Positions 1 to 64,000 of a DNA stretch of 64,000 bases are shown piece after piece. The position numbers and the translations under genes were made by a program. The notes under the pieces were generated by a model. That model saw nothing but the letters and a program-made list of their open reading frames with translations. It searched no databases and was not told the origin of the DNA. The stretch is from Nevskia sp. (lineage in GTDB: Bacteria > Pseudomonadota > Gammaproteobacteria > Nevskiales > Nevskiaceae). The first letter of the stretch is position 1, and each line of letters opens with the position of its first letter. Where the stretch lies: assembly GCA_016779605.1 (NCBI GenBank), contig JADHNH010000004.1, positions 1-64,000 of the forward strand. The letters are read 5' to 3'.

Positions 1-1130
1 CCCTGGGCAACCGCCAGGCCGCCGAATTCATCACCGTGCCGGGGGTGACCGAAGCCGACCTGGTGGACGCCGCGCAGCTCGCCAGCCTGTCCGACGAGAC
101 GCCGGAAGGCCGCTCGGTGGTGGTGCTGGCCAAGGAAAAATACGGCCTGCGCGGGCGCGACGTTGCGCCGATGCACGCGCGCTTCGTGCCGTTCTCGGCG
201 CAGACGCGCATGTCCGGCGTCGACCTGGGCGAATCCTGGGTGCGCAAGGGCGCCGTCGAGGCCATCATCGAGCACATCGAGAGCCATGCCGGCCCGGGCG
301 GCGGCAACCGCAGCGGCGTGCAGGAGCTGCGCACTGCCGCGGAGCGCATCTCCCGCGCCGGCGGCACGCCGCTGGCGGTGGCCAGGGACGGCCGCGTGCT
401 CGGGCTGATTTATCTCAAGGACATCGTCAAGGGCGGCATCCGCGAGCGCTTCGCCGAGCTGCGGCGCATGGGCATCCGCACGGTCATGATCACCGGCGAC
501 AACCCGCTCACCGCCGCCGCCATCGCCGCCGAATCCGGCGTCGACGACTTCCTGGCGCAGGCCAAGCCGGAGGACAAGCTGGCGCTGATCCGCAAGGAGC
601 AGGCCGAGGGCAAGCTGGTCGCGATGTGCGGCGACGGCACCAACGACGCGCCGGCGCTGGCGCAGGCCGACGTCGGCGTGGCCATGCAGACCGGCACGGT
701 GGCGGCGCGCGAGGCCGGCAACATGGTGGACCTCGACTCGGATCCGACCAAGCTGATCGAGATCGTCGGCATCGGCAAGCAGCTGCTGATGACGCGCGGC
801 GCGCTGACGACGTTTTCCATCGCCAACGACGTGGCCAAGTACTTCGCGATCATCCCGGCCATGTTCGCGGCGATCTACCCGCAGCTGAACAAGCTCAACA
901 TCATGCACCTGGCCACGCCGCAGAGCGCGATCCTGTCGGCGATCATCTTCAACGCGCTGATCATCGTCGCGCTGATCCCGCTGGCGCTGCGCGGCGTCAA
1001 GTATCGCCCGGTCGGCGCCGGCCCGCTGCTCGCCCGCAACCTGCTGGTTTACGGCATCGGCGGCGTCGCCGCTCCCTTCATCGGCATCAAGGCCATCGAC
1101 CTGGTGGTCAGCGCCGCCGGCCTGGCCTGA
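1..1130 (+). CDS. kdpB: Potassium-transporting ATPase B subunit, 3' part (partial)
   Basis: P-type ATPase subunit that hydrolyses ATP to drive high-affinity K+ uptake by the KdpFABC complex in the inner membrane. The reading frame is open from base 3, so the gene begins outside the window. The visible part carries the P-domain signature TGDN and the hinge motif [11 protein letters not shown], followed by the characteristic Kdp[18 protein letters not shown] stretch. After that come hydrophobic segments typical of the C-terminal membrane helices. The phosphorylation site DKTGT lies upstream and cannot be seen. kdpC follows after an 89-bp gap that holds a REP-like palindrome. In other bacteria kdpFABC is induced by K+ limitation through KdpDE, which is encoded further downstream here. 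Identification is secure. Confidence 0.97.
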
Positions 1131-1141
1131 TTGCCAGTCTT

Positions 1142-1196
1142 GTCATTTCGAGCGCAGCGAGAAATCCGGCCAGATCCTTCGCTTCGCCCGGATGAC
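1142..1196. repeat. REP-like imperfect palindrome between kdpB and kdpC
   Basis: The 55-bp element starts GTCATTTCGAGCGCAGCGAG and ends TTCGCTTCGCCCGGATGAC, so its two halves pair imperfectly into a stem-loop. Its core resembles the element at 33075-33132 (both contain GGCCAGAT flanked by GCAGCGA and CTTCGCT). A half copy lies at 28198-28223. It sits inside an operon, where it could act as an mRNA hairpin; that role is inference. Confidence 0.7.
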
Positions 1197-1219
1197 AGCA
1201 CCACACGAGAGACACTCAC

Positions 1220-1852
1220 ATGCTCACCCATTTCCGCCCCGCCATCGTCCTGTTCATCCTGTTCACGGTGCTCACCGGCCTGGTCTACCCGCTGGCGATG
1301 ACCGGCATCGCACAGCTGCTCTTCCCCGGCCAGGCCAACGGCAGCCTGATCCACAAGGACGGCAAGGTGATCGGCTCTTCGCTGATCGGCCAGAACTTCA
1401 CCTCGGACAAGTATTTCCACGGCCGGCCGTCAGCCACCTCGGACACCGATCCCAACGACTCCACCAAGACCATTGCGGCGCCCTACAACGCCGCCAACTC
1501 CAGCGGCTCCAACGCCGGGCCCACGGCCAAGTCGCTGATCGACCGGGTCAAGGGCGACACCGACAAGCTGAAGACCGCCAATCCCGATGTGGGGCCCAAC
1601 GCGCCGGTGCCGGTGGACCTGGTCACCACCTCGGCCAGCGGCCTGGACCCGCACATCTCGCCGGCCGCGGCCGATTTCCAGGTGCCGCGCGTGGCCAAGG
1701 CGCGCGGCCTGAGCCAGGACCAGGTGCGCCAGCTGGTCGCCGCCAACACCCGGCCGCGCACGCTCGGCTTCATCGGCGAACCGGTGGTGAACGTGCTGCA
1801 GCTCAACCTGGCGCTGGACGCCGCCGGCGGCCAGGCGCCGGCCGCCCGCTGA
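1220..1852 (+). CDS. kdpC: Potassium-transporting ATPase C subunit
   Basis: Accessory subunit of the Kdp K+-transporting ATPase, thought to stabilise the KdpA-KdpB assembly and promote ATP binding. The product is 210 residues, close to the usual 190-200. One N-terminal membrane helix (about residues 8-30, rich in Ile/Leu/Phe) is followed by a periplasmic domain. The family motifs GSSLIGQNF and FHGRPSA are visible, as is the conserved C-terminal region around [11 protein letters not shown]. The ATG at 1220 is preceded by a GAGAG ribosome-binding site. It follows kdpB in the usual operon order. Confidence 0.97.
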
Positions 1853-1861
1853 GCTGCCCGC

Positions 1862-2143
1862 GTGGCGACGGAAAACAGCTCCCGGCCGCTGTTGATGCAG
1901 CCAGCTCCGGCGCAGTGCTCCAGCCGGCCGTTCCGCTGGAGCCCGGGCCGGATCATGCTGGTCGCGACGGTCTACCTGCTGCCGCTGATCCTGCTGGCGC
2001 TCAAGCTGCGCACAGAGGCCGCAGCCGGCGCCGTTCCCCACGGCGCACCGGTGCCGCTGCGCTTCGCCGTGGTCGGCCTGTTCTCGCTGCTGATGAGCAA
2101 GTGGTGCGTGGACTGGATGAAGGAGCGGCGCCGATCGACCTGA
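1862..2143 (+). CDS. Possible small membrane protein downstream of kdpC
   Basis: I do not recognise this reading frame. It opens with GTG 9 bp after the kdpC stop, or with an internal ATG at 1955 that would give a 62-residue product. The shorter form has one clear hydrophobic segment (MLVATVYLLPLILLALKL) and a second weaker one (FAVVGLFSLLMSKW), and ends in a basic tail. No convincing ribosome-binding site precedes either start. It could be a small two-helix inner-membrane protein or a chance frame in GC-rich DNA. This is the only candidate gene in the 387 bases between kdpC and the gene at 2240. Confidence 0.35.
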   Translation: MATENSSRPLLMQPAPAQCSSRPFRWSPGRIMLVATVYLLPLILLALKLRTEAAAGAVPHGAPVPLRFAVVGLFSLLMSKWCVDWMKERRRST

Positions 2144-2178
2144 GCGCGAGCACGGCTTGATCGAGCGCAATCCGTCCG

Positions 2179-2207
2179 TTGCTTTTGCCAAGGCCGGCGC
2201 CGACAAT
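2179..2207 (+). promoter_or_regulatory. Candidate sigma-70 promoter for the gene at 2240
   Basis: TTGCTT at 2179-2184 and GACAAT at 2202-2207 are separated by exactly 17 bp. This fits a housekeeping promoter 33 bp ahead of the ATG at 2240. The prediction is by eye only. Confidence 0.45.
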
Positions 2208-2239
2208 TTCAAAATGGGCGAGATGCCCCCTGCATCGAC

Positions 2240-2725
2240 ATGACCGCCGGCGAAGCCATCGATTTTGTGCGGCACCATGGCGTCGTGCTCGCTTCGGGTA
2301 AGGGGCCGGTGCCGCGGCTGGCGGAAACCATCGCCGGCGCCCCGATCAAGGGCAGCTGGTGGGCCCACCCCAAAAGCCGCGAGATCTTCGAGGTCTTTCA
2401 GGCATTGGGCGCATCAGACGAAGTCCTGGTGTGCCGGGTGGTCGGCGGCAAGATCAGCTTCGTCCACCGGCGGCTTTGGCCCGCCCTGGTTCGCGTGGCG
2501 GATCGCTTTCCCGCCCGCTGGCTCGCGCAGGCACGCCAGGAGCACAGCGCAGCCGGCCACCACCTCAGCCGCGATATCGCATTTCCGCAATGGGTACCGC
2601 CGCAGGTGCTTAGCCAGGCGCGCCGGCTTACCGGGCAGGAAGCGCTCGCCGCCCTGGGCACTTGGGCGGCCGGCGCGCAGGCAGACGCTGCCGAGCACGG
2701 ACCTGCCGCTCCGGCGCGCCGCTGA
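2240..2725 (+). CDS. Conserved hypothetical protein, 161 aa
   Basis: The protein is soluble, without signal peptide or membrane helix, and reads like a genuine conserved protein. It has a compact N-terminal half with the distinctive stretch GSWWAHPKSREIFEV at about residues 38-52 and VHRRLWPALVRVADRF at about 75-90. The last 20 residues are low-complexity Ala/Pro. I believe similar proteins are annotated only as hypothetical, and I assign no function. It has its own promoter candidate and lies between kdpC and kdpD on the same strand, but it is not a known Kdp component. Start chosen at the ATG at 2240, the first in frame after the promoter. Confidence 0.75.
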   Translation: MTAGEAIDFVRHHGVVLASGKGPVPRLAETIAGAPIKGSWWAHPKSREIFEVFQALGASDEVLVCRVVGGKISFVHRRLWPALVRVADRFPARWLAQARQEHSAAGHHLSRDIAFPQWVPPQVLSQARRLTGQEALAALGTWAAGAQADAAEHGPAAPARR

Positions 2726-2816
2726 CCGTCGCGGCCGGTAGGATGCGGCGTCTCCGGCGAACGCCGCTGCGCAAGCGCCGCGCCGGCGCCCGCACTGCGG
2801 ATCAAGGCGCGGGCCT

Positions 2817-2825
2817 TGGTATAAT
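2817..2825 (+). promoter_or_regulatory. Candidate extended -10 promoter
   Basis: TGGTATAAT at 2817-2825 is a perfect extended -10 element (TGn followed by TATAAT), lying about 110 bp upstream of the gene at 2939. No good -35 is visible, as is usual for extended -10 promoters. Confidence 0.5.
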
Positions 2826-2938
2826 CCTGCCGAAGAAACAAACGCCGCGCCTCGAGGCCACGGGCCTTGCGGGCATCTTCCTTCGCCGTCCCATACGCCG
2901 GCATGCGCGCCACCGGGCGCTGCCGCAGGAGCATGTTC

Positions 2939-3325
2939 ATGTCGCTTTCCCACGCCGTGGTCTGGATGGATCACGTCGGCGCACAGGTGCTGCAGTTCGA
3001 TACCGAGCACGTCCAGGCGCAGAAGGTCAAAAGCCACGCGCACTACACCCGCCAGCACCAGAGCGAGGTGCGCACCGAGCATGCATTCTTCGGCGAGGTC
3101 TGCGACGCGCTCGCCGGCGTCGCCGAGGTGCTGGTGACCGGCTCGCACACGGCGCAGGCGGATTTCCGCCATTACGTGGAAAAACACCGGCCGGCGCTGG
3201 GCAAGCAGATCGTCGGCTGGGAGACGGTGGACCACCCCAGCGAAGGCCAGCTGCTGGCGTTCGCCAGGCGCTACTTCCTGCGGCATGACCAGATGGCGGG
3301 CGCACCCGGCCGCACCGGCGGCTAA
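2939..3325 (+). CDS. Small protein of the 'translational machinery protein' family
   Basis: The product is 128 residues. The opening SHAVVWMDH, the central VLVTGSHTAQADF and the C-terminal WETVDHPSEGQLLAFARRYF match, from memory, a family of small proteobacterial proteins often annotated as 'translational machinery protein', distantly related to release-factor eRF1 domains. Its biochemical role is not established. Two in-frame ATGs exist, at 2933 and 2939; AGGAG at 2927-2931 is better placed for 2939. It is transcribed on its own from the extended -10 promoter upstream and is followed by kdpD. Confidence 0.8.
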   Translation: MSLSHAVVWMDHVGAQVLQFDTEHVQAQKVKSHAHYTRQHQSEVRTEHAFFGEVCDALAGVAEVLVTGSHTAQADFRHYVEKHRPALGKQIVGWETVDHPSEGQLLAFARRYFLRHDQMAGAPGRTGG

Positions 3326-3432
3326 GCCCGGCGGCGCACGCCGGTCTTAACCACAGGCTCGCTGCGCACGGCGGGCCCCAAGCAGGACGCACATCGATGG
3401 CGGCCGCGGTGCGGACTGCGCCGCCGCCGCGC

Positions 3433-3438
3433 TACACT
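3433..3438 (+). promoter_or_regulatory. Candidate -10 box upstream of kdpD
   Basis: TACACT at 3433-3438 lies 27 bp before the ATG at 3466. If used, transcription would begin near 3445, which favours the 3466 start over the earlier in-frame ATG at 3397. No strong -35 is evident. Confidence 0.3.
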
Positions 3439-3465
3439 GCGTGCGGCCCTCCCCCATGCCCGCCG

Positions 3466-6198
3466 ATGCCTGATTTCCCGCCAACCGAAGACCGGCCGTC
3501 ACCGGAGGCGCTTCTGGAAGAAGCCCACCGGGAAAAGCGCGGCAAGCTGAAAATCTTCCTGGGCGCGGCGCCGGGCGTGGGCAAGACCTACGAGATGCTG
3601 CTGGCCGCGCGCAAGAAGAGGGCCGATGGCGTGGATGTCGCCGTCGGCGTGGTGGAAACCCACGGCCGCAAGGAAACCGAGGCCCTGCTCGAAGGCCTGG
3701 AGCTGGTGCCGCGCAAGGCGGTGGACTACAAGGGCCGCACGCTCAGCGAGATGGACATCGACGCCATCCTCAAGCGCCGGCCGCAGCTGGTGCTGGTGGA
3801 CGAGCTGGCGCACACCAACGCGGAAGGCTGCCGCCATCCGAAGCGCTACCAGGACGTGGAGGAGCTGCTCGCCGCCGGCCTCGACGTCTATTCCACCCTC
3901 AACATCCAGCACATCGAAAGCCTCAACGACGTGGTGGCGCGCATCACCCATGTGCGCATCCGCGAAACCGTGCCGGACAGCGTGTTCGACACCGCCGACG
4001 ACGTCGAGATCGTGGACCTGACGCCGGACGAGTTGATCCGGCGCCTGCACGAGGGCAAGGTCTACGCCGAGCAGCAGGCGCAGCGCGCGCTGGAGAACTA
4101 CTTCAAGACCGGCAACCTGACGGCGCTGCGCGAGCTGGCGCTGCGGCGCACCGCCGAGCGCGTCGACGAGCAGATGCGCCACTACATGCGCAAGCACGCC
4201 ATCCAGGGCCCCTGGGCGGCGGGCGAGCGCGTGCTGGTGTGCATCAACGAGTCGCCCGGCGCGGCCGAACTGGTGCGCACGGCCAAGCGCGCGGCGGACC
4301 GCATGGACGCCGACTGGTTCGCGGTGTATTTCGAGACCGCGCGCACCCAGCAGCTCACCGCGCAGGACCAGGAACGCATCGCCCAGACCCTGTTCCTGGC
4401 CAAGCAGCTCGGGGCGGAAACGCTGACCCTGCCCGGCAGCCGCCGCATCGCCGACGACGCCCTGCGCTTCGCCCGCGACAACAACATCACGCGCATCGTG
4501 GTGGGCAAGATGGCGCGGCCCTGGTGGTTCGAATGGCTGCACGGCTCGGTGGTGCACGACCTGGTCAAGCGCGCCAGCGGCATCACCATCCACGTGCTCG
4601 CGGAGGAGCCCAAGGAGCGGCCGGAGCGTGCCGCGCCCGCCGCCGGCACGCAGGCTGCGCGCCTGGCCATGTGGCTGGGCCAGACCGATGGCGGCGCATG
4701 GCTCTACACCGCGCTCGCGGTGGCGGCGGCCACCGGGCTCGGCCGCCTGATCGTCGCCTTCGTGCAGCTGCCGAACGTGTCGCTGGTGTACCTGTCGGCG
4801 GTGCTGTGGAGCGCGGCGCGCTACGGCCTGCTGCCCTCGCTGTTCGCCTCGGTACTGTCCACGCTGTGCTACAACTTCTTCTTCATCGAGCCGATCTACA
4901 CTTTCACCATCGCCGATCCGAGCCAGTTCCTGGCGCTGGCGTTTTTCTGCATCGCGGCCGCACTGACCAGCACGCTGACGGTGCGCGAGCGCGCCTACGC
5001 CGAGTCGGCGCGCGAACAGGCCCGCACCACCGCCGAGCTGTTCGCATTCAGCCGCAAGCTGGCCGGCATCCGCAAGCTCGACACCCTGCTGGCCGCCACT
5101 GCCGCGCAGGTGGCGACCATGCTCAAGGTCGAGGTGATGCTGCTGGTGCCGGGCGAGCTGGGCAGCACCTTGAAGCAGATGGCCGCGGTGCCGCCCGATG
5201 CGCGGCTCGACGACGCCGACATGGCCGCGGCCACCTGGTGCTGGGAGCATGCGCAGCCGACCGGCCGCGGCACCGACACCCTGCCCGGCACGCAGCGCCT
5301 GTTCCTGCCGCTGCGCACCGGCCAGGGCAAGGTCGGCGTGATCGGCATCACCCGCCCGGGACCGCAGTTCCTGTCGCCGTCCGAGCGCCGCCTGCTCGAC
5401 GCCCTCAGCGACCTCGCGGCGATCGCGGTGGAGCGCATCCGCCTGGCCAAGGACGTGGACCAGGCGCGCATGCTGGCCGAGACCGAGAAGCTGCGCTCGG
5501 CCCTGCTCACCTCGATCTCGCACGACCTGCGCACGCCGCTGTCGCTTATCATCGGCGCGGTGTCCAGCCTGCGCTCGTACGGCGGCCGCTACGACGATAA
5601 GACCCGCGAGGACATGCTGGCCACCGCGCAGGACGAGGCCGAGCGGCTCAACCGCTACGTCGCCAACCTGCTGGACATGACCCAGCTCGACGCCGGCGCG
5701 TTGCAGCCCAAGCGCGAGGCCTGCGACGTGCAGGACCTGGTCGGCGCGGCCCTGCGGCGCTGCGCCAAGCAGCTCGCCGGCCACAAGGTGCGGCTGTCGG
5801 TGCCGGCCAACCTGCCGATGCTGATGCTCGACTTTGTGCTGATGGAGCAGGTGCTGGCCAACCTGCTCGACAACGCCGCCAAGTACACGCCGCAAGGCTC
5901 GATCATCGAGATCGGCGCCAGCCGCTTCAAGTTCAGCCTGGTCATCACCATCCGCGACGAAGGCCCCGGCATCCCCGAAGGGGACCTGCCGCGCATCTTC
6001 GACAAGTTCTACCGCTCGCGCGAGGGCGACCGCTCGCGCGCCGGCACCGGCCTGGGGCTGGCGATCTGCCGCGGCTTCGTCGAGGCGATGGGCGGGCGCA
6101 TCTCCGCGCGCAACCGCGGCGACCGCAGCGGCGCCGAGTTCGTCATCGAGTTCTCGCCGGAGGCGTTCGCCGACAAGCTGCGCACCGAAGCGGCATGA
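3466..6198 (+). CDS. kdpD: Osmosensitive K+ channel histidine kinase KdpD
   Basis: Membrane sensor kinase that responds to K+ limitation or osmotic stress and phosphorylates KdpE. From the start chosen here (ATG 3466) the protein is 910 residues, the usual KdpD size. Domains in order are: KdpD N-terminal ATP-binding domain with Walker A GAAPGVGKT (residues 33-41) and VDELAHTN; a universal-stress-protein-like domain (about 245-370); a four-helix membrane domain (about 405-510); a GAF-like segment; a histidine kinase with the phosphorylated His in SISHDLRTPLS (His686); and an ATPase domain with LLDNAAKYTP and GTGLGLAI. An in-frame ATG at 3397 would add 23 low-complexity residues and is less likely. 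The stop overlaps the kdpE start by four bases. Confidence 0.96.
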   Translation: MPDFPPTEDRPSPEALLEEAHREKRGKLKIFLGAAPGVGKTYEMLLAARKKRADGVDVAVGVVETHGRKETEALLEGLELVPRKAVDYKGRTLSEMDIDAILKRRPQLVLVDELAHTNAEGCRHPKRYQDVEELLAAGLDVYSTLNIQHIESLNDVVARITHVRIRETVPDSVFDTADDVEIVDLTPDELIRRLHEGKVYAEQQAQRALENYFKTGNLTALRELALRRTAERVDEQMRHYMRKHAIQGPWAAGERVLVCINESPGAAELVRTAKRAADRMDADWFAVYFETARTQQLTAQDQERIAQTLFLAKQLGAETLTLPGSRRIADDALRFARDNNITRIVVGKMARPWWFEWLHGSVVHDLVKRASGITIHVLAEEPKERPERAAPAAGTQAARLAMWLGQTDGGAWLYTALAVAAATGLGRLIVAFVQLPNVSLVYLSAVLWSAARYGLLPSLFASVLSTLCYNFFFIEPIYTFTIADPSQFLALAFFCIAAALTSTLTVRERAYAESAREQARTTAELFAFSRKLAGIRKLDTLLAATAAQVATMLKVEVMLLVPGELGSTLKQMAAVPPDARLDDADMAAATWCWEHAQPTGRGTDTLPGTQRLFLPLRTGQGKVGVIGITRPGPQFLSPSERRLLDALSDLAAIAVERIRLAKDVDQARMLAETEKLRSALLTSISHDLRTPLSLIIGAVSSLRSYGGRYDDKTREDMLATAQDEAERLNRYVANLLDMTQLDAGALQPKREACDVQDLVGAALRRCAKQLAGHKVRLSVPANLPMLMLDFVLMEQVLANLLDNAAKYTPQGSIIEIGASRFKFSLVITIRDEGPGIPEGDLPRIFDKFYRSREGDRSRAGTGLGLAICRGFVEAMGGRISARNRGDRSGAEFVIEFSPEAFADKLRTEAA

Positions 6199-6890
6199 GC
6201 GTGGACGCCGGCCGCATCCTGGTGGTGGACGACGAGCCCGCCATCCGCCGCCTGCTGCGCAACACCCTGGGCGTGCACGACTACACCGTGCTGGAAGCCG
6301 CCACCGTCGCCGAAGCGCTCGACCTGCTGGCGCGCGAGCGGGTGGACCTCCTGATCCTGGACCTGGGGCTGCCCGACGGCGACGGGCTGGAAGTCATCCG
6401 CACTCTGCGCAGCGGCTCGCAGCTGCCGGTGATCGTGCTGTCCAGCCGCGCCGACGAGCGCGGCAAGGTGCAGGCGCTCGACGCCGGCGCCGACGACTAC
6501 GTGACCAAGCCGTTCGGCGTGGAGGAGCTGGTGGCGCGCATCCGCACCGCGTTCCGCCACCGCGTGCAGGCGCAGGGCGGCCATGCGCTGTTCCAGCAGG
6601 ACGGCGTGTCGGTGGACCTGGTGCACCGCAAGGTCATGCGCAACGGCGCCGAGGTGCGGCTGTCGCCCAAGGAATACGAGATCCTGCAGCAGCTGGTGAT
6701 CCACGCCGGCAAGGTGCTGACGCACCGCCACCTGCTGCGGGAAGTGTGGGGATCGGAAAACGACGACGACGTGGCCTACCTGCGCGTCTACGTGCGCCAG
6801 CTGCGCGGCAAGCTGGAAGCCGATCCGGCGCAGCCGGCATTGATCCTCACCGAGCCCGGCGTAGGCTACCGGCTGCGTGCGCCCGAATAA
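6195..6890 (+). CDS. kdpE: KDP operon response regulator KdpE
   Basis: OmpR-family response regulator expected to activate kdpFABC when phosphorylated by KdpD. The 231 residues comprise a receiver domain and a winged-helix DNA-binding domain. The receiver has the acidic VDDE near residue 11, the phospho-acceptor Asp56 in LILDLGLPDGDG and the conserved Lys in VTKPFG. The winged helix carries RLSPKEYEILQQL and ends VGYRLRAPE. The ATGA overlap with kdpD implies translational coupling. Confidence 0.97.
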   Translation: MSVDAGRILVVDDEPAIRRLLRNTLGVHDYTVLEAATVAEALDLLARERVDLLILDLGLPDGDGLEVIRTLRSGSQLPVIVLSSRADERGKVQALDAGADDYVTKPFGVEELVARIRTAFRHRVQAQGGHALFQQDGVSVDLVHRKVMRNGAEVRLSPKEYEILQQLVIHAGKVLTHRHLLREVWGSENDDDVAYLRVYVRQLRGKLEADPAQPALILTEPGVGYRLRAPE

Positions 6891-6925
6891 GGCGGGCGCC
6901 CCAATACGCGAGTGCCCGGGGACAG

Positions 6926-7147
6926 CTAGCCGGCCGCCAGGTCGTCGCCGGCCTCGCCGGACACCAGGCTGCGGCCGAGCGCGCTGAGCCGGTTGGCGTG
7001 GTCGATCATGCCGGCGCGCCGCAGCGACGCCAGCGCTTGCATGCGCTTGCCGAAGTCGCCGCAAGCGCTGCAGCCGGCGAAAGGATCCTGGCTGGCCGCG
7101 AGATAGTTCAGTGCCTGCAGTTCATGTTGGCTGAGCGCCATGATCAT
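6926..7147 (-). CDS. Small hypothetical protein, 73 aa
   Basis: Unrecognised short gene on the minus strand. A strong ribosome-binding site, GGAGAGGG, lies six bases before the ATG at 7147; a second ATG six bases in is also possible. The product is predicted soluble and mostly helical (LSQHELQALNYLAAS, GKRMQALASLRRAGMID), with a Cys pair in GCSACG at about residues 25-30. It resembles a small winged-helix or helical bundle, but no family can be named. It lies downstream of dsbC on the same strand, 152 bp away. Confidence 0.6.
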   Translation of the reverse strand: MIMALSQHELQALNYLAASQDPFAGCSACGDFGKRMQALASLRRAGMIDHANRLSALGRSLVSGEAGDDLAAG

Positions 7148-7299
7148 CGCCCTCTCCGATCGATGCGGAAGCTGCGCCGGGCTTTACGCCGGGTTGTCGA
7201 CAGGTAGCGGTACCGCGGGCGTGTTTTAACAGCCGCAAGGTGAACGGCGGCTGAAGAGCGGCGATGCGGGCGGCCCGCGGGACCGCCAGGGCGGCGGCG

Positions 7300-8070
7300 T
7301 CAGCCGGGCGGCTTGAGCGCGGCAGCTGCGGTCTTGGTCTGCTGCTCGTTTTCCTGCAGCGCCGCCAGCAGGTCGTCCGGCGTCGCGTAACCGGGGATCA
7401 CGTCGCCGTCGGGCAGGTAGATCATCGGCGTGCCCTGCACGCCGAGCTCCACGCCGAGCTGGAACTCGCGCGCCACCGGGTTGTCGCACAGCTTGCGCGG
7501 GATCGGCTCGCCGCGCTTGGCCAGGGTAAACGCCTTGCGGCGGTCGTCCGCACACCACACCGACACCGCCTTGTCGTAGGACGGCGTGTTGAGCCCGGTG
7601 CGCGGGAAGAAGGCGTAGCGCACGGCGATGCCGCGGGCGTTGTAGTCGGCGATCTGGCTGTGCAGCTTGCGGCAATATGGGCAATCGATGTCGGTGAACA
7701 CGGTCACCGTGTAGCGGGCAACGGCCGGCGGCGCCGGGGCGAACTCGATCAGGTTCGCCGCGCCGAGCTGCTTGAGCGCCGCCAGCCGGTCGGCGCGGCG
7801 GCTGTTTTCGGTGACGTGCTCGCCGGTGTCGACGTTGATCAGCTCGCCGCGCAGCAGCCACTTGCCGTCGGCGGTGACGTAGGCGAAATCGTGGTCGCGG
7901 ATCACTTCCAGCAGGCCGGGGGCGGCGGCCGGGCGGATGTTTTCCGGTGCCACGCCCAGCGCCTTGGCGAGCTTGTCCTTGACCGCCGCGGCGCCCGCAT
8001 CATCCGCCGCCAGTACGCCGGCGCCGAACGCCAGGGCCAGTCCGCAGACGGCAAGCAGGATGCGCTTCAT
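7300..8070 (-). CDS. dsbC: Periplasmic disulfide isomerase DsbC
   Basis: Thiol:disulfide interchange protein that reshuffles wrong disulfides in periplasmic proteins and is kept reduced by DsbD. The 256-residue precursor has a signal peptide (MKRILLAVCGLALAFGAGVLA, cut near residue 21), an N-terminal dimerisation region and a thioredoxin-fold domain. The active site CPYC is at residues 130-133, and the cis-proline motif is in GVQGTPMIYLPDG. It follows xerD on the same strand, as in E. coli. The last ten or so residues are a low-complexity Ala/Lys tail. Confidence 0.95.
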   Translation of the reverse strand: MKRILLAVCGLALAFGAGVLAADDAGAAAVKDKLAKALGVAPENIRPAAAPGLLEVIRDHDFAYVTADGKWLLRGELINVDTGEHVTENSRRADRLAALKQLGAANLIEFAPAPPAVARYTVTVFTDIDCPYCRKLHSQIADYNARGIAVRYAFFPRTGLNTPSYDKAVSVWCADDRRKAFTLAKRGEPIPRKLCDNPVAREFQLGVELGVQGTPMIYLPDGDVIPGYATPDDLLAALQENEQQTKTAAAALKPPG

Positions 8071-8102
8071 GGGATTTCCGGGCGGCGGTGCAAAGGGCCG
8101 AT

Positions 8103-8108
8103 ATTATG
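8103..8108 (-). promoter_or_regulatory. Candidate -10 box for dsbC
   Basis: Read on the minus strand, CATAAT lies 33 bp before the dsbC start and just after a T-rich stretch (GGTTTTTGTC). dsbC may therefore be expressed independently of xerD as well as with it. Confidence 0.3.
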
Positions 8109-8189
8109 ACAAAAACCGCCCCCGGCGGTTCCTGCATCCAGCCCCACGATTCTGCACGGGAATCTGCAGGGGAATCTTCAAGGAAATCT

Positions 8190-9176
8190 TCATGCGCGCG
8201 GGTGGTGGCGCGCGTGCACCTGCTTGAGCCGGGCATTGGCCACGTGGGTATAGATCTGCGTGGTGGAAAGATCGGCGTGGCCCAGCAGCGACTGCACCGC
8301 GCGCAGGTCCGCGCCGCGTTCCAGCAGGTGGGTGGCGAAAGCGTGCCGCAGCGTATGCGGCGACAGCTTGCAGCGGATGCCGGCCTGCGCCGCGTGGCGC
8401 TTGATCAACAGCCAGAAGTTCTGCCGCGTCATGCCTTCGCCGCGGCGCGTCAGGAACACGGTGTCGGCGGAGAGCGGGCCGGCCAGCTCGGGGCGGCCGT
8501 GCCGCAGGTAGTCGCGCACCGCCTCCATCGCCGGCTCGCCCATCGGCACCAGCCGCTCGCGGCCGCCCTTGCCGATCAGCCGTACCACGCCGTGCTCGAT
8601 GTTCAGCTCGTCGCGCCGCAGCTTGACCAGCTCGGTCACGCGCAGGCCCGAGGCGTACATCAGCTCGAGCATGGCGCGGTCGCGCAGGCCCGCTGCGGAG
8701 ACCGTATCGGGTGCGCCGAGCAGGCGCTCGACCTCGTCCATCGCCAGGGTCTTGGGCAGCACGCGGCCGAGCCGCGGCATCTCCAGGTGTGCCGCCGGGT
8801 CGTCGGCGCGGATGCGCTCGCGCACCAGCCAGCCGTAGTAGCGCCGGCAGGTGGTGACGAAGCGCGCCTGCGAGCGCGGCGAGAACATCGCCCGGGACGC
8901 CCGGCCCGCCGGCGCGGCCGCCGCCGCGGCGCCGGCACGCGACAGGCGGAAGGCGAGGTAATCCTTGAGGTCGGCGCTGCCGGCGCCGTCGAGCGCGGTA
9001 CCGCGCCCGCGCAGCCAGCGCGCCAGCAGGCTCAGGTCGGAGCGGTAGGCGCTGAGGCTGTTCGGCGCCAACCCGTGCTCCAGCCACAGCATGTCGGCGA
9101 AGCGCTCCACACCCGCGGCGTCGGCGGGATGCAGGCCGCCCTCGGCTTCGGCGGGTGCGCGGCGGTTGGTGCCCAT
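8190..9176 (-). CDS. xerD: Site-specific tyrosine recombinase XerD
   Basis: Acts with XerC at the dif site to resolve chromosome dimers, under control of FtsK. The protein is 328 residues, about 30 longer than E. coli XerD. An N-terminal SAM-like domain is followed by the catalytic domain with Arg179 (SGLRVTEL), Lys203, His274 and Arg277 (HTLRHAFATHLL), His300 (LLGHADLSTTQ) and nucleophile Tyr309. The C-terminal HARHHPRA and the dsbC neighbour mark it as XerD rather than XerC. The extra length comes from about 20 N-terminal residues and an Ala-rich insert at about 79-97. Start at ATG 9176, because no plausible start exists further up. Confidence 0.95.
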   Translation of the reverse strand: MGTNRRAPAEAEGGLHPADAAGVERFADMLWLEHGLAPNSLSAYRSDLSLLARWLRGRGTALDGAGSADLKDYLAFRLSRAGAAAAAAPAGRASRAMFSPRSQARFVTTCRRYYGWLVRERIRADDPAAHLEMPRLGRVLPKTLAMDEVERLLGAPDTVSAAGLRDRAMLELMYASGLRVTELVKLRRDELNIEHGVVRLIGKGGRERLVPMGEPAMEAVRDYLRHGRPELAGPLSADTVFLTRRGEGMTRQNFWLLIKRHAAQAGIRCKLSPHTLRHAFATHLLERGADLRAVQSLLGHADLSTTQIYTHVANARLKQVHARHHPRA

Positions 9177-9181
9177 CGCCC

Positions 9182-9187
9182 TATAAT
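9182..9187 (+). promoter_or_regulatory. Candidate -10 box upstream of zapE
   Basis: A perfect TATAAT lies between the divergent xerD and zapE starts, 80 bp ahead of the zapE ATG. No convincing -35 at 16-18 bp spacing is visible. Confidence 0.35.
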
Positions 9188-9266
9188 ACGGTCGCCGCCA
9201 CCCCGAGGAACCGCCGAACCCTGCGCGTCGCGCCGCGCCGCAAGCTTTGCACGCAACTTTTCGACC

Positions 9267-10403
9267 ATGGCCCAGCCTCAAGACCTGCGCGGCAGCACCG
9301 CACAACCCGACCTGCACGACCTGCCGCTGACGCCGCGGCAGCGCTACCGCGCCGACCTGGCGCGTCCCGGCTTCGCCGCCGACCCGGCGCAGGCGCGCGC
9401 GGTGGAGGCCTTGCAGCAGGTCTACGACCGCCTGGTGCAGAGCCCGCCCAAGCGGCGCTTCGGCAGCGCGCGCCTGAGCTGGTCGCGCGTGCCCGGGCTG
9501 TACCTGTGGGGCGGCGTCGGCCGCGGCAAGACCTACCTGATGGACACCTTCTTCGGTGCCTTGCCGTTCAGCCGCAAGCGGCGCACGCACTTCCACCGCT
9601 TCATGCTCGAAGTCCACGAGCGCCGCAACGCCTATCATGGCGAACGCGATCCGCTGCTGCGGGTGGCGCAGGACATCGCCGCCGACGTGCGCGTGATGTG
9701 CTTCGACGAGTTCCACGTCAACGACATCGCCGACGCCATGATCCTGGGCCGGCTGTTCGAAGCCCTGTTCAAGCTCAACCTGACCCTGGTCACCACCAGC
9801 AACGTGGCGCCCGACCTGCTGTACAAGGACGGCCTGCAGCGCGCCCAGTTCCTGCCGGCGATCGAGCGGCTGAAGGCCCACTGCGGCGTGCTCAACGTCG
9901 ACGGCGGCGTGGATCACCGCCTGCGCGCGCTGCACGGCGCCGAGCTGTACCTGTGGCCGTGCGACGCCGCCGCGCTGGCGCGCCTGGGCGAGCGCTTCGC
10001 CGCGGTGTCCGTGCACGGCGTGCGCGATAACGTGGCGCTGGAGGTCAACGGCCGCAACATCACCGCGCGCCGCGCCGCCGAAAGCGCGGTCTGGTTCGAG
10101 TTCGAGGAGCTGTGCGAGCGCCCGCGCGGGCCCGCCGACTACATCGAGCTCGGCCGCACGCATGATCTGGTGATGATTTCCAGCGTGCCGCAGTTCAACG
10201 CCGAGCGCGACGACGCGGCGCGCCGCTTCATCAACCTGGTCGACGAGTTCTACGACCGCGGCGTCAAGCTGCTGCTCGGCGCCGCGGTGCCGCCCGAGCA
10301 GCTCTACACCGGCGTGCGCCTGCGCTTCGAATTCGAGCGCACCGTCTCGCGCCTGATCGAGATGCAGTCGCACGAATACCTGGCTAGGCCGCACCTGCCC
10401 TGA
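9267..10403 (+). CDS. zapE: Cell division protein ZapE (AFG1-like ATPase)
   Basis: ATPase associated with the Z ring during constriction, from the AFG1/LACE1 family. The 378 residues contain Walker A GGVGRGKT (82-89), Walker B VMCFDEFHV (about 141-149) and the family motif TTSNVAPDLLYKDGLQR. The C-terminal end RFEFERTVSRLIEMQS is also typical. Start chosen at ATG 9267, since the long open frame upstream runs over the divergent xerD and has no coding character. It is divergent from xerD. Confidence 0.95.
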   Translation: MAQPQDLRGSTAQPDLHDLPLTPRQRYRADLARPGFAADPAQARAVEALQQVYDRLVQSPPKRRFGSARLSWSRVPGLYLWGGVGRGKTYLMDTFFGALPFSRKRRTHFHRFMLEVHERRNAYHGERDPLLRVAQDIAADVRVMCFDEFHVNDIADAMILGRLFEALFKLNLTLVTTSNVAPDLLYKDGLQRAQFLPAIERLKAHCGVLNVDGGVDHRLRALHGAELYLWPCDAAALARLGERFAAVSVHGVRDNVALEVNGRNITARRAAESAVWFEFEELCERPRGPADYIELGRTHDLVMISSVPQFNAERDDAARRFINLVDEFYDRGVKLLLGAAVPPEQLYTGVRLRFEFERTVSRLIEMQSHEYLARPHLP

Positions 10404-10446
10404 GCGCTTCGCCGCCGCCGCTCCATCCGCGGCGCCGCGGCCGTCG

Positions 10447-10452
10447 TAGACT
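10447..10452 (+). promoter_or_regulatory. Candidate -10 box for the GFA-family gene
   Basis: TAGACT lies 74 bp ahead of the ATG at 10526, in an otherwise GC-rich spacer. This is a weak prediction. Confidence 0.25.
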
Positions 10453-10525
10453 GACGCAGCCCGCGGACGCCGGCGCTGCGCCGCCGTCGCGTGCTGACTG
10501 ACCACGCCGTCAAGGAGCAACGCCG

Positions 10526-11020
10526 ATGTCTTACCGCCTCGAAGGATCCTGTCAATGCGGCGCCGTGCGATTCTCGATGACCAGCCACGCGCCCTACCCC
10601 TACCAGCTCTGCTACTGCTCGATCTGCCGCAAGACCGGCGGTGGCGGCGGCTACGGCATCAACCTGTCCGCCGACGCCGCCAGCCTGCAATACACCGACG
10701 ACGGCGCCAAGCGCGTCCACCACGCGCGCATGCACCGGCCCGACGGCAGCACCCGCATCAGCACCGCCGAGCGCCATTTCTGCGGCCGCTGCGGCAGCCC
10801 GCTATGGCTGTTTTCGCCGGAGTGGCCCGAGCTGGTGCACCCGGTGGCCTCGGCCATCGACACCGAGCTGCCGGTGCCGCCGGAGAAGGTGCACCTCATG
10901 CTCGGCTCCAAGGCGAGCTGGGTGCAGCCCGACATCGGCGCCACCGACCAGTGCTTCGAAGAGTATCCCGAACAGTCCATCGAGGACTGGCACCGCCAGC
11001 GGGGCCTGTGGAGCGATTAG
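10526..11020 (+). CDS. GFA (glutathione-dependent formaldehyde-activating-like) zinc protein
   Basis: Small zinc protein of the GFA/CENP-V family. Zinc ligands are visible as CQCG near residue 9, CYCSICRKTGG near 29 and HFCGRCGSPLW near 85. The protein is 164 residues, typical for the family, whose founding member was proposed to condense formaldehyde with glutathione; most relatives have no proven activity. A good AAGGAG site precedes the ATG at 10526. It is the last rightward gene before a leftward block. Family assignment is firm and the substrate is unknown. Confidence 0.9.
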   Translation: MSYRLEGSCQCGAVRFSMTSHAPYPYQLCYCSICRKTGGGGGYGINLSADAASLQYTDDGAKRVHHARMHRPDGSTRISTAERHFCGRCGSPLWLFSPEWPELVHPVASAIDTELPVPPEKVHLMLGSKASWVQPDIGATDQCFEEYPEQSIEDWHRQRGLWSD

Positions 11021-11024
11021 ACGT

Positions 11025-11465
11025 TCAACGTCCCGGGCCGGCAGGCGCGGCCACGGCACGGCGCCGCGCGGCGATGTGCAGGCCGGCGGCGGCGGCCAGC
11101 AGCACCAGGCCCAGCGCTGCGGCCACCAGGGCGGCGCCCCACAAGCTGAAAAACGCGTCGATGCGCGCGTGCGCCGGCCGCGCCGGATCGTAGAGCACCG
11201 GCACCTTGTCGCCGCGCGCGTAAGCCGGCGGGTTGCTGCTCAGGGACGAGACGAATTGCTGCGGGTGGCCGCCGGCGTCGACGAACTGCACCTGGGGCGC
11301 CTGGTTTTTCGAGTCGGCGTCCTGCACCAGATCCGTCACTACCCCTTCGGCCCTGGCCGCGTGCGCAATGAACGATCGCGCGCCGGCAAACAGCATCGCC
11401 GATCCGGCCAGCAGGGCCAGGCCGGCCAGGCCCAGCAGGTATTTCGCCGTGGCGGCGTTTTTCAT
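11025..11465 (-). CDS. DUF3592 membrane protein
   Basis: The product is 146 residues. An N-terminal helix (about 10-30, GLAGLALLAGSAMLFAG) is followed by an extracytoplasmic beta-rich domain with the DUF3592 pattern (ARAEGVVTDLV, PQVQFVDAGG, YARGDKVPVLYDPARP). A C-terminal helix (about 113-135) and a basic tail complete it. The function of DUF3592 proteins is unknown; they are usually small bitopic or bipartite membrane proteins. Start at ATG 11465. Its 3' end comes within five bases of the convergent GFA gene. Confidence 0.85.
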   Translation of the reverse strand: MKNAATAKYLLGLAGLALLAGSAMLFAGARSFIAHAARAEGVVTDLVQDADSKNQAPQVQFVDAGGHPQQFVSSLSSNPPAYARGDKVPVLYDPARPAHARIDAFFSLWGAALVAAALGLVLLAAAAGLHIAARRRAVAAPAGPGR

Positions 11466-11515
11466 GATGCGCTTTCCCCCTGCATGCTCGAATGTTCCCC
11501 AAGCGCTGCTTCGGC

Positions 11516-14500
11516 TCAGAGCCGCCGCAGCCGGCGCATCTCGCGCACCCCCACCGCCAGCACGGCGAAGTCGCGGCTGTTGTTCGCCTGGATTTGCGTC
11601 AGCCGCTCGCTGGCGAAGCGCACGTGGCGCTCGTGCGTACGGCACCAGCCGTCGACGCGCGCCTGCGCCGAATCCCCGGGATGGGCCAGCATGCGCCCGA
11701 CCACGCGGCGGTGGATGGCGTACAGGTCGTCGCGCAGGTTGACCCGCGCCAGGCTCTGCCACTTGCCGGCGGTCGGCATTTCGTTGATCGCGCCGTACAG
11801 CCACAGCAGGCCGAAGCGCTCGCCGCAGAGGAAATACGCCGCCGCCGCCTCGGCCAGCGGCAAGCCGGCGTCCTGCGCCAGCTCGGCAACGTCGATCGCT
11901 GCGCCGAGCGCGCGCGCGCTGGCCATGCGCTGCGCCAGCTGCAGCGGCACGCCTTCGCCGGCGAAGCCGCCGGCGGTGCGCTCCCAGTCCTGGCGATAGC
12001 CCGGCGGCAGCACGCCGGGCAGCAGCGCCTCGAGCTGAGCCACCGGGCCGGCATAGCGGTCCACCTGCGCCTGCACCGGCAGGCGGGAGTGGCGCGGCCC
12101 GGCCAGCACGCCGGTGGCGTGCTTGAGCAAGCCGATGGCGTGGTTCATCAGGCGGTACTGCAGGGCGGCGGGCACGCGGTTGTCGAGCGCCTCGATCGCG
12201 ATCCAGTATTCGTCGCCGCGGTAGACTTGGTGGGCGGCGGCGTAGGCCTTCAGCACTTCGGCACGGGTCAGGCCGTGGTCGTCGGCCCAGAGCTGGGCAA
12301 AGCCGGCGCCCATGCGGTTGACCAGGGCGTTGGACAGGATGGTGGCGACGATCTCGCGCCGCAGCCGGTGGCCGGCGTATTCCGCGCGGTAGCGCTCCAC
12401 CAGCGGCGCCGGGAAGTTCGCCAGCAGGTCGCGCACGAAGAAGGGGTCGTCCGGCACCTCCGATTCGAGCACCGCATGCGACAAGGAAATCTTGCTGTAG
12501 GCGAGCAGCACCGCCAGCTCCGGCCGGGTCAGGCCGAGGCCGCGCGTGCGCCGCTCCTTGAGGGCGTCGTCGTCGGGCAGGAACTCGATGGCGCGGTTGA
12601 GCACGCCTTCACGCTCGAGCATGCGCATCAGCTCGGCGTGGTCGTCCAGGCGCGCCAGCGCGTTGCGTTCGAGCAGGCTGATCGCCGCGCTCTGCACGTA
12701 GTTGTCGCGCAGCACGAAGGCGGCGATCTCCGCCGTGCACCGGGCCAGCAGCGGGTCGCGCTGCGCGCGGCTCAGCCGGCCGTGGGCCATCAGCTCGTTG
12801 AGCGGGATCTTGATGTTGACCTCGCGGTCCGAGGTGTGCACGCCGCCGGCGTTGTCGATGGCGTCGGTGTTGATGCGGCCGCCGGCCAGCGCGTACTCGA
12901 TGCGGCCGGGCTGGGTGAAGCCGAGGTTGCCGCCCTCGCCCACCACCTTGCAGCGCAGCTCGCGGCCGTTGACCCGCACCGCGTCGTTGCCGCGGTCGCC
13001 GACGTCGAGGTGGCTCTGCGCCGCGGCCTTGACGTAGGTGCCGATGCCGCCGTTCCACAGCAGGTCCACCGGTGCGCGCAGCACGGCACGGATCAGCTCG
13101 TTGGGGGTCAGCGCGGCGTCCTGGATGCCGAGCACGGCGCGCGCGCGCTCCGACAGCTTCACCAGCTTGGCGCTGCGCGGATACACGCCGCCGCCGGCCG
13201 AGATCAGGCTGGCGTCGTAGTCCGCCCAGGACGAGCGCGGCAGCGCGAACAGCCGCTCGCGCTCGCGGAAGCTGGCCTCGGGCTCGGGATCGGGATCCAG
13301 GAAGATGTGGCGGTGGTCGAACGCCGCCACCAGCCGCAGCGTGCGCGACAGCAGCATGCCGTTGCCGAACACGTCGCCGCTCATGTCGCCGATGCCGGCG
13401 ACGGTGAACGGCTCGCGCTGGATGTCGCGGCCCGGCGCGCCCAGCTCACGGAAGTGGCGCTTGACGCTTTCCCAGGCGCCGCGCGCGGTGATGCCCATCT
13501 TCTTGTGGTCGTAGCCGGCCGAGCCGCCGGAAGCGAAGGCGTCGCCGAGCCAGAAACCGTAGTCGGCAGCGACGGCGTTGGCAATGTCCGAGAAGGTCGC
13601 GGTGCCCTTGTCCGCCGCCACCACCAGGTAGGGATCGTCGCCGTCGTGGCGCACCAGCGCCGGCGGCGGCAGCACCGCGTCGCCGTGGCGGTTGTCGGTG
13701 AGGTCCAGCATGCCGCGCAGCAGGGTCTTGTAGCAGGCGATGCCCTGCGCCAGCCAGGCCTCGCGGTCGGCGGGGTCGACCGGGTTCTTCACCACGAAGC
13801 CGCCCTTGGCGCCGACCGGCACGATCACCGTGTTCTTGACCATCTGCGCCTTCATCAGGCCCAGGATCTCGGTGCGGAAATCCTGCCGGCGGTCGGACCA
13901 GCGCAGCCCGCCGCGCGCCACCCTGCCGCCGCGCAGGTGGATGCCTTCCACTTCCGGCGCATACACCCAGATCTCGAACATCGGCCGCGGCAGCGGCAGG
14001 TCCGGCACGCCGGCCGGGTCGAGCTTGAAGCTGATGTAGGTCTTGGGCCGGCCTGCGGCGTCGGGCTGGAAGTAGTTGGTGCGCAAGGTGGCGCGGATCA
14101 CCGACAGGAAGGCGCGCAGCACGCGGTCGCCGTCGAGGCTGGCGACCTGGTCCAGCGCATGGTCCAGCGCCTGGCCGACGGCGAGCTCGCCTTCGCGCCG
14201 GCCGGCGGCATCCAGCGCCAGCGCAAAGCGCGTCTCGAACAGGCGCACCAGCAGGCGCGCGATGCCGCCGTGCTCGGCCAGCAGGGCCTCCATGTACGGC
14301 TGGCTGTGCGGCAGGCCGGTCTGGATCAGGTACTTGCAGATCGCGCGCAACAGGCTGACCTGGCGCGCGTCGAGCCCGGCGCCGAGCACCAGCCGGTTGA
14401 GCCCGTCGTTCTCCACGGCCCCGGCGCGCAGCTGCAGGAACGCCGACTCGAACAGCCGCTGCTGCGCCGCCGCGTCCAACTCGCAGCCGGGGTGGCTCAC

Positions 14501-16345
14501 TTCGAACTGCTGCAGCCACAGGCTCGGCGAATCCTTCGGCGTGATTTCCGAAGGCTCCTGGCGGATCACCCGCAGGCCGAAGTTCTCCAGCAGCGGCAAC
14601 ACGTCCGACAGCGCCACCGGCGCCTGGTACGCGTAGAGCTTGAGCGACACCGCCCGCGCCGTGCCGCCGTCCGCGGCGGCCGCCACCTGCAGGCGCGGCA
14701 GCACCGGCTCCGACGGCGACAGCCGTGCCAGGCAGCCGATGTCGGCCAGCGCCTGCTCCGGCGCCGTGGCGCCGACGTAGGCCAGCGCGAAGGCGTCGGC
14801 GAAGCGCGCGGCCAGGGCCGCGCCGCCGGGCTCGCGCCGCAGCAGCTCGCGCAGCTGGTCGCGCCAGCTGCGCGTGGCGGCGAGCAGGCGCGCCTCCACC
14901 TGCGCCTGGTCCAGGGCGATGGTGGTGCCCGGCGGCGTGCGCACCCGGTAGTGGATGCGGGTCATGCCGTCGCGCAGGAACTCGATCTCGCGGTCCACCG
15001 ACAGGCCGCCGCACACGTCGGCCAGCGTCGCGGCCAGCTTGTCGCGCAGCTCGCGCGAGTAGCGCTCGCGCGGCACGTACACCAGGAACGAGTAGAAGCG
15101 CCCGTAGCGGTCGCGCCGCATGAACGCGCGCAGCTGCTGGCGGTCGCGCAGGGCGCTGATGCCCATGCACAGGCGGAACAGCTCGTCTTCGCCGGACTGG
15201 AACAGCTCGTCGCGCGGCAGCCCGTGCAGGATGTCGCGCAGCTGCTTGGCGGCGTGGCTGTGCTCCGGCAGGTGCGCGCGGCGCACCACGTAGTCGGCCT
15301 TGCGCCGGATCAGCGGGATCTGGCGCGGCCGGTCGATGTACACATCGGACGAGAACAGGCCGACCAGGCGCGCGGTGCCGGCGACGTTGCCGGCGGCGTC
15401 GTAGCGCTTGACCGACACCACGTCCATCAGCTCGGCGCGGTGCACGGTGGAACGCAGGCTGGCCTTGGTGATCACCACCAGCCGCGGCGACACCGCGTAC
15501 TTGTCCAGCTCGGCCGGCGGCGCGATCAGGTCCAGCGCGGCCCAGGGGCTGTCGGGCCGCAGCAGGCCCAGTCCGCTGGCCGGATCCAGGCGGAACATCA
15601 GGCGGCCCTCGGGGCCCGGGCGGGCGGTGGTTTCCGAGTAGCCGAGAAAGGTGAAGTGATGGTCGTCCAGGTAGTCCAGGAACGTGCGCGCCTCGGCGAA
15701 CTCCTCGGCGTCGCCGCCCGGCGGCACGTCGCGCAAGACCTCCGCCAGGGCGCGCAGGCGCTGCCGGATCGGCGCGTAGTCGGCGGTGACGCGGCGCAGG
15801 TCGTCCAGCGCCTGGCGCAGCTGCTGCTCCAGGATCGTGTAGGCGCCGGCATTGGCCAGCGTCTCGAATTCGACGTGCACCAGCGATTCGAGCGTGTCGG
15901 CACCGCCGACGCCGGCAATGCGCCCCTGCGCGTCGCGCCGCAGCGGCAGCACCGGGTGCACCAGCCAGTCGACCGGGGCGCCGGCGGCGCGGATCGCCAG
16001 GCCGATCGTGTCGACCAGGAACGGACAGTCCTCGATGCAGGTTTCGACGCAGGCCAGCGGCAGGGCGCCGGCGGTACGCTCGCCCGCAGGCGGCACCACG
16101 CGCAGCAGCAACTCGCCGGGCGCCCGGCGCGCGGCGAAGGCCCAGTGGCCGCGGGCGGCTTCCAGCAGCTCCTGCGGCGTGCGCAGCCGCAGCGTGTCCA
16201 GCGGCGCCCCTTCGTAATAGGCGCGCGCGAACGCGCGGAACAACCCGGCTTCGCCGGCACCGGCCGACGCCGCGGCGGCATCGATCCCTTCGAGCAACTG
16301 CTCCAGCGTGGATCGGGAAGAATCCTGCGCCGATCGGTCGTCCAT
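11516..16345 (-). CDS. gdhB: NAD-specific glutamate dehydrogenase, large (180-kDa type)
   Basis: Oxidises glutamate to 2-oxoglutarate and ammonia with NAD+, feeding amino-acid carbon into the TCA cycle. From ATG 16345 the protein has 1609 residues, matching the 1600-1650 of the Pseudomonas/Streptomyces large class. The catalytic core includes ARGGLRWSDRRQDFRTE, KNTVIVPVGAKGGFVVK and DMSGDVFGNGMLLS. Long N-terminal ACT-like regulatory regions precede it. The start is supported by GGAGGG eight bases upstream and by the N-terminus MDDRSAQDSS; the frame stays open a further 66 codons without coding character. Next upstream on the same strand is pncC. Large GDHs of other bacteria are allosteric (Asp or Arg responsive); that cannot be read here. 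Confidence 0.96.
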   Translation of the reverse strand: MDDRSAQDSSRSTLEQLLEGIDAAAASAGAGEAGLFRAFARAYYEGAPLDTLRLRTPQELLEAARGHWAFAARRAPGELLLRVVPPAGERTAGALPLACVETCIEDCPFLVDTIGLAIRAAGAPVDWLVHPVLPLRRDAQGRIAGVGGADTLESLVHVEFETLANAGAYTILEQQLRQALDDLRRVTADYAPIRQRLRALAEVLRDVPPGGDAEEFAEARTFLDYLDDHHFTFLGYSETTARPGPEGRLMFRLDPASGLGLLRPDSPWAALDLIAPPAELDKYAVSPRLVVITKASLRSTVHRAELMDVVSVKRYDAAGNVAGTARLVGLFSSDVYIDRPRQIPLIRRKADYVVRRAHLPEHSHAAKQLRDILHGLPRDELFQSGEDELFRLCMGISALRDRQQLRAFMRRDRYGRFYSFLVYVPRERYSRELRDKLAATLADVCGGLSVDREIEFLRDGMTRIHYRVRTPPGTTIALDQAQVEARLLAATRSWRDQLRELLRREPGGAALAARFADAFALAYVGATAPEQALADIGCLARLSPSEPVLPRLQVAAAADGGTARAVSLKLYAYQAPVALSDVLPLLENFGLRVIRQEPSEITPKDSPSLWLQQFEVSHPGCELDAAAQQRLFESAFLQLRAGAVENDGLNRLVLGAGLDARQVSLLRAICKYLIQTGLPHSQPYMEALLAEHGGIARLLVRLFETRFALALDAAGRREGELAVGQALDHALDQVASLDGDRVLRAFLSVIRATLRTNYFQPDAAGRPKTYISFKLDPAGVPDLPLPRPMFEIWVYAPEVEGIHLRGGRVARGGLRWSDRRQDFRTEILGLMKAQMVKNTVIVPVGAKGGFVVKNPVDPADREAWLAQGIACYKTLLRGMLDLTDNRHGDAVLPPPALVRHDGDDPYLVVAADKGTATFSDIANAVAADYGFWLGDAFASGGSAGYDHKKMGITARGAWESVKRHFRELGAPGRDIQREPFTVAGIGDMSGDVFGNGMLLSRTLRLVAAFDHRHIFLDPDPEPEASFRERERLFALPRSSWADYDASLISAGGGVYPRSAKLVKLSERARAVLGIQDAALTPNELIRAVLRAPVDLLWNGGIGTYVKAAAQSHLDVGDRGNDAVRVNGRELRCKVVGEGGNLGFTQPGRIEYALAGGRINTDAIDNAGGVHTSDREVNIKIPLNELMAHGRLSRAQRDPLLARCTAEIAAFVLRDNYVQSAAISLLERNALARLDDHAELMRMLEREGVLNRAIEFLPDDDALKERRTRGLGLTRPELAVLLAYSKISLSHAVLESEVPDDPFFVRDLLANFPAPLVERYRAEYAGHRLRREIVATILSNALVNRMGAGFAQLWADDHGLTRAEVLKAYAAAHQVYRGDEYWIAIEALDNRVPAALQYRLMNHAIGLLKHATGVLAGPRHSRLPVQAQVDRYAGPVAQLEALLPGVLPPGYRQDWERTAGGFAGEGVPLQLAQRMASARALGAAIDVAELAQDAGLPLAEAAAAYFLCGERFGLLWLYGAINEMPTAGKWQSLARVNLRDDLYAIHRRVVGRMLAHPGDSAQARVDGWCRTHERHVRFASERLTQIQANNSRDFAVLAVGVREMRRLRRL

Positions 16346-16406
16346 GGTCCCTCCAGCCCGGCGGCCACAGCCGGCCGGCGCAATTGTGTGCCCGCGCCCG
16401 GAGCTC

Positions 16407-16919
16407 TTAGGCCGGCGCCGCGGCGACCAGGTCGAGCAGGCCCCGCAGTGCCGCTTCGGCGCTGCGCCGGCGCACCGCGTCGCGGTCGCCGGCAAACAGG
16501 AAGCGGCTGGCGCCGCTGGCGACGCGCGTGCCGCTCCAGGCAATCCAGACCGTGCCGACCGGGCGTTCCGTGCTGCCGCCGTCGGGGCCGGCCACGCCGC
16601 TGACGGCCAGCGTCCACTGCACCGGCGCCCGCGCCAGCAGCCCCTGCGCCATCGCCTGCACCGTTTCGGCGCTGACCGCGCCGGAGCGCTGCAGCACGTC
16701 CCCGGTCACGCCCAGCAGCTGCTGCTTGGCCAGGTTCGAATAGGTCACCGCGCCGCGCTCGAACCAGCGCGAGCTGCCGGCGATGTCGGTGAGCAGCTTG
16801 GCGATCAGGCCGCCGGTGCAGGACTCGGCGGTGGCCAGCCACTCGCCGCGCGCGGCCAAGCGTTCGCCAACTGTGCGCGCCAGGGCCTGCAACGCGGCAT
16901 CGGAAGGTACGGTATCCAT
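16407..16919 (-). CDS. pncC: CinA C-terminal-type nicotinamide-nucleotide amidase
   Basis: Deamidates nicotinamide mononucleotide to nicotinate mononucleotide, recycling NAD breakdown product. The 170-residue protein is only the CinA C-terminal domain, as in E. coli PncC. Motifs are ATAESCTGGLIAKLLTD with the catalytic Ser/Thr region, VTYSNLAKQQLLGV, and GVAGPDGGSTERPVGTVWIAW. Start chosen at ATG 16919; an ATG nine codons upstream is possible. In many gammaproteobacteria this gene sits next to recA; here it lies between two amino-acid dehydrogenases. Confidence 0.93.
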   Translation of the reverse strand: MDTVPSDAALQALARTVGERLAARGEWLATAESCTGGLIAKLLTDIAGSSRWFERGAVTYSNLAKQQLLGVTGDVLQRSGAVSAETVQAMAQGLLARAPVQWTLAVSGVAGPDGGSTERPVGTVWIAWSGTRVASGASRFLFAGDRDAVRRRSAEAALRGLLDLVAAAPA

Positions 16920-17004
16920 GCCGCTAGTGTCCTGCGTCCGGCGCAACGGGACAACCTGTGCGGAGGGTTTGGTGCTCAGACCATCAGGGCCGTTGCCAAC
17001 GAAT

Positions 17005-17028
17005 CCCGAATCCCAATTCCCGTCTCCC
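17005..17028 (-). repeat. G-quadruplex-capable tract downstream of the leucine dehydrogenase-like gene
   Basis: Read on the minus strand, four GGG runs are separated by exactly four bases each (loops AGAC, AATT, ATTC). The tract begins 12 bases after the TGA of the dehydrogenase gene (17040-17042). A related tract lies immediately after pckA (33874-33906). It might act at the RNA 3' end; this is inference from sequence alone. Confidence 0.5.
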
Positions 17029-17039
17029 GTCTTGCGTCT

Positions 17040-18089
<1,050 letters not shown>

Positions 18090-18141
18090 CGCGATCTCTG
18101 GCTTGCGGCGAACCGCCGCCACGCTGCGGCGATTTTTGCTT

Positions 18142-18147
18142 ATTGTA
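18142..18147 (-). promoter_or_regulatory. Candidate -10 box for the leucine dehydrogenase-like gene
   Basis: Read on the minus strand, TACAAT in the context GGCGCTACAATAAGC lies about 52 bp upstream of the start at 18089. It is in the 96-bp divergent spacer shared with the gene at 18186. Confidence 0.4.
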
Positions 18148-18185
18148 GCGCCGGTACCCCCCGCGCTACCCAAGACCCCCCGCTA

Positions 18186-21100
18186 ATGAGCATCCACGCC
18201 GTCCTCCACCACGAGACGACTTACCGCTACGACCGCCCGGTCGGGCTGTCGCCGCAGATCATCCGCCTGCGGCCGGCGCCGCACGCGCGCACGCCGGTGC
18301 TGTCCTATGCCCTCAAGATCGAGCCGGCCGGGCATTTCATCAACTGGCAGCAGGACGCCTTCAGCAACTGGCTGGCGCGCGCGGTGTTCCCGGACAAGGT
18401 CGAGGAGTTCAAGGTGACCGTGGACCTGGTCGCGGACCTGGCGATCTGGAACCCGTTCGACTTCTTCGTCGAGGGCTACGGCGAAAATTTCCCCTTCACC
18501 TACGCCGACGACCTCAAGGAGGACCTCAAGCCCTACATGCGCGCCGCCCCGCCCGGGCCGGCCCTGCGCGCCCTGCTGGACAGCATCGACCTGGCGCCGC
18601 GCCGCAGCATCGACTTCCTGGTCGAGCTCAACCAGCGGCTGCAGCGGCAGATCGCCTACCTGATCCGCATGGAGCCCGGCGTGCAGACGCCGGAAGTGAC
18701 CCTGACCAACGGCTCCGGCTCCTGCCGCGACTCCGGCTGGCTACTGGTGCAGATCCTGCGCAACCTCGGCCTGGCCGCGCGCTTCGTGTCGGGCTACCTG
18801 ATCCAGCTCACGCCGGACGTCAAGTCGCTCGACGGCCCTTCGGGCACCGACCACGACTTCACCGACCTGCACGCCTGGTGCGAGGTCTACCTGCCGGGCG
18901 CCGGCTGGGTCGGCCTGGACCCCACCTCCGGACTGCTCGCCGGCGAAGGCCACATCCCGCTGTGCGCCACCCCCGAGCCGTCGAGCGCCGCGCCCATCAC
19001 CGGCAGCGTGGACGAGTGCGAAGTCACGTTCGGCCACGACATGTACGTCAAGCGGCTCTACGAGTCGCCGCGCGTGACCAAGCCCTACACCGATCAGCAG
19101 TGGCGCGAGATCGACGTGCTCGGCTACGCGGTGGACGCGCGCCTGAAGGCCGGCGACGTGCGCCTGACCATGGGCGGCGAGCCTACCTTCATATCCATCG
19201 ACGACATGCAGGGCGCCGAATGGAACACCGCGGCCGTCGGCCCGACCAAGCAGGGCCTGGCCGACAAGCTGGTGCGGCGCCTGCGCGAGCGCTTCGCCCC
19301 CACCGGGCTGCTCACCTACGGCCAGGGCAAGTGGTACCCCGGCGAATCGCTGCCGCGCTGGGCCTATTCCTGCTATTTCCGCGGCGACGGCAAGCCGCTG
19401 GTGCGCGCCGAGCTGACCGAGGGCGGCAACGGCGCCTCGGTGGATACCGCCCGCGCCCTGGCGCGCGGCATCGCCCAGCGCCTGGAAGTGGCGCCGGCCA
19501 ACGTCTTGCCCGCGTACGAGGACGCTTTCTACTACCTGCACCGCGAGCGCCAGCTGCCCGACAACGTGCTGCCGGCGGACAACAAGCTCAAGGATCCCGA
19601 AGAGCGCGCCCGCATCGCGCGCGTGTTCGAGCGCGGCCTGGACGTGCCGCGCGGCTACGCGCTGCCGATCCAGCGCTGGCAGTCGCGCGCCTGGATCTCC
19701 GAGCGCTGGAGCTTCCGCCAGGGCCGGCTGTTCCTGATCCCCGGCGACTCGCCGATCGGCTACCGCCTGCCGCTGGACGCCCTGCCCTGGCTGCCGGCGG
19801 GCACGGTGCCGCAGGTCATCCCCTACGACCCGTTCGCGCCGCGCGAGCCGCTGCCCGACCAGCCCGACCTGCGGCGCCAGCCGTTCATGCAGGCGCCGAC
19901 CACGCCGGGCGAGGAGCACATCCGCGAGCAGCGCCGCCGCGAGCGGCTGCAGAAGCTGATCGCCGAGCGCGAGCAGCCGCCGCCGCAGCGCCGCGGCGCC
20001 TACCTGGAAGGCGGCAACGTGCGCACCGCCCTGACGGTAGAGCCGCGCGAGGGGTACCTGTGCATCTTCATGCCGCCGGTGGCGGCGATCGAGGATTACG
20101 TCGACCTGCTGGCGGCGGTGGAGGACACCGCGGCGGAGCTCGACGTGCCGGTGCGCATCGAGGGCTACCCGCCGCCGGCCGATCCGCGCGTGAACGTGTT
20201 CCGCATCACTCCGGACCCGGGCGTGATCGAGGTCAACATCCATCCCGCCCACGGCTGGGAGGAACTGCGCGAGAACACCCTGACCTTGTACGAGGAGGCG
20301 CGGCTGGCGCGCCTGGGCACGGAGAAGTTCCTGATCGACGGCCGCGCGGTCGGCACCGGCGGCGGCAACCATTTCGTGCTGGGCGGCGCCACCCCGGCCG
20401 ACTCGCCGTTCCTGCGGCGGCCGGACCTGCTGGGCTCGCTGCTGCGCTACTGGCAGAACCACCCGGCGCTGTCGTATTTCTTCTCCGGCCTGTTCATCGG
20501 CGCCACCTCGCAGCACCCGCGCGTGGACGAGGCGCAGGATTCCACCCTGTACGAGCTGGAGATCGCGCTGTCGCAGCTGCCGCCGCCCGGGCGCGGCGTG
20601 CCGCTGTGGATGGTCGACCGCACCCTGCGCAACCTGCTGGTGGACCTGTCGGGCAACACCCACCGCACCGAGATCAGCATCGACAAGCTGTACTCGCCGG
20701 ACGGCCCCACCGGGCGCCTGGGCCTGGTCGAATTCCGCGCCTTCGAGATGCCGCCGCACCCGCGCATGAGCCTGACCCAGCAGCTGCTGCTGCGCGCACT
20801 GGTGTCGTGGTTCTGGGAGCGCCCGTACACGCGGCCGCTGGTGCGCTGGGGCACGCAGCTGCACGACCGCTTCATGCTGCCGCATTACGTGTGGGCCGAC
20901 CTGCGCGAGGTGCTGGCCGACCTGCGCGGCTTCGGCTATGCCTTCTCCGACGACTGGTTCGCGCCGCATTTCGAGTTCCGCTTCCCGCGCCACGGCGCCG
21001 TGCAGTACGGCGACGTCGAGATCGAGTTGCGCCATGCCCTGGAGCCCTGGCCGGTGCTGGGCGAGGAAGCGGCGGCGGGCGGCACCACGCGCTACGTCGA

Positions 21101-21530
21101 CTCCTCGCTGGAGCGCCTGCAGGTGCGCGTCACCGGCATGACGCCGGGCCGGCACTTCGTCACCGTGCGCGGCCGCCGCGTGCCGCTGGCGCCTACCGGC
21201 GTGCACGGCGAGATGGTCGGCGGCGTGCGCTACCGCGCCTGGCACCCGGCCTCGGCGCTGCATCCGGGCATCGGCATCCACACGCCGCTGGTGTTCGACC
21301 TTTACGACGCCTGGAACCGGCGCGCGGTGGCCGGCTGCACCTACCACGTGGCGCATCCCGCCGGCCGCAACTACGACACCTTCCCGGTCAACGCCTACGA
21401 GGCGGAAGCGCGGCGGCTGGCGCGCTTCGAGCCGTTCGGCCATACGCCCTCGCCCTACTGGCCGCCGGAGGAGCCCGCCAACCCCGACTACCCGCACACG
21501 CTGGACCTGCGCCGGCCGGTCATGGGATGA
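18186..21530 (+). CDS. Transglutaminase-like protein with DUF2126 C-terminus
   Basis: The 1114-residue protein has three parts. First is a bacterial transglutaminase N-terminal beta domain (AVLHHETTYRYDRPVGLSPQ). Next is a papain-like transglutaminase core with Cys180 (GSGSCRDSGWL), a His-Ala-Trp motif (DLHAWCEVYLPG) and Asp in LDPTSGLLAGEGHIPL. Last is a very long DUF2126 region from about residue 300 (RLTMGGEPTFIS, GQGKWYPGE, GGNHFVLGG, MPPHPRMSL). Family members often sit next to circularly permuted ATP-grasp and alpha-E proteins and are thought to make or modify a peptide; none of those partners is visible here. No signal peptide. Start at ATG 18186; the open frame further upstream has no coding character. 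The substrate is unknown. Confidence 0.92.
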   Translation: MSIHAVLHHETTYRYDRPVGLSPQIIRLRPAPHARTPVLSYALKIEPAGHFINWQQDAFSNWLARAVFPDKVEEFKVTVDLVADLAIWNPFDFFVEGYGENFPFTYADDLKEDLKPYMRAAPPGPALRALLDSIDLAPRRSIDFLVELNQRLQRQIAYLIRMEPGVQTPEVTLTNGSGSCRDSGWLLVQILRNLGLAARFVSGYLIQLTPDVKSLDGPSGTDHDFTDLHAWCEVYLPGAGWVGLDPTSGLLAGEGHIPLCATPEPSSAAPITGSVDECEVTFGHDMYVKRLYESPRVTKPYTDQQWREIDVLGYAVDARLKAGDVRLTMGGEPTFISIDDMQGAEWNTAAVGPTKQGLADKLVRRLRERFAPTGLLTYGQGKWYPGESLPRWAYSCYFRGDGKPLVRAELTEGGNGASVDTARALARGIAQRLEVAPANVLPAYEDAFYYLHRERQLPDNVLPADNKLKDPEERARIARVFERGLDVPRGYALPIQRWQSRAWISERWSFRQGRLFLIPGDSPIGYRLPLDALPWLPAGTVPQVIPYDPFAPREPLPDQPDLRRQPFMQAPTTPGEEHIREQRRRERLQKLIAEREQPPPQRRGAYLEGGNVRTALTVEPREGYLCIFMPPVAAIEDYVDLLAAVEDTAAELDVPVRIEGYPPPADPRVNVFRITPDPGVIEVNIHPAHGWEELRENTLTLYEEARLARLGTEKFLIDGRAVGTGGGNHFVLGGATPADSPFLRRPDLLGSLLRYWQNHPALSYFFSGLFIGATSQHPRVDEAQDSTLYELEIALSQLPPPGRGVPLWMVDRTLRNLLVDLSGNTHRTEISIDKLYSPDGPTGRLGLVEFRAFEMPPHPRMSLTQQLLLRALVSWFWERPYTRPLVRWGTQLHDRFMLPHYVWADLREVLADLRGFGYAFSDDWFAPHFEFRFPRHGAVQYGDVEIELRHALEPWPVLGEEAAAGGTTRYVDSSLERLQVRVTGMTPGRHFVTVRGRRVPLAPTGVHGEMVGGVRYRAWHPASALHPGIGIHTPLVFDLYDAWNRRAVAGCTYHVAHPAGRNYDTFPVNAYEAEARRLARFEPFGHTPSPYWPPEEPANPDYPHTLDLRRPVMG

Positions 21531-21654
21531 AGGGGCCGGGCGTTCCGGCATCCACGCCGTCGCGCCACGGACGGCGACGATGAGCATGAAGGCGTCCCCG
21601 CGACGCCGCCAGCCGATGGTGGTCTAATTGACCCGGGTCAGGCGGAGCAGGCCA

Positions 21655-22089
21655 ATGAACTTCCGGTCGTCTGCAGGGAACGCTTGCGGGGTGCTGCTGG
21701 CGCTGCTGGCCGGCTGCGTCACGCCGGAATCGCGCGTCAAGGACAACCCGGCCTCGTTCGCCGGCCTGCCGCCCGCCCAGCAGGAACTGGTGCGCAAGGG
21801 CCAGATCGCCCTGGGCATGCCGGAAGTCGCGGTGAAGATCGCGTTGGGCGAACCCGACCGCATCACCGAGCATACCGACGCCCAGGGTGTGCAGCACGTC
21901 TGGCATTACACCGAAAGCGTCGCCACCGCGCCGGCCATCACCTACCCCTACGTCTACGGCCCCTGGGGCTTCGGCTCCTGGGGCCCGATGTTCGACACCT
22001 ATCCCTCGTACGTCGAACGCGACCGCATGCGCGTGATCTTCGTCGACGGCCGGGTCAGCGCGATCGAGCGGGAGATGAACCGCTACTGA
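21655..22089 (+). CDS. Small lipoprotein, possibly SmpA/BamE-like fold
   Basis: The 144-residue precursor has a type II signal peptide with lipobox LLAGC, so the mature lipid-anchored protein would start at that Cys (about residue 20). The mature part includes KGQIALGMPEVAVKIALGEPD, a pattern seen in SmpA/BamE/OmlA-like and BLIP-like domains (helix pair, then 'lG.P'). A Pro/Tyr/Gly-rich stretch (TYPYVYGPWGFGSWG) follows. Fold assignment is tentative and function unknown. The start at 21655 is preceded by GGCGGAG; an earlier ATG at 21628 would spoil the signal peptide. Confidence 0.8.
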   Translation: MNFRSSAGNACGVLLALLAGCVTPESRVKDNPASFAGLPPAQQELVRKGQIALGMPEVAVKIALGEPDRITEHTDAQGVQHVWHYTESVATAPAITYPYVYGPWGFGSWGPMFDTYPSYVERDRMRVIFVDGRVSAIEREMNRY

Positions 22090-22146
22090 AGTATCGGCAG
22101 GCGTGTCTTGGCGCGCCGCTTTCGTCGCCGACCCGTTCGCACCAAG

Positions 22147-22152
22147 GATAAT
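22147..22152 (+). promoter_or_regulatory. Candidate -10 box upstream of the toxin-antitoxin genes
   Basis: GATAAT in the context AAGGATAATGAGG lies about 55 bp upstream of the operator palindrome and 116 bp upstream of the antitoxin start. A promoter inside or next to the palindrome is an alternative. Confidence 0.25.
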
Positions 22153-22204
22153 GAGGCGAGCGCGGCCGCTGTGCTCAACATCCCGTTCCGGCAGACCGAT
22201 AGGT

Positions 22205-22233
22205 GATGGCATTTTATGTCATTTTATGCCATC
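22205..22233. promoter_or_regulatory. Inverted-repeat operator of the ParD/ParE-type pair
   Basis: GATGGCAT (22205-22212) and ATGCCATC (22226-22233) form a perfect 8-bp inverted repeat around a 13-bp AT-rich spacer. The spacer region also contains the tandem repeat ATTTTATG (22211 and 22221). It sits 35 bp ahead of the antitoxin gene, where ribbon-helix-helix antitoxins bind to autorepress their operon. The stretch is clearly AT-richer than its surroundings. Confidence 0.6.
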
Positions 22234-22267
22234 TTTGGATTGGGATCGCAGCCCGGAGCCCGCCACA

Positions 22268-22528
22268 ATGCAAAGCATGAACATTTCCCTCCCCGAGCCC
22301 CTCAAGCAATTCGTGGACGGACAGATTGCAACCGGCCGCTACAGCAGTGTCAGCGAGTACGTTCGCGAACTGATCCGCGAGGACGAGAAACGCAAGGCCG
22401 AAGAAAAGCTCGAGTCCCTGCTTCTCGAAGGATTGCGCGGCGACGAATCGGAATTCAGCCGGGCAGACTGGGATGCCATTCGCAAGCAGGCAGTCGCCAG
22501 GGTCCGGGCCCGGAAGAAACAGAGCTGA
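22268..22528 (+). CDS. ParD-like ribbon-helix-helix antitoxin
   Basis: Type II antitoxin expected to neutralise the toxin encoded immediately downstream and to repress the operon. The N-terminal MNISLPEPLKQFVDGQIA and SVSEYVRELIREDEKRK are characteristic of ParD/CC2985-type ribbon-helix-helix proteins. The charged C-terminal half is the likely toxin-binding part. Start at ATG 22268 is supported by GGAG nine bases upstream and gives 86 residues; an ATG at 22277 gives 83. The last base of its TGA is the first base of the toxin ATG. Confidence 0.92.
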   Translation: MQSMNISLPEPLKQFVDGQIATGRYSSVSEYVRELIREDEKRKAEEKLESLLLEGLRGDESEFSRADWDAIRKQAVARVRARKKQS

Positions 22529-22848
22529 TGCCGGCAGTACGCGTTCGCGCCTCGGCACGGCGTGATCTCGTTGAGCATTACGTGTACCTGGCGGAAAACG
22601 CCGGGTCGAACGTCGCCGATCGTTTCCTGGCCAATTCCGAAGCAAGTTTTGGCGATCTTGCGCTGCAGCCGGGGATTGGCAGCCCCCTGTTGTTGCGCTC
22701 GCCTGAACTGGCAGGCATGCGAAAGTGGCGAGTGCAGGAGTTCGAAAAATTCCTGATTTTTTACCTGCCGCGCCACGACGGCGTGTCGATCGTGCGCGTA
22801 CTGCACGCAGCACAGGACTGGTGGCGCTTTTTCGGCATGGCGACGTGA
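22528..22848 (+). CDS. ParE/RelE-superfamily toxin
   Basis: The 106-residue protein has the ParE-type fold signature: VRVRASARRDLVEHYVYLAE at the N-terminus, an Arg-rich core (GMRKWRVQEFEKFLIFY) and VSIVRVLHAAQDWWRFF at the C-terminus. The last is the usual 'i.RVLH..rd' ending. ParE proteins inhibit DNA gyrase, whereas RelE members cleave mRNA; the partner antitoxin is ParD-like, so ParE is favoured. It overlaps the antitoxin stop by one base, implying translational coupling. Confidence 0.9.
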   Translation: MPAVRVRASARRDLVEHYVYLAENAGSNVADRFLANSEASFGDLALQPGIGSPLLLRSPELAGMRKWRVQEFEKFLIFYLPRHDGVSIVRVLHAAQDWWRFFGMAT

Positions 22849-22911
22849 GACGGAAGGTATCTACTGGATCTTGTGCGGCCGCCCACCCACCGTCAATCGC
22901 CGGCATCCGCT

Positions 22912-22917
22912 TACAAT
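22912..22917 (+). promoter_or_regulatory. Candidate -10 box giving a possibly leaderless mRNA
   Basis: TACAAT ends seven bases before the ATG at 22925, so the transcript would begin at or next to the start codon. No ribosome-binding site is visible in between. Confidence 0.35.
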
Positions 22918-22924
22918 TTCCGCA

Positions 22925-23560
22925 ATGACCGCCCAAGTCCCCGACGTCGTCGTCTACCGCGGCGCCACGGAATCGATTGCGGGCATCGCCGGCAGCGGCC
23001 TGTTCGACCCGCGCGGGCTGGGGCTGCCGCTGCAGGCGATCTCCAGCGCCTGCTGGCGCGGGTTCCACTGCGAATACGCGGTGGCGGACGGCGCCCTGTT
23101 CCTGCGCCGGCTCAACCTGGGCCTGAGCGACGAAGCCGTGGAGCGGATGGCGCAGGGCGCGACCGCGGCGCCGTTCGGGCGCCTGCCGCAACGCTACACC
23201 GAGCGCATCCGCGTGCTGCGCGGAGACGACTGGGTGGACGAGGACTGGCATTCGCCGGACTACCGCATCGACGGATTGCGCGAGCCGGTGGCGTTCAGCG
23301 GCGGGCTGCTGCTGGGCACCGATTTCATCGACGAGACCTACATCCACCTGGGTTTCCACGCGCCCTGTCAGTTCGGCACGGTGCACGAGCTGATCTTCGC
23401 CGCCGGCCGCCTGGTGGCCGAGCATGACCGCTCGCCGCAGATGAAAGACCTGCGCCGCTTCATGGAAAGGCGCCTGCAGTACGCCGGAGCGGCGGCCGGC
23501 GGCAAGCTGGCGGCGCGCCTGCGTGGCGTCTTCTCGCTCGAATACCGCCCGCCGGGCTGA
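22925..23560 (+). CDS. Hypothetical protein, 211 aa
   Basis: I do not recognise this protein. It has no signal peptide or membrane helix and contains a Trp/Tyr/Asp-rich middle (VLRGDDWVDEDWHSPDYRIDG). Its second half looks structured (FSGGLLLGTDFIDETYIHLGF, TVHELIFAAGRLVAEHDRS). A basic C-terminal tail follows. Coding character is good throughout. It follows the toxin gene by 77 bp with its own -10 candidate, and precedes a thiolase. No function is offered. Confidence 0.75.
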   Translation: MTAQVPDVVVYRGATESIAGIAGSGLFDPRGLGLPLQAISSACWRGFHCEYAVADGALFLRRLNLGLSDEAVERMAQGATAAPFGRLPQRYTERIRVLRGDDWVDEDWHSPDYRIDGLREPVAFSGGLLLGTDFIDETYIHLGFHAPCQFGTVHELIFAAGRLVAEHDRSPQMKDLRRFMERRLQYAGAAAGGKLAARLRGVFSLEYRPPG

Positions 23561-23650
23561 TCCGCCGGAACGGCACCGGGGAATGCCGGTGCAGACGCCA
23601 TCGCCGTTTTGCGCGACAATTGTGCAAGTCCACTGAATCCGGATTCACAA

Positions 23651-24847
23651 ATGTCCACGCAAACCTCGCAGGATCCCGTCGTCATCGCCGCCGTCGCGCG
23701 CACGCCCATGGGCGGCATGCTCGGCGTGCTGTCGCCCTTCGCCGCGCACCAGCTCGGCAGCGTGGCGATCAAGGCCGCGGTGCAGCGCGCCGGCATCCAG
23801 CCCGAGGATGTCGAGGAAGTCATCATGGGCAACGTGCTGATGGCCGGCCAGGGCCAGGCGCCGGCGCGCCAGGCGGCGCTCGGCGCCGGGCTGCCGCTGG
23901 GCGTGGGCTGCACCACCATCAACAAGATGTGCGGCAGCGGCCTGAAGGCGGTGATGCTGGCCAACGACCTGATGCGCGCCGGCACCAACCGCGTGATGGT
24001 CGCCGGCGGCATGGAAAGCATGACCAACGCCCCCTACCTGCTGGCCAAGGCGCGCGGCGGCTACCGCTATGGCCACGGCGAGCTGCTGGACCACATGGCG
24101 CTCGACGGCCTGGAAGACGCCTACGAGAAGCGCACCGCCATGGGCGTGTACGCCGAGCGCACCGCCGAGAAGTACGGCTTCAGCCGCGCGCAGCAGGACG
24201 AATTCGCCATCGCCTCGCTCGCGCGCGCGCAGAAAGCCGGCGCCGACGGCAGCTTCGCCTTCGAGATCACGCCGGTGGTGGCGCAGGGCAAGACCGGCAG
24301 CGAGGAAATCACGCGTGACGAGCAGCCGGCCAAGGGCAAGCCGGAAAAGATCCCCACGCTGAAGCCGGCGTTCAAGAAGGACGGCACGGTGACCGCCGCC
24401 AACTCCAGTTCGATCTCCGACGGCGCCGCCGCCATCGTGCTGATGCCGCAGAGCGAAGCTGCGCGGCGCGGCATCGCGCCGCTGGCGCGCATCCTTGGCC
24501 ATTCGCAGCATGCGCGCGCGCCGGGCGAGTTCACCGTGGCGCCGGTGCACGCCATCGCCAAGCTGCTCGACAAGCTCGGCTGGAAGGCCGCCGACGTGGA
24601 CCTGTGGGAAATCAACGAGGCCTTCGCCGTGGTGACCATGGCGGCGATGAAAGAGCACAAGCTGCCGCACGACCGCGTCAACATCCACGGCGGCGCCTGC
24701 GCGCTCGGCCACCCGATCGGCGCTTCCGGCGCGCGCATCCTGGCCACCCTGGTGGGCGGCTTGCGCAAGACCGGCGGCAGGAAGGGCATTGCCACCCTGT
24801 GCATCGGCGGCGGCGAGGCGGTGGCCCTGGCGATCGAAATGGCCTGA
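23651..24847 (+). CDS. Acetyl-CoA acetyltransferase (thiolase)
   Basis: Thiolase that condenses or cleaves acyl-CoA, probably acetoacetyl-CoA. The 398 residues are typical. The nucleophilic Cys lies in INKMCGSGLKAVM (about residue 95), the His in NIHGGACALGHPIGASGAR, and the second catalytic Cys in LCIGGGEA. AtoB/PhaA-type biosynthetic or degradative thiolases look alike, and neighbours do not decide between ketone-body, PHB and fatty-acid roles. Start at ATG 23651; no clear ribosome-binding site. Confidence 0.93.
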   Translation: MSTQTSQDPVVIAAVARTPMGGMLGVLSPFAAHQLGSVAIKAAVQRAGIQPEDVEEVIMGNVLMAGQGQAPARQAALGAGLPLGVGCTTINKMCGSGLKAVMLANDLMRAGTNRVMVAGGMESMTNAPYLLAKARGGYRYGHGELLDHMALDGLEDAYEKRTAMGVYAERTAEKYGFSRAQQDEFAIASLARAQKAGADGSFAFEITPVVAQGKTGSEEITRDEQPAKGKPEKIPTLKPAFKKDGTVTAANSSSISDGAAAIVLMPQSEAARRGIAPLARILGHSQHARAPGEFTVAPVHAIAKLLDKLGWKAADVDLWEINEAFAVVTMAAMKEHKLPHDRVNIHGGACALGHPIGASGARILATLVGGLRKTGGRKGIATLCIGGGEAVALAIEMA

Positions 24848-24879
24848 CCCGGCCGGGCGCGCGCCGCGCCCGGCTTGGA

Positions 24880-27396
24880 ATGAGCGCCGCCGGCTGGTGT
24901 AGATTGCCGGACGTGAACGATCCGCACGCCACCGGCCCGGCGCCCACTGCAGCCGCCGCGCAGCAGCTGCACGGCGCGGCAGCGCTGGACGCCGTCCTCG
25001 CCGGCCCGCCCGGCGAGCTGCAGATCGGCGTGACCGGCCACCTCCTGCTCAGCGGCGCCGAGGAGCACAACGTGGTGCGGCGGCTGCGCGGCGAAGTGCT
25101 GCCGCAGCTGCTGCCGCCGGGCTGGTCGCGGCCGGTATGCCTGCTGACCGGGCTGGCGCCGGGCTCCGACCTGCTGTTCACGCGCACCGCCAGCGCCTGG
25201 CTGGGCGAGCGCGGCATTCCGCACCGCGTCGTCGGCCTGCTGCCGGTGCCGCTGGACACCCTGCTGCAGGACTGGCTGGACAACCTTCGCGCCACCGGCG
25301 AGCAGGTGCCCGCTCCGCAGCTGCAGCAGCGCCGCGCCGAGATCGAAGACACCCTGGCCGGCTGCGCCGCCGTGGTGCAGCTCATGCCGGCGAGCGCCGG
25401 TGCCGCCGAGCTACGCTCCGACACGTTCCGCCAGCGCCAGTACCAGCAGCTCGGCGCCTGCCTGTCGCAGCGCTGCGAAGTGCTGGTGGCGATCCTGCGC
25501 GAGGACAACGCCGTGCGGCCCGGCGGCACCGCCGAGGTGGTGCACTGGCGGCGCAACCCGCAAAGCATGCCGCCGGAGTTGTCGACCACGCCGGATCCGC
25601 GTCGTCGCCTGATCGTGGTCGACCCCGCACGGGACGAGGCGGCTGCCGGTGGCAGCGCAGCCACGCCCGGCAGTGCCCCCGCCGGGCTGGCGCTGCGTGC
25701 GGAGGAAGCCCTGCGCGCCGGCAATTACGTGCTGTGCCACGACCTCGCCACGCGCGCCGCCCGCGCCGGCCAGCCGGGCTTACGTGATGGCCCGCGCCTG
25801 CAATACCTGTCGCTGCTGGCGCTGGCCAACGCCGGCAGCGCCGACCTCGCCTGGCGCCGCTACGGTGCGCTGGGCCTGTCCGAAGCCGAGCTCGACGAGG
25901 ACTGGCTGGCGCTGAAGGGCCGCCTGCTCAAGGATCGCGCGCTGGTGAGCGGCCAGCCATCCGATTTCGAGCAGGCGGCGCTGGCTTACCTGGCCGCCTA
26001 CGAGCGCACCGGCGGCCATTTCGCCGCGGTCAACGCCGCCAGCATGTTCGCGCTGGCGGGCGCCAGGACCCGCGCGCAGGCGCTGGCGCAGGAAGTGCTG
26101 CGCATCACCGGCGATGCGGCCGAGGCGGCGGTGGCGGACGAGCTCGGGCGCTATTACCTGGCGGCCAGCGCGGCCGAGGCCGCGCTGCTCGGCGGCGACA
26201 CCCAGCGCTGCCGGCTCAGCCTGCGCCGTGCCGACCGGCTGGAACCGGCCAACGCCAATGCGCGCAGCCGCACGCGGGCGCAGATCCGGCTGCTGTGCCG
26301 GCACCTGGGCATCGAGGACCGCTTTTCGGCGATGCTGCGGCTGCCGCCGCTGATGTACCTGGCGCGCAGCGCCGAGCAGCTCGCCGAGGTCGGCGCCACG
26401 GCCGCCACTCCGGACGGCGCCGAGCGCATCGATGCGCTGGATGCCCAGGTATTCGCGCCGCTGTTGCGGCCCGCCGACCTGCTGGCGGTCGAACACTTCC
26501 TGCGGCGCGGCGCACGCCTGCGCCTGGTGCTGCCGGCCAGCCCGGAGGCGGTCGCGGCGCGCTGGCAGCGCAGCTTCGGCGCCGACTGGGCCAACCGCCT
26601 GTCGGCTTGCCTGCAGCAAGTGAGCGAGCTGACCGCGCTGCAAGGCTTCCTGGAGCCCGAGCTGCAGTGGGCGGAGCGCTACGTCGCCGCCATCGCTGCC
26701 GGCCTGGCGCGGCTGGCCGCGCGGCAGCTCGGCGGCGCCTGCCGCCGCATCGAGGTGGCCGCCGCCGAGGCCGGCGGTGTGGCGCTGCGCGAAACCGACG
26801 ACGACGGCGGCATCCTGGCGCCGGCCCTGCACGCGGCGCCGGCGGCGCGCGAATTCGGCACCCAGCGGCGCTTCGTCGGCCTGCTGTTCGCCGACATCGC
26901 CGGCTTCCGCCGCCTGCCGGACGACGAGATGCCGCGCTTCTGGTCGCAGGTGATGGGCAGCGTGGCGCTGATCCTCGCCGCGCACGGCGACAAGGTGCTG
27001 TTCCGCCACACCTGGGGCGACGCCATCAACGTGGTCACGGAAGACGCGCGCACCGCCGCCGAGATCGCCCTGGCGCTGCGCGACTGCATCGACGAGGTGC
27101 GGCGCAGCGAGTCGGGCATGCTCGGCCGCATCGACCTGCGCATCGCCGCGCACTTCGCACCGGCCTACGCCGGCTTCGACCCGATCGAGAACGTGCCCAA
27201 TTATTACGGCTCGCAGCTCTCGCTGACCGCGCGGGTGGAGCCGGTGACGCCGCCGGGCATGATCTTCGTCACCGAGCCGTTCGCCGCCAGCCTGGCGCTG
27301 GAGGCGCCGGACCGCTTCGCGCTGCACTACGCCGGCGAAATCGAGCTGGCCAAGAATTTCGGCAAATACCGCCTGTTCAACCTGGCGCAGAATTAG
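24880..27396 (+). CDS. SLOG-like/TPR-S-like/nucleotidyl cyclase-like signalling protein
   Basis: The 838-residue protein appears to have three domains. Residues 47-240 resemble the SLOG nucleotide-sensing superfamily: IGVTGH (49-54), LLTGLAPGSDLLF and a late LPVPLDTLLQDW match its 'vsaLAeGaDr...LPlp..Yl.DF' pattern. Residues 270-475 resemble the TPR-S/DUF4071 repeat domain (AEEALRAGNYVLC, GGHFAAVNAASMFALAG, AASAAEAALLGGD). Residues 665-838 resemble a class III cyclase: metal Asp672 in LLFADIAGF, Asp714 in HTWGDAINV and Arg785 in SLTARVE. The usual transition-state Asn is Ser781, so activity may be altered. No membrane helix. An in-frame GTG at 24913 is an alternative start. Domain names come from pattern memory. 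The stop codon carries a MITE. Confidence 0.8.
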   Translation: MSAAGWCRLPDVNDPHATGPAPTAAAAQQLHGAAALDAVLAGPPGELQIGVTGHLLLSGAEEHNVVRRLRGEVLPQLLPPGWSRPVCLLTGLAPGSDLLFTRTASAWLGERGIPHRVVGLLPVPLDTLLQDWLDNLRATGEQVPAPQLQQRRAEIEDTLAGCAAVVQLMPASAGAAELRSDTFRQRQYQQLGACLSQRCEVLVAILREDNAVRPGGTAEVVHWRRNPQSMPPELSTTPDPRRRLIVVDPARDEAAAGGSAATPGSAPAGLALRAEEALRAGNYVLCHDLATRAARAGQPGLRDGPRLQYLSLLALANAGSADLAWRRYGALGLSEAELDEDWLALKGRLLKDRALVSGQPSDFEQAALAYLAAYERTGGHFAAVNAASMFALAGARTRAQALAQEVLRITGDAAEAAVADELGRYYLAASAAEAALLGGDTQRCRLSLRRADRLEPANANARSRTRAQIRLLCRHLGIEDRFSAMLRLPPLMYLARSAEQLAEVGATAATPDGAERIDALDAQVFAPLLRPADLLAVEHFLRRGARLRLVLPASPEAVAARWQRSFGADWANRLSACLQQVSELTALQGFLEPELQWAERYVAAIAAGLARLAARQLGGACRRIEVAAAEAGGVALRETDDDGGILAPALHAAPAAREFGTQRRFVGLLFADIAGFRRLPDDEMPRFWSQVMGSVALILAAHGDKVLFRHTWGDAINVVTEDARTAAEIALALRDCIDEVRRSESGMLGRIDLRIAAHFAPAYAGFDPIENVPNYYGSQLSLTARVEPVTPPGMIFVTEPFAASLALEAPDRFALHYAGEIELAKNFGKYRLFNLAQN

Positions 27397-27539
27397 AACC
27401 TATCTCAAAAACGTAGCGAGCGCAGGCAGTTGGCGCGCCGAAGGCCGCGCAGGAACCGGAGCATACAAGTGAGTATGTGAGGATTCCGAGCACCGCCGGC
27501 GCGCCAAATGGCAAGCGCAGTAGGTTTTGAGATAGGTTC
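27396..27539. mobile_element. 144-bp MITE with 15-bp terminal inverted repeats and TA target duplication
   Basis: The ends are GAACCTATCTCAAAA (27396-27410) and its exact reverse complement (27525-27539). They are flanked by TA at 27394-27395 and 27540-27541. Internal inverted pairs TTGGCGCGCCG (27430-27440) with 27497-27507 and CATAC (27462) with GTATG (27473) let the whole element fold into a long hairpin. It has no coding capacity. TA duplications are typical of IS630/Tc1-mariner transposases, so a member of that family is the likely mover; no parent element is in the window. Confidence 0.75.
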
Positions 27540-27565
27540 TAGACACTCTTCACGGAATCCGCATC

Positions 27566-28105
27566 ATGGGATTGGGCATCGCAGTTCTCACCGTTTCCGA
27601 CACGCGCACCCTGGACGACGACAAGTCGGGCAGCCTGCTGGCGCAACGCATCGGCGATTCCGGCCACCGCCTGGCGGCGCGCGAGATCGTCACCGACGAC
27701 CGCTACGTGGTGCGCGCGCGGATCAGCGCCTGGCTGGTGGACCCCGCGGTGGACGCCATCATCGTCACCGGCGGCACCGGCCTGACCGGCCGCGACCTGG
27801 TGCCGGAAGCGGTGCGGCCGCTGCTGGACCGGGTGACCGACGGCTTCGGCGAGCTGTTCCGCTGGCTGTCGTACCAGGACATCGGCACCTCGGCGATCCA
27901 GTCGCGCGCGCTGGCCGGCAGCGCCAACGGCCGGCTGGTGTTCTGCCTGCCCGGCTCGCGCGGCGCCTGCGAGCTGGGCTGGGACCAGATCATCGGCAAG
28001 CAGCTCGACGTCAATACGCGGCCGTGCAACCTCGCCGAGCTGCTGCCGCGCCTGCGCGAGCCGGCGGACCGGCCGGCGGTCAAGACCGAGTCGCGGCGGG
28101 ACTGA
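27566..28105 (+). CDS. moaB: Molybdenum cofactor biosynthesis protein B
   Basis: MoaB/Mog-family protein expected to adenylylate molybdopterin during molybdenum cofactor synthesis, or a non-catalytic MoaB. The 179 residues contain [28 protein letters not shown] (the MPT-binding loop) and [29 protein letters not shown] follows. Length and motifs match E. coli MoaB. No other moa/moe genes are nearby. It starts 25 bp downstream of the MITE, so its upstream region has been rearranged by the insertion. Confidence 0.93.
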
Positions 28106-28142
28106 ACGCCGCGCCGGGTGGTGCGGGCGACAGATGCAAATC

Positions 28143-28177
28143 GGTCCGCAAATGCACGCCAATAAACGCGAATAGAA
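28143..28177 (+). repeat. 35-bp dispersed repeat, copy 1
   Basis: This copy begins GGTCCGCAAATGCACGCCAA and ends ACGCGAATAGAA. It matches, with a few changes, an inverted copy at 28295-28329 and a direct copy at 43478-43512. Copies 1 and 2 face each other 117 bp apart, so together they could form a long stem or mark the ends of a small element. Confidence 0.7.
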
Positions 28178-28197
28178 TCGGTTGATGTGTCGGGGCC

Positions 28198-28223
28198 GGA
28201 TTCCTCGCTTCGCTCGGAATGAC
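28198..28223. repeat. REP-like half palindrome
   Basis: GGATTCCTCGCTTCGCTCGG followed by AATGAC matches the right arm of the REP-like elements at 1142-1196 and 33075-33132. The left arm is missing. It lies between the two facing copies of the 35-bp repeat. Confidence 0.55.
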
Positions 28224-28294
28224 AACTAGAACTCAGGCCTTGCATGGACGAACTGAACATGCCGATCCACGTCGGGATTTGGTGAATGATTCGC

Positions 28295-28329
28295 TTTTAT
28301 TTGCGTTTATTGGCGTTCATTTGCGGACC
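28295..28329 (-). repeat. 35-bp dispersed repeat, copy 2 (inverted)
   Basis: Read on the minus strand it begins GGTCCGCAAATGAACGCCAA and continues TAAACGCAAATAAAA. It is the inverted partner of the copy at 28143-28177. The region between moaB and the ATPase gene (28106-28364) contains no gene and consists largely of these repeats. Confidence 0.7.
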
Positions 28330-28364
28330 TATTATTCAGGCCGGCAAGAACCACCGGCAACCGT

Positions 28365-30146
28365 TCAGGTGGCGGTGCCTACGCCCATGACTTCCTCCAC
28401 GCTGGTTTCGCCGGCCGCGATCTTGCGGCAGCCGGCGGCGCGCAGCGGGGTCATGCCTTCCTTGATCGCCGCGGCGCGCAGCAGCAGGCCGTCGGTCTGG
28501 TCGCCGATGCAGGACTTCAACGCCGGCGACAGCGGCATGATCTCGTAGATGCCGACCCGGCCCAGGTAGCCGGTCTCGCGGCATTCCAGGCAACCCACCG
28601 GCTCGTAGACCAGCTTCGGCCTGGGCAGCCCGGCGATGCCGGCAATCTCGTCCCAGCGCTCCTGGCCGATCTCCACCGCCTGCTTGCAATGCGGGCACAG
28701 CCGCCGCACCAGGCGCTGGGCGACGATCCCCACCACGGTGGCCTTGATCAGGTAGGCCGGCACGCCCAGGTCCAGCAGGCGCGTCACCGCCGACGGCGCG
28801 TCGTTGGTATGCAGGGTCGACAGCACCAGGTGGCCGGTCAGCGCGGCCTGCACCGCGACCTCGGCGGTTTCCAGGTCACGGATCTCGCCGACCATGATGA
28901 TGTCCGGGTCCTGCCGCATCAGCGCGCGGATGCCGTCGGCGAAATCCAGGCCGATCGAGGGCAGCACCTGCATCTGGTTGAACGCCGGATCGACCATCTC
29001 GATGGGGTCTTCGATGGTGCAGACGTTGACCTGCGGCGTGGCCAGCTGCTTGAGCGAGCTGTACAGCGTGGTGGTCTTGCCCGAGCCGGTGGGCCCGGTG
29101 ACCAGCACGATGCCGTGCGGCCGGCCGATCATGTCCTGCCACAGGCGCACCTCGGATTCGGAAAAGCCGAGCTGGCCGAAGTTGCGCAGCAGCACCTCGG
29201 GGTCGAAAATGCGTAGCACCATCTTCTCGCCGAAGGCGGTGGGCAGGCTGGCCACGCGCAGCTCCACTTCCTTGCCCTGCGGCGAGCGGGTCTTGATGCG
29301 GCCGTCCTGCGGCTTGCGCTTCTCCGCCACGTCCATGCGCGCCAGGATCTTGATGCGGCTGGTCACCGCCGCCATCACCGCCGCCGGGATCTGGTAGACC
29401 TCGTGCAGGATGCCGTCGATGCGGAAGCGCACGTTGCCCTGCTCGCGCCGCGGCTCCAGGTGGATGTCGCTGGCGCGCGAGTCGAAGGCGTACTGCAGCA
29501 GCCAGTCGACGATGTTGACGACGTGCTGGTCGTTGGCGTCGAGCTTGCCGGCGCGGCCGAGGTCGATCAGCTGCTCCAGCGTGCTCATGGTGCCGAAGGC
29601 GGCGAACTTGGCGCGCTCCTGGCTGCTCGCCTTGACCGACTTGGCCAGCGCGTAGAACTCCACCAGGTAGCGCTCGATGTCCAGCGGGTTGGCCAGCACC
29701 CGCTTGATGTTGCGCTTGAGCGCGGTGTCCAGGTCCTGCTCCCAGTCGCGCAGGTAAGGCTCCGAGACCGCCACCGTGATCTCGTCCTTGGTCACCTTCA
29801 CCGGCAGGATGCGCGCACGCGCCGCATACGCGTACGGCAGCACGCTGGTGACGCGCGCCACCTCGATCGACAGCGGGTCGATGCGCAGGTACGGCAGCCC
29901 GGTCTTGCCGGCCAGCCAGTGCACCAGCGCTTCCAGGGTGAGCTTGCGGCCGGGCTGCAGGCGGTTGTCCCACTCGCACTCGGCAATGCGCTGCAGCGGG
30001 TGCTTGCGCTCCGGCGGTGCCGCCTTGAGCGCGGCCGCCTGCTTGGGATCGATCAGGCCGTCGGCCGCCAGGTCGTTGAGCAGCTGCACCAGGTCCAGCG
30101 GCACCGACCGGGGCGGTGGACGCGCCGCCGGCGAATCGGCGTTCAT
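28365..30146 (-). CDS. GspE/PulE/PilB-family secretion or pilus assembly ATPase
   Basis: Hexameric ATPase of the type II secretion/type IV pilus family. The 593 residues contain an N-terminal GspE-N (MshEN-like) domain (about 60-200) and Walker A GPTGSGKTTTLYSS. The Asp-box TIEDPIEM, Walker B IIMVGEIRD and His-box STLHTND follow. A zinc-binding tetracysteine region is visible as CPHC and CLEC. No pilC/gspF, pilin or secretin gene is adjacent, so it is an orphan here and could serve either machine. Start at ATG 30146, which overlaps the stop of a possible 54-codon frame. Confidence 0.9.
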   Translation of the reverse strand: MNADSPAARPPPRSVPLDLVQLLNDLAADGLIDPKQAAALKAAPPERKHPLQRIAECEWDNRLQPGRKLTLEALVHWLAGKTGLPYLRIDPLSIEVARVTSVLPYAYAARARILPVKVTKDEITVAVSEPYLRDWEQDLDTALKRNIKRVLANPLDIERYLVEFYALAKSVKASSQERAKFAAFGTMSTLEQLIDLGRAGKLDANDQHVVNIVDWLLQYAFDSRASDIHLEPRREQGNVRFRIDGILHEVYQIPAAVMAAVTSRIKILARMDVAEKRKPQDGRIKTRSPQGKEVELRVASLPTAFGEKMVLRIFDPEVLLRNFGQLGFSESEVRLWQDMIGRPHGIVLVTGPTGSGKTTTLYSSLKQLATPQVNVCTIEDPIEMVDPAFNQMQVLPSIGLDFADGIRALMRQDPDIIMVGEIRDLETAEVAVQAALTGHLVLSTLHTNDAPSAVTRLLDLGVPAYLIKATVVGIVAQRLVRRLCPHCKQAVEIGQERWDEIAGIAGLPRPKLVYEPVGCLECRETGYLGRVGIYEIMPLSPALKSCIGDQTDGLLLRAAAIKEGMTPLRAAGCRKIAAGETSVEEVMGVGTAT

Positions 30147-30307
30147 GCCGGGCCGGCGCCGCCGGCCACGGAAGGCGCGGCACCAGCGGCGGCCGATTCG
30201 GCCCCGGTCACCCCTTCGGCCCCCATTTCCGGCGCCGGCAGCCGCAACCGCGGGGCGCTCGCCTTCGTGCCCTCGCGGGTCCGGCCCGCAGGCCATGCTG
30301 TTTCCAT
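30143..30307 (-). CDS. Possible small ORF coupled to the GspE-like ATPase
   Basis: This 54-codon minus-strand frame ends in TGA sharing four bases (ATGA) with the ATPase start, and begins at ATG 30307. A minus-strand TAAATT at 30324-30319 lies close upstream, so the mRNA leader would be very short. The peptide is Ala/Gly/Pro-rich without recognisable domain, so it may be a leader or a chance frame. Otherwise the 335 bases from 30147 to 30481 hold only spacer and the upstream region of the gene at 30482. Confidence 0.25.
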   Translation of the reverse strand: METAWPAGRTREGTKASAPRLRLPAPEMGAEGVTGAESAAAGAAPSVAGGAGPA

Positions 30308-30481
30308 GACCGGGAAATTTAGCACCATCCGGGCGCTAGCATGCGGCCACGGGCCGCACGCGCTGCGGCGCCGCTCCAGTCCGTGCCAGACTATCGGCCG
30401 CACCCGGGGGTGCAGCCGCAGCCCATTCGCAGGCGCCGGCATCCCACAGGCTGGGCGCCAACCGAACCGACGGAGGATCGA

Positions 30482-30988
30482 ATGACCCGACGACTGCTGC
30501 TGGCGGCTACCGCTGCCTTCGCCGCGCTGGCCCTGCCCGTTCTGGCCGACGCGGTACCGGCGCCGGTGGCGGTGGTGGACGCGTTTCACGCGGCGCTGCA
30601 CAAGGGCGACTCCGCCGGCGCGCTGCGCCTGCTGTCGGCGGAAGTGGACATCTTCGAGCAGGGCTTCGTCGACCACGCCCGCGCCAACTACGCCGGCGCG
30701 CATATCGCCGCCGACGTGTCTTTCGCCCAGGCCACCGAGCGCACCGTGCTGGAGCGCCGCATCCTCTGGTTCGGCGACAATACCGCCTGCGTGCTGTCGC
30801 AGACCCGTACCAAGGGAACGTTCCAGGGCCAGGCGATCGACCTGATCGGCACCGAAACCATGGTGCTGCAGCGGGCCGGCGCTGCTTGGAGCATCAGCCA
30901 TATCCACTGGTCGGCGCACCCTGGCGGCGGCGCGCTGCAGCCCGCCGGCGGCGACCAGCCGCCGGCAGCCACGCCACAACCCAGATAA
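30482..30988 (+). CDS. Secreted NTF2-like (SnoaL/DUF4440-type) protein
   Basis: The 168-residue precursor has a signal peptide (MTRRLLLAATAAFAALALPV, cut near LADA). The mature domain has the cone-shaped NTF2-like pattern: VAVVDAFHAALHKGDSAGALRLLSAEVDIFEQG, a central helix and ending SISHIHWSAH. It would be exported to the periplasm. Such domains bind small ligands or form part of larger systems; no function can be assigned. Strong GGAGG site before ATG 30482. The C-terminus is Pro/Gln-rich. Confidence 0.85.
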   Translation: MTRRLLLAATAAFAALALPVLADAVPAPVAVVDAFHAALHKGDSAGALRLLSAEVDIFEQGFVDHARANYAGAHIAADVSFAQATERTVLERRILWFGDNTACVLSQTRTKGTFQGQAIDLIGTETMVLQRAGAAWSISHIHWSAHPGGGALQPAGGDQPPAATPQPR

Positions 30989-31008
30989 GGCGCCGACCAA
31001 GCCAGCCG

Positions 31009-31914
31009 ATGAGCCGTCAATTCACTTCCAGCCTCGCCGGGCTGTTCATGTTCTGCCTGCTGAGCCTCAACACCGTGTTCTGGGCCGTGCCGCTTTACCT
31101 GGGCGCGCTGGTCAAGCTGGTCTGTCCCAGGGGCAAGGCGCGCGACCTGGTGTCGCGCTGGGTGGCGGGCACCGCGCAAACCTGGGCCACCATCAACGTC
31201 TGGTTCGGCGACCATCTGCTGCGCACGCGCTGGGACCTGCGCGGCGTCGAGAAGCTGCACCGCGACGGCCAGTACCTGGTGGTATCCAACCACCAGAGCT
31301 GGAACGACATCTACGCGCTGATGAAGGCGTTCGACCGGCATGCGCCGTTCTTCAAGTTCTTCCTCAAGCAGGAGCTGATCTGGGTGCCGATCCTGGGCCT
31401 GGCCTGGTGGGGCCTGGACTACCCGTTCATGAAGCGCTACACGCAGGCGCAGGTGCTGCGCAACCCCGAGCTGCGCGGCAAGGACCTGGAAACCACGCGC
31501 AAGGCCTGCGAGCACTACCGCAACGTGCCGGTGACGATCCTGAATTTCCTGGAAGGCACGCGCTTCACCGCGGCCAAGCGCGCGCGCCAGAAATCGCCTT
31601 ACACCTACCTGCTGCGGCCCAAGTCCGGCGGCATGGCGCTGGCGGTCAGCGCACTGGGCGAAAAGATCAATTCGCTGCTGGATGTCACCATCGTCTACCC
31701 GGAAGGCGCCAGGGGCTTCTGGGACTTCCTGTCGGGCCGCGTGCACAAGGTGATCGTGGAGGTGCGCAGCCTGACCATCCCGCACGAGCTGTACACCGGC
31801 GACTACGAGCAGGACCCGGCGTTCCGCAAGCGCTTCCAGGAATGGATCGCGCAGCTGTGGGCGGAAAAGGACCGCCGCATCGGCCAGTTGCTGAGCGAAT
31901 CGGCCGGCGGCTAA
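31009..31914 (+). CDS. YihG-type 1-acyl-glycerol-3-phosphate acyltransferase
   Basis: Membrane-associated PlsC-superfamily acyltransferase. The 301 residues show an N-terminal membrane segment (about 10-35) and the acyltransferase HX4D motif in VSNHQSWND. FLKQELIWVPILG, the FLEGTRF motif and VTIVYPEG follow. This arrangement matches E. coli YihG/YihG-like enzymes, which place acyl chains on lysophosphatidic acid and affect membrane lipid composition. Start at ATG 31009. Its TAA overlaps the stop codon of the convergent ACP phosphodiesterase gene by two bases. Confidence 0.9.
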   Translation: MSRQFTSSLAGLFMFCLLSLNTVFWAVPLYLGALVKLVCPRGKARDLVSRWVAGTAQTWATINVWFGDHLLRTRWDLRGVEKLHRDGQYLVVSNHQSWNDIYALMKAFDRHAPFFKFFLKQELIWVPILGLAWWGLDYPFMKRYTQAQVLRNPELRGKDLETTRKACEHYRNVPVTILNFLEGTRFTAAKRARQKSPYTYLLRPKSGGMALAVSALGEKINSLLDVTIVYPEGARGFWDFLSGRVHKVIVEVRSLTIPHELYTGDYEQDPAFRKRFQEWIAQLWAEKDRRIGQLLSESAGG

Positions 31915-32489
31915 ACGCTGGCCTGTTGCGCCGTTCCGGCGAGGTCCTGCAACAGCGCGGGCAGCGTATCGCCGGCCGGCGCCAGGTGCCTGCGCCAATC
32001 CCGCGCGGCGTCCAGCAGCGGCTGCGGCTGGCGCAGCCGCGCGGCGGTGCGCCGCACCGCGCGCTCGAAGCCCTCCTCGGTGCCGTAGGACAGCAGCAGG
32101 TCGCGCATCCGCGGCATGGAAGGCGCCATCGTGTCCGCCAGGCGGAAGCCGGCCTCCTCCGCCGCCACCGCCTGCGCAGCGCGCCGCGCAAAGTCAGCCA
32201 GCGGCTCGCCGCTGAACTCGCTCCAGCGCCGCGCCAGGCAGTAGTCGTACAGCAGGTCCAGCACGATGCCGGCGTAGCGCCGCCCGCCCGGCGGAAACCG
32301 CGTGCGCGCCTGCGCCACCAGCGGATGCGCGTCGGTGACGACGTCGACGCGGCGGTGCAGCCGCACCGAGGCTTCCAGCGCCGCCGGCAGGCGGCCATCG
32401 AGGCGGCCGCGCAGCACGTCGCCGAGCACCGCGCCGGCCAGCGGCAGGCCGGCGCGATCGGTCAGCCACAGATGCGCCAGATAGTTCAT
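31911..32489 (-). CDS. acpH: Acyl carrier protein phosphodiesterase
   Basis: Removes the 4'-phosphopantetheine group from ACP. The 192-residue protein starts MNYLAHLWLTDRAGLPLAGAV, the family's characteristic N-terminus. The conserved FPPGGRRYAGIVLDLLYDYCLARRW follows, with acidic and His residues typical of this HD-like hydrolase. Start at ATG 32489, chosen by that N-terminus over an in-frame ATG 12 codons upstream. It is convergent with the acyltransferase gene, and both concern lipid metabolism. Confidence 0.9.
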   Translation of the reverse strand: MNYLAHLWLTDRAGLPLAGAVLGDVLRGRLDGRLPAALEASVRLHRRVDVVTDAHPLVAQARTRFPPGGRRYAGIVLDLLYDYCLARRWSEFSGEPLADFARRAAQAVAAEEAGFRLADTMAPSMPRMRDLLLSYGTEEGFERAVRRTAARLRQPQPLLDAARDWRRHLAPAGDTLPALLQDLAGTAQQASV

Positions 32490-32557
32490 GCCCACCGCCG
32501 GCAAGGCCTTGGAAACACCGCCCATTGTGCCGCCCCGCCGCGGGCCGCGCCTGGCGC

Positions 32558-32563
32558 TATAGT
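32558..32563 (+). promoter_or_regulatory. Candidate -10 box upstream of the membrane protein gene
   Basis: TATAGT lies 36 bp before the ATG at 32600, in the spacer divergent from acpH. No convincing -35. Confidence 0.3.
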
Positions 32564-32599
32564 CGCGCTACAAAAACCGTATTCCGGAGGAAACCTGCG

Positions 32600-33001
32600 A
32601 TGCGTGCTGCACTGTCGATGGTGCTGGGCGTGGTGCTGGCGATCAACGGCATCGCCATGCTGGCGGCGGGACAGACCTGGTATCAGCTGGTACCTACCGT
32701 ACCCGATACCGGCCCCTACAACCCGCATTTCGTGCACGACATCGGCTGCGCCTACCTGGCCGCCGCGTTCGGCATGCTGTGGCTGGCACGCGACCGCCTG
32801 GTGGCCTGGCCGGCGGCGCTGGCCGGCGCCGTGTTCCAGGCGCTGCACGCGCTGACCCATGTCTGGGACCTGGCGGCGGGGCGCGAAACCCCTTTGCACT
32901 TCGCCATCGATATCGTGCTGGTGGTGGCGCCGGCGGCGCTGGCGCTGTGGCTGGCCTGGCCGCCGCTGGCGGCAGCGCGGGCCCGAGCCGGGTCGCCCTG
33001 A
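32600..33001 (+). CDS. Small integral membrane protein, 133 aa
   Basis: Four hydrophobic segments are visible (about 5-25, 48-68, 72-92 and 105-127), so this is a small inner-membrane protein. The loop after the first helix has GQTWYQLVPTVPDTGPYNPHF, and the third helix contains His residues in FQALHALTHVWD. A strong GGAGGAAA site precedes ATG 32600. Similar four-helix proteins are usually annotated as hypothetical; no function assigned. Confidence 0.8.
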   Translation: MRAALSMVLGVVLAINGIAMLAAGQTWYQLVPTVPDTGPYNPHFVHDIGCAYLAAAFGMLWLARDRLVAWPAALAGAVFQALHALTHVWDLAAGRETPLHFAIDIVLVVAPAALALWLAWPPLAAARARAGSP

Positions 33002-33074
33002 AGGGCAATATCCTCATCGGGATACGAGGCAGCCGCCGGCCAGGGCATTTTTCGATTCAAATGCATACATGTCC

Positions 33075-33132
33075 GTCATTACTTCGCGCAGCGAAGGATC
33101 TGGCCAGATTCTTCGCTGCGCGGAGTAATGAC
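33075..33132. repeat. REP-like imperfect palindrome
   Basis: GTCATTACTTCGCGCAGCGA and TCGCTGCGCGGAGTAATGAC form nearly perfect arms around a GGCCAGAT centre. This is the best-preserved member of the family also seen at 1142-1196. It lies between the 3' ends of two convergent genes and could end transcription in both directions; that role is inference. Confidence 0.7.
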
Positions 33133-33167
33133 AAATCAAACATGTCTGCAACGAAACGAAAATCGCA

Positions 33168-33785
33168 CTAGACGCACCGCCACTCGAACCGCCCGATCGA
33201 CGGGCTTTCGAGCACGGCGTGGTCCCCCGGCACCAGCGCTGCCACGCCGGCCGGCGTGCCGGTGTAGATCACGTCGCCGTCCTGCAAGGCCCAGGTCTTC
33301 GAGAGAATCTGTATCTGCCGCGCCACCGGGAACAGCATGTCCCGGGTGCGGCCATGCTGGCGCAGCGCGCCGTTGACATGCAGGGTGAATTCCAGCGCCT
33401 GCAGATCCTGGCCGTGGAAGGGTTTCCAGCCGCCCAGCGGCGCGGCGCCGTCGAAGGCCTTGGCCAGCTCCCAGGGCGCGCCCTTCTTCTTGAGCTCGTT
33501 CTGCAGCTCGCGCAGGGTCAGGTCCAGACCCAGGGTGATGTGGGTGACATGCGCCAGCGCCGCGTCGGCCGCGATGTCCGCGCCGCCGCCGCCCAGCCGC
33601 ACCACCAGCTCGGCCTCGTGGTGCACCGCGCCGCGGCCGCGCGGCAGGCGCAGCGGCGTATCCGCCGCCACCACGCAGCTCGGCGGCTTCATGAACACCA
33701 CGAACGCGTCGTCCGGCGCATTGCCCAGCTCGCGCACGTGCTCAGCGTAGTTGCGGCCGATGCAGAAGATGCGGTTGATGGTCAC
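33168..33785 (-). CDS. Fumarylacetoacetate hydrolase-family protein
   Basis: The 205-residue protein has the FAH/YcgM fold signature. IFCIGRNYAEHVRELGN is at the start and FMKPPSCVV follows. The metal-binding acidic set is HHEAELVVRLG and LGLDLTLRELQ, and GDVIYTGTPAGVAALVPGD is near the end. Members act as acylpyruvase/oxaloacetate decarboxylase or in aromatic catabolism; the substrate is open. The start used is GTG at 33785, without a visible ribosome-binding site and directly abutting a G-rich repeat. The neighbouring pckA suggests an oxaloacetate connection, which is speculative. Confidence 0.88.
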   Translation of the reverse strand: MTINRIFCIGRNYAEHVRELGNAPDDAFVVFMKPPSCVVAADTPLRLPRGRGAVHHEAELVVRLGGGGADIAADAALAHVTHITLGLDLTLRELQNELKKKGAPWELAKAFDGAAPLGGWKPFHGQDLQALEFTLHVNGALRQHGRTRDMLFPVARQIQILSKTWALQDGDVIYTGTPAGVAALVPGDHAVLESPSIGRFEWRCV

Positions 33786-33906
33786 GGGAATCGGGAGTCG
33801 ATATTCGGGATTCGCAAAAGCGAGAAACCAAGTCCCGGGGGCAGAATTTGAATTGGCATCCGGACCTGGCTTTCCGATTCCCGATTCCCGTCTGCCGTCT
33901 CCCGGC
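33786..33906. repeat. Pair of inverted G-rich repeats between FAH gene and pckA
   Basis: At 33786-33813 the plus strand carries GGGAATCGGGAGTCGATATT followed by CGGGATTCG. At 33874-33906 the minus strand carries CCGGGAGACGGCAGACGGG followed by two further AATCGG units. The second copy begins within four bases of the pckA stop (33910-33912). It resembles the tract after the dehydrogenase gene at 17005-17028. It may form stem or quadruplex structures at RNA 3' ends. Confidence 0.5.
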
Positions 33907-33909
33907 TTT

Positions 33910-35592
33910 TCAGATCCTCTCCTCGATGCCGAACTTGGCGAAGCCCTTGTTCTTGAAGTTCTCGCGGAACATGTCGCGCAGCTTCACCGCCTGCGCGTCG
34001 TACGCGGCCTTGTCGGACCAGGTCTGCCGCGGATCGAGCATCTCGGCCGGCACGCCGGGGCAGGACTTGGGCATATTCAGGTTGAACACCGGGTGCCGAT
34101 GGGTTTCGACCTGGTCCAGCCCGCCGCTGAGCGCGGCGTTGAGCAGCGCGCGGGTGACCCGGATCGGGAAGCGCTTGCCCACGCCCGAGGGGCCGCCGGT
34201 CCAGCCGGTGTTGAGCAGGATGCAACGCGCCTTGTGATGGTCCATCTTGTCGGCCAGCAGCCTGGCGTAGACGTTCGGCTTGTGCGCCATGAACGGCCCG
34301 CCGAAGCAGGCGGAAAAAGTCGGCGTCGGCTCGGTGATGCCCACCTCGGTGCCGGCGACGCGCGCGGTGAAGCCGGAGACGAAGTGGTACATGACGTCCT
34401 TGGAGTCCAGCAGCGAGATCGGCGGCAGCACGCCGAAGGCGTCGGCGGTGAGCAGCACGATGGTCTGCGGGTGCGGCCCGCGCGAGCCGGGCATGACGTT
34501 GGGGTTGGCGGTCAGCGGGTAGGACAGCCGCATGTTCTCGGCGATCGAGTCGTCGCTGTAGTTGAGGTCCTGCGGGTGGCAGTCCTGCATGCGCTTGCCG
34601 GGCAGCGGCGGCACGTTCTCGATGATGGTGCCGGGCTTGGACAGCGCCGCGGCGATGATCGGCTCGGCTTCCTTGTCCAGGTTGATCAGCTTGGCGTAGC
34701 AGCCGTCCTCGAGGTTGCACAGGCCGTTGTCGGACCAGATGGTCTCGTCGTCGCCGATCAGGCGCCGCGCGGCGTCGGCCGACAGCGTGGTCTTGCCGGT
34801 GCCCGACAGGCCGAACAGGATGGCGGCGTCGTTGCCGGGGCCGACGTTGGCCGAGCAGTGCATCGACAGGCGGCCGTCCAGCGGCAGCAGGAAGTTGCCG
34901 ACGGTGAAGATGGTCTTCTTGACCACGCCGCAGTAGTCGGCGCGGCCGGCCACCAGGCAGATGCGGTTGCGCGTGTCGATGACCACCGCCGCCTCGGCGC
35001 GGCAGCCGTCGCGCTCGGGCACGCACTCGAAGCTGGGCACGTTGAGCATGGTCCAGCGGCGCGCGTCGACGTCCTTCACGCCCGGCAGGTCCTTGGGGAA
35101 CATGTTGTGGGCGAACATGGCGTGGGTGGCGTACTCGCCGACGAAGCGGTAGGGCACGGCGAAGTCCGGGTCCGCGCCCATGAACACGTCCTTGACGTAC
35201 AGGGTGGACTTGCGCGCGTTGACGTGCTCGACCACGCGCTTGAGCAGGCCCTGGTACTTGTCGGGATCGTAGGGGTTCAGGTCGGCCTTGAACCAGATCT
35301 GGTCGGACACTTCCGGCCATTTCACCGCATAGGTGTCCTTGGTGCGGCGGCCGGTGCAGTCCGGGTCGGTGAAGTACATCAGCGGCCCCTTGTCGCCCAG
35401 CACCGTCGGATACGCCTTCTGCTCGCCGCTGCCGCCGCCCTTGCGCACGCGCCCGCGGTCGTTGCGCACCGCTTCGTGGAACAGCTCTTCCTTGCTCAGC
35501 CCGTATCGATAGGTCACCGATTGGAGTCCGAGCAGTTTTTCCAGGTCGGATTTGAAATCGGAGGAGGAGACGGCGCCTTTCTGGTTTTCCAT
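33910..35592 (-). CDS. pckA: Phosphoenolpyruvate carboxykinase (ATP)
   Basis: Converts oxaloacetate and ATP to phosphoenolpyruvate, ADP and CO2, the entry to gluconeogenesis from TCA intermediates. The 560-residue protein has Walker A GLSGTGKTTLSAD, the metal-binding IGDDETIWSDNG, and GGPFMAHKPNVYA. The ligand-binding NTGWTGG is also present. The ATP-dependent (not GTP) class is clear from these motifs. Start at ATG 35592; no strong ribosome-binding site. About 225 bp upstream is untranslated spacer, with a minus-strand TAAACT as possible -10 near 35773. Confidence 0.96.
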   Translation of the reverse strand: MENQKGAVSSSDFKSDLEKLLGLQSVTYRYGLSKEELFHEAVRNDRGRVRKGGGSGEQKAYPTVLGDKGPLMYFTDPDCTGRRTKDTYAVKWPEVSDQIWFKADLNPYDPDKYQGLLKRVVEHVNARKSTLYVKDVFMGADPDFAVPYRFVGEYATHAMFAHNMFPKDLPGVKDVDARRWTMLNVPSFECVPERDGCRAEAAVVIDTRNRICLVAGRADYCGVVKKTIFTVGNFLLPLDGRLSMHCSANVGPGNDAAILFGLSGTGKTTLSADAARRLIGDDETIWSDNGLCNLEDGCYAKLINLDKEAEPIIAAALSKPGTIIENVPPLPGKRMQDCHPQDLNYSDDSIAENMRLSYPLTANPNVMPGSRGPHPQTIVLLTADAFGVLPPISLLDSKDVMYHFVSGFTARVAGTEVGITEPTPTFSACFGGPFMAHKPNVYARLLADKMDHHKARCILLNTGWTGGPSGVGKRFPIRVTRALLNAALSGGLDQVETHRHPVFNLNMPKSCPGVPAEMLDPRQTWSDKAAYDAQAVKLRDMFRENFKNKGFAKFGIEERI

Positions 35593-35819
35593 GGAATCGT
35601 TCTGGTCTGGCTTCTTGGGTGGGCTTCAGGTGGGCTTGGGAGGGGTCTTGGGTACGGGCTTCGGAGGAATGGAACGGATCCGAAAATGGTGCGGTACTGG
35701 ACCGGAAATGTGCGGACGGTCGCTTCGGCTCCCCTGCAAAAAACGCGCTGATGCGAAGGACCGCGCGCGGGAGGCGTAGTTTAGCCGCTCGGCGGCCTGC
35801 GGTGCATCCCCGCGGCCTT

Positions 35820-36218
35820 TCAGGCCGCCCCGGCGAGCACCGTGTCGATGCTGATCTTCTTGAGCAGGGCGCGGTGGATCGGGCACTTGTTGGCAATGCC
35901 CAACAGGTATTGGCGCTGTTCCGCGGTGAGCTCGCCCACCAGCTCGACGCTGCGGCTCAACCGGTAGTTATCGTTGTCCTCGACGTGGCTGATGGTCACG
36001 CGCACGTCGGCCAGCGGCATCTGCTTGCGCCGCGCCACCAGGGTCACGGTCATGGCGGTGCAGGCGCCGAGCGCGGCGTCGAGCAGCTCGTGCGGGTCCA
36101 GGCCGCCGCCGTCGCCGACGTCGGGCGGCTCGTCGGAGAACAGCGCGTTGGCGCCGGCCTCGACCAGCTGCTTGAGCTTGCCTTCCGGGGCCTTGTGTAC
36201 CTTGATCGGGTTGCTCAT
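35820..36218 (-). CDS. OsmC-family peroxiredoxin-like protein
   Basis: The 132-residue OsmC/YhfA-type protein has the two redox Cys residues of the family, in LGACTAMTVTLVARRK (about residue 50) and NKCPIHRAL (about 112). OsmC/Ohr proteins reduce organic hydroperoxides; this sequence is nearer the general OsmC-like group than Ohr. Start at ATG 36218, which overlaps the stop of the upstream murU by four bases. It would therefore be cotranslated with the amgK-murU pair, although it has no obvious part in peptidoglycan recycling. Confidence 0.9.
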   Translation of the reverse strand: MSNPIKVHKAPEGKLKQLVEAGANALFSDEPPDVGDGGGLDPHELLDAALGACTAMTVTLVARRKQMPLADVRVTISHVEDNDNYRLSRSVELVGELTAEQRQYLLGIANKCPIHRALLKKISIDTVLAGAA

Positions 36219-36886
36219 GGGTGGCTTGCCTCCAATTGCTGCAGGCGCTGCAGGGTGCCGACGTCCGACCATGGGCCGGTGTAGAGCTCGCCGGCCAGCG
36301 CGTCGCGGTCGGCGGCCTGCCGCCACAACGGCAGCAGCGGGAAACGCCCGGCGGCGCAGCCGGCAAACAGCTCCGGCCGGTGGATCGACAGGCCGCTGAA
36401 TGTAGCCTGCGGCGGCGCATTGCGCACGCGGCCGCCGGCCAGGGCGAAGTCGCCGCCCGGGTTGTGCGCCGGATTGGGCACCAGCACCAGGTGCGCCAGG
36501 TCCTGGGCCGGCAGGCGCCGCGCGCGCTCCGCCAGGGCGGCCCAGGGGTAATCGGTGTAGACATCGCCGTTGACCAGCAGGAACGGTCCCGGCCCCAGCA
36601 GCGGCAGCGCGCGGTGCACGCCGCCGCCGGTTTCCAGGGCCGGCCAGCCTTCCTCGGAATAGGCGATGCGCACCCCGTAGCGGCTACCCTCGCCCAGGTG
36701 CTCGCGCAGCGTCTGGCCGAGCCAGCCGAGGTTGACCACCAGCTCGCGGATGCCGGCGGCCGCCAGGCCCAGGATATGGTGCTCGACCAGGGCGCGCCCG
36801 CGCACCGCCAGCAAGGGCTTGGGCAGATGGTCGGTCAGCGGCCGCAGGCGTTCGCCGCGGCCGGCGGCCAGGATCATGGCGCGCAT
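36215..36886 (-). CDS. murU: N-acetylmuramate alpha-1-phosphate uridylyltransferase
   Basis: Transfers UMP from UTP to MurNAc-1-phosphate, giving UDP-MurNAc in the recycling route that bypasses de novo synthesis and fosfomycin. The 223 residues have the nucleotidyltransferase signature LAAGRGERLRPLTDHLPKPLL at the N-terminus, NGDVYTD for metal binding and SDVGTLQRL near the end. Its place directly after amgK and near lptD matches Pseudomonas. Start ATG 36886, 28 bp after amgK. Confidence 0.94.
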   Translation of the reverse strand: MRAMILAAGRGERLRPLTDHLPKPLLAVRGRALVEHHILGLAAAGIRELVVNLGWLGQTLREHLGEGSRYGVRIAYSEEGWPALETGGGVHRALPLLGPGPFLLVNGDVYTDYPWAALAERARRLPAQDLAHLVLVPNPAHNPGGDFALAGGRVRNAPPQATFSGLSIHRPELFAGCAAGRFPLLPLWRQAADRDALAGELYTGPWSDVGTLQRLQQLEASHP

Positions 36887-36914
36887 GGCTACGCGCCGCG
36901 CGCGGCGGCCGGCC

Positions 36915-37913
36915 TCACTGGCCCAGCCCCGGCAGCACGTGGCGCTCGAACAGCGCCGCCAGCGGCGCCAGCTCGGTGTACCGGGGTGCCACCTCCATGA
37001 CGTAGCGCACGAAGCGCGGGGTGTCGGCCAGGTAGCGCGGCTTGCCGTCGCGCAGGGTCAGGCGCGCGAAGATGCCCAGCACCTTCAGGTGCCGCTGCAG
37101 GCCGATGAGGTCGCACTGGCGCCGGAACGAGGCCCAGTCGGCCAGCGGCACGCCGGCGCCGGTCGCGCGCCGGTGGTACCGGCCCAGCCAGGCCTGCACG
37201 CGCTCGGCCGGCCAGCTCAGGAAGGCGTCGCGGAACAGGCTGACGGCGTCGTAGGCCAGCGGCCCGTAGACGGCGTCCTGGAAATCGAGCACGCCCGGGT
37301 TGGGGCTGCTGTGCATCAGGTTGCGCGGCATGTAGTCGCGGTGCACGTAGCCCTGCGGCTGCGCCAGGGCGTCGGCGACCAGCCGGTCGAACACCGCCTC
37401 GAGCTCCGCACGCTCGGCCGGCGCCAGCGATACGCCGCGGTGCAGCTGCAGGTACCAGTCGGGGAACAGCGCCAGCTCGCGCCGCAGCAGCGCCGCGTCG
37501 TAGGGCGGCAGCTGGCGCGGCCGGCTGGCGCGCTGCCACAACACCAGCGCGTCGATCGCGGCGTCGAACAAGGCGTCGGCATTGTCCGGCCGCAGCACGT
37601 CCAGGAAGGTCTGCGTGCCGAGGTCCGATAGCAGCAGGAAGCCGCGCTCGAGGTCCTGTGCGTGCACCCGCGGCACGTGCACGCCGGCGTCGGCGAGCAG
37701 GGCGGCGACCTTGAGGAACGGGCGGCAGTCCTCGCGCTCCGGCGGAGCGTCCATGACGATCCAGCTGCCGCCGCCGTGGCACAGGCGGAAATAGCGCCGG
37801 AAGCTGGCGTCCGCCGATGCCGGGGCGAAGGCGGCCTGCGCCAGTCCCAAGGCGGATTGCGCCCAGTCCTGCGCCAGCGCCGCGCGCAGGTCTTCGGCCG
37901 GGGGCGTGCTCAA
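36915..37913 (-). CDS. amgK: N-acetylmuramate/N-acetylglucosamine anomeric kinase
   Basis: Phosphorylates recycled MurNAc (and GlcNAc) at C1, supplying MurU. The 332-residue protein has the aminoglycoside-phosphotransferase-like fold: ASFRRYFRL near the P-loop region, Brenner motif HRDYMPRNLM, and LDFQDAVYGPLAYD for metal binding. Gene order amgK-murU, divergent from lptD, is as in Pseudomonas. Start at ATG 37913. Confidence 0.94.
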   Translation of the reverse strand: MSTPPAEDLRAALAQDWAQSALGLAQAAFAPASADASFRRYFRLCHGGGSWIVMDAPPEREDCRPFLKVAALLADAGVHVPRVHAQDLERGFLLLSDLGTQTFLDVLRPDNADALFDAAIDALVLWQRASRPRQLPPYDAALLRRELALFPDWYLQLHRGVSLAPAERAELEAVFDRLVADALAQPQGYVHRDYMPRNLMHSSPNPGVLDFQDAVYGPLAYDAVSLFRDAFLSWPAERVQAWLGRYHRRATGAGVPLADWASFRRQCDLIGLQRHLKVLGIFARLTLRDGKPRYLADTPRFVRYVMEVAPRYTELAPLAALFERHVLPGLGQ

Positions 37914-37971
37914 GGCTTGGTCATCGTTGGTCGGCTGGCGGCGGGAACCGTGGGCGCATCGGCCCTAGGTT

Positions 37972-40254
37972 ATGATTTGCCGCACCACGTCGCAAACGAC
38001 AACCAAACGGGACGCCCAGTTGCGACTCATCTCGAACCTTCCGTTGCGCCTGGCCCTGGCCGCCGCCGCGTTGTGCGCCAGCGCTGCCGCGCAGGCGGTG
38101 CGCACCACGCCGGGCTCCTGCCCGCAGCTCGACTACATCCGCGAACTGCCGCCGATGCCGGCCGATCCGCGCATGGTGCTCAACGCCGACCATGCCGAGC
38201 TCAAGCAGGGCGGGCTTTCGCACCTGTCCGGCTCGGTGCTGATCAGCAAGGACGGCTACGAGTTCTCCGCCCGCCAGCTGGATTTCAGCGACGCCGACAA
38301 GCACGTCCTGGTGAACTCGGAGTCGTACTTCCGCAACCCGCTGATCATCGTCAAGAGCCTGCACGCGGATTTCGACCTTAACGCGCAGACCGGCAGCTTC
38401 GACAACGCCAGCTTCACCCTGCTGCCGCTGGCGGCCCGCGGCACCGCCGAGCACCTGACGCTGGCACGGGCCGGCTGGGCGCGCATGGACCGGGTCAGCT
38501 ACACCACCTGCGGACCGGACAACGACGGCTGGATCCTGCGCGCCGCCTCCGTGGAGCTGGACCAGGACAAGGGCGTGGGCCATGCGCACGACGCCGCCGT
38601 ATGGTTCCAGGGCGTACCGCTGATCTACCTGCCGTACCTGAGCTTCCCCACCGACGGCGAACGCCATACCGGCTTCCTGGCGCCGATCGTCGGCAACGGC
38701 AACAACACCGGCTTCGACGTGCGCGCGCCGTACTACCTGAACCTGGCGCCGAACTACGACGCCACCCTGATCCCGCGCCTCATGTCCCGGCGCGGCGAGC
38801 AGCTCGGCGGCCAGGTGCGCTACCTGCTGCCCGAATCCGAGGGCACGGTCTACGGCGAGTACATGCCGCACGACTACGACACCGGCACCCAGCGCAGCTT
38901 CATCAACCTCAACACGCAGAGCCTGCTGGGCCCGCGCCTCGGCCTGGAAACCGCCTATGCCTCGGTCAGCGACCGCAATTATTTCCAGGACCTGGGCGGC
39001 CACGTCGATCTCACCGAGGCGGCGGTGCTGGCGCAGGGCGCCAAGCTGACCTACCAGGCGCCGACCGTGTACACCCTGACCGCCCTGATACAGGGCTACC
39101 AGCCGCTGGCCGGCGGGCTGCAACCAGTCGACAACCCCTACCGGCGCACGCCGCAGATCCGCCTCGACGCGCTGTCCAAGAACAGCTTCCTGGACACCCG
39201 CGCCGGCTTCGACGGCGAGTTCACCAATTTCGCCCGCTCCAACTCGGTCGAGGGCCAGCGCTTCGTCGGCCAGCCCTACCTGCGCTGGGAACGCAACAGC
39301 AGCAGCTGGTTCGCCGCCGCGCAGTCGGATTTTTCGTATTCCTACTACAACCTGACCAATACCCCGGGCGGCGAGGCGCGCCACCCGGACCGCACCCTGC
39401 CCCTGTACAGCGCCGAGGGCGGCCTGCATTTCGACCGCATCACCGGCTCCGGCGAACTGCAGACGCTGGAGCCGCACGTGTACTACCTGTACGTGCCGTA
39501 CCACAACCAGGACCAGCTGCCGGTGTTCGACACCGGCGAACCCGACTTCGACCTGCCCGAGCTGTTCGCGCGCAACCGCTTCACCGGCCAGGACCGCATC
39601 GCCGACGCCAACCAGGTGACGTCGGCGCTGACCACGCGCCTGATCGATCCGAACACCGGCGAGTCGCGCCTTTCCGCCAGCTTCGGCGAGATCTACCGGA
39701 CGCGCGCGTCGCGGGTCAGCCTGCCCGGGTTCGAGACGCCCAGCGCCGGCAGCTCGGACTACATCGCCGCCGGCGACTACCAGCTGAGCCGCCGCTGGGC
39801 GCTGGCCGGGCTGGCCGAAGTGACCTCGACGCTGGACCGCTTCTCGCGCACTGAGGCCGAGCTGCGCTATCGCGAGCCGGATGCCGGCACTTACGGCAAC
39901 CGCTTCGACCTCGCCTACCGCTATTTCAACGGCCTGCTGCAGCAGGTCGACACCGCCGCCTCCACGCCGATCTCGGATCGCTGGCGGCTGGCCGGGCGCC
40001 TGCGCTACTCGGTGGCGGACGACCGCATGCTGGACTCCTTCGGCGGGCTCGAGTACCAGACCTGCTGCTGGGCCGCACGCGCCACCTACCGGCGCTTCCT
40101 CACCAGCAACGCCGGCACCTACAACAATGGCGTGTACTTCCAGATCGAGCTCAAGGGCCTGAGCCGGCTCGGCTCGGGCTTCGAGGACCTGCTGCCGGCG
40201 ATCGACCCCAACGCCCCGATCCGCGGCCGCAACGCCGCGGCCGTGGTACCCTAA
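37972..40254 (+). CDS. lptD: LPS-assembly protein LptD
   Basis: Outer-membrane beta-barrel that, with LptE, inserts lipopolysaccharide in the outer leaflet. Up to 760 residues: signal peptide, N-terminal OstA-like jellyroll (about 65-200) and barrel. The conserved CC pair is in YQTCCWAARATYRRFL near the C-terminus, with another Cys in PGSCPQ near the N-terminus and one in TTCGPDN. These are placed to form the inter-domain disulfides that mature LptD needs, for which DsbC in this window is relevant. The ATG at 37972 lies inside a possible -10 box (TATGAT 37971-37976). TTG at 38020 gives a better signal peptide (LRLISNLPLRLALAAAALCA), so the start is uncertain. Confidence 0.93.
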   Translation: MICRTTSQTTTKRDAQLRLISNLPLRLALAAAALCASAAAQAVRTTPGSCPQLDYIRELPPMPADPRMVLNADHAELKQGGLSHLSGSVLISKDGYEFSARQLDFSDADKHVLVNSESYFRNPLIIVKSLHADFDLNAQTGSFDNASFTLLPLAARGTAEHLTLARAGWARMDRVSYTTCGPDNDGWILRAASVELDQDKGVGHAHDAAVWFQGVPLIYLPYLSFPTDGERHTGFLAPIVGNGNNTGFDVRAPYYLNLAPNYDATLIPRLMSRRGEQLGGQVRYLLPESEGTVYGEYMPHDYDTGTQRSFINLNTQSLLGPRLGLETAYASVSDRNYFQDLGGHVDLTEAAVLAQGAKLTYQAPTVYTLTALIQGYQPLAGGLQPVDNPYRRTPQIRLDALSKNSFLDTRAGFDGEFTNFARSNSVEGQRFVGQPYLRWERNSSSWFAAAQSDFSYSYYNLTNTPGGEARHPDRTLPLYSAEGGLHFDRITGSGELQTLEPHVYYLYVPYHNQDQLPVFDTGEPDFDLPELFARNRFTGQDRIADANQVTSALTTRLIDPNTGESRLSASFGEIYRTRASRVSLPGFETPSAGSSDYIAAGDYQLSRRWALAGLAEVTSTLDRFSRTEAELRYREPDAGTYGNRFDLAYRYFNGLLQQVDTAASTPISDRWRLAGRLRYSVADDRMLDSFGGLEYQTCCWAARATYRRFLTSNAGTYNNGVYFQIELKGLSRLGSGFEDLLPAIDPNAPIRGRNAAAVVP

Positions 40255-40295
40255 GCGCTTCACCGTTTGCACGCCCTTTTGAAAGCCCTTTACAG

Positions 40296-41645
40296 ATGAA
40301 GCACTTGCGTTGGCTGCCGCTTGCGGCGGCACTGCTGCTGGCCCCATTGCTGTCGCTGGCCGCCGGCACCGCCGCGGTGGTCGACCGCATCGTCGCGATC
40401 GTCAACGACAGCGTGATCCTGCAAAGCGAGCTCGAGCAGGCCACCCTGATGGCGCAGAGCGAAATGCGCCAGCGCGGCATCAGCCCGCCCGCGCAGGCGG
40501 TGCTGCGCACGCAGGTGCTCGAGCGCCTGATCCTGCTCAAGCTGCAGACCCAGCGCGCCAAGGAAGCCGGCGTCAAGGTGGAGGACCGCGAGCTCAACGA
40601 AGTGCTCGCCAACATCGCCGCGCAGAACAAGCTGAGCGTCGCCGAGTTCGCCCAGCAGGTCAAAGCCGAGGGGCTGGACTACATCTCGCTGCGCGAGGAG
40701 ATCCGCGAACAGGTGCTGGTGCAGCGCGTGCGGCAGAAGGAGGTGGCTTCGCGCATCGTCGTCACCGACCAGGACGTCGACCAGTACCTGGCGGCCTCCG
40801 GCGCCGACGACCCCAACGAGTTCAGGCTTTCCCACATCCTGGTGGCGGTCACCGAGGCCGGCAACCCGGAGCTGCGCGAGAAGGCGCGGCTGAAGGCGGA
40901 AAGCCTGCTCAAGCGGCTGCGCGCCGGCGAGGACTTCGCCCAGCTCGCCGTCGCCGAATCCGACGGCCAGCAGGCCCTGCAGGGCGGCGACCTCGGCTGG
41001 CGCAAGGCCGCGAGCCTGCCCACGGCGTTTTCCGCGGTGGTGCCGCGGCTCGCCATCGGCCAGGTCAGCGACGTCATCGAGGCGCCGAACGGCTACAACA
41101 TCATCCGGCTGGCGGACAAGCGCAGCGTCGGCCAGCGCCAGACCATCGTCGAGACGCATGCGCGCCATATCCTGCTGAGCACGAACACCATCCGCAACGA
41201 GGACGCCACGCGCGCCCAGGCGTTCGAGCTGTACGACCGCCTGCGCAAGGGCGACGACTTCGTCGCCCTGGCCAAGAAGTACTCCGACGATCCCGGCTCC
41301 AAGATGAGCGGCGGCGACCTCAACTGGCAGCCGGCGGGCTCGTTCGCGCCGGAGTTCCAGGAGCGCATCGACGCGCTGGAGCCCGGCCAGATGACGCAGC
41401 CGTTCCACTCGCAGTTCGGCTGGCATATCGCCCGCGTCGAGGGCCGCCGCACCCGCGACATCACCGAGGAAGCGCGCCGCGCCCGTGCGCGGCAGGCGAT
41501 CCAGCAGCGCAAGGAAGGCGAGGAGTACGAAGTGTGGCTGCGCCGCCTGCGCGAAGAGGCCTACGTCGAATACCGGATGGCATCGGAGCAGGCCGATTCC
41601 GGCGCGCCGGCAATGTTTCCGGCAAGGGCGACCGCCGCGCCCTGA
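40296..41645 (+). CDS. surA: Periplasmic chaperone/peptidyl-prolyl isomerase SurA
   Basis: Escorts unfolded outer-membrane proteins to the Bam complex. The 449-residue precursor has a signal peptide (cut near SLAAG, about residue 23) and the SurA N-terminal domain ([20 protein letters not shown]). Two parvulin domains follow, beginning at [11 protein letters not shown] and [11 protein letters not shown], each with the GGDLGW or GGDLNW motif. A C-terminal helix closes the protein. It lies 41 bp after lptD and 25 bp before pdxA in the widespread lptD-surA-pdxA-ksgA order. Confidence 0.96.
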
Positions 41646-41670
41646 GCGCGCTTGCGCCGGCGCCGCCGCG

Positions 41671-42669
41671 ATGAACGCGCCCGCCCCGCCGCCCCGCCTG
41701 CTGCTGACTCCCGGCGAGCCCGCCGGCATCGGCCCGGACCTGGCGGTCATGCTGGCCCAGACCGCTTCCACCGCGGCCCTGACGGCCCTGTGCGATCCCG
41801 ACCTGCTGGCCCGCCGCGCCCGCCAGCTCGGCCTGCCGCTGCGGCTGCGCATCGAATCCGCCCCTTGCGCCGTGCCCGGCCAGGCCGGCGAGCTGGCGGT
41901 GCTGCCGGTGCCGCTGTGCGCGCCGGTCAGCGCCGGCCGGCTGGATCCGCGCAACGCACCCTACGTGCTCGACTGCATCCGCCGCGCCACCGCACTGGCG
42001 CTGGCGGCGCAGGCCGACGCGCTGGTGACCGGCCCGGTGCACAAGGCGGCGATCAACGACGCCGGCTTCGCCTTCAGCGGCCACACCGAATTCATCGCCG
42101 CGCTGTGCGGCGCCGCCACGCCGGTGATGATGCTGGTGGCCGGCGGCCTGCGGGTGGCGCTGGCGACCACGCACCTGCCGCTGCGCGCGGTGGCCGACGC
42201 CATCACCAGGGACGGCCTGGGGGCGGTGCTGGAAGTGCTGCACGCGGACCTGCGCGGGCGCTTCGGCATCGCCGATCCGCTGATCCTGGTCTGCGGCCTC
42301 AACCCGCATGCCGGCGAGGGCGGCCACCTCGGCGGGGAGGAGATTGCCGTGATCGGCCCGGTGCTGGAGCGGCTGCGCGCGCGCGGCTGGCGCCTGCGCG
42401 GCCCGCTGCCCGCCGACACCCTGTTCACGCCGCACCAGCTGGCCGGCGCCGACGCGGCGCTGGCGATGTACCACGACCAGGGGCTGCCGGTGCTCAAGTA
42501 CGCCGGCTTCGGCCAGGCGGTGAACGTGACGCTCGGGTTGCCGATCGTCCGCACTTCGGTGGACCACGGTACCGCGCTGGAACTGGCCGGCACTGGCCAG
42601 GCACAGGCCGGCAGCCTGCAGCAGGCGGTGGCCCTGGCCGCCGGGCTGGCGCAGCGGCAACGGCGGTGA
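41671..42669 (+). CDS. pdxA: 4-hydroxythreonine-4-phosphate dehydrogenase
   Basis: Oxidises 4-hydroxythreonine 4-phosphate with NAD(P)+ in pyridoxal 5'-phosphate synthesis. The 332-residue protein begins [17 protein letters not shown] and has the metal-binding His residues in [18 protein letters not shown] and [11 protein letters not shown]. The C-terminal [13 protein letters not shown] is typical. Start ATG 41671. Its TGA overlaps the ksgA start. Confidence 0.96.
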
Positions 42670-43490
42670 GCGGCCTGCGCAGCGGCGCGGCCGCCCACGG
42701 CGCCAAGAAGCGCTTCGGCCAGCATTTCCTGCACGACCCGCAGGTGATCGGCCGCATCCTGCGCGCGATCAACCCGCAGCCGGACGACACCCTGGTCGAG
42801 ATCGGCCCGGGCCTGGGTGCGCTGACGGTGCCGCTGCTGCAGCGCGTGCAGCGGCTGCACGTGGTCGAGATCGACCGCGACGTGGTGCCGCACCTCCGCG
42901 CCGCCTGCGGCGACGCGCCCGGGCTCGAACTGCACCTGGCCGACGCGCTGAAGTTCGACTTCGGCAGCCTCGCCGCCCCGGGCCGGCCGCTGCGGCTGGT
43001 CGGCAACCTGCCCTACAACATCTCCACGCCGCTGCTGTTCCGCCTGCTGGGATACAGCGGCCTGGTGCGCGACATGCATTTCATGCTGCAGAAGGAGGTG
43101 GTCGACCGCATCACCGCAGCGCCGGGCAGCGGCGACTACGGCCGGCTGACGGTGACGCTGGCGGCGCGGGCCGCCGCCGAGATGCTGTTCGAAGTCGGCC
43201 CGGGCGCGTTCCGCCCGCCGCCGCGCGTGGTGTCGGCGGTGGTGCGCATCACGCCGCGGCCGGCGCCGTTTGCGCTGCGCGACGCCGCCGTCTACGACCG
43301 CGTGGTCACCGCCGCCTTCGGCCAGCGGCGCAAAACCCTGGCCAATGCGCTGCGCGGGCTGCTGCCGGCGGCCGAGATCGCCGCCGCCGGCATCGACCCC
43401 GGCGCGCGGGCGGAAACGCTCGCACCGGAGCAGTTCGCGCGCCTGGCCGGGCGGCTGCCGTCGGGTCCGGGGGAATTGGTCCGCGAATGA
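42666..43490 (+). CDS. ksgA: 16S rRNA (A1518/A1519-N6,N6)-dimethyltransferase
   Basis: Dimethylates two adjacent adenines in helix 45 of 16S rRNA, a late checkpoint in 30S assembly. The 274-residue protein starts with GTG overlapping the pdxA stop (GTGA). Motifs are [25 protein letters not shown] (SAM binding) and the catalytic [20 protein letters not shown] follows. Its last three codons and TGA lie within the 35-bp dispersed repeat at 43478-43512. apaG, which usually follows, is missing. Confidence 0.96.
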
Positions 43491-43512
43491 ACGCCAATAA
43501 ACGCAAATAGAA
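43478..43512 (+). repeat. 35-bp dispersed repeat, copy 3, overlapping the ksgA stop
   Basis: It begins GGTCCGCGAATGAACGCCAA and ends ACGCAAATAGAA, matching the copies at 28143-28177 and 28295-28329. The ksgA stop codon (43488-43490) is part of the repeat. The following 100 bases to the convergent GGDEF gene hold no feature I recognise. Confidence 0.7.
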
Positions 43513-43615
43513 GCAGTAAATACAGGAAGCCAAAACTGCGGGTTCTTCAGGTTTATTCGGGGGATCGTTACAGTGTGGCGGCCGGCCTGGCCGGCAAGCC
43601 GGACACGGCACCGGC

Positions 43616-44566
43616 TCAGGCGCCGAAGATGCAGACCCGGTTGCGGCCGGTGCGCTTGGCGGCGTACATCGCCATGTCGGCGTGGCGCACCAGGGTTTCG
43701 GCGTCGCCGTCGTCCTGCGGGTACAAGGTCAGGCCGATGCTGGCGCTGACATCGAGCCGGCGGCTGCCCAGGAGCATCGGCTGCGCCAGCGCGGCCAGCA
43801 GCTTTTGCGCCGTCAGGCGGGCGTCGTCCAGGTTCCTTTGCCCGGGCGCCAGCACCACGAATTCGTCGCCGCCCAGGCGCGCCACCGTGTCGCTGGCGCG
43901 CAGGGTCGCCGTCATCCGCTCGGCGACGCTGCGCAGCACCGCGTCGCCGATGTCGTGGCCGTGCTCGTCGTTGACCAGCTTGAAGCCGTCCAGGTCGACG
44001 AACAGCACCGCAAGCTGGCGATTCAGCCGGCCCGCCGCGAGCATCGCCTGGCGCAGGCGGTCCTGCAGCAGCGGGCGGTTGGGCAGCCCGGTCAGCGAAT
44101 CGAAGTAAGCCATGCGGCGCAACTGCTCCTCCTGCGCCTCGCGCTCGCTGATGTCGGCCGCCACCGCCAGGAACAGCGGCGGCCGCTCGTCGGCGTGGAA
44201 GCTCAGGCGCACGTCCACCGGATAGCTGCCGCCGCCGGCGCGCCGATGGCGCGCCCGGTAGGTCACGCTGCTGGCGTCGCCCGTGCGCAGGCTCGCCAGG
44301 TAGCCCGACAGCCGGCTTGCGTCGAGCCCGTCGTACAGCGTCGCGGCGGTCAGGCGCGGCAAATCCTCGTCGAGGTAGCCCAGGCTGCGGCGCGCGCCGC
44401 CGTTGAGCGCCAGCAGGCGCAGCGAGGCGGCGTCGAAGACGTAGACCTCTTCCACCGCGCTGCCGAGCACCCGCAGCCAGCCGTTCAGCCGCGCGCGCTG
44501 ACCCGGCAGCGGCCAGATACCCAGTCCGCCGCGGCCGGACCCCAACCAATGATCGGTCGCTGGCAT
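43616..44566 (-). CDS. PAS-GGDEF diguanylate cyclase
   Basis: Predicted to make cyclic di-GMP. The 316-residue protein has a PAS domain (about 35-150, VYVFDAASLRLLALNGGARR to AVAADISERE) and a GGDEF domain (about 155-316). The latter has LTGLPNRPLL, FVDLDGFKLVND and the intact active-site motif GGDEF in VARLGGDEFVVL. A product-binding RxxD I-site is present as RASD, five residues before the motif. No membrane segment, so it is cytosolic. Start at ATG 44566, with AAAGG upstream; two earlier ATGs are less well placed. Confidence 0.92.
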   Translation of the reverse strand: MPATDHWLGSGRGGLGIWPLPGQRARLNGWLRVLGSAVEEVYVFDAASLRLLALNGGARRSLGYLDEDLPRLTAATLYDGLDASRLSGYLASLRTGDASSVTYRARHRRAGGGSYPVDVRLSFHADERPPLFLAVAADISEREAQEEQLRRMAYFDSLTGLPNRPLLQDRLRQAMLAAGRLNRQLAVLFVDLDGFKLVNDEHGHDIGDAVLRSVAERMTATLRASDTVARLGGDEFVVLAPGQRNLDDARLTAQKLLAALAQPMLLGSRRLDVSASIGLTLYPQDDGDAETLVRHADMAMYAAKRTGRNRVCIFGA

Positions 44567-44605
44567 GCGCATCCTTTCACTTGCATCGGCCCGCACGGAC
44601 CACGC

Positions 44606-45061
44606 TCAGAACACCGTCCCGGCGCCCAGCAGGCGGCCAGCCAGGGCGCAAAGGAAGCCTACCGCCAGGGCGACCCCGGCGGGTAGCACGCGGCCAGGCG
44701 GGCGGCGGCCCAGCCACGCCGCAAGCGCCATGGCGCCGAGCACCAGGCCGGCCACCAGCAGGGCCCGCAGCATCCAATCGGCGCCGAGGACAAAGCCCTG
44801 CAGCGCGGCAAGCTTGACGTCGCCGGCGCCGACATGGCCGCTGCGATAGCCGGCCAGCAACGGTACCCCGCCGAGCGCCAGCCCGCCGAGGCTTTGCCGG
44901 TAATCGGCACCGAGCAGACCCTGCCCGCAGAGGATCATGCTCATGCAGGCCGGCGCGGCGACGACCAGCAATGCGAGATTGGGAATGCGCCGGTAGCGCA
45001 GGTCGCCGTACGCCAGGCCCAGCGTCCACGCGGCCAGGGCGCCGGCGGTCCAGGGCGACAT
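44606..45061 (-). CDS. Prepilin peptidase (A24 family, TadV/CpaA type)
   Basis: Inner-membrane aspartic protease that trims Flp-type prepilins. The 151-residue protein lacks the N-terminal methylase domain of PilD, as in TadV/CpaA. The two catalytic Asp regions are visible: AYGDLRYRRIPN (about residue 20) and GHVGAGDVKLAAL (about 75-88). About five hydrophobic segments are present. It lies 37 bp downstream of the Flp pilin gene on the same strand, its likely substrate. Start at ATG 45061. Confidence 0.88.
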   Translation of the reverse strand: MSPWTAGALAAWTLGLAYGDLRYRRIPNLALLVVAAPACMSMILCGQGLLGADYRQSLGGLALGGVPLLAGYRSGHVGAGDVKLAALQGFVLGADWMLRALLVAGLVLGAMALAAWLGRRPPGRVLPAGVALAVGFLCALAGRLLGAGTVF

Positions 45062-45098
45062 CGCGCGGACGCCCGTCCGGCCTGAACGGCGCAAGCGC

Positions 45099-45272
45099 TT
45101 AGCGGAATCCTGCGAATGCGGCGAACAGCGAGGCAAAGCCGCTGTCGTGCAAGCCGACCATTGCGATCACCACCGTGGCGACCAGGCCCGCCATCAGGCC
45201 GTACTCGACGGCACTGGCGCCCTCTTCGCTCGCCAGCAGCAGGCGGAAGTGGCTCTTGAACCGGTTCATCAT
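45099..45272 (-). CDS. Flp-family type IVb pilin
   Basis: The short prepilin (57 residues) has leader MMNRFKSHFRLLLASEEG followed by ASAVEYGLMAGLVATVVIA. Relative to the cleavage Gly, the conserved Glu5-Tyr6 pair of Flp pilins is in place, and the hydrophobic helix follows at once. A strong AAGGAG site seven bases before ATG 45272 fixes the start. No tad/cpa assembly ATPase, secretin or TadE gene is adjacent. With the prepilin peptidase it forms a two-gene unit. Confidence 0.9.
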   Translation of the reverse strand: MMNRFKSHFRLLLASEEGASAVEYGLMAGLVATVVIAMVGLHDSGFASLFAAFAGFR

Positions 45273-45398
45273 GACTGCGCTCCTTGCGATACCGTTGAAG
45301 CTTGAGCCCATCCGGCTCGGCCCATAAGCTAGGAGGCGCCGCGGCGCCTGTCAAAGCGCGCCGTACGCCGCACCTGTACCGCTCATCGGTTGCGTTCC

Positions 45399-46226
45399 AT
45401 GGCGACTTTCATTGTCGGTGACGTTCAAGCCTGCCTGGATCCCCTGAGGCGGCTGCTGGACCAGGTGGGATTCGATCCCGCCGGGGACCGGCTGTGGCTC
45501 GTCGGCGACCTGGTCAACCGCGGCCCGCACTCGCTGCAGACCCTGCGCTTCGTGCGCGGGCTCGGCAGCTCTGCCGCAACGGTGCTGGGCAACCACGACC
45601 TGCACCTGCTGGCGGTCGCCCATGGCCGGCGCAAGGGCCGCCTTGACACGCTCGACGAGCTGCTGGCGGCGCCGGATCGCGACGAGCTGCTGGACTGGCT
45701 GCGCCGGCAGCCGCTGCTGCACGAGGCGCCTTCCGGCGCGGTGGCGATGATCCACGCCGGCCTGCCGCCGCAGTGGGACCTGGCCACCGCGCGGCGCTGC
45801 GCGGAAGAAGTGCAGGCGGTACTGCGCGGCGACGGCTGGACCGAACTGCTGGCGCAGATGTACGGCGATGAGCCCGACACCTGGGACGAAGGCCTGGCGG
45901 GGATGCCGCGGCTGCGCTTCATCATCAACTGCTTCACGCGCCTGCGCTTCTGCACCGCAGGCGGCCGCATCGAGCTGCACTCCAAGGGCGCGCCGGGCAG
46001 CCAGCCGGCGGGACTGCTGCCCTGGTTCGCCGTTCCCGGCCGACGCAGTGCGCAGACCACGCTGCTGTTCGGCCACTGGTCGACCCTGGGCCAGGTGCAC
46101 TGGCCCGAGTACCGGGTCTATGGCCTCGACACCGGTGCGGTGTGGGGCGCGCGCCTCACCGCCCTGCGCCTGGAAGACGGCACGCTCAGCAGCGTGCCCT
46201 CGCCGGCCTACAGCCCGATCGAGTGA
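45399..46226 (+). CDS. apaH: Symmetrical bis(5'-nucleosyl)-tetraphosphatase
   Basis: Hydrolyses Ap4A and related dinucleotides and can remove Np4 caps from RNA. The 275-residue metallophosphatase has [24 protein letters not shown], the GNHD motif in VLGNHDLHL, and FGHWSTLGQ. Start at ATG 45399 (a TTG three codons upstream is possible). It completes the lptD-surA-pdxA-ksgA-apaG-apaH order, except that apaG is gone and three leftward genes separate it from ksgA. Its 3' end overlaps the convergent exporter gene by 19 bp. Confidence 0.95.
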
Positions 46227-48943
46227 TCCGCCGGCAGCGCCGGCCGTGGAGCGCTCGCTGCCAGCGACAGCGCCGCCGGCACGGCCAGCAGGCCTGCCAG
46301 TGCGCCGACGCCGGCCGACAGCGCCAGCAGCACGCCGAACTCGCGCTGGGCCGGCACCGCGGAAAACAGCCAGGCGGCGGCGCCGGCACCCAGGGCCAGC
46401 CCGGCAAGCAGCAGCGCAATGCCCGAATCGTCCAGGAACCCGCGGCAGGCGGCGACCGCGCCGCCGGCCGGCGCGCGCTGCCGCTTCCACGCGGCTTGCG
46501 CGTGCAGCGCCGGCCCCAGCGCCACCGCCGCCGCCAGCGCCGCCAGCGGCAACGACTGGACGCTCAGCCCCGCGCCGCGAACGGCCGGCAGCGCATAGGC
46601 CAGCGCCGCGGCGAGGATCGGCGGCAGCGCCGCGGCAACCGCGCCGCCGGCGCTCCTGGCCGCCAGGCCGGCGCAAACCGCGGCGGCTAGGCAGGCCAGC
46701 AGCAACAGCCGGCAATGCCAGGCCGCGGCCGTCGCATCGGCCGCCGCGATCAGGGCGCCGCCGCCGGCAATGACGAATTGCACCGGGCACTGGCGCGGCG
46801 CCTGCGGGCTGCCGTTGCAAGAGGCGGCGTTCGCGCCGGGGTGGCCGGCGTAAAACGCCCGTGCGTTGGCGGCATCGAAAGCGGCGGCGGCGCGCAGGAT
46901 GCGGGCCACGGTGGCACCGCTGCGGTCGGCGGGGAACACCCATACCGGCATCGCCGAGCAGTCCTCGTTGAGCAGGCCGCTGGCCGGAGTGAACGGCTGC
47001 ACGGCATGCGCCAGCGCCTCGCGGCCTCGCGGCAGCACCCGGAACTTGGGCGAGCCCTCGTTGATCGCTGCGTTGACCAGCCGCGCCTGCGCCGGCAGCG
47101 CCCGGGTGGCCAGGACACCGGCGGTATCGTCGAGCTCTTGCGCCAGCCCGTCGACCTGGTCCATGACCTCGCGGCGCGTACAGCCGTCGGCACCGGTGCG
47201 GGCGATCACCTCGACCGGCGCGGCCGCCAGCGGCAGCGCCGCGGCCACGATGCGCACATCGCGGTTGTACGCGGCCTGCGCACGCAATTCCGGCGCGCCG
47301 GCCGCAGCTTCGTCGGCGGCCGCGCGCTGCCCCTGCCACAGCGCCCCGCCCAGCACCGCTCCGCACAGGGCCAGGGCGCACACTGCCAGCGGCGGCCGCG
47401 CCACCTGGGCCGGCAGGCTCCACAGCGGCGCCAGCGCACGCCAGGGCGCCGGCCGCGCGTGCCGTTCGCCCAGGCCGCTCAGCCAGATCGGCAGCAGCAC
47501 CAGGTTGGCGGCCAGCTCCCCGGGCATACCCAGGACGCCGTCCAGCGCCATCGTCCGCAGCGCCGGCACCGGCGCCGCGGCCAGCGTGCCGAAGCAGAGC
47601 GCGGCACCTGCCACCGCCGCCAGCGTGCACGGCGCCACTGCGCGCCAGGCCGACAGCGCGGCATCGAAGCTGCAGCAGTCGGCCAGGCCGATGGCGCGGC
47701 GCCAGGCAGCCGCCAGCAATGCGCCTTGCGTCAGCGATACCGCCAGCACCAGGCAGGCCGGCGCCAGGGCGGCCGGATCCAGGCCGCCGTGACCGCCGCT
47801 GCCGGCCGCCAGCCTGGACAGGCCCAGCTGCCAGGCCAGCGCGGCCAGTGCGGCGGCGACCGGCAACAGGGCCAGGCGGATGCTGCCCAGGCACAACCAC
47901 AGCGCGGCGCCCGCCAGCGCCAGCAGCAGCGCGACGAATCCTCCGGCTTCGGCCGCTGCACGGGGCAGGCCGGCGGCGCGGCCCAGCTCGCCGGACAGGT
48001 GCACCTCGATGTCCGGCGCATAATCGGGGTTGGCCTCGCCGGTCGCCGCCAGCAGGCGTGCAGGCATCCGCACCGGCGTGGCGCTGCCGTCGGCGAATTG
48101 CACCCGCACCGGCACCGCCAGCCGCCAGCTCCAGCGTGTCCAGGCCGTCGCGCCATCGTAGCGGACTGCCACGGTGTCGCCGCGGTGGAACACCAGAGTG
48201 CCGGCCCTGGCGCGCAGGGCGCCCGGCAAGCCGAAATCGCGGCCCGCGACGAGGTCCTGCGCGGCCCTGAAGACCCAGCGCTCCGGGCTGGACAGGCGCG
48301 CGTGCACCTGCGCGACGATCTGCTGCACCGTGCCCGGCAGGTCGGCGGCCGCGGCGTCGCCGCCGGCCGGCCGCAGGCCGGCCAGCACCGCTGCGCCGCG
48401 CTGGTCCACCGACACCAGGCGTCCGACCAGGCCGGCCCTGGCGACGTTGCTGCGCAGGCGCGCGAGCACCGCCGGCGCGGGATCGCCCTGCGCCGGATAG
48501 TCAGAGGGCAGCACCGGGCCGGCATAGATCCCGCCCTCGACCGCCTCGACGAAGTCCAGGCCCGGCGCAAACAGCGAGTGCAGCTGCGCGGGGTCCACGT
48601 CCGGCAGCGCGCCGACAGTCTCGGTCGCCTGCCGCAAGCGGCGTAGGAAGCCGGCGTCGTAGATGTCGCCCTGGCGGTGCAGCAGCAGGAGCTGCACCTG
48701 CGCCGCGCCGCCGAATTGCGCGCGGTATTGCCGATCCGCCTGCACGTACGGATGCGCGCCCGGCAGCCAGCGGTCACGGCCGGCATCCGGCAGGCTGCAC
48801 GCCGCCACCGCCGCGAAAATCGCAGTCAGCGCCAGCAGCACGGCGGCAACCAGGCGGCGCCGCGCAAACACCAGCGGCTCGAAGGCGCGCAGCGCAGGCG
48901 GCGCGCGTGGCGCAGCCGCAGCCTGCGGCGCCCGCGTGCTCAT
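46208..48943 (-). CDS. RND/MMPL-family exporter-like membrane protein
   Basis: The 911-residue protein has the RND-like layout: one N-terminal helix, a large periplasmic domain, a block of about six helices, a second periplasmic domain, and a final block of helices. The helix content is very Ala/Leu-rich ([20 protein letters not shown]). The first periplasmic domain includes [23 protein letters not shown] near its start, typical of MMPL-like 'predicted exporters'. The second contains several Cys residues ([28 protein letters not shown]). Classical proton-relay Asp residues are not obvious. The ATGA overlap with the upstream propeller gene implies joint function. The substrate is unknown. Confidence 0.85.
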
Positions 48944-49935
48944 GGTGTCGGCGCCGGCAGGGGCATGCGGCGCACGCCGCGGCTGCCCACCGTCACCAGT
49001 TCGCCGCGCCACGGCGCGAACCCGGAATACGTCGGCGCGTCCAGCCCGGCCGCCGCCGCTTCGGCATCGCCGATGCGGCTCGCGGTGCCGGCGCCGGGCT
49101 CGAGCAACAGCGCCGCATTGCCGGCGCCGAGCAGGACCAGCCGGCCCGCGCCGGCCGGGCCGCAGGCGAACAGGGCCTGGACGCCGCCGGTGTCGAGTTT
49201 GCGCCAGGCGCCCCGGCGCGGATCGGTGCCGATGAACGCGTTGCCGTGCGCCCCGCACAGCAGCAGGCCGCCGTCGGCGAGCGCCGCCGCACCGAAGATG
49301 GTGCTGGCGGTCGGCGATTTCAGCGCGCGCCAGCTGCGGCCGTCGTCGACCGACCAGGCCAGCCGGCCCTGCTCGCCGAACACCAGCAGCGCGCCCTTGC
49401 CGAGCCGGCGGATGCCGTAGAGATTCAGCTCGGCCTCGCGCACCACCGGTGCCTGCACCTCGGCCCAATGCGCACCGCCGTCCTGGGTCTGCAGGAACAG
49501 GCCGTGGGCGCCCACGGCGTAGGCGCGGTCGCGGTCCAGCGCAAGCACGTCGAGCAGGGGCTGGCCGGCCTCGGGCCGGTATCTCTGCACGGTCCAGCTG
49601 CGCCCGCCGTCGGTGGTGCGCAAAATCGCGGCGTCGTGCCCGACCGCCCAGCCGGCGCCGGCGTCGGCGAACGAAACCGCGGTGAGGTCGGAGCGCAGCG
49701 GCACATCCACCTCTTGCCAGGCCTGCGCATCGGACGAAACCAGGATCGCACCGCGCGCACCCACCGAGACCAGCCGATCCCCGGCGGCGGCAATGCCCAG
49801 CAGCAGCCGCTGCGCCGCCCTTGGGGCCGGCGCGGGAGGCGCTGGCGGCGCCTGCGCCACGGCGGCGAACGCCATGCCCGCGGCGGCGACCAGGCCGGCC
49901 AGCGTGCGCAGCGGCTGCCGGCGCCGCGCGGCCAT
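48940..49935 (-). CDS. YCF48-like beta-propeller (BNR/Asp-box) protein
   Basis: The 331-residue precursor has a signal peptide (about residues 1-28, ending AVAQA) and a Pro/Ala linker. Repeated propeller blades then follow, with the Asp-box-like pattern: ILRTTDGGRSWTVQRY, LFLQTQDGGAHWAEVQ, LAWSVDDGRSWRAL. It belongs to the YCF48/Hcf136-like group named for a photosystem II assembly factor; in heterotrophs its role is unclear. It overlaps the RND-type exporter start by four bases. As I recall, YCF48-like and RND-like genes often pair in hydrocarbon- or steroid-degrading proteobacteria. Confidence 0.87.
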   Translation of the reverse strand: MAARRRQPLRTLAGLVAAAGMAFAAVAQAPPAPPAPAPRAAQRLLLGIAAAGDRLVSVGARGAILVSSDAQAWQEVDVPLRSDLTAVSFADAGAGWAVGHDAAILRTTDGGRSWTVQRYRPEAGQPLLDVLALDRDRAYAVGAHGLFLQTQDGGAHWAEVQAPVVREAELNLYGIRRLGKGALLVFGEQGRLAWSVDDGRSWRALKSPTASTIFGAAALADGGLLLCGAHGNAFIGTDPRRGAWRKLDTGGVQALFACGPAGAGRLVLLGAGNAALLLEPGAGTASRIGDAEAAAAGLDAPTYSGFAPWRGELVTVGSRGVRRMPLPAPTP

Positions 49936-49952
49936 CGCGCCGCCGGCGCGGC

Positions 49953-50702
49953 TCACGCGCCAGGCTCCAGCCAGATCAGTGCGGCCATGCGGCCGGTGAC
50001 GCCGTCGCGCCGGTAGGAAAAGAACCGCGCCGGATCGGCATGCGTGGACACGCCGCCGCCGTACACGCGCGTCACGCCCGCCGCGCCCAGGCGCCGGCGG
50101 GCCAGTGCGAACAGGTCCGCGAAGAACTTGTCCGGCCGCCCCGCCGCGACGAAAGCCGACGCGGCCGCGCGGTCGCACTCGACGAAGCGGGCGCGGACTT
50201 CGGCGCCGACTTCGAAGGCTTCGGCGCCGATCGCCGGCCCCAGCCAGGCCAGCAGGCGCGCCGGCGCGGCCGGCAGGGCCGCCACCGTGGCTTCCAGCAC
50301 TCCGGCGGCGAGGCCGCGCCAGCCGGCATGGGCCGCGGCGACCATGGTGCCGGCTTCGTCGCACAGCAGCACCGGCAGGCAGTCGGCGGCCTGCACCGCG
50401 CAGACCGCGCCGGCCGCCTGCGCATAGGCCGCGTCGGCCTGCGGCAGCGCCTCGGCATCCGGCAACCGCACCACCCGCGTGCCATGCACCTGGCGCAGCC
50501 AGCAAGGCTCCTGCGGCAGGCGCAGCGCCTGCGCCACGCGGCGGCGGTTTTCGACGATCGATTCGGGCCGGTCGCCGCTGCCGCCCATGTTGAGGCCGGC
50601 GTAAGGCCCGCCGCTGACGCCGCCGCCGCGGGTGGTGACGGCCGCGCGCACGCGCGGCGGCGCCGGCCAATCGGGCCGGAGGAAGGCAAGCGGCTCGCTC
50701 AT
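49953..50702 (-). CDS. pgeF: Multicopper oxidase-fold purine nucleoside phosphorylase/peptidoglycan editing factor
   Basis: YfiH/LACC1-family protein, linked to correct amino acids in peptidoglycan stem peptides in E. coli and to purine nucleoside cleavage in relatives. The 249-residue product has the metal-site motifs RQVHGTRVVRL, QAADCLPVLL and AAAHAGWRGLAAGV. GPAIGAEAFEVG is also typical. Start ATG 50702 overlaps the rluD stop by four bases. The rluD-pgeF order is widely conserved. Confidence 0.94.
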   Translation of the reverse strand: MSEPLAFLRPDWPAPPRVRAAVTTRGGGVSGGPYAGLNMGGSGDRPESIVENRRRVAQALRLPQEPCWLRQVHGTRVVRLPDAEALPQADAAYAQAAGAVCAVQAADCLPVLLCDEAGTMVAAAHAGWRGLAAGVLEATVAALPAAPARLLAWLGPAIGAEAFEVGAEVRARFVECDRAAASAFVAAGRPDKFFADLFALARRRLGAAGVTRVYGGGVSTHADPARFFSYRRDGVTGRMAALIWLEPGA

Positions 50703-51670
50703 GCGCGCAAGTTTCGCGATTCCGGCCCGCGCACGCCAGCGTCGCGCAGCCGCTGCAGCAGTTCCTGCATGTCGGCCGGCGGCTCGGCGGTAAAGCGCAG
50801 CGTCGCCCCGGTCACCGGGTGCTCCAGCTCCAGCTCGCGCGCATGCAGCGCCTGCCGCGGAAACGCCTGCAGTGCCGCGCGCAGCTCCGGCGCCATGCCG
50901 GCGCCGCGCACCACGCGCCCGCCGTACAGCGGATCGCCGGTGACCGGGTGGTGCAGGCTCGCCATGTGCACGCGGATCTGGTGCGTGCGCCCGGTTTCCA
51001 GCCGCACGCGCAGCAGGGTGTGGTGCAGGAAGCGCTCCTGCACGCGGTAATGCGTGACCGCGCGGCGCCCGCGCTCGACGATGGCCATGCGCAGCCGGTT
51101 GTGCGGGTCGCGGCCGAGCGGGGCGTCGACGGTGCCGCCGGCGACCACCGCGCCGTTGACCAGCGCGTCGTATTCGCGCCGGATCCGGCGCGCCGCCATG
51201 GCCGCCACCAGCCGCGTGTGCGCCGGCACGGTCAGGGCTACCAGCAGCAGGCCGGACGTGTCCTTGTCGAGCCGGTGCACCAGGCCGGCACGCGGCACCG
51301 CGGCGGTCTGCGGGAAGCGATGCAACAGGGCGTTCTGCACGGTGCCGTCGGGCGCGCCGGCGCCCGGGTGGACGATCAGCCCGGGCGGCTTGTTGATGAC
51401 CGCCACGGACTCGTCGGCGTGCACCACGTCCAGCGCGATCGCCTGCGGCCCGCTGACCAGGGTCTCCGCTTCCGGTTGCAGCAGCAGCAGGCTGTCGCCG
51501 GCGTGCACCGGCTCGCGCGGACGCGGCACCGCGGCGCCGTTGCGCGTCAGCTGGCCGCGCTCGATGAGCCGCTGCAGCCGTGCGCGGGAATAGTCCGGGA
51601 ACAGCCGCGCCGCGGCCGCGTCCAGGCGCGCGCCCTCGAGCTCCGGGGGCACCTGCGCGTGCAACGGCAT
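50699..51670 (-). CDS. rluD: 23S rRNA pseudouridine synthase RluD
   Basis: Makes pseudouridines in helix 69 of 23S rRNA. The 323-residue protein has an N-terminal S4 RNA-binding domain (ARLDAAAARLFPDYSRARLQ) and the catalytic Asp in GLVHRLDKDTSGLLLVA. ETGRTHQIRVHM and HPVTGDPLYGG follow. RluD rather than RluC is favoured by the pgeF and divergent bamD neighbours. Start at ATG 51670; an open frame continues upstream without coding character. Confidence 0.93.
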   Translation of the reverse strand: MPLHAQVPPELEGARLDAAAARLFPDYSRARLQRLIERGQLTRNGAAVPRPREPVHAGDSLLLLQPEAETLVSGPQAIALDVVHADESVAVINKPPGLIVHPGAGAPDGTVQNALLHRFPQTAAVPRAGLVHRLDKDTSGLLLVALTVPAHTRLVAAMAARRIRREYDALVNGAVVAGGTVDAPLGRDPHNRLRMAIVERGRRAVTHYRVQERFLHHTLLRVRLETGRTHQIRVHMASLHHPVTGDPLYGGRVVRGAGMAPELRAALQAFPRQALHARELELEHPVTGATLRFTAEPPADMQELLQRLRDAGVRGPESRNLRA

Positions 51671-51720
51671 GGGCGCGCCGCGGGGATCGGTCACGCGGGT
51701 TGCGCGCTGCGGTGCTGGGG

Positions 51721-51726
51721 TATACT
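51721..51726 (+). promoter_or_regulatory. Candidate -10 box for bamD
   Basis: TATACT lies 63 bp before the bamD ATG. A TTGCGC at 51700-51705 could be the -35, but the spacing is only 15 bp. The spacer is divergent with rluD. Confidence 0.4.
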
Positions 51727-51788
51727 GCGAGTTCGGTTCAACGCGCCCACTCCCGGCCAATACAACTCCCCGCCTGATAGTCAAGTTA

Positions 51789-53669
51789 ATGCGAATCCCG
51801 TCCGTACCGCGGCTGCTACTGGCCGCCGCTGTCGCCGTGTGGATCGCCGGCTGCAGTCACAACAGCGACCGTCCCGACCGTGACAACCCTTTCAAGAACA
51901 GCGAAAGCGGCGACGTCGACACCAAGACGCTGCTCACCGAGCGCGAACTGAGGCTGCAGGCGGACCAATTGTACCGCCGCGCGCGCGACGCCACGGAAGC
52001 CGGCGACTACCAGGCCGCCATCACCCGCTACGACCAGCTCATCGCCAAGTATCCGTTCTCCGATTTCTCGACCCAGTCGGAAATGGAGAAGGTATTCGCG
52101 CTGTACAAGAGCCAGAAGGCGGACGAGGCGCTGTCGGCGGCGGACCGGTTCCTGCGCTCGCACCCGCGGCACCCGCACGCCGACTACGTGCAGTACCTGA
52201 AAGGCCTGGCCGACTTCGACCGCGACCAGAGCCTGGCCAGCATGATCGGGGCCAACAGCCCCAAGCGCGACGTCAGCAACCTGCGCCGCGCGTTCGAGGA
52301 TTTTGCGCTGCTGCTGCAGAAGTACCCGAACTCACGCTACGCCGGCGACGCCCGCCGCCGCATGCTGTTCGCCCGCAACCGGGTGGCGGACCACGAACTG
52401 TCGATCGCCAGGTTCTACTACGCCGACCGCGGCGCCTATGTCGCCGCGGCCAAGCGCGCCACCGACATCGTTGCCGACTATCCCGGCGCGCCGGCCACCG
52501 CCGAAGCGCTCGAGATCCTCAAGAACAGCTACGCCAAGCTGGGCCTGGCGCAGCCGGCCAAGGATGCCGAAACCCTGGCGGCGATCAATCCGACCAAGCT
52601 CGAATACCCGGCAGCGCCGGCGGCGTCGCTGACCGCAACGGCCGAAGCGGCGCCGCCGGCGGCCGCAGCGGCGGCGGGCGCAGCCAAGGACAGCGGCGGC
52701 GGCATCCTCAACGGCGTGTCCACCACGCTGGGCAGCGGCCTGGCGGCGGTGTTCGACGCGGTCGGCATCACCAAGGCGGACCAGCGGCAGGGCGCCGCAC
52801 CGGCCGGAACGGCGCCGCAGCCGGAGGCCGGCGGCGAAGCGGGCGCCAGGAGCGGCACCGCCGCGGCGCCGGTCGACAAGAGCGGCAACCCGATCAGCCG
52901 CACGGTCAACGGCCTGTTCGGCCTGCTGGTCAGCCCGGGCTCGCCGCCGCCGAAGCGGCACGAGGAAATCAAGCTGCCCAAGAGCCAGCCGTCCACGCCC
53001 AAGGCGGAGCCGGCTCCGGAGGCACCCGCTGCGCCCGCCGCACCCGCAGGCGCTGTCCCCGACACCGCCGCACCGCCCGCGGCGGCGGCGCCCGCGCCGG
53101 TACCGCCGGTGCCAACCGCGCCGCCGGCGCCCGCGGTGCAGCTCGCGCCGCCGGCCGACGCCGCGGCGGCAGCTGGAAAATCGCCCGGCCTGATGGAGCG
53201 CTTCGCCCACATGTTCGACGTGTTCGACAGCACCAAGCCGACGCACCAGCACACGCTGGTGCTGCCGAAGTCGGGCAGCGGCGGCGCCGCGGCCCCGGCG
53301 GCAGGTGCGGCGGCAAGCAGCGCGGCGGCTGCGGCCGGCGGCGCGGCAGCGCAACCCGCTGCGGCATCCGGCGCGGAGTCGCCCGGCCTGATGGGGCACT
53401 TCGCCCACATGTTCGACGTGTTCGACACCACCAAGCCGGAAAACCAGCACACCCTGGTGCTGCCTTCGGTCAGCAACGGCAGCAGCACGGCGCCGGCGGC
53501 AGCGGACGGCACGCCCGCAGCCGCGGGCAGCAAGCTGCACATGGAAATCGGCTACCCGGAAGCGCAGCCGGCTCCTGCCGCGCCGGCCAAGCCGGCCGAC
53601 GGCGGTGCGGCCGCAGCGGCGCCGGCACCCGCCACGCCGGACGACAAGAAAGGCGACAGCGCCAAGTAG
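51789..53669 (+). CDS. bamD: Outer membrane assembly lipoprotein BamD with long repeat-bearing extension
   Basis: Essential lipoprotein of the BAM complex that inserts outer-membrane proteins. The first 275 residues are a standard BamD: lipobox IAGC (lipidated Cys22), then TPR helices (QLYRRARDATEAGDYQAAITRYDQLIAKYPFSDF and following). Unusually, about 350 extra residues follow, giving 626 instead of about 245-280. The extension is Ala/Pro-rich with two nearly identical 29-residue modules (465-493 and 531-559) built on SPGLM..FAHMFDVFD.TKP and ending QHTLVLP. Earlier short segments (GSGLAAVFDAVGITKAD, VNGLFGLL) may be degenerate copies. No frameshift separates core and extension. The tail would lie in the periplasm. 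Start ATG 51789. Confidence 0.93.
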   Translation: MRIPSVPRLLLAAAVAVWIAGCSHNSDRPDRDNPFKNSESGDVDTKTLLTERELRLQADQLYRRARDATEAGDYQAAITRYDQLIAKYPFSDFSTQSEMEKVFALYKSQKADEALSAADRFLRSHPRHPHADYVQYLKGLADFDRDQSLASMIGANSPKRDVSNLRRAFEDFALLLQKYPNSRYAGDARRRMLFARNRVADHELSIARFYYADRGAYVAAAKRATDIVADYPGAPATAEALEILKNSYAKLGLAQPAKDAETLAAINPTKLEYPAAPAASLTATAEAAPPAAAAAAGAAKDSGGGILNGVSTTLGSGLAAVFDAVGITKADQRQGAAPAGTAPQPEAGGEAGARSGTAAAPVDKSGNPISRTVNGLFGLLVSPGSPPPKRHEEIKLPKSQPSTPKAEPAPEAPAAPAAPAGAVPDTAAPPAAAAPAPVPPVPTAPPAPAVQLAPPADAAAAAGKSPGLMERFAHMFDVFDSTKPTHQHTLVLPKSGSGGAAAPAAGAAASSAAAAAGGAAAQPAAASGAESPGLMGHFAHMFDVFDTTKPENQHTLVLPSVSNGSSTAPAAADGTPAAAGSKLHMEIGYPEAQPAPAAPAKPADGGAAAAAPAPATPDDKKGDSAK

Positions 53670-53706
53670 GGTGAAGCGGCGGGGCGCCGGGCAGCGGCTG
53701 CCGCCG

Positions 53707-55323
53707 CTATAGATCCCCGTAGACGGCGGTGATCGGATAGCGGCGCTCGCGCCCGAACGCGCGGCGCGTGATCTTGGGCCCGGGCGGCGCCTGGCGGCGC
53801 TTGTACTCCGAACGCCGCACCAGCGCGGCCACGCGCTCCACGGTGGCGCGCTCGTAGCCCAGCGCGGCGATCTCGCCGATCGAGCGGCAGTCCTCGACGT
53901 AGGCTTCCAAGATCGCGTCCAGCACGTCGTATGGCGGCAGCGAATCCGAATCCTTCTGGTCGGGCCGCAGCTCGGCCGAAGGCGGCCGCTCGATGACGCG
54001 CTCGGGGATCACCGGCGATACGGTGTTGCGGTAACGCGCCAGCCGGTACACCAGGGTCTTGTAGACGTCCTTGATCGGCGCGAAGCCGCCGCACATGTCG
54101 CCGTAGAGGGTGGCATAGCCCACCGCCATCTCGCTCTTGTTGCCGGTGGTGAGCACGACATGGCCGAACTTGTTGGACAGTGCCATCAGCAGCACGCCGC
54201 GGCAGCGCGACTGCAGGTTTTCCTCGGTGATGTCCAGCTTGCGGCCGGCGAACTCCCCGGCCAGCGTGTGCGTGAACGACTCGAACGCGGACTCGATCGG
54301 CAGCACGCTGTGGCGCACGCCCAGGCGCTGCGCCTCGACCAGCGCGTCGTCGTTGGACATGTCCGCCGTGTAGCGCGAAGGCAGCGCGACGGTCCACACG
54401 CGTTCCGGCCCGAGCGCGTCGGCGGCGATGGCGGCGATCAGCGCCGAGTCGATGCCGCCGGACAGGCCCAGCAGCGCGCCGGGAAAGCCGTTGCGATTGA
54501 CGTAGTCGCGCGTGGCCTGCACCAGCCCGGCGTAGACCGTGGCTTCTTCCGGCAGCGCCGGCGCCACGGACCCGGCAAAGCGGCCGCCCTGCAGCGTCAC
54601 CGGGAAAACGCCTTCGGCGAAGGCGGGCGCCTGGAAGCCGACCGAGCCGTCGCCGTTGACCGCCAGCGACGAGCCGTCGAACACCAGGTCGTCCTGGCCG
54701 CCGACCATGTTGACGTACAGGATCGGCAAGGCGGTCTCGGCGGCGCGCGCGCGCAGCACGCCGAGGCGGTCGTGGTGCTTGGCCACGTCGTAGGGCGAAG
54801 CGTTGATGTTCACCAGCACCTGCGCACCGGCCAGCCTGGCCGCCGCCGCCGGGTTGGGGCCCCACACGTCCTCGCACACGCACACGCCCACGCGCACGCC
54901 GCCCTGCTCGAACACCACCGGGCTGCGGCCGGGCAGGAAGTGGCGCTTCTCGTCGAACACGCCGTAATTCGGCAGGAGCTGCTTGCGGTAGCGCGCGATG
55001 ACGGCGCCGTCGCGGATCACGAAGGCGGCGTTGTACAGGCCGTCCTCGGCGAATTCCGGCAGGCCGACCACCAGGGTGATGCCATGCGCCGCCGCCAGCA
55101 GCCGCCGCACGCCGTCCTCGATCGCACGCGGCAGCGCGCTGCGCAACAGCAGGTCGTCGGGCGGATAGCCGAGTAGCGACAGCTCCGGAAACACCACCAG
55201 GCCGGCGTGCAGCTCGTCACGGGCCCTGGCTGCGGCGGCGGCGATCTTGTCGACGTTGCCGGCGATGTCGCCGACCCAGAGGTTGATCTGGGCGGCGGCG
55301 ACGACGAGCGGAGCGGCGGTCAC
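53707..55323 (-). CDS. nadE: Glutamine-dependent NAD+ synthetase
   Basis: Last step of NAD+ synthesis, amidating deamido-NAD+ with ammonia from glutamine. The 538 residues consist of an N-terminal nitrilase-like glutaminase and a C-terminal synthetase. The glutaminase catalytic triad is Glu47 in VFPELSLLGYP, Lys114 in YRKQLLPNYGVFDE and Cys150 in VCVCEDVWG. The synthetase has the PP-loop LLGLSGGIDSALIAA and TTGNKSEMAVGY. It is 37 bp from the convergent bamD stop and is upstream of sucD on the opposite side of a 90-bp spacer. Confidence 0.96.
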   Translation of the reverse strand: MTAAPLVVAAAQINLWVGDIAGNVDKIAAAAARARDELHAGLVVFPELSLLGYPPDDLLLRSALPRAIEDGVRRLLAAAHGITLVVGLPEFAEDGLYNAAFVIRDGAVIARYRKQLLPNYGVFDEKRHFLPGRSPVVFEQGGVRVGVCVCEDVWGPNPAAAARLAGAQVLVNINASPYDVAKHHDRLGVLRARAAETALPILYVNMVGGQDDLVFDGSSLAVNGDGSVGFQAPAFAEGVFPVTLQGGRFAGSVAPALPEEATVYAGLVQATRDYVNRNGFPGALLGLSGGIDSALIAAIAADALGPERVWTVALPSRYTADMSNDDALVEAQRLGVRHSVLPIESAFESFTHTLAGEFAGRKLDITEENLQSRCRGVLLMALSNKFGHVVLTTGNKSEMAVGYATLYGDMCGGFAPIKDVYKTLVYRLARYRNTVSPVIPERVIERPPSAELRPDQKDSDSLPPYDVLDAILEAYVEDCRSIGEIAALGYERATVERVAALVRRSEYKRRQAPPGPKITRRAFGRERRYPITAVYGDL

Positions 55324-55413
55324 TGCGTTATCGGCCGGTGCTGACCTGTAACCGGGCGCCGGGCGACGGGTGGATACTGCATGTTCCCCGCGCCGCCGGC
55401 GCCGCTGGCAGGT

Positions 55414-56292
<879 letters not shown>

Positions 56293-56323
56293 TGTTCTTG
56301 GCGCTCCTGATGATGTCGCCGGG

Positions 56324-57490
56324 TTATTTGGCTTGGGCGGCGGCGACGACGGTCTTGGCCGCTTCCGTCAGATCCGACACCGGCGTGATCGCCAGGCCCG
56401 AGGATTTGAGCATCTCCTGGCCCTTTTCCATGTTGGTGCCCTGCAGGCGCGCCACCACCGGCACCTTCAGGCCGACCTGCTTGACCGCTTCGATGATGCC
56501 CTCGGCGATCAGGTCGCAGCGGACGATGCCGCCGAAGATGTTGACCAGGATGGCCTTGACGTCGGGCGAGGAGGTGATGAGCTTGAACGCGTTGGTGACG
56601 CGCTCGGCGGTGGCGCCGCCGCCCACGTCGAGGAAGTTGGCCGGCTGGCCGCCGTGCAGCTTGATGATGTCCATGGTGGCCATCGCCAGGCCCGCGCCGT
56701 TGACCATGCAGCCGATGTCGCCTTCCAGGCTGACGTAGTTGAGGTCGTACTGCAGCGCCACGCGCTCGCGCTCGTCCTCCTGGGTGGGATCGCGCATGTC
56801 GGCGATCGCCTTCTGGCGGTACAGGGCGTTGTCGTCGAAGTTCAGCTTGGCGTCGAGGGCGAAGACGTTGCCCTCGGTGGTGACGATCAGCGGGTTGATC
56901 TCCACCAGGCTGGCGTCGAGGTCGGTGAAGATGCGGTACAGGCCCGACAGGATGCGGGTGAACTGGTCCACCTGCTCCTTGGTCAGGCCCATGAAGAAGC
57001 CCAGCTCGCGGGCCTGGTAGGGCTGCAGCCCGGCGGCGGGGTGCACCGCGACGCTCTTGATCTTCTCGGGCGTGTGGGCGGCCACTTCCTCGATGTCCAT
57101 GCCGCCGGCGGCGGAAGCCATGAACACCAGGCGCTCGCGCGAGCGGTCCACCAGCGCCGACACGTACAGCTCGCGGGCGATGCCGGAGGGCTTTTCCACC
57201 CACACCGAGTGCACCGGCAGCCCCTGGGCGCCGGTCTGCTTGGTCACCAGCCGGGTGCCGAGCATGGTCTTGGCGGCTTCCTCGACCGCGTCGAAGCCGT
57301 TCACCAGCTTGACGCCGCCGGCCTTGCCGCGGCCGCCCGCGTGCACCTGCGCCTTGACGACGAATTTTTCGCCGCCGATCTGCTTGGCCGCCGCGCGGGC
57401 GCCTTCGGGGCTGACCGCCAGCGCGCCTTGGGGGACGGGTATGCCGTAACGGGCGAAGATCTCCTTCGCCTGGTATTCGTGAAGATTCAT
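56324..57490 (-). CDS. sucC: Succinyl-CoA ligase beta subunit
   Basis: Nucleotide- and succinate-binding subunit of succinyl-CoA ligase. The 388-residue protein has the ATP-grasp start [44 protein letters not shown] for metal binding and [17 protein letters not shown]. Start at ATG 57490; 15 extra upstream codons are unlikely. It is divergent from the PP0621-like gene, and the 142-bp spacer holds both promoters. Confidence 0.97.
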
Positions 57491-57584
57491 GGAGGATTTG
57501 GCTGCTGGTTTTATGGGGGGACGAGCGGTTCGCATTCTCCACCAAAATGCTGCAGTTGCGCAAAACCCGGAGCGCGATTGCCGC

Positions 57585-57590
57585 TAAAAT
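57585..57590 (+). promoter_or_regulatory. Candidate -10 box upstream of the PP0621-like gene
   Basis: TAAAAT in the sucC/PP0621-like divergent spacer, 42 bp before the ATG at 57633. No -35 at suitable spacing is visible. Confidence 0.3.
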
Positions 57591-57632
57591 TCCGGCTTTG
57601 CGGAACACCGCGACGGGAGCGACGCTCGCCAA

Positions 57633-57854
57633 ATGACACTTTTCCGGCTGTTGATCCTGGCGGGGCTGGCGTGGTTTGTCTGGCGCGTGCTGCAAAGCTG
57701 GGGCAACGACGCGCCGCCGCGGGCGGTGCGCCGGCCGGGGCCGGAGGATTACGAAAAGATGGCGCGCTGCCTGGGCTGCGGCGTGCACTTGCCGCGCGGC
57801 TCGCTCGGCCCGGACGGCCGCTGCCGGAGCTGCCAGCCGGCGCGGAAAGCCTGA
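57633..57854 (+). CDS. PP0621-family small membrane-anchored zinc-ribbon protein
   Basis: The 73-residue protein has an N-terminal membrane helix ([18 protein letters not shown]) and two Cys pairs in [14 protein letters not shown] and GRCRSCQ, forming a short zinc ribbon. It matches the PP0621 family often found directly upstream of pilS in gammaproteobacteria. Function is unknown. Start ATG 57633. It is 56 bp before pilS and probably in one operon with it. Confidence 0.88.
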
Positions 57855-57910
57855 ACGCCCGCGCGCCGTTGCCCGGCAACGTGCCGACCGCGTGATGTTC
57901 CGGGCCTAGC

Positions 57911-59542
57911 ATGTCCATCGCCTCCGAAGGCGCCGGTGCCGCCGCCCGCAGCGGCGCGCCGGAACGCGAGCCGGACACCGCGCCGGACGACTGGCGCATC
58001 CTGCGCGCCCTGTCGTATTACCGGCTGCTGCTGACCGGCCTGCTCATGCTGGGCGCGCGCGGCCATATTCCCTATTTCTTCGATCGCATCGACCCGGCGC
58101 CGGTGTTCCGCGGCGCCTTTGCCTATTTTCTCGCCGCCCTGCTGCTGCTGCCGGTGGCGCTGGGGCGGCGGCCGCGCCTGGCCGCGCAGGCGCACATCCA
58201 GTTCATCGTCGATGCGCTTGGCATCAGCGTGCTGGTGTACGCCGCGCACGGCATCTCCAGCGGCCTGGCCGTGCTGCTGCTGACGCCGGCGGTGGGCTGC
58301 GGCTCGGTGGTGGGCACCCGCATGGCGCTGCTGCAGGCGGCGATCGGCACCCTGCTGATCCTGGCCGAGGAGCTGCTGCGGCAGTCGGTGCTGGGGTTCT
58401 CGCCGGCCGAGATCTCCGCCGCCGGCCTGCTCGGCCTGATGCTGTTCGCCACCGCCACCGCCGCCAGCGCCGTGGCCCAGCGCGCACGGCGCAGCGAGGC
58501 GCTGGCGGCGCGCGTCGGCGGCGACCTGGCGAGCCTGTCGCGCCTCAACGAGCGCATCATCGAAAGCATGGAGACCGGCGTGCTGGTGGTGGAGTCCAAC
58601 CGCACGGTGCGCCTGATGAACGCCGCCACGCGCCGCATCCTGGGCACCTCGCCGCAAGCCGAAGACCTGCCGCTGACGCGGCGCTGCCCGGAGCTGGCGC
58701 GCGCGCTGTCGGCCTGGGAGCTCAACCCGAGCCGCGAGGCCGCGCCGCTGGCGCCGCGCGCCGGCGGCGAGGAAGTGATACCGCGCTTCATGCGGCTCAG
58801 CCCCGAGCCGGGCACGCCGATCCTGGTTCTGCTGGACGACGCGCGGCGCCTGGGCGAGCAGGCGCAGCAGATGAAGCTGGCCGCCCTGGGCCGGCTTTCC
58901 GCCAGCATCGCCCACGAAATCCGCAACCCGCTGTCGGCGATCCACCACGCCGGCCAGCTGCTGGCCGAGTCGCCGCAGAACGGCGCCGACGAGCGGCGCC
59001 TGCTGGACGTGATCCAGCGCCAGTGCGGGCGCATCAACAAGACCATCGAGGACGTGCTGAGCCTGTCGCGGCGCGAGGCCTCGGCGCCGGCCACGTTCGC
59101 GCTGCGCGCGTTCCTGGAGCGCGCGCTGTCGGCTTACGCCGAGGGCCACCCGCGCAACGCGCGCTCCATCGAGTTCGGCACGATGGCCGAGGACCTGCTG
59201 GTGCGCTTCGACCCCAACCACCTGCAGCGCATCGTGCACAACATGTGGGACAACAGCTTCGAGCACGGCGCGCACGGCAGCAGCGGCCGCGACCTGCGCA
59301 TCCAGCTCAGCGGCGGCGTGCTGCCGCCGCACGACCGCGTGTTCCTCGACATCTCCGACAACGGCAGCGGCATTCCCGCCGGCCTGCGCGACAAGGTGTT
59401 CGAGCCGTTCTTCACCACCGCGCACGACGGCACCGGCCTGGGCCTGTACCTGGCGCGCGAGCTGTGCGAATACAATCAGGGGCGCCTGCTGCTGGCGCCC
59501 AGCGAGCGCGGCGTTCGCTTCCGGCTGATCTTTGCCGCATGA
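57911..59542 (+). CDS. pilS: Type IV pilus sensor histidine kinase PilS
   Basis: Membrane sensor of the PilS-PilR system that in Pseudomonas senses pilin levels and controls pilA. The 543-residue protein has about six N-terminal membrane helices (about 30-190) and a PAS domain (about 215-310). The kinase follows, with phospho-acceptor His335 in SASIAHEIRNPLSAIHHAGQ and an ATPase domain ending with DNGSGIPAGLRDKVFEPFFTT and GTGLGLYLARELCEYNQG. This ending is PilS-like. pilR follows after a 127-bp gap that contains a strong hairpin. Confidence 0.94.
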   Translation: MSIASEGAGAAARSGAPEREPDTAPDDWRILRALSYYRLLLTGLLMLGARGHIPYFFDRIDPAPVFRGAFAYFLAALLLLPVALGRRPRLAAQAHIQFIVDALGISVLVYAAHGISSGLAVLLLTPAVGCGSVVGTRMALLQAAIGTLLILAEELLRQSVLGFSPAEISAAGLLGLMLFATATAASAVAQRARRSEALAARVGGDLASLSRLNERIIESMETGVLVVESNRTVRLMNAATRRILGTSPQAEDLPLTRRCPELARALSAWELNPSREAAPLAPRAGGEEVIPRFMRLSPEPGTPILVLLDDARRLGEQAQQMKLAALGRLSASIAHEIRNPLSAIHHAGQLLAESPQNGADERRLLDVIQRQCGRINKTIEDVLSLSRREASAPATFALRAFLERALSAYAEGHPRNARSIEFGTMAEDLLVRFDPNHLQRIVHNMWDNSFEHGAHGSSGRDLRIQLSGGVLPPHDRVFLDISDNGSGIPAGLRDKVFEPFFTTAHDGTGLGLYLARELCEYNQGRLLLAPSERGVRFRLIFAA

Positions 59543-59604
59543 TGCCGGATGAGGGTTTGGCGCCAATGACGGGCCGAGTCAGCGGGGTGCCATCGCGCGG
59601 TTCC

Positions 59605-59632
59605 CTGGCCGGCGCCCGCAGGCGCCGGCCAG
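59605..59632 (+). promoter_or_regulatory. Strong hairpin between pilS and pilR
   Basis: CTGGCCGGCGCC (59605-59616) and GGCGCCGGCCAG (59621-59632) form a perfect 12-bp GC stem with a four-base loop. No run of T follows, so it is not a typical terminator. It could slow RNA decay or limit read-through to pilR. Confidence 0.5.
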
Positions 59633-59669
59633 TGCCGCTGTTGAATCCAAGCCAGCCGGAAACCGACTT

Positions 59670-61016
59670 ATGAAAGCGGCCCATGCGCTGATCGTCGACG
59701 ACGAGGCCGACATCCGCGAACTGCTCGAGATCACGCTGTCGCGCATGGGGCTGCGTACCCATGGCGCGGGCACCCTGGCCGAGGCGCGCAGCCTGCTCGA
59801 CGAGCACGAGTTCGACCTGTGCTTCACCGACATGCGCCTGCCGGACGGCGACGGCATCGGCCTGCTGGCCTACCTGCAGCGGCACCGCCCCGGTCTGCCG
59901 GTGGCGGTGATCACCGCCTACGGCAACGCCCAGGCGGCGGTGGAAAGCCTGAAGGCCGGCGCCTTCGATTTCGTGTCCAAGCCGGTGGACCTGCAGGCGC
60001 TGCGCAAGCTGGTGGACGCCGCGCTCAAGCTGCGCGCGCCGGCCCAGCCGCCGGTGCAGGACGACGGCGGGCTGCTGGGTACCGCACCGGCGGTGGAGAA
60101 CCTGCGCGCCATGATCGAGCGGCTGGGCCGCAGCCAGGCGCCGGTGCACATCGCCGGCGAATCCGGCACCGGCAAGGAACTGGTCGCGCGGCTGATCCAC
60201 CAGCGCAGCCCGCGCGCGCAGGCGCCGTTCGTGCCGGTGAACTGCGGCGCCATTCCCTCGGAGCTGATGGAAAGCGAATTCTTCGGCCACCTGCGCGGCA
60301 GCTTCACCGGCGCTACCCGCGACAAGATGGGCCTGTTCCAGGCCGCCGAGGGCGGCACCCTGTTCCTCGACGAAGTCGGCGACCTGCCGCTGCACATGCA
60401 GGTCAAGCTGCTGCGCGCTCTGCAGGAGCGTGCGGTGCGGCCGGTGGGCGCGGAAACCGAAGTGCCGGTCAACGTGCGGGTGATCTCCGCCACCCACAAG
60501 GACCTGGAAAAGCTGCTGGCCCACGGCAGCTTCCGCCAGGACCTCTACTACCGCCTCAACGTCATCCAGATCCGCACGCCGCCGCTGCGCGACCACCCCG
60601 ACGACATCCCCCTGCTCGCCGCCGCCATCCTCAAGCGCCTGGTCCGCAGCAACGGCCTGCCCGCCCCACCCGCGCTGGACGCCGGCGCGCGCCAGTGCCT
60701 GCACGCCTACCCGTTCCCCGGCAACGTGCGCGAGCTGGAGAACATCCTGGAGCGCGCGGTCACCCTGTGCGACGGCCAGCGCATCTGCGCGCACGACCTG
60801 CAGCTGCGCACCGAAGCCGCATCCGGCGAAGCCGCCGACCCGCCCTCTGCGGCAGGCCCCGGTTCGGCGCTGGAAGCGCAGATGGAGGAAATGGAGCGGC
60901 GCGCCATCCGCGAGGCGCTGGAGAAGACGCGCTACAACAAGACCAAGGCGGCGGCGCTGCTGGGAATGTCGTTCCGCTCGCTACGCTACCGGATCAAGAA
61001 GCTGGGGATAGAGTGA
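59670..61016 (+). CDS. pilR: Type IV pilus response regulator PilR (NtrC family)
   Basis: Sigma-54-dependent activator. The 448-residue protein has a receiver domain (Asp54 in CFTDMRLPDGDG) and an AAA+ domain with GESGTGKELVARL. The sigma-54 contact loop reads GSFTGA, a common variant of GAFTGA. A Fis-type helix-turn-helix ends the protein (YNKTKAAALLGMSFRSLRYRIKKLGIE). PilR activates the sigma-54 promoter of pilA in other bacteria; no pilA lies in this window. Start ATG 59670; no strong ribosome-binding site. Confidence 0.95.
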   Translation: MKAAHALIVDDEADIRELLEITLSRMGLRTHGAGTLAEARSLLDEHEFDLCFTDMRLPDGDGIGLLAYLQRHRPGLPVAVITAYGNAQAAVESLKAGAFDFVSKPVDLQALRKLVDAALKLRAPAQPPVQDDGGLLGTAPAVENLRAMIERLGRSQAPVHIAGESGTGKELVARLIHQRSPRAQAPFVPVNCGAIPSELMESEFFGHLRGSFTGATRDKMGLFQAAEGGTLFLDEVGDLPLHMQVKLLRALQERAVRPVGAETEVPVNVRVISATHKDLEKLLAHGSFRQDLYYRLNVIQIRTPPLRDHPDDIPLLAAAILKRLVRSNGLPAPPALDAGARQCLHAYPFPGNVRELENILERAVTLCDGQRICAHDLQLRTEAASGEAADPPSAAGPGSALEAQMEEMERRAIREALEKTRYNKTKAAALLGMSFRSLRYRIKKLGIE

Positions 61017-61093
61017 GGTACGTTCGATAGTGCCCCCGTTCTGAACCCTGGCCAGGTGCGAGGCGATCTGCGCCTTCACGCGCCACCTGCGCC

Positions 61094-63028
61094 TCAAGCG
61101 CCCGCGACCGGCAGGCTGTAGCCCCGCTCCCGGAACAACCTGATGCAGGCGTCGACGACTTTGCCGTCGTAACGTACCTCGCGGTAATGGGTTATTTCAT
61201 CCAGGGCCGCTTCGATGCCCAATCCCGGGCGATAGGGGCGGTGCGAGGACATCGCCTCGACGACGTCGGCGACGGAGAGGATTTTCGCTTCGAGCAGGAT
61301 CTGCGCGTCTTTCAGCCCGTTCGGGTATCCGGAGCCGTCGAGCCGCTCGTGATGCTGGTAGATGATCTGCGCGATCGGCCACGGAAAGTCGATCCCTTTC
61401 AGGATGTCGTAACCGGCCTGGGGATGGCTCTGGATGATCTGGAATTCGGGCGCCATCAGCTTGCCGGGCTTGGACAGGATCTCGGCCGGCACCTGGATCT
61501 TGCCCAGGTCGTGGATCACCGCCGCCAGGTAGAGGCCGTGGATGTCCTCGTCCGGCAGGCCGAGCTCCCCGGCAATGGCCTTGCTGAGCTCGGCCACGCG
61601 GCGCTGGTGGCCGGCGGTATAGGGGTCGCGCATCTCCACGGTCGCGGCGATGGCGGTGATGCTTGCTTCCATGCTGCGCAGCAGGCGCTGCGCGCTCAGC
61701 TCCTGCGATTGGCGCGTGCGCAGGGTGACGATGCCGAACGCAAGGTCGTCGGAGAGCTGGTCGAGCAGCTTCACTTCTTCCTCGGCGAACCCATCGGCGG
61801 CGGGCGAATAGATGCTCAAGGCCCCCAGGACCTGGCCGAACGAGACCAGCGGCAGGGCGAGCACCGAACGGTAGCCGAGCTTGACGCTGTGGTCGCGCCA
61901 GGGAAGATAGGCCGGATCGGTCAGCGTGTCCTTGACCACCGCCGGCAGCCTGGTGCGAATGGCGGCGCCGGCCGGGCCGCGCCCGCGCTCCTCGTCGGCC
62001 CAGGTGACCTGCGTCCGTTCCACATAATCCTGCTCGTATCCGCCGTGCGCAACCGGGCGCACGGTCTTTCGCTCGTCGTCCTCGGCGAAGCCGATCCAGG
62101 TCAGCATGTAGCCGGCGTTTTTGACGATGAGCTGGCACATGTCGTCCAGCAGCCTGGATTCATCGGTGGCATGGATGAGGACTTCGTTGCAGGCGCTGAT
62201 GGCGCGCAGCGCGCGATTGGTTCTCTGCAGCTCCAGCCGCGCCTGCCGGCGCTCGGTAATGTCCTCGTAGATGCCCAGCAGGCCGAAGACCTGCCCTTTG
62301 GCGTCGCGCAGCGGCACCTTGGAGGTGCGTATCCAGTTCGTGCGCCCCTCGGGCGTGGTCTGCGGTTCTTCGATGCCGAGTTTCGCAATGCCGGACTCCA
62401 TCACCTGCCGGTCGTCGGCGCGATACAGTTCGGCCTCTTCGCGCCAGCCCATCTGGAAGTCGTCCTTGCCCAGCAGGTCCTCCGGACGCGGCAGGCCGGC
62501 GTCGCGTGCGAAGGCCGTGTTGCAGCCGAGAAAGCGCAGCTCTGCGTCTTTCCAGAACACCCGGATGGGCACGTTTTCCACGACCGACTGCAGCAGATTC
62601 CGCGAAGCCAGCAGCGACTCGTCGGCGCGTTTGCGTTCGGTGATGTCGGTGCCGATGCTGAGGATGCCGGCCACCTCGCCCCGCGAGTCGCGCAGGATCT
62701 TGTTGGTCCAGGCGATCCACACGTGCTCGCCGTTGCGGCGCACGTTCTCGTTGACGTTCTGTTCGAAGGCCGTGGGATCGGCGCAGATCCGGTCCATCAG
62801 CTGGCGCAGGTCGCTGCCGACGCTGTCGACCATGGGCACAATGCTGCCGATGACATGGCGGCCGATGATCTCCTCGGCGGAGTAGCCGAAGAACCGCTGT
62901 CCGAACTCGTTGAGGAACGTCACCCTGCCGTCGCGCGTCCAGTGCAGGATGATGCTGTTGGCGTTCTCCACAAGCTCGCGATACTTCCGCTCGCTTTCGC
63001 GAAGTGCCTGCTCGATCGGTTCCGTCAC
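61094..63028 (-). CDS. PAS-PAS-GAF-HD-GYP sensor phosphodiesterase
   Basis: The 644-residue cytosolic protein has two PAS domains with PAC-like ends (about 10-135, ending GILSIGTDITERK; about 140-265, ending LLGIYEDITERR). A GAF domain (about 285-430) and an HD-GYP domain (about 435-640) follow. The HD-GYP part has the metal site YTAGHQRRV, HDLGKIQVP and HHERLDGSGYPNGL with the GYP residues intact, so cyclic di-GMP hydrolysis is expected. The sensory ligands are unknown. Start ATG 63028. It is convergent with pilR, with 77 bp between. Confidence 0.93.
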   Translation of the reverse strand: MTEPIEQALRESERKYRELVENANSIILHWTRDGRVTFLNEFGQRFFGYSAEEIIGRHVIGSIVPMVDSVGSDLRQLMDRICADPTAFEQNVNENVRRNGEHVWIAWTNKILRDSRGEVAGILSIGTDITERKRADESLLASRNLLQSVVENVPIRVFWKDAELRFLGCNTAFARDAGLPRPEDLLGKDDFQMGWREEAELYRADDRQVMESGIAKLGIEEPQTTPEGRTNWIRTSKVPLRDAKGQVFGLLGIYEDITERRQARLELQRTNRALRAISACNEVLIHATDESRLLDDMCQLIVKNAGYMLTWIGFAEDDERKTVRPVAHGGYEQDYVERTQVTWADEERGRGPAGAAIRTRLPAVVKDTLTDPAYLPWRDHSVKLGYRSVLALPLVSFGQVLGALSIYSPAADGFAEEEVKLLDQLSDDLAFGIVTLRTRQSQELSAQRLLRSMEASITAIAATVEMRDPYTAGHQRRVAELSKAIAGELGLPDEDIHGLYLAAVIHDLGKIQVPAEILSKPGKLMAPEFQIIQSHPQAGYDILKGIDFPWPIAQIIYQHHERLDGSGYPNGLKDAQILLEAKILSVADVVEAMSSHRPYRPGLGIEAALDEITHYREVRYDGKVVDACIRLFRERGYSLPVAGA

Positions 63029-63494
63029 GTGTCAAACGGCCTCGTTGGCGCTGATGCACGCCGGCATGGTAGCGCTTGCGTGCCGGTGACGATACAAAAG
63101 ACGTCGACTGTCGGGCACAGGGGGAGCAGAAAGGGGCGTAACCCCGGCCGCCGGGCTCTTTCAATCGCTGCGCGACTGGGAAAATCTCCTGCGCTGGCCG
63201 TCCGCGGCCGATTTCTCAGGCAGGCCGGGCGCTCCAAAGCGGCGCGCCGAATGCGTGCGGGAGCCGCTCCTACGGCAATGCCGCCGCCGGGTGCTTCTTC
63301 AGCGCACCCGGGCACGAACTGGTTGCGCCAGGCAACTCAAGGGCGGCAACGGGGCGTCTGCCGTGCCCTTCGACGTCATCGGCGTCTGCCGCCTCCCTGG
63401 CGCCGGAGCCGAACGTCTGGCTGTGCAAGCTCCGATGAGCTGGTAATGATGCATGGGCCGCCCGCTTTGATCCGTCCGTTGTTTCCGGGCCGAT
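63029..63494. other. 466-bp intergenic region without a recognisable gene
   Basis: Short frames exist on both strands (for example 63255-63446 and 63315-63025), but their products are Arg/Ala/Gly-rich without structure. At 63255-63271 the minus strand reads TAGGAGCGGCTCCCGCA, similar to REP sequences familiar from pseudomonads. I see no riboswitch, tRNA or terminator. It contains the leader regions of the HD-GYP gene and the 3' end of the membrane protein gene. Confidence 0.5.
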
Positions 63495-63953
63495 TCATTT
63501 TCCGGATCTTGCGTGATGCACGATCAGAATCCTCTTTTTATCGACCGCGGCGGCAAACAGCTTGGGATCCCCGATGAGAGTCTGTGTCGCATAAGCGTGC
63601 TGAGCATGGTCGGTAAGCTTGAAGAGCAAATAGCCCCACACGGTGCACAGCGCGAAAAACACATAGTCCTTGCCGACTCCTTTGGCGACCCAGGCAATGA
63701 CCAGGGCCAGCACGACTGCACCGCCGATGGAAAAACCATGGCCACGCGCAAACGTCGATGCGATCAAGCCGGCGATGAGAAATCCGAGTAAGAGATTGGC
63801 GTGTTTTTCGTGATAGACCAAAAGCGAGGCGGCCAGGATCGGGATCACCAGGCAAGCCGCCACCAGGGCGATGAAGGTCGTCCTGCGCGCGCCCTCGACC
63901 ACGGCGATCGGTTCACCGTTCCTGAAAGTGAACTCGATCGTCCGGTTGTTCAA
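63495..63953 (-). CDS. Hypothetical membrane protein, 152 aa
   Basis: The product has a polar N-terminus (MNNRTIEFTFRNGEPIAVVEG), then hydrophobic segments at about 26-46, 54-70, 76-90 and 96-112. A polar C-terminal tail with HAQHAYATQTLIGDPKLFAAAVDKKR follows. I do not recognise the family. The base composition is less GC-rich than the rest of the window (runs such as CTTTTTATCG), which may hint at transfer. It faces the window edge, so its upstream neighbour is not seen. Confidence 0.75.
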   Translation of the reverse strand: MNNRTIEFTFRNGEPIAVVEGARRTTFIALVAACLVIPILAASLLVYHEKHANLLLGFLIAGLIASTFARGHGFSIGGAVVLALVIAWVAKGVGKDYVFFALCTVWGYLLFKLTDHAQHAYATQTLIGDPKLFAAAVDKKRILIVHHARSGK

Positions 63954-64000
63954 GCCTTCGACGAACGCCGCATGGGTGATGCTATGGGTTACGTCAGGGG

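Follow-up and report, generated by a model that had tools for sequence, protein, structure and literature searches.

The window, a stretch of 64,000 nucleotides from Nevskia sp., contains a long gene whose product appears to join nucleotide-sensing domains to a nucleotidyl cyclase (Table 1), and the question raised by this locus is in which pathway such a protein works. An earlier note, made from the letters of this DNA, described a three-domain protein with an altered cyclase active site and supposed an undescribed module of nucleotide-based signaling or defense.

The Cyclase Gene and Its Relatives

The frame is open through 838 codons and is confirmed as a real gene by comparison of protein sequences, since the 37–61% identity kept by its homologues spans the full length or the part from TPR-S to cyclase. 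Homologues at this level of identity are present in 30 of the 58 family genomes and in 17 of the 18 genomes of the genus Nevskia, with conservation over the full length of the protein in Nevskia, Solimonas, and Hydrocarboniphaga. The start codon is uncertain because residues 1–40 vary among homologues and carry no conservation. An antisense reading of the ORF was rejected, as the opposite strand is long and open merely from high GC content and carries stops. The plain form of the family, a single chain of TPR-S, SLOG, and cyclase, is also present in other Pseudomonadota, in Actinomycetota, and on at least one contig labeled Acidobacteria. The proteins of two loci titled Rhodospirillales (L033) and Lysobacteraceae (L036) cluster with those of Nevskia, and these titles are probable mislabels.

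Table 1. Features of the cyclase gene and its immediate neighbors, with positions in the window.
Feature	Position	Strand	Evidence or conservation
Thiolase gene	23609-24847		Upstream of the cyclase gene
Whole ORF, SLOG - TPR-S - degenerate SLOG - class III cyclase (predicted)	24880..27396	+	838 aa and stop
N-terminal SLOG domain, YAcAr type, residues ~47-250	25018..25629	+	YAcAr matches in homologues, model, profile comparison
IGVTGH, first SLOG loop	25024..25041	+	Gly-His conserved in 27/27
LAPGSDLLF, glycine-rich SLOG loop	25153..25179	+	A93, P94, G95, D97 invariant
TPR-S repeats, residues 292-389	25753..26046	+	Pfam PF20308, E 2.3e-9
Degenerate second SLOG domain (predicted), residues ~487-640	26338..26799	+	Profile match to the middle SLOG kept intact in relatives
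Class III nucleotidyl cyclase domain, residues 666-824	26875..27351	+	Pfam PF00211, solved-cyclase profiles
Asp672, first metal-binding Asp	26893..26895	+	80/80
His710, canonical base-selecting Lys/Glu position	27007..27009	+	Asn 42, His 14, Asp 9, Gln 8 of 80 in the family
Trp712, two residues before second metal Asp	27013..27015	+	Trp in 79/80
Asp714, second metal-binding Asp	27019..27021	+	80/80
Ser781, canonical Asn position	27220..27222	+	Ser 54, Thr 13, Ala 6, Asn 6, Leu 1 in the family
Arg785, transition-state Arg	27232..27234	+	80/80
Lys825, candidate triphosphate-binding Lys	27352..27354	+	80/80
MoaB-like gene	27566-28105		Downstream of the cyclase gene

Domain Architecture

A Pfam scan of the N-terminal domain of the window copy gave no SLOG match; among 27 homologous N-termini, six matched YAcAr, a SLOG family related to YspA/cpYpsA (best E 1.5e-4). 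The predicted structure of this domain (pLDDT 91) matches DprA-like and YspA/cpYpsA SLOG proteins in a viral structure library (BFVD), with best probabilities of 0.99–1.00, and a fold search of the PDB yielded no significant match (TM about 0.2–0.3). By its modeled fold, the SLOG matches, and the conserved Gly-His and A-P-G-x-D loop, the domain fits the SLOG superfamily. The repeats of the middle part match TPR-S (PF20308) above the curated cut-off (38.2 vs. 27.6 bits), and this family was matched in 66 of 67 relatives. A second, sub-threshold TPR-S match is present in the window genome at G000:C161:7429-7716. At the C terminus, Guanylate_cyc (PF00211) is reached with 25.7 bits against a cut-off of 21.9 and is matched in 64 of 67 relatives, while profiles of solved cyclases match with E-values down to 8e-13. 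The SLOG, TPR-S, and cyclase domains named in the earlier note are thus all present, but the modules number four, not three: the region between TPR-S and cyclase, which it overlooked, appears to be a degenerate second SLOG.

The 48 aligned relatives that fall outside the Nevskiales branch show, between TPR-S and cyclase, the pattern ..GH..GSLAxGADIL..AMG..LRA..AGT.., with the key Gly, His, and Asp kept in every one. The middle region of the window protein matches this intact domain in profile comparison (98.6%, E 5.6e-16), and the Nevskiales branch has lost the Gly-His pair and glycine loop in each of its 19 members, the window protein included. A model of the middle domain of relative L062 (pLDDT 93.6) matches ShosA, DprA, LOG, and a Moco carrier protein, all of them proteins of SLOG type. 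Since a Pfam scan of the intact middle domain reached no SLOG family, its assignment rests on structure and profile comparison, by which the predicted SLOG fold is clear in the relatives and the window copy is homologous to it, without the Gly-rich loop.

The branch that lost the middle SLOG is the one that bears the N-terminal SLOG, and the sensor has therefore apparently been relocated from the middle to the N terminus. Separate acquisition of the N-terminal domain seems more likely than simple duplication, because the two domains match only partially in profile comparison (79%, E 1.6e-5, 77 columns) and the N-terminal one alone matches a Pfam family. At six loci of the Nevskiales branch the SLOG is encoded by a separate adjacent reading frame, and the tree requires several changes between fused and split forms in this branch; individual splits may be assembly errors.

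Active Site of the Cyclase Domain

The profile matches and the two metal-binding Asp residues place the C-terminal domain among the class III cyclases. Alignment of 80 relatives agrees with the earlier note on the presence of Asp672, Asp714, and Arg785 and on Ser781 at the Asn site, and adds Arg754, His758, Glu787, Pro788, and Lys825 to the invariant residues. Lys825 is presumably the triphosphate-binding Lys, as we take from class III cyclases in general. The base-selecting positions are occupied by Asn, His, Asp, or Gln and by Thr, Asn, or Ser, a signature of neither adenylate (Lys/Asp) nor guanylate (Glu/Cys) cyclases, in line with the remark that the usual residues are not obvious. Altered base residues occur in some mycobacterial cyclases that are nonetheless active, and the base and Asn changes are therefore no proof of inactivity. 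Counting of residues would place Trp712, two ahead of the second metal Asp, at a position reported to determine pyrimidine selection in PycC (PMC11224242).

The alteration seen at the Asn site is real, but it is no oddity of a single copy. Most members lack the Asn, and since the whole conserved family shares this trait and keeps its metal, Arg, and Lys residues invariant, the site looks like the mark of a subfamily and not like a defect of the window copy.

Linkage and Co-occurrence with TIR Proteins

TIR proteins are enzymes known from immunity. A search with an iterated TIR profile around 80 relative loci revealed them at 35, no more than 500 bp from the cyclase gene in 31 cases, and these neighbors are of many types and in varied orientations. 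Across 18 Nevskia genomes, each about 4 Mb in size, the background is about 1–3 TIR matches per genome; at this rate, which comes from one genus, chance adjacency would be expected at well under one locus in 80. Sphingomonads encode, upstream of the cyclase gene, a TIR protein with a coiled coil and a membrane segment; TIR-WD40 proteins occur in Solimonas, Hydrocarboniphaga, and actinobacteria, and TIR-TPR proteins in other relatives. The motif Ser-x-aromatic-or-similar-x-x-x-Glu is kept in 35 of 38 TIR matches, and we take its Glu to stand in the place of the catalytic Glu of NAD-cleaving TIRs. An even phylum sample of 397 genomes comprised 18 with a relative, the window genome included; one of the 17 other loci was left out as a probable repeat of L107, and a TIR gene lies within about 6 kb at 11 of the 16 further loci. 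At several of these loci a pNTSase1-like gene stands in between, and at some the cyclase part has decayed or is unrecognizable. Ordinary neighbors (ABC, MFS, DnaJ, cyclopropane synthase, and similar) surround roughly half of the related loci, and no shared neighbor partner was found for the relatives without a TIR gene.

TIR and cyclase genes are unlinked in the Nevskia clade. This holds for the window genome, where the TIR-WD40 protein (G000:C119:63262-66237) comprises a TIR domain, a hydrophobic segment, and then WD40 repeats. With a Solimonas TIR-WD40 protein as a query against the 58 family genomes, a homologue was found in 28 of 30 cyclase-bearing genomes vs. 3 of 28 others (Fisher p 8e-11, for genomes that are related to each other). 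Outside the genus Nevskia the proportions are 12/13 vs. 2/27, and permutation within genera gives p 0.0014. Two genomes, G021 and G055, have the cyclase without a TIR-WD40 homologue.

At loci L158–L162 the cyclase part is decayed or unrecognizable, with TIR and TPR-S-SLOG retained. The sequences favor TIR-SLOG as the core coupling of the family, because the TIR types vary (WD40, TPR, coiled-coil-membrane) around a constant TPR-S-SLOG part and because some operons keep both after cyclase decay or loss. The earlier guess of nucleotide-based signaling or defense gains strength from this linkage, which its author could not have seen. A small gene lies between the TIR and TPR-S-SLOG genes at L151, L152, L153, L158, L159, and L160; one copy matches pNTSase1 (PF20301) at the cut-off, and a profile built from the six pNTSase1-like genes found no further copy at other loci.

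Genomic Context

The thiolase and MoaB-like neighbors are shared by five to six Nevskia loci, according to clusters of homologous ORFs, and other housekeeping genes (SurE, LysM/M23 peptidase) are neighbors elsewhere. Upstream of the thiolase gene, the window contains a ParD/ParE toxin-antitoxin pair (PF03693, PF05016; 22103-22848, +) and a 229-aa ORF without Pfam match (22871-23560, +). Carriage by phages or plasmids was considered and rejected: a phage search found no copy of the cyclase gene, and the seven matches of a plasmid search are all partial. The stable position of the gene in Nevskia suggests a resident pathway, and a mobile defense island is disfavored because the gene is near-core in this genus and has housekeeping neighbors.

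Comparison with Known Systems

By analogy, the wiring of the family is nearest to Thoeris (ThsB TIR and ThsA SIR2-SLOG) and its parts are nearest to Pycsar (PycC and PycTIR/PycTM), its function being predicted. The likeness to Thoeris lies in the pairing of a TIR protein with a SLOG-bearing protein, and the model in which TIR-made cyclic ADP-ribose isomers are sensed by SLOG is borrowed from there. In contrast to ThsA, the window protein has a cyclase in place of the SIR2 NADase, with TPR-S in between, and the partner TIRs often bear WD40 or TPR repeats. NCBIfam and PADLOC scans gave no match for the window protein, neither to the PycC model nor to Thoeris, where the other cyclase proteins were also without PADLOC match; some partner TIRs have weak matches to ThsB models (E-values of about 5e-7 to 2e-4). 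With Pycsar it shares a class III cyclase that lacks the usual purine-selecting residues and is paired with TIR in many loci; it differs in being a long multidomain sensor-cyclase and in base-pocket residues unlike those reported for PycC (PMC11224242).

By the Pfam cut-off, the window protein is a member of the TPR-S systems (PF20308), and some relatives form an operon of TIR, pNTSase1-like (PF20301), and TPR-S-SLOG-cyclase genes, whereas the window protein has an extra N-terminal SLOG and no linked pNTSase. The class III adenylate/guanylate cyclases (e.g., PDB 3mr7, 3et6, 2w01) resemble it in fold and in metal, Arg, and Lys residues, and differ from it at the non-canonical base-selecting pair, the Asn site, and Trp712, near-invariant in the window family. 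Judged from these tests, the protein belongs to the SLOG, TPR-S, and class III cyclase families, and to neither Thoeris nor Pycsar. A literature search for the SLOG-TPR-S-cyclase combination found none, the founding papers on SLOG/TPR-S networks lying outside its reach. The earlier interpretation was right in its domains and residues, but the module that it supposed is not entirely undescribed: it lies outside the defense models searched, but TPR-S is already a curated Pfam family and the plain form exists elsewhere.

Proposed Function

In our preferred reading, held at slightly below even odds (about 0.47), the protein is a class III cyclase gated by SLOG and TPR-S, the Nevskiales version of a wider TIR-coupled TPR-S/SLOG/cyclase family, probably acting downstream of a TIR-made, NAD-derived signal. 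From the architecture and the TIR association we infer catalysis, the ligand, the product, the downstream receptor, and the direction and order of the relay as follows. A stress or infection cue would cause the TIR protein, here TIR-WD40, to cleave NAD and free an ADP-ribose-type nucleotide; this would be bound by the N-terminal SLOG, possibly also by TPR-S, allowing the C-terminal cyclase domains to dimerize. The dimer would then make, from its unusual base pocket, a cyclic mononucleotide that could act as a second messenger on a downstream receptor. Sensing of NAD-derived nucleotides by SLOG has a precedent in Thoeris (PMC9503650). Against this reading count the unlinked TIR gene of the Nevskia clade, the two cyclase-bearing genomes without its homologue, the ordinary neighbors at roughly half of the related loci, and the non-standard base and Asn positions, which may allow weak or no catalysis; an effector for the cyclic nucleotide was looked for, and none was found. 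A more specific version is possible but doubtful: two-messenger immunity, in which the NAD-derived messenger of TIR would pass through the SLOG receptor to a second, cyclic-nucleotide messenger made by a cyclase of unusual base specificity, and in one lineage the SLOG sensor would have shifted from mid-protein to the N terminus.

The same parts could work in the reverse, Pycsar-like order, with SLOG/TPR-S sensing the cue and the cyclase product triggering a TIR effector that destroys NAD. Cyclase and TIR are indeed the part types of Pycsar, the base pocket is compatible with a non-purine product, and the sphingomonad TIRs, read from their sequences, have the coiled-coil and membrane segments mentioned above. 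This order is nevertheless unlikely, given that a CRP-like cyclic-nucleotide-binding domain is part of PycTIR (PMC11224242), whereas none is among the Pfam matches listed for the partner TIRs scanned, with up to 25 families listed for the WD40-rich ones, that some operons retain TIR and TPR-S-SLOG without a working cyclase, and that PADLOC does not match the cyclase protein. The near-universal presence of the gene in Nevskia, its housekeeping neighbors, the missing phage copy, and the partial plasmid matches would also suit ordinary resident stress or metabolic signaling by a regulated cyclase that makes cAMP or cGMP and has no immune role. The probability of this explanation is low, since varied TIR proteins are linked to the cyclase gene closely and repeatedly and co-occur with it, and since the base signature is that of neither cyclase type.

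The cyclase domain might instead be a non-catalytic nucleotide-binding module, and the protein a receptor or scaffold for its TIR partner. Such a role would agree with the report of related conflict systems whose cyclase domains are inactive (PMC7159879), with the non-Asn site of most members, the base residues unlike known cyclases, and the cyclase decay in some relatives. It is rather improbable: the metal Asp pair, Arg785, and Lys825 are invariant across phyla, which is unexpected for a dead enzyme, and six members retain the Asn.

Known TIR-SLOG systems such as Thoeris finish in NAD destruction, and known cyclase-TIR systems such as Pycsar begin from the cyclase. If the preferred TIR-to-SLOG-to-cyclase order is true, a chain joining Thoeris-like and Pycsar-like halves would constitute a two-messenger relay in several bacterial phyla, with a cyclase product and a SLOG ligand that are directly testable. 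The apparent relocation of the sensor and the forms with a separate SLOG ORF in some Nevskiales offer a natural test of which SLOG senses. Overall, the window protein seems to be a relay, so far little studied, in a stress or defense pathway based on nucleotides.

Follow-up and report, generated by a model that had tools for sequence, protein, structure and literature searches.

The essential protein BamD is usually compact, and the mechanism of BAM has been worked out mostly in E. coli. In the literature, the N-terminal lariat of BamC is described as a disordered part of BAM that carries short conserved motifs and binds a partner within the complex. For alphaproteobacterial BamD, a C-terminal extension of 60 residues is mentioned in one report (PMC3359395). 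Beyond this remark, a literature search, which missed most subscription journals, returned no description of a modular BamD tail, in Nevskia or elsewhere.

The bamD gene analyzed here belongs to Nevskia sp. GCA_016779605.1 (contig JADHNH010000004.1), whose genome holds one full-length copy. The window is the whole 64-kb stretch of DNA that was analyzed, and the positions below refer to it.

The bamD gene and its C-terminal tail

51789 to 53669, + strand: bamD, whole gene; lipoprotein of 626 aa (MRIPSVPRLLLAAAVAVWIAGC...), stop codon at 53667 to 53669, one continuous open frame
51951 to 52589, + strand: BamD TPR domain, approximately residues 55 to 267 (TIGR03302/PF13525, AlphaFold2, Foldseek)
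52584 to 53666, + strand: C-terminal tail, residues 266 to 626, 361 residues, Ala/Pro-rich, predicted to be disordered
52701 to 52781, + strand: degenerate helix element 1, GILNGVSTTLGSGLAAVFDAVGITKAD; similar to the C-terminal helix of the BamD at locus L029 (shuffle P = 0.002, one of eight comparisons, uncorrected)
52887 to 52982, + strand: degenerate helix and strand element 2 (tentative), NPISRTVNGLFGLLVSPGSPPPKRHEEIKLPK; weak likeness (P = 0.026, one of eight comparisons, uncorrected), hydrophobic cluster at residues 369 to 386
53181 to 53267, + strand: module 3, SPGLMERFAHMFDVFDSTKPTHQHTLVLP; amphipathic helix, turn and strand
53379 to 53465, + strand: module 4, SPGLMGHFAHMFDVFDTTKPENQHTLVLP; near-identical copy of module 3
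53529 to 53570, + strand: last ordered-looking segment (tentative, by eye), SKLHMEIGYPEAQP; Nevskia relatives have similar segments at the end of their tails

The core of this BamD is ordinary. TIGR03302 matched residues 8 to 267 (E = 5.9e-67, 225.6 bits, cut-off 81.4), and PF13525 matched residues 57 to 263 (E = 5e-57, 193.4 bits, cut-off 25). A lipoprotein signal with a lipobox Cys was recognized by reading, and Cys22 was almost invariant in the BamD alignment. Residues 51 to 266 were folded by AlphaFold2 with a pLDDT mostly above 90, and Foldseek matched the predicted TPR fold to E. coli BamD with a TM score of 0.92 by target length. The divergent neighbors, assigned only by reading of their translations, are an RluD-like gene (50699 to 51784, - strand) and a YfiH-like gene (49953 to 50702, - strand); the E. 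coli bamD gene is likewise divergent from rluD and yfiH. Neither Rfam families nor tRNAs were found in the 64-kb window.

The initial annotation had described an extension of about 350 residues in a continuous frame, beginning at position 52611 (residue 275). The extension was confirmed and measures 361 residues when counted from residue 266, the longest tail observed in Nevskiaceae. It contains 99 Ala and 53 Pro residues, and its third-position G+C content (0.88) is close to that of the TPR part (0.92), indicating that the tail behaves like coding DNA. No recognized domain was found past residue 267 in Pfam and NCBIfam searches. In the AlphaFold2 model, which was based on a shallow alignment of 52 sequences, most of the tail had a pLDDT below 50 to 60, the modules appeared as short low-confidence helix scraps, and the tail was not docked on its own TPR domain. 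A profile of the C-terminal 'LxIxYExPDD' segment, built from other genera, had no match in the Nevskia tails, the window segment at 53529 to 53570 included.

Modules 3 and 4 lie exactly where the annotation had placed two nearly identical 29-residue modules. They share 24 of 29 residues and 90% of their bases, and the similarity drops to background at both edges. The best 29-residue self-match in the tail was 24, whereas 200 tail shuffles averaged 11.8 and never exceeded 14. The divergence of the two copies is low relative to that between species, which points to a recent duplication. Of the weaker relatives that had been proposed earlier in the tail, element 1 stood up in the shuffle comparison, while the likeness of element 2 was only weak.

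By reading, the module consists of an amphipathic aromatic helix (PGLM.RFAHMFDVF), a polar turn (D.TKP.NQ) and a hydrophobic strand (HTLVLP). Residues F12, D16, K19, P20 and Q23 were invariant in eight long-form Nevskia copies, whose pairwise identity was 11 to 24 of 29. The aromatic/acidic core noted previously is present, but it is only part of a unit that combines a helix, an invariant D..KP..Q turn and a strand. Other genera have the same kind of strand after the helix (KEIIIPSS, IELVLPSA, LELVIPSS). With a profile built from those genera alone, the strands of both window modules scored at levels reached by none of 100 shuffles. The invariant polar turn residues and the strand suggest recognition of a specific protein surface, beyond mere amphipathicity. 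Two candidate relationships were rejected. Structural relatives of the module in the PDB were chance-like matches only (designed leucine-rich repeats, Phd antitoxin). As a mimic of the OMP beta-signal, QHTLVLP, judged by reading, lacks the G of the consensus polar-x-G-x-x-[aromatic/hydrophobic]-x-[aromatic/hydrophobic] (PMC11401910).

Distribution of the module and selection on the tail

BamD relatives were gathered by an alignment query of genome contigs. In the BamD tree built from these contigs, the nearest named relatives of the window BamD were Nevskia MAGs and Nevskia soli, within the Nevskia clade of Nevskiaceae. The tails in this clade were mostly 140 to 250 residues long and in a continuous frame, which removes the earlier doubt that a stop or frameshift at residue 275 had been missed. 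With a helix profile seeded from Nevskia-clade tails, the window copies included, true copies scored 16 to 29 bits, and none of 2,250 shuffled tails exceeded 5 bits. Nevskia BamDs carried zero to three strong module matches, with one to three in most, two in the window and three at locus L012; the counts drawn on the BamD tree also include, in two clades, a second partial match at 2 to 4 bits or unscored. The number of modules therefore varies among Nevskia relatives around a constant core, as the annotation had anticipated, and its reservation that no relative might share the module did not hold. Single copies were detected in Panacagrimonas (L027), Stagnimonas (L053) and another Nevskiaceae genome (L060).

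The module was exclusive to BamD. A 32-position module profile matched only BamD in its own genome (E = 3.5e-18 and 2e-17), the next match having an E value of 2.7, and in 25 genomes all matches with E < 0.05 were at BamD loci. Non-BamD carriers of the module, which might have hinted at a partner, were accordingly absent from these 25 genomes. Two Nevskia-clade BamDs, L016 and L010 (the latter truncated by a contig end), had no strong module match, so that the module is perhaps dispensable. The elements of clades A and B have no KP..Q turn, indicating that the long form of the module is not universal even within the genus.

Several other features of BamD tails were observed in this survey. In a second Nevskia clade (L021, L022, L024, L026, L033), the tail has an extra conserved element, ASLxTGPYxGxPVVVDVPPVF, with a pN/pS of about 0.21. 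The tail of Solimonas fluminis BamD (L030/L059) has two different strand-like repeats, GNGWSIELGGKPLYRG and KGFFTVELEGEEVIGP, and the tails of its closest Solimonas relatives are only 38 to 59 residues long. Judging from their BamDs, which group within the Nevskia clade, three public contigs titled Verrucomicrobia, Lysobacteraceae and Rhodospirillales (L046, L064 and L072) appear to be misnamed. A short aromatic tip, often Trp-Trp plus basic residues, ends BamDs in many other gammaproteobacterial families (L140, L143, L144, L156, L159, L165, L167, L175, L180, L182) and is possibly a widespread membrane-facing element; two motifs of this kind are present in P. aeruginosa chain 9pxg_D.

Selection was compared in two close Nevskia groups. 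Their element is related but shorter and lacks the KP..Q turn, and the result accordingly bears on the element family and not on the exact form found in the window. No indels were detected in the modules, compared with gaps in 7 to 8% of codon pairs in the linkers. The pN/pS ratio was 0.12 to 0.25 in five of the six elements, compared with 0.39 to 0.54 in the linkers and 0.12 to 0.16 in the TPR domain. The remaining element, the first helix in one clade, had a pN/pS of 0.44, near that of the linkers. These results mark the tail as a genuine addition to BamD, specific to the lineage and maintained by selection, and not as an error fusion.

Possible function of the tail

The tail may act as a multivalent flexible periplasmic tether whose 29-residue docking modules bind a protein partner of BAM or of its chaperones, an explanation in which we have moderate confidence. 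The earlier proposal of linear motifs on a disordered tether fits the disorder predicted by AlphaFold2 and the contrast in selection between modules and linkers; for peptidoglycan as the partner, nothing was found in favor. The tether would display two strong copies of the module and probably two degenerate ones, each of which would fold on binding its partner. The amphipathic aromatic helix would fill a hydrophobic groove of the partner protein, the D..KP..Q turn would set the geometry of the bound module, and the TLVLP segment would join the partner as an edge strand. Multiple modules on one disordered chain could provide higher avidity and reach. The partner, either a BAM subunit (e.g., a BamA POTRA domain) or a chaperone (e.g., SurA), would thereby be held near the outer-membrane assembly site. 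SurA and BamB are both present.

The main rival to protein docking is membrane anchoring, in which the module helices would be peripheral anchors on the inner leaflet of the outer membrane and would hold the membrane, or perturb it locally, in the vicinity of BAM. Amphipathic helices of the MinD and FtsA type lie on the inner membrane. The amphipathic moments were 0.55 to 0.71 for most helices, often greater than those of shuffles, and the module helices of several relatives are neutral to basic. In other families, short aromatic-basic tips (RRWWQIF, KWWWPF, PWWRRLFL, RGLLSRLFK) are common at the BamD C terminus, and in P. aeruginosa the last residues of the solved BamD chain, RSWWSYMTFGLFD, look membrane-interfacial. 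Anchoring is nevertheless weaker as an explanation for the acidic window modules, which have a net charge of -1 and a lipid discrimination factor D of 0.19 to 0.26, compared with 2.1 for the FtsA control, and thus fall short of the MinD/FtsA type. Lipid binding would also leave the invariant D16, K19, P20 and Q23 and the strand unexplained, and we regard anchoring as possible but rather unlikely. A specific form of docking, in which the modules recruit SurA through its P1 domain, is doubtful. The FWDIF of the structurally characterized P1 ligand NFTLKFWDIFRK (PDB 2PV2/2PV3, cited in PMC11401910) resembles the MFDVF of the modules, and a complete surA gene with two PPIase repeats, by reading, is located in the window (40296 to 41645, + strand), about 11 kb from bamD. 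SurA also binds BAM in E. coli (PMC11970506). However, a resemblance over five residues may be due to chance, the preference of SurA is Ar-X-Ar rather than the F-x-x-F of the modules, and many BamDs function with SurA although they have no tail of this kind.

Compensation by the tail for lost helix-grip domains of BamC in the order Nevskiales was also considered. Canonical BamC (PF06804) was undetected in all 31 genomes of the order but was detected in 89 of 143 genomes of the class, and the lipoprotein encoded after dapA resembles only the BamC lariat. Several relatives without detectable BamC nevertheless have BamD tails of only 10 to 60 residues, and the tail has no recognizable helix-grip sequence or predicted fold. 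Because BamDs with short tails are also present in genomes without detectable BamC, replacement of BamC by the tail is not claimed, and such compensation seems highly unlikely. There is equally little reason to regard the tail as low-complexity sequence that evolves neutrally and is tolerated in a genome of high G+C content, with a local duplication that arose by chance. Such sequence might be expected to be rich in Ala and Pro, with fast-evolving, indel-bearing linkers and recently duplicated copies, as in the window, but the modules are kept between species, and purifying selection on most of them is about as strong as on the TPR domain. Least credible of all is an assembly or frameshift artefact that joined BamD to another frame. 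The genome is a draft of 188 contigs, but independent assemblies of relatives have the same continuous architecture and the coding signal runs on through the tail; fusion by sequencing error was rejected on the basis of this common architecture.

At the position of bamC after dapA, Nevskiales relatives encode a lipoprotein of about 90 to 130 residues with the motif Y...P..APEGM..P....Y.VP, similar to the BamC N-terminal lariat.

L094 (2327 to 2630), L097 to L099 (approximately 2321 to 2753), L111, L113 and L115: BamC-lariat-like lipoprotein, downstream of dapA

A comparison of this lipoprotein with the BamC profile gave an hhalign E value of 0.00032 with a probability of 39%, and the best E value for PF06804 was 0.0004, with matches in two of nine members. 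These values are suggestive, but not conclusive, of a relationship to the BamC lariat, and a lariat match in the genome of the window itself is doubtful. A broader form of the docking explanation, speculative and quite unlikely, is that BAM in this lineage was rebuilt around BamD, with BamC reduced to a BamD-binding lariat and BamD gaining a disordered multicopy docking arm for direct recruitment of a chaperone or other partner, a route of substrate delivery not known in E. coli. If the modules do dock a protein, a lineage that added and duplicated a conserved docking module on BamD alone would offer a natural route to a missing BAM partner. Should this partner be a chaperone, the hand-over of unfolded outer-membrane proteins to BAM, which is an open question, would become testable with one peptide.

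Comparison with known systems

The disordered tail with short motifs is reminiscent of the BamC lariat. The lariat, however, belongs to a separate protein and has an unrelated motif, and its local counterpart is the small post-dapA lipoprotein rather than the BamD tail. In P. aeruginosa BamD (341 aa, PDB 9pxg/9pxi, chain 9pxg_D), the linker similarly has two short aromatic helix-like motifs, RSWLAKATLGLI and the chain-terminal RSWWSYMTFGLFD. This tail differs in its length of about 100 residues and in that its motifs have neither the D..KP..Q turn nor the TLVLP strand, and homology of its helices to the Nevskia module is at most a possibility. The alphaproteobacterial BamD also has an extra C-terminal segment; compared by description only, it is much shorter, and no repeated module is mentioned in the accessible part of the source (PMC3359395).

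In BamDs of other orders, represented by 49 genomes chosen as best-scoring and longest-frame cases rather than as a random sample, the sequence past residue 265 was 4 to 57 residues long, with one exception of 161, compared with 361 in the window. The exception, L183 (G078), is from a distant reduced genome of about 1.1 Mb and has a charged tail of apparently unrelated sequence. The lipoprotein signal, the TPR fold and the rluD/yfiH-like neighborhood are all shared with BamD/YfiO (TIGR03302, PF13525). The BamD core is therefore known and ordinary, and it is the repeat-bearing modular tail that sets this protein apart.
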